A model generated the notes under the pieces. It worked only from the letters and a program-made list of their open reading frames with translations, searched no databases and had not been told where the DNA came from. Below are positions 1 to 9,050 of a stretch of DNA of 9,050 bases, piece after piece. Position numbers and translations under genes: made by a program. Origin of the DNA: a candidate division WOR-3 bacterium (GTDB lineage: Bacteria > Hydrothermota > UBA3072); NCBI GenBank assembly GCA_039804165.1, contig JBDRZZ010000038.1, forward strand, positions 1-9,050, written 5' to 3'. The number at the start of each line of letters is the position of its first letter. Position 1 is the stretch's first letter.

Positions 1-69
1 ATTGACCATCTTTCTCCTCTAAAAAGAAGAATAATAAGAAACAGGCTGAAAAAACTCCTTCAGAAATAA
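1..69 (+). CDS. def: Peptide deformylase, C-terminal end only
   Basis: This is the last 22 codons and TAA stop of a gene that begins before the window. The frame reads ...DHLSPLKRR... followed by a basic tail ending KKLLQK. This matches the conserved C-terminal helix of bacterial peptide deformylase, where a D-x-LSPLKR-type motif precedes a Lys/Arg-rich end. The enzyme removes the formyl group from the N-terminal Met of new proteins, so it reverses the outcome of the reaction started by the next gene. The catalytic HExxH motif lies outside the window and cannot be checked. The stop codon shares one base with the start of fmt (TAATG at 67-71), a typical def-fmt arrangement. The call rests on a short tail plus gene order. 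Confidence 0.86.
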   Translation: MDHLSPLKRRIIRNRLKKLLQK

Positions 70-1031
70 TGGACATAATCTTTTTTGGTTCTGATGAGAT
101 CTCTATTAATCCATTTGTTTCTTTAATTGAAAGCGGTCAAAATGTGAAAGCCCTTATTACTTCTCCTGATAAGCCAAAGGGAAGGGGTCTTGAGCCTTCA
201 CCTCCAGAGATAAAAAAAATTGCTATAAAATACGGAATATCAGTTTTACAGCCTGATAGATTGAAAGAGAATCAAGAGATATTTGAAAAATTGAAGGAAT
301 TGGAGCCTCAGCTTGGAGTTGTAGTTGCTTATGGGAAAATTATACCACAGGAAATAATTGAAATTCCAAAATTAGGGATAATAAATCTTCATTTCTCCCT
401 CCTTCCAAAATTGAGGGGAGCAGCTCCAATCAACTGGGCAATAATAAATGGAGAGCAAAAGACAGGGGTAACAGTATTTTTTATAAATGAAAAAATGGAT
501 GAAGGAGATATTATTCTTCAAAAGGAGATAGAGATCGGAGAAAGGGAGAGGGTTGATAAACTTAGAGAAAGAATGATACCCATAGGAACATCCCTGCTTT
601 TATCAGCTATAGATTCCATTGAGAAAGGAGATTTTAAGAGAATCCCTCAAAATCATGCCCTTGCTACATACGCTCCAAAGATAAAAAAAGAAGATGGTTT
701 GATTGATTGGTCTAAAACAGCTGAAGAGATTGATAGGCTTGTAAGAGGGCTTTTTGGCTGGCCTGGGACTTTTACTTACTGGAATGGGAAAATGCTAAAA
801 GTAATTGAGACTCTGCCCCTTGAAGAAAAATTTGATTTTAAGAAACCAGGGGAGATTGTTGAAATAAGAAAGGAAGGAATTATAGTTGCATGCGGTAATA
901 ACTCTGCAATATTAATTAAAACTCTTCAGTTAGAAGGGAAGAAAGTTATGCCAGCCTATGACTTTTCTCTTGGAGCGAAAATTAAAAAGGGAGATATTTT
1001 TGGAGGAAAAGAAGAAAAAATTAATTTGTGA
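69..1031 (+). CDS. fmt: Methionyl-tRNA formyltransferase
   Basis: A cytoplasmic enzyme that transfers a formyl group from 10-formyltetrahydrofolate to Met-tRNAfMet for translation initiation. The 320 residues are close to the family norm of about 310-315. The N-terminal Rossmann-type domain has the catalytic triad at the numbering known for E. coli Fmt: Asn106 and His108 in NLHFSLLPKLRGAAPI and Asp144 in MDEGDI. The KPKGRG loop near residues 35-40 matches the tRNA-contacting loop of the family. The usual GTPEFA near the N-terminus reads GSDEIS here, a mild variation. The C-terminal OB-fold domain covers about residues 205-310, with YAPKI, DW and GWPGTF hallmarks. The start is set by the TAATG overlap with def, so the two genes are translationally coupled. 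No clear hairpin terminator follows it. Confidence 0.97.
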   Translation: MDIIFFGSDEISINPFVSLIESGQNVKALITSPDKPKGRGLEPSPPEIKKIAIKYGISVLQPDRLKENQEIFEKLKELEPQLGVVVAYGKIIPQEIIEIPKLGIINLHFSLLPKLRGAAPINWAIINGEQKTGVTVFFINEKMDEGDIILQKEIEIGERERVDKLRERMIPIGTSLLLSAIDSIEKGDFKRIPQNHALATYAPKIKKEDGLIDWSKTAEEIDRLVRGLFGWPGTFTYWNGKMLKVIETLPLEEKFDFKKPGEIVEIRKEGIIVACGNNSAILIKTLQLEGKKVMPAYDFSLGAKIKKGDIFGGKEEKINL

Positions 1032-1490
1032 CTATTCAATCTAAGAAAAAGGATATGCAATAATATATGGAACCTTTCCAGGCTAGTAGGTAAAGATTTA
1101 ATCTATTCATATTTTGGGGAATGATGGGATGCATATCAAAGGGGCTGATGGTAGATTGGATAGAGGTAAAGGGGAAGAGGTATGGGATGAAGATTCTACC
1201 TGCGATATTAGAGAGTTTGTAAGGGAAGAGAAATGATAAAACCTTGTTCTATTTGCGATTTGTTATAGAGAAATTATAAGGGAAGACCTCCATAGTGAAC
1301 TCAAAAAAACAAAAAATTGACCAAAACCCTCATCTATACATAATTTTCAAAAATTAAGGTGTCAAAGTTGAGTTTAAGACTTCCTAATAGCTTCCAATAA
1401 TCCTTAAAAAGATTGAGCCTCACATAAACAATTAACCATATCTTTTTTTGGTGCGAAGAGAAGGGGTTCAAAATAAATATATTCTTTAAT
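1032..1490. other. Gene-poor gap between fmt and the peptide operon
   Basis: No convincing gene is seen here on either strand. Three very short plus-strand frames overlap one another: 1121-1222 (33 codons, containing VKGKRYGMKILPAIL), 1129-1236 (35 codons, acidic, ending REFVREEK) and 1233-1268 (11 codons, containing PCSICD). None has a well-placed ribosome binding site apart from vague GGGGAATG/GATGGG runs. An imperfect long-range inverted repeat pairs 1281-1285 and 1296-1304 with 1368-1376 and 1380-1384. The stretch looks like eroded sequence or the boundary of an inserted block. It separates a housekeeping pair from an accessory operon. Confidence 0.55.
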
Positions 1491-1491
1491 A

Positions 1492-1527
1492 ATCAAATTT
1501 TGACATAAAAATATCAAATTTTGACAT
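1492..1527. promoter_or_regulatory. Tandem palindromic operator, two copies 21 bp apart
   Basis: The 15-bp sequence ATCAAATTTTGACAT occurs exactly twice, at 1492-1506 and 1513-1527. Inside each copy is a perfect 11-bp palindrome, TCAAA-T-TTTGA, at 1493-1503 and 1514-1524. The centres are 21 bp apart, two turns of B-DNA, so proteins bound to both sites would sit on the same helix face. The second copy touches the first base of the candidate -35 box at 1527. A weaker relative, TCAAAGTTGA, lies at 1362-1371. The arrangement fits a dimeric transcription factor, either an activator next to -35 or a repressor. No regulator gene of an identifiable family is in the window. Confidence 0.6.
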
Positions 1528-1556
1528 TGACTGAGGGATTGGAGGTGGAATATATT
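1527..1556 (+). promoter_or_regulatory. Sigma70-like promoter of the peptide operon
   Basis: The candidate -35 box is TTGACT (1527-1532) and the -10 box is TATATT (1551-1556), separated by 18 bp. Transcription would start near 1562-1565 and leave a leader of about 30 nt before the precursor ATG at 1594. The 18-bp spacer is slightly long and the -10 is not the full consensus, so activation by a factor bound at the adjacent palindromes is plausible. TTGACA also occurs inside both upstream repeats (1500-1505 and 1521-1526), but neither has a good -10 at 16-18 bp. Confidence 0.5.
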
Positions 1557-1580
1557 TTAGTATGAATTTAAATTTTTAAG

Positions 1581-1588
1581 AGGAGGTG
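1581..1588 (+). promoter_or_regulatory. Strong ribosome binding site of the precursor gene
   Basis: AGGAGGTG lies five bases before the ATG at 1594 and is nearly a full complement of the 16S rRNA 3' end. It is among the best Shine-Dalgarno sequences in the window and much better than that of the downstream radical SAM gene. That fits a small peptide needed in excess over its modifying enzymes. It also fixes the start codon of this otherwise overlooked 55-codon gene. Confidence 0.8.
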
Positions 1589-1593
1589 TAAGG

Positions 1594-1761
1594 ATGTTTA
1601 TAGAGATGATTCCTTTATCAAGTACCTCTATTGACCCAGGGTTATTTGCAGAAGAAATGGCAGTGCCAGCCCTCCCTGCAGTCATTGTCGAAGCAATTAT
1701 TTACAGTGCTATAGGTGTGGTTATTTATGAAGCAGTAGAGATTGCGTTTGAGAAACTCTAA
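1594..1761 (+). CDS. Candidate RiPP precursor peptide, 55 residues
   Basis: A 55-codon ATG-to-TAA frame with a strong ribosome binding site and its own promoter region, placed directly before radical SAM and PqqD-like genes. I recognise no known precursor family. Residues 1-23 (MFIEMIPLSS..., then DPGLFAEEMA) are the likely leader. Residues 24-55 are hydrophobic, rich in Ile, Val and Ala, and end EIAFEKL. There is no Cys, which argues against sactipeptide or other thioether chemistry and against cysteine-derived azoles. Three related hexads occur: VIVEAI (30-35), IIYSAI (35-40) and VIYEAV (43-48). Pro25 and Pro28 in AVPALPA mark a possible leader/core boundary. The beta-branched residues could be substrates for C-methylation or epimerisation, and the two Tyr are other possible targets. 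An alternative is a small membrane-associated helix protein unrelated to modification. The coding call is firm on context; the RiPP role is inferred. Confidence 0.72.
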   Translation: MFIEMIPLSSTSIDPGLFAEEMAVPALPAVIVEAIIYSAIGVVIYEAVEIAFEKL

Positions 1762-1927
1762 AGTTCTAAACCTGTATGAGAGAAAATTATTTCAGAAGTA
1801 ACGAGGGAGAAGGAAGTATTTATTTTTAAACTTTTACAAGTTATTGAAAAAGTTATAGTTTTTTACTTAAAGAGAGGAAGAAGTAGTATTTTATGACGGC
1901 GGAAGTGATTTATTATAAGAGTGAAAA

Positions 1928-3379
1928 ATGAGGAAATGGATATTATTAATACAATTACATTCAACATCTTTGTTAAGCATTGGTAGTAAAGGAAGATATA
2001 AATTTCCCCCTTTAGGACTTCTTTGTATCTCTTCTATGTTGCGTTTACATGGATATGTAGTTCGGATAATAGATTTATTATCTTTTGGAAAAAATACTTC
2101 TTATCTTTTAAAAAGAATTAGAGACTTAAAAGAGAAACACAAGATAGATCCTCTAATATCAGGATTTACAGTTTTTACTGAAAATGTTAATGATGCAATA
2201 ATTACTTCCATTGAACTGAAGAAAATATTTCCTAAAACTCTTATAGTATTTGGTGGAGCTCATGCAAAAGCAGCATATGAAGAACTACTTCAAAATGGAG
2301 CGGCTGATATTGTAAGCTTGGTAGAAGGAGAGGGACACATTTTAGAAATAGCAAAATATGCTGAAGGGTTAATCTCATTAGATGAAATAAGGGGAATCGC
2401 TTACTTAAAAGACGGACACATAGAAGTAAATGACAGATTTTTCTTGCACGATTTGGATCTACTTCCCTTGCCAGATTTTTTGAATGTGAAATATTCAAAT
2501 TACAGACAGGTAGGCATTCTGGTCACATCTCGCGGGTGTCCTGGTAGATGTATATTTTGTGCATCAAGACAATTTTCGGGCAGTAAGTATAGAGCATCCA
2601 GTGCAAAAAGAGTTTTTGCGGAGATAATGTTTTTGTATCTTTATTTTAGAATAAAAGACTTTGGAATAATGGACGATACATTTACAGTGCTGAAGAAAAG
2701 AACAAAGGAATTCTGTATGCTCTTGAAAAGACACTTGAAAGAAAAAATAGGATATGCAATAAAAAGTAGGGTAGATTTGTTAAATGAAGAGACTCTTTCT
2801 TATTTAAGAGAGACTAACTGTAGTGCCATTCACATAGGGGTAGAGAGTGCTGATAATAAAGTCCTAAAAATAATGAAGAAAGGAATCACAATAGAAAAAA
2901 GTTTAGATATAATTGAAAAAATTGCAAGCTTTGGTATTGTGCCAGAGTGTTCTTTTATTATAGGTAATCCCGGCGATACTCCAGAGACAATATATAAAAC
3001 ATTATTCATGGTATATCTTCTCAATAAATATTTTATTCTTTATCCCCCCGCAGCAGTAGCAATTTGCACTCCTTATCCTGGCACTGAATTAGCTTTAAAT
3101 TATAAAAATTTTGAAATGAATATAATAGTTAAAGATTGGCGAAGATACGATTCTATACAACCTATATTTGAAACAAAAGATTTTTCAGCGGCCTTTATAA
3201 GAGAGACTATGTGGAACTTCAATCGTGATCCAAATTCTTTTATACAAAAAATTAAGAAAGAACATCCTTCACTGGAGGACTTTTATAACCGAATTGAAAA
3301 AAAGATTAAGAATGCCGCAGAAAAATATATGGAAGCTAGAAAGGAAGATGTTAAAAAATGTATTCCCTTGAATATCTAA
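1928..3379 (+). CDS. Cobalamin-binding-type radical SAM enzyme
   Basis: A 483-residue cytoplasmic enzyme with the architecture of B12-dependent radical SAM proteins. The N-terminal 150 residues resemble the B12-binding Rossmann fold: PPLGLL near 27-32, HGY at 41-43, then FGGAHA at 108-113 and VEGEGH at 132-137. The DxHxxG ligand motif of classical base-off B12 proteins is not evident, as is common in this group. The radical SAM core begins at TSRGCPGRCIFC, giving the CX3CX2C cluster ligands Cys204, Cys208 and Cys211. IMDDTF (247-252), IHIGVESADNKVLKIMKKGI (301-320) and IIGNPGDTPET (344-353) are typical barrel motifs. Family members perform C-methylations and other radical modifications, some on RiPPs. 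No SPASM domain is present. The ATG has only a weak AAGAG site and overlaps the stop of a 12-codon frame (ATGA). Its substrate is inferred to be the 55-residue peptide. Confidence 0.88.
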   Translation: MRKWILLIQLHSTSLLSIGSKGRYKFPPLGLLCISSMLRLHGYVVRIIDLLSFGKNTSYLLKRIRDLKEKHKIDPLISGFTVFTENVNDAIITSIELKKIFPKTLIVFGGAHAKAAYEELLQNGAADIVSLVEGEGHILEIAKYAEGLISLDEIRGIAYLKDGHIEVNDRFFLHDLDLLPLPDFLNVKYSNYRQVGILVTSRGCPGRCIFCASRQFSGSKYRASSAKRVFAEIMFLYLYFRIKDFGIMDDTFTVLKKRTKEFCMLLKRHLKEKIGYAIKSRVDLLNEETLSYLRETNCSAIHIGVESADNKVLKIMKKGITIEKSLDIIEKIASFGIVPECSFIIGNPGDTPETIYKTLFMVYLLNKYFILYPPAAVAICTPYPGTELALNYKNFEMNIIVKDWRRYDSIQPIFETKDFSAAFIRETMWNFNRDPNSFIQKIKKEHPSLEDFYNRIEKKIKNAAEKYMEARKEDVKKCIPLNI

Positions 3380-4674
3380 AATTAAAAAGCCATATACATG
3401 CAAAAAACTTAAAGAATGGAGAGCTTCTTCTTTTAGACACTAAAACAGGGATATGGTTAAAAACATCTTTTTCTTTTAAAAAGCTATATAATATAATAAA
3501 AGAAGGAACTACAATGAACGAAGTTAAAAAAGTAATAACAACCTTATATCCAGGAAGAGAAAATGAGGCAGAAATTTGTCTCGATTCTTTAAGAATCAAT
3601 GGATTCTTAGAAGGTTTTGAATCGACTATTCTTCAACCTTTAAATGAGATAAGGCCTATTCGAATTATTTGTGATTTTTCAGCAAACAAAAAATTACTAA
3701 GAGAGTTTTTACTAAAAAATTTTGAAAATATTCCAATAGAATTAGTATACGAGTATAATAATCACATAAATAAAGATAAGATTAAGGTAGACTATCCTAA
3801 TGTTTATCCTTCTAACATAGAGCTTGTTTTTAGAGTGGATTGGAACATGCTGAGAAAAGAAACTATAGATGAATTTGATAATAATATTTCGAATATTTCA
3901 ACTATTCAAATAAATTTCAATGATTTTGAAAGCGACCAAGATAAAATAAATGAAAAAAGGAGACTTATAGAGTTTATAATAAAAGAAAAAAAAGTTGAAC
4001 TTAGATATGCGATAGCTGCCTTTTATAAGAAACGAAAAAAGGAGAAGGATCTTACTTTGCCTCTTATTCTCATGCCTCATGTTTCTTATTATTTCACTGG
4101 TGAAGAAATTTTTCATTTCCATAATGGAAAAGATCGATATAAGTATTTTATTTTTTGGGTTAAAACAATGAATAAATTTTACCAACTTTTCAGTATGGGA
4201 GCAAAAGCCCTTGTAAAATTTTCAAGTGGGAACCTCCTTCCAATGATTGTTTTCTCTCGTATCTTAAAAGATTCATGTGGAGCTGGTATAACAAACTTTT
4301 ATATTGATAAGAATGGAAATATCTATCCATGTAAATATTTAGATAAATTTCCTATGGGGAATATTAACTCTTCATCTCTTATTTTCTTTAATAAATATTC
4401 TTATACAAGATATCCTACCTGCAACGAGTGCCCTTTACTTAGAGTATGTAGCAGATTATGTTTAGCACTACATCAAGAAGGATTTTCAAAAATCTGTAAA
4501 TTTTATAAGGGTTTTTTAATCGCATACATATCAGCAATTCCAATAAAAGCTATAAAAGAGTTATCACGCATTGAGGGAAAATCAAATGATTCAGAGTTTA
4601 AAAGTTTCTCTAAAGCAAAAGAAGAAGTCAAAAGATTTAATAGAAGGTGTCTATGTCCAATAGGAACATTTTAA
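3358..4674 (+). CDS. PqqD-like/SPASM fusion with cysteine-less radical SAM core
   Basis: The 438 residues appear to form three parts. Residues 10-90 resemble PqqD and the RiPP recognition element (HIHAKNLKNGELLLLDTKTG, then a helical region ending NGFLEG). Residues about 98-300 read like a worn radical SAM barrel: PIRIICDFS stands where the first strand and CX3CX2C loop belong, but no cluster cysteines or GGE motif follow. Residues 155-222 (VDWNMLRKETIDEF, IQINFNDFESDQDKI) still resemble the later TNG and SLDG strands. Residues 307-380 are a complete SPASM motif: Cys307-X12-Gly-X4-Cys325, Cys355-X2-Cys358-X5-Cys364-X3-Cys368, then Cys380. This would bind two auxiliary iron-sulfur clusters. 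The tail adds CLC at 431-433. It should not cleave SAM itself; a scaffold, electron-transfer or peptide-presenting role is inferred. It starts inside the preceding gene (22-nt overlap) with AAGGAAG ten bases upstream. Confidence 0.8.
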   Translation: MYSLEYLKLKSHIHAKNLKNGELLLLDTKTGIWLKTSFSFKKLYNIIKEGTTMNEVKKVITTLYPGRENEAEICLDSLRINGFLEGFESTILQPLNEIRPIRIICDFSANKKLLREFLLKNFENIPIELVYEYNNHINKDKIKVDYPNVYPSNIELVFRVDWNMLRKETIDEFDNNISNISTIQINFNDFESDQDKINEKRRLIEFIIKEKKVELRYAIAAFYKKRKKEKDLTLPLILMPHVSYYFTGEEIFHFHNGKDRYKYFIFWVKTMNKFYQLFSMGAKALVKFSSGNLLPMIVFSRILKDSCGAGITNFYIDKNGNIYPCKYLDKFPMGNINSSSLIFFNKYSYTRYPTCNECPLLRVCSRLCLALHQEGFSKICKFYKGFLIAYISAIPIKAIKELSRIEGKSNDSEFKSFSKAKEEVKRFNRRCLCPIGTF

Positions 4675-4952
4675 CAATTTCTCCCCTTGCCCTAACATGG
4701 TATGAAGATAACGAAGGAGTAGTTATTGTAGAAAATTATTATAATAAAAGAAAAGTCTTTTTGGATGAGCAGGAACTTTCAACATTATGGAAAATTATAA
4801 TTGAAAATTCTGATTACCAAAAAATAGAGGAAAATTTTTGCTCCTTATGGAGCAGAGAAGACTTTAAGCGTTGCTTGAATTTATTAAAAAGAGCCGGTAT
4901 TATAAAAATTAATTTTACGAAGGAGGGCTCAAATGAAGGGGCAAAGTCTTGA
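4653..4952 (+). CDS. Stand-alone PqqD-like protein (probable RRE)
   Basis: A 99-residue protein with the outline of PqqD/RiPP recognition element winged helices: a beta-rich start (residues 5-37, SPLALTWYEDNEGVVIVEN), a helical middle with ELSTLWKIII (41-50), and a final helix-turn LNLLKRAGIIKI (75-86). Such proteins bind RiPP leader peptides and deliver them to modifying enzymes. The ATG at 4653 is preferred over a GTG two codons upstream because AGAAGG (4642-4647) lies five bases before the ATG. It overlaps the SPASM fusion gene by 22 nt. It is the second PqqD-like module in the operon, so one may serve the cobalamin-type enzyme and the other the SPASM pseudoenzyme. Similarity is by overall pattern, not a diagnostic motif. 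A small winged-helix DNA-binding protein is a possible alternative. Confidence 0.6.
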   Translation: MSNRNILTISPLALTWYEDNEGVVIVENYYNKRKVFLDEQELSTLWKIIIENSDYQKIEENFCSLWSREDFKRCLNLLKRAGIIKINFTKEGSNEGAKS

Positions 4953-5145
4953 TAAAGCTAAAAAAGGAGACTATATATTATTGACCACCAAGTCTAACCT
5001 TACCTTTGCAGGAACAATAGAAAGGGTAGAAGAGAAAGAGAGGGAGCGACTAATAGTATTCCAACCCTCAAAAGATTCGCCATTATGGATAATAGTAGAA
5101 GAAAGTTTTATCCAGAAATTGAAAGTATTAATATCGTCAGAATAA
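4933..5145 (+). CDS. Small beta-rich protein, possibly SH3/Sm-like barrel
   Basis: I do not recognise this 70-residue protein. After a short basic start it is mostly predicted strand: GDYILLTTKSNLTFAGTIER (12-31), RLIVFQP (39-45), LWIIVEES (51-58) and KLKVLI (62-67). The strand-turn-Gly pattern (TFAGTIERVEEKE) resembles small Sm-like or SH3-like barrels. There is no signal peptide, membrane segment or Cys, so it is likely a soluble cytoplasmic protein. Its ribosome binding site is strong (AAGGAGGG at 4920-4927, five bases before ATG) and sits inside the end of the PqqD-like gene, a 20-nt overlap. The overlap and signal imply production coupled to, and perhaps above, the modification enzymes. 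It could be an accessory chaperone, a peptide binder or an immunity factor; none of these is shown by the sequence. Confidence 0.7.
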   Translation: MKGQSLDKAKKGDYILLTTKSNLTFAGTIERVEEKERERLIVFQPSKDSPLWIIVEESFIQKLKVLISSE

Positions 5146-5154
5146 AAAGGAAAG

Positions 5155-6105
5155 ATGAGGAAAAGAGAGATATGCTTTCTTTTGGCATTGATAGCTTTCT
5201 CCCTCTATGGCAAGGATATTGTAAGACTAAATGAGCTCTCAAGTGTGGGAGGGAAGTTTGTTATCTTAAATAATTCTATTTATACCTTTGACACGAAGGA
5301 GTACTCATTGAAAATTTTCTCCTTTAATGGGAAGTTAATTCTAAGCAAATCAATAAGAGGGGAGGGTCCAGGGGAAGTTTCAACTATGGGATCCTTTATA
5401 GCTCAGAGCGGAGAAAATATATTGATTCTGGAGACAATCAAAAAGAAGTGGATTGAATTTGATAGCAATTTAAAGTTTCTAAGAGAAGGCAGGTTTGAAG
5501 AACCAATTACTATTATCAAAAAAATCGGTAAATTTTCAGTAGGAGGAGTTGCAGGATTAGAGGAGGGCAAATACAGTAGAAAAATCTATTTGCTTTCCGA
5601 AAATTTTGACATAAAAAGAGAAGTTTACAAAGAATATAGTAAATATTTAAAAAATAGAATGGACGCCAATGAATTTTATATTACCTTGGACACCATAGAT
5701 ACACTTATTGCTTTTGGTAGCGGGAGCAAAGGAAAGGTTAAAATAATAGATATTAATGGAGATTTGAAAAAAGAGCTTGAGATAAAGATAAAGCCCACAA
5801 AATATGATGAAGATAGTCTTTATACTATGCAAAAGCTCTTGCCTTCGAGAGTTAAGGATCTTGTAAAATTTGAAACCTACCCATTAATCTTTCAAGTTAT
5901 CTTCACTTCAAAAGATGAACTTTTAATTGTTTCAGGGAATGTAATGAAAAATAACCAAGCAAAAAGCTACCTTTATAATCTTAAGAGTCAAAAAATGGTA
6001 AGTGCAACAATTCCAATGGGTATTTTGAGTTATCATAAAAATGCTTTATTTATAATGAGTGAAGATGAAAATGGTTGTTTTTTGGAAAAAGTTAAACTTA
6101 GATAA
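5155..6105 (+). CDS. Exported 6-bladed beta-propeller protein
   Basis: The 316 residues begin with a Sec signal peptide: MRKREI, a hydrophobic stretch CFLLALIAFSLYG (7-19), and probable cleavage near Gly19. The mature part is a series of short strands and turns. It carries RGEGPGEV (68-75), close to the GxGPGEF hallmark of exported 6-bladed beta-propeller proteins found in Bacteroidetes and some other diderm lineages. Blade-like units include YTFDTKEYSLKIFSFNGKLI (43-62), ILETIKKKWIEFDSNLKFLR and KIIDINGDLKKELEI. There is no catalytic motif, so binding is its likely role. It sits between the RiPP-type genes and an ABC transporter, suggesting that it receives, senses or sequesters the exported product in the periplasm (inference). 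AAAAGG at 5145-5150 precedes the ATG by four bases. The gap to the previous gene is nine bases. Confidence 0.75.
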   Translation: MRKREICFLLALIAFSLYGKDIVRLNELSSVGGKFVILNNSIYTFDTKEYSLKIFSFNGKLILSKSIRGEGPGEVSTMGSFIAQSGENILILETIKKKWIEFDSNLKFLREGRFEEPITIIKKIGKFSVGGVAGLEEGKYSRKIYLLSENFDIKREVYKEYSKYLKNRMDANEFYITLDTIDTLIAFGSGSKGKVKIIDINGDLKKELEIKIKPTKYDEDSLYTMQKLLPSRVKDLVKFETYPLIFQVIFTSKDELLIVSGNVMKNNQAKSYLYNLKSQKMVSATIPMGILSYHKNALFIMSEDENGCFLEKVKLR

Positions 6106-6108
6106 ACC

Positions 6109-6999
6109 ATGGGAAAGGAAATAGTTATTGAGTTTGAAAATATATCTAAAAAATTTGGTAATATTACAGCGCTAAAGGAGGTGAGTTTTAAAGTTGAAAA
6201 AGGGATAATCTTTGGAATATTCGGTCCCAACGGCGCAGGCAAGACAACTACAATAAGGATCATTGCAGGAATATTGAAACCTGACTCAGGAAGGGTTTAT
6301 ATAAGAAGTGCTAATCTTTCTTACATACCCGAAGAATTAAGTTTATATAAAGAAGAGAAAGTCTTGAACATTCTAAAATACATTCTATCTTTAAAAAAAG
6401 TTCCACAAAAAAGATGGAAAGAAGAGATAGAAATATGGAGTTCTTTGTTGAAAATAGAAGAATTTCTTAAGAGGAGAACAAATGAACTATCAAAGGGGCA
6501 GAAAAGAAAAGTTATGTTTGCAATGTCTTTGTTAGGGAATCCTGAGATAATCATAATGGATGAGCCATTTATAGGATTGGATGTGGAAGCATCCGAAGGA
6601 TTAAAAAAGATAGCATACGACATGAAGGAGAAAGGGAAGACAATTATTTTCTCTACTCACATTCTTGAACTTGCAGAAGAGCTGTGCGAGGAAGTAATTA
6701 TTCTTAAAAATGGCGAAATTATTGAAAGAGGTGGTATGGAAGAACTAAGAAATAAATATACCAGAGGAAACTGGGTTATTCGATATAGTGGAAAGATAGA
6801 TAAAACAGTTTTCCCTGGTAATGAAGTTGAGATACTCGATAATATAATAAAACTCCCATCTGATATTTCTTTAAATTATTTGATAGAAAAGCTGGAAGGA
6901 ATGGTGGAGATAATGGAGATAAAAAAAGAGTATCCTAATTTTAAGGAAATCTACCTGAGGATTTTAGGAGAAAAAGATGAAAGAGATTTACAGCTATGA
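6109..6999 (+). CDS. ABC transporter ATP-binding protein (ABC-2 type)
   Basis: A 296-residue ATPase that powers the membrane protein encoded next. Walker A is GPNGAGKTT (39-47, Lys45), the signature is LSKGQ (127-131), Walker B is IIIMDEP (147-153) with Asp151 and catalytic Glu152, and the switch His is His184 in FSTHILE. The Q-loop position reads YIPEELSLY, where the usual Gln is replaced, as in many ATPases of NatA/CcmA-like ABC-2 exporters. After the nucleotide-binding domain (about 1-215) comes a C-terminal region of about 80 residues typical of this exporter class. There are no membrane segments. The start lies three bases after the propeller stop with no clear Shine-Dalgarno site, so translation is probably coupled. 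The start is right because the domain opens at residue 5 (IVIEFENISKKFG). Likely role: export of, or immunity to, the operon's peptide. Confidence 0.93.
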   Translation: MGKEIVIEFENISKKFGNITALKEVSFKVEKGIIFGIFGPNGAGKTTTIRIIAGILKPDSGRVYIRSANLSYIPEELSLYKEEKVLNILKYILSLKKVPQKRWKEEIEIWSSLLKIEEFLKRRTNELSKGQKRKVMFAMSLLGNPEIIIMDEPFIGLDVEASEGLKKIAYDMKEKGKTIIFSTHILELAEELCEEVIILKNGEIIERGGMEELRNKYTRGNWVIRYSGKIDKTVFPGNEVEILDNIIKLPSDISLNYLIEKLEGMVEIMEIKKEYPNFKEIYLRILGEKDERDLQL

Positions 7000-8122
7000 A
7001 GTTATTAAAATTCTAAAAAAACCATGGTTTTACATGAGTTGTTTTTTTCTGCCCTTCATCCTTCTTCTTGGTTCAGGATTCCCAACATTCCTAATAAACT
7101 ATTTCATAAAAGAGGTAAAAGAAGGAAAGGTATTAATTTCTGGAAATAGAGAAATTGCCCATGAGATTCACAATGAACTTATAAGTTTGGTAGGAAAAAA
7201 ATGGAAGATTAGAGAGGTAAATGATGAAGTGAATTCTTATATGGATAAAGATACAATATTTATAAAGGCAATGGAAAAGGAGATTATTGTAAAGATGAAA
7301 AATAGAGATTTAATAAAGGAAAAGCTCATAGAGAAAGCTATCCAGGGTGCATATCTCAAAGTTTTCCTTACAGAGAAGGGCTTGAATTCACAGGAGATAG
7401 AAAAAATAAAGAAAGGTTTGCCAATTAGAGTGTTAACTGAAAAAAGAAGTGGCAAGGGGAAATATTTTGGACTCATTATTCTTGTTATTTTTTATACTGG
7501 AATTACAGTATATGGGGATTATCTTTCCAGAAGAATCATTATAGACAAAGATACAAATTTTCTTGACATACTCCTTATTTATAAAAATCCTTCTCAAATC
7601 TTCTGGGGGAAATTACTTGCTGTGGATACTTGCTATTTCATATATCTTGGGATAACACTCTCCCTCACCTATTTATTGTTAAAATTTCTTCCCTCTCGTA
7701 TTCCTGATATTATTGCAATTCTTATTTTAAAAGAAATCGATTTGAAATCCTTCCTTCTCATTTTTTTAATATTTTTTATGGCATTTCTCATGTATTCTTC
7801 TTTTTATCTTCTTTCCGGAGTGATATCTCGAACTGAGGATGATTTAAAAGGTGCAAAAAGTATAATAAATTATGTATTGTCATTTTCCCTTCTATTAAAT
7901 GTGGTTTTAATGGCAATACCTCCTATTAAATTAACAAAAGTTCTTTATTATATCCCTCCAGTTTCTCCATTTTCCATGCTTACATTTTTAATGAAAGAGG
8001 AATTGGACACATTAAAATTTGCTTCGGGTTCTATTATAATTATTTTTACAACTATAATTTTTATTAAGATAGCTGGGACAAAATTTGAAAGAAGCTCTTT
8101 ATATGAAAGGAGGATAGGGTGA
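6977..8122 (+). CDS. ABC-2 type transporter membrane protein
   Basis: A 381-residue integral membrane protein with the ABC-2 permease plan: one N-terminal membrane helix (about 18-41), a large soluble domain (about 42-162, Lys/Glu-rich), then about five helices near 163-181, 211-236, 258-281, 297-316 and 350-367. The layout resembles NatB-like permeases, which pair with NatA-like ATPases. DYLSRRIIIDKDTNFLDILLI (181-201) with IFWGKLL (208-214) corresponds to the 'rerun/EKE..T.e.LL..P....ILLGK' coupling region of the family, in divergent form. The gene begins within the last 23 nt of the ATPase gene with TAGGAG six bases upstream. No peptidase domain is fused, so leader cleavage must be done elsewhere. 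The substrate is inferred from context only. Confidence 0.85.
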   Translation: MKEIYSYEVIKILKKPWFYMSCFFLPFILLLGSGFPTFLINYFIKEVKEGKVLISGNREIAHEIHNELISLVGKKWKIREVNDEVNSYMDKDTIFIKAMEKEIIVKMKNRDLIKEKLIEKAIQGAYLKVFLTEKGLNSQEIEKIKKGLPIRVLTEKRSGKGKYFGLIILVIFYTGITVYGDYLSRRIIIDKDTNFLDILLIYKNPSQIFWGKLLAVDTCYFIYLGITLSLTYLLLKFLPSRIPDIIAILILKEIDLKSFLLIFLIFFMAFLMYSSFYLLSGVISRTEDDLKGAKSIINYVLSFSLLLNVVLMAIPPIKLTKVLYYIPPVSPFSMLTFLMKEELDTLKFASGSIIIIFTTIIFIKIAGTKFERSSLYERRIG

Positions 8123-8739
8123 GAATAGCTTTTAAAATATTAATATTTTTGTCTCTTCCATTTCTTCTTTTTCCTCAAGAATCGTTTATAAAGGAGCTTT
8201 GTGAGAAAAGAGAGAAGATGTCTGAGTTCCTGAAAAGTTATAAAGTTGTTGCAAATGTGGAAAATTTTGTATATGATGGAAAAGGAAACTTAATAAGAAC
8301 CGACAAGAAGGATATTGAACTTTATTGGGATGGAAATAAATGGACAGAAAAGGGAGGGAAAGAAATATTAGGAATGACCAGAAAAACTGTTAATCCATTC
8401 AAATGTAATGATGTTTCTTTTTTCCAATATGAAGTCAAAGATTGGGGACAGGAATGGTGCATCCAAGTTAAACTTCTTGAAAAATATCAGGGTTTAGAAG
8501 CAGAGGAAGGAAATTATATTGTATCAAAAAATAGTAGCTATTTTAAAAAAACATTTACAACGCTAACTAAATGTCCTTCGGATTTAAAAAATTTTCAATT
8601 GGAGACAGAGTATGGAGAAATTGGAAAAGGAGTTATCGCACCAATGAAGATGAAAATAGAAACTGATATTGATGAGGAAGCCTATGGAGTAAGCATTAAG
8701 ACGATCTCCATTCTAAATTTTACATATAAAAAAAATTAG
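8119..8739 (+). CDS. Exported protein of unknown function
   Basis: A 206-residue protein starting with GTG inside the permease stop (GTGA at 8119-8122) and preceded by a strong AAAGGAGG (8106-8113). Residues 1-20 (MRIAFKILIFLSLPFLLFPQ) form a signal peptide. The cleavage site is not a classic AxA, and no lipobox Cys directly follows, since the first Cys is Cys28. The mature part is beta-rich: YKVVANVENFVYDGKGNLIRTD, IELYWDGNKW, FQYEVKDWGQEW and a C-terminal strand pair. The pattern resembles half-barrel periplasmic carriers of the LolA/RseB type, but this is a weak resemblance and not a family assignment. Cys28, Cys96, Cys114 and Cys152 could form two disulfides. Cotranscription with the ABC pair suggests that it handles the exported substrate or acts as an immunity protein. 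Confidence 0.65.
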   Translation: MRIAFKILIFLSLPFLLFPQESFIKELCEKREKMSEFLKSYKVVANVENFVYDGKGNLIRTDKKDIELYWDGNKWTEKGGKEILGMTRKTVNPFKCNDVSFFQYEVKDWGQEWCIQVKLLEKYQGLEAEEGNYIVSKNSSYFKKTFTTLTKCPSDLKNFQLETEYGEIGKGVIAPMKMKIETDIDEEAYGVSIKTISILNFTYKKN

Positions 8740-8761
8740 AGAAATAGGATTAGAGGGATAA

Positions 8762-9050
8762 ATGGGAGAATATCCTTTGGAGATAATTGACAAAATATTA
8801 GGTTTTAGGGGAGGGGCACTGGATATTATTCTCTTTTATTATCTAAAGAGGGCTATTAAGGCAATAGAAGTGGAATTTGGTTTATTCCTTATTTTTGGGA
8901 AGGATGGGGCTCTTGCCTCCATGGCCAAGGTAGGGGAATTTTCTGATAGGAAGAGGATAGAAGAGAGGGCTAAGGGAAGGAGAGGAATTCTTCCAACTGT
9001 TCTTGAAACAATGGAACCATATATAGCCAATGACCTTGACTCTGACCCTC
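8762..9050 (+). CDS. GAF-domain protein, N-terminal part (runs off window)
   Basis: An open frame of 96 codons continues past the window end. ATG 8762 is preceded by AGAGGG (8752-8757), four bases away. Residues 15-35 (GGALDIILFYYLKRAIKAIE) look like the first helix of a GAF domain. GLFLIFGKDGALASMAKVG (40-58), then GRRGILPTVLETMEPYIANDL and DSDP (72-96) match the usual GAF strand-helix order and its N-D-V-x-x-D-P signature, here NDLDSDP. GAF domains bind small ligands and usually sit at the front of histidine kinases, sigma54 activators or cyclic-nucleotide enzymes; the output domain is not visible. It is in the same direction and 22 bases after the previous gene, so it may be in the operon or begin an unrelated regulator. 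It is a candidate sensor, not proven to control this operon. Confidence 0.75.
   Translation, partial: MGEYPLEIIDKILGFRGGALDIILFYYLKRAIKAIEVEFGLFLIFGKDGALASMAKVGEFSDRKRIEERAKGRRGILPTVLETMEPYIANDLDSDP

Follow-up and report, generated by a model that had tools for sequence, protein, structure and literature searches.

Among the closest described systems, the GG-Bacteroidales radical SAM type, represented in the same bin by contig C39, combines a small precursor, a pseudo-radical-SAM-type partner, a propeller and an ABC-2 exporter, and the same elements are found in the window (the whole stretch of 9,050 nucleotides analyzed here). This type has a TIGR04148 maturase and a TIGR04150 pseudo-radical-SAM protein, whereas the window proteins give no over-cut-off match to the former and the 438-aa protein of the window has no match to the latter at E<=1; the catalyst in the window is a B12-dependent radical SAM enzyme (B12-rSAM), and the proposed precursor is Cys-free. 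The apy (aminopyruvatide) and pbs (biphenomycin-like) clusters, in which a B12-rSAM and RRE proteins act on a short precursor, resemble the system proposed for the window, but the window contains no MNIO, P450 or arginase, and ApyD has its own RRE, unlike the B12-rSAM of the window. In the proteusin and bottromycin systems (PoyB/PoyC, BotRMT), a B12-rSAM is likewise paired with a Val/Ile-rich, Cys-poor core, whereas the proposed precursor here is 55 aa with no long leader, and no epimerase, dehydratase or other proteusin enzyme accompanies it. PQQ and mycofactocin cassettes contain a stand-alone RRE-like protein, a SPASM protein and a small precursor, as does the window; the window differs from this type in that its SPASM protein lacks the radical SAM motif, its radical SAM enzyme is B12-dependent, and a dehydrogenase is absent. 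Pseudo-radical-SAM proteins recur in RiPP clusters without an experimentally assigned function, and those of Bacteroidales clusters are hypothesized to act with the radical SAM enzyme, experimental proof being absent (PMC10352776).

Overall organization of the locus

The 55-codon frame is followed by eight tightly packed genes between 1928 and 8739, most of which overlap by 4-23 bp or stand within 10 bp of each other. The features, with the genes in operon order, are as follows:

1492-1506 and 1513-1527, forward strand: two identical 15-bp direct repeats, ATCAAATTTTGACAT, 21 bp apart, a probable operator
1527-1556, forward strand: sigma-70-like promoter TTGACT-18-TATATT, consensus match only
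1581-1588, forward strand: Shine-Dalgarno sequence AGGAGGTG, with 5 nt spacing to the ATG
1594-1761, forward strand: gene of a 55-aa Cys-free peptide, the proposed RiPP precursor (ATG...TAA frame, Shine-Dalgarno sequence, codon usage)
1829-1864, forward strand: AT-rich stem-loop (11-nt arms, 91%) followed by T6, a possible attenuator, weak (-5.8 kcal/mol, z -1.2)
1928-3379, forward strand: B12-binding/radical SAM enzyme, 483 aa, CX3CX2C at residues 204-211
3358-4674, forward strand: 438-aa pseudo-radical-SAM protein with RRE-like N-terminus, barrel without CxxxCxxC, and C-terminal SPASM domain with the full Cys set
4653-4952, forward strand: 99-aa stand-alone RRE/PqqD-like protein, predicted strands followed by three helices, no HMM match
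4933-5145, forward strand: 70-aa protein, fold not assigned
5155-6105, forward strand: six-bladed beta-propeller, DUF5128, signal-like N-terminus (PF17170, 29 bits against a 22.9 cut-off)
6109-6999, forward strand: ABC exporter ATPase (PF00005)
6977-8122, forward strand: ABC-2 type permease (PF12698)
8119-8739, forward strand: 206-aa protein with N-terminal signal-like segment and GTG start, no family match, possibly the last gene of the operon

The 55-codon frame and its upstream region

The first-pass annotation had pointed to an overlooked 55-codon ATG-TAA frame with a Shine-Dalgarno site, and this frame is present at 1594-1761 on the forward strand, with AGGAGGTG 5 nt before the ATG. It encodes the 55-residue peptide MFIEMIPLSSTSIDPGLFAEEMAVPALPAVIVEAIIYSAIGVVIYEAVEIAFEKL, which contains no Cys and holds 5 Val, 6 Ile and 5 Ala in residues 28-55, in agreement with the Cys absence and hydrophobic Ile/Val/Ala C-terminal half described earlier. 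The peptide has a net charge of -7, and its first Lys/Arg does not occur before residue 54, so that it lacks an ordinary Sec signal. A 19-residue hydrophobic run starts at residue 26 (mean 2.25), the C-terminal helix is amphipathic, and the sequence contains two Tyr residues (Y37 and Y45) together with one E-x3-Y spacing (E33-x3-Y37). The codon score of the frame is 0.27 bits per codon, which exceeds the mean of the neighboring operon genes (0.12-0.24); among 360 non-annotated ORFs, 7 score higher, and at least some of these resemble genuine small genes. When the 896-bp intergenic region was simulated 5000 times with a first-order model, ATG ORFs of at least 55 codons appeared in 8.2% of the runs, and ones that also carried an AGGAGG/GGAGGT Shine-Dalgarno sequence in 0.12%. 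Given the rarity of this ORF length in combination with such a Shine-Dalgarno sequence and the coding-like codon usage, we take 1594-1761 as a real gene.

Directly before the frame, where a promoter and operators had been claimed, a sigma-70-like match (TTGACT at 1527-1532 and TATATT at 1551-1556, 18-nt spacer, 10/12 matches) and two perfect 15-mers are present. In this AT-rich stretch, such promoter consensus sites are not enriched (5, against 4.5 in shuffles), so the promoter takes its weight from its position only. Searched as a regulon motif, the repeat pair gave no copy with fewer than two mismatches in ten other stretches of the same bin. In the gap of 166 bp between the peptide gene and the B12-rSAM gene, an AT hairpin of low stability occurs together with a T6 run; the idea of an attenuator between precursor and enzymes was set aside as weak (z -1.2 for the local hairpin and 0.04 for the whole gap). 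A search against Rfam returned no match.

The B12-radical SAM enzyme and the SPASM protein

The 483-aa enzyme matches PF04055 (88.6 bits) and PF02310 (48.8 bits), both over the Pfam cut-off. It also matches the models of HpnJ, BchE, MCR glutamine methylase and ApyD, all far below their cut-offs, and its reaction thus cannot be read from its family; for the ApyD model (NF050148) the score is 109.8 bits against a cut-off of 750, below the equivalog level. The nearest families, HpnJ and BchE, are non-RiPP families, which counts against the RiPP reading. By its domains and its CX3CX2C motif, an enzyme of the peptide-modifying type (radical SAM) is present in the cassette, with the peptide as its putative substrate. 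Relatives with 30-37% identity were rejected as orthologues, being located mostly in glycan or other contexts, and a scan of the genome contigs with the enzyme gave one remote match.

The SPASM domain of the 438-aa protein is over the cut-off in both PF13186 (25.7 bits) and TIGR04085 (35.4 bits), and its Cys pattern is complete (C...GxxxxC, then CxxCx5CxxxC, then C). CX3CX2C is absent from the 438-aa sequence, so the earlier designation of this SPASM fusion as a radical SAM enzyme does not hold, and the B12 enzyme is predicted to be the sole radical SAM catalyst encoded in the window. Alignment by hhalign with RRE-rSAM-SPASM proteins from relatives covered the full length (Prob 97.5%, E 2.9e-11); locally, the signal arises in the SPASM region (score 73.7, against at most 23.2 in 30 shuffles).

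Every known RRE consists of three helices and a three-stranded sheet (PMC10635010). Single-sequence AlphaFold predicted the topology E-E-E-(E)-H-H-H for the 99-aa protein, at low confidence, and strands followed by helices for the 438-aa N-terminus, in a model whose poor whole-protein pLDDT (42.7) proves nothing alone. Foldseek ranked the lasso-peptide RRE TbiB1 with leader first for the 99-aa model (E 0.18, not significant), and this structure also appeared for the low-confidence 438-aa model (E 0.13 over 67 columns, not significant). With VIA-align, nothing clearly related to the 99-aa model was listed, the sactipeptide-maturase N-termini 5why and 5wgg being among the ties (Z 2.4-2.5). Neither protein matched a PqqD/RRE profile of Pfam or NCBIfam at E<=1, and the RRE assignment is without sequence-profile support (hhalign Prob 3-4%). 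Judged by predicted topology, the 438-aa N-terminus and the 99-aa protein are probable RREs. The downstream genes named in the first-pass annotation were thus confirmed over the cut-offs for the B12-type radical SAM enzyme and the SPASM domain, whereas the PqqD-like gene found no HMM match at E<=1 and is supported by predicted topology only.

A parallel cassette on contig C39

On one strand of C39 (L128:479-6046), a 63-aa peptide gene, a hairpin, a propeller, a TIGR04148 radical SAM enzyme, a TIGR04150 protein, an ABC ATPase and an ABC-2 permease are arranged together. The precursor (5855-6046) is 63 aa and contains Cys, and the hairpin is strong (z -5.9). The maturase scores 438 bits against the TIGR04148 cut-off of 300, the sole over-cut-off match in 147 genomes of the phylum, and the partner scores 340 bits against the TIGR04150 cut-off of 250. 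The window cassette is the C39 skeleton with a different catalyst, and this common layout is the best evidence for the 55-mer as a RiPP precursor.

Several further observations were made around these loci. The C39 cassette, of GG-Bacteroidales type, sits in a bin not assigned to Bacteroidales, and its TIGR04150 protein carries a CxxxCxxC motif (CNQSCEFC), contrary to the family name. On C40 and C49, related propellers adjoin small secreted Cys peptides; the association of a propeller with a small peptide recurs on these contigs. Small secreted-looking peptides are located beside DUF5128 propellers and AhpC/TSA genes at L106:1569-1757, 3698-3895, 3948-4187 and 6400-6588 (reverse strand) and at L129:1481-1693, and three of them show a Cys/Trp/Tyr pattern (CExxYWxC...YxWC-like). 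An identical sigma-54-like site, TGGCATN5TTGAT, occurs at L128:6185-6200(-), L129:1410-1425(+), L106:4240-4255(-) and L106:6720-6735(-), directly 5' of small-peptide genes on three contigs, and is missing from the window. NtrC-family activators are encoded on C39 and C49. These sites and activators hint that peptide-propeller cassettes form a sigma-54 regulon.

Elsewhere in the phylum, many Cys-rich ORFs of 40-98 aa adjoin RRE-rSAM-SPASM-type genes (L159, L160, L161-L163, L165, L168 and L171-L174). In L159 and L160 a maturase is accompanied by a second radical SAM gene, and L159 is weakly similar to the grasp-with-spasm model TIGR04193. In a same-family genome, L060:999-3777 contains a small acidic ORF, two CxxxCxxC genes and a YEKP-leader Cys peptide near a B12-rSAM; its maturase is geopeptide-like (238 bits against 400).

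Homologue searches and origin of the contig

The phylum scans covered 147 to 150 genomes, with pattern scans that detect close relatives only. No Pfam or NCBIfam model matched the 55-mer, consistent with the earlier remark that it could not be placed in a class of precursors already described, and no homologue was found in up to 150 same-phylum genomes (one of the same genus) or in viral contigs; the best match among the 150 relatives (E 0.0036) was rejected, its frame holding two stops. Searches with the 438-aa protein in genome contigs, plasmids, viral contigs and the phylum gave SPASM-confined matches or nothing, with no homologue. Across 147 genomes of the phylum, nothing informative was recovered with the 99-aa, 70-aa and permease genes. 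All matches of the propeller were to other propellers, in its own bin and in one same-family genome. The collections searched contain no homologous gene pair of the cassette, and so no conserved leader was seen. A literature search for a RiPP with a radical SAM enzyme and a six-bladed propeller found nothing.

At the start of the window lies the end of a gene that we read as peptide deformylase-like, and fmt comes next. This fmt, within 1-1031, is a second, divergent copy, 39% identical to the native copy of the bin and 36-43% to the others compared; the native copy, on C6 (L189 4790-5719), is 66% identical to that of the same-genus genome and has the tgt-yajC-like-fmt order. Tetranucleotide similarity of the contig to the bin is 0.906, within the 0.80-0.96 spanned by 9-kb control slices, and is thus compatible with membership in the bin, but the measure discriminates poorly. 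The foreign second fmt points to misbinning of the contig or to acquired DNA on it, so that the searches may have been directed at the wrong phylum.

Proposed function and alternative explanations

We regard the 55-mer as the likely precursor of an undescribed B12-rSAM RiPP class. The gene itself, the arrangement of the operon, the parallel C39 cassette and all domain assignments but the RRE are taken as observed; on this basis we consider it probable that the 55-mer is a RiPP precursor and that the cassette works in the following manner. The acidic N-terminal ~25 residues would form a leader to which the 99-aa protein and/or the RRE-like N-terminal part of the 438-aa protein would bind, and the C-terminal Ile/Val/Ala/Tyr/Glu stretch would be the core, modified by the B12-rSAM. 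The pseudo-radical-SAM/SPASM protein may serve in docking and perhaps as an electron-transfer partner. The product would leave through the ABC ATPase/permease, and the secreted propeller and the 206-aa protein may have extracellular roles in binding or immunity. The earlier view of the 55-mer as the substrate of the downstream enzymes is therefore likely in view of the tight gene overlaps, the RRE-like topology and the C39 parallel, while the modification itself is a prediction; the window shows no evident protease gene, which counts against a precursor.

The core reaction may be C-methylation of unactivated carbons, as proposed by analogy with PoyB/PoyC and BotRMT2 acting on Val/Ile; PoyC and BotRMT2 C-methylate these residues (PMC11285071). 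Since the only radical SAM enzyme is cobalamin-dependent and the proposed core is rich in Val/Ile and has no Cys, C-methylation requires the fewest assumptions, and we place it above cross-linking, at slightly less than an even chance. B12-rSAMs also catalyze cross-linking, ring contraction and C-P/C-S bond formation, so that methylation is only one option.

A cross-link or other rearrangement made by the B12-rSAM on the same precursor, for example at Y37/Y45 or E33-x3-Y37, is unlikely but the strongest of the alternatives. The core holds two Tyr residues and one E-x3-Y spacing, as found in PqqA, but this spacing turns up in 22% of shuffles of the 55-mer. The B12-rSAM PbsB joins ortho-tyrosines in a RiPP (PMC12257519); against this, ApyD, the best-scoring characterized RiPP B12-rSAM model here, is a Tyr beta-methylase.

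Somewhat less credible still is an unmodified small membrane or regulatory peptide, with the substrate of the enzymes encoded elsewhere, as the 19-residue hydrophobic stretch, the amphipathic C-terminal helix, the 166-bp gap before the next gene and the lack of a homologue might suggest; the operon, however, contains no other small ORF with a Shine-Dalgarno sequence except the RRE-like and 70-aa genes, and the C39 precursor occupies the equivalent place. A peptide-derived cofactor of PQQ/mycofactocin type for the secreted propeller, in place of an exported peptide, is very improbable: RRE-like and SPASM proteins and a small precursor do stand beside a secreted six-bladed propeller, and the 55-mer has E-x3-Y, but the operon includes an ABC exporter, related propellers adjoin Cys-rich peptides of another type, and a dehydrogenase is absent. 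That the frame arose by chance within the 5' leader region of the operon, which the absent conservation and the 8% of simulated regions with an equally long ATG ORF would allow, is scarcely credible beside the coding-like codon usage and the merely 0.12% of simulations that pair this length with such a Shine-Dalgarno sequence.

Returning to the 55-mer as precursor, we tentatively suggest, as a possibility short of probable, a split RiPP maturase, in which a B12-rSAM without its own RRE or SPASM domain would work with a catalytically dead RRE-barrel-SPASM partner (docking, auxiliary Fe-S clusters), the substrate being an aliphatic precursor that has no Cys and belongs to a class not yet described. 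What is most original is not the peptide but the combination of the B12-rSAM with the pseudo-radical-SAM/SPASM protein. The Cys-free precursor would stand outside the Cys-rich precursors that dominate the radical SAM-peptide clusters seen in the phylum, and a pseudo-radical-SAM protein beside a B12-rSAM as the apparently only radical catalyst would offer a small system for a direct test of the partner role.
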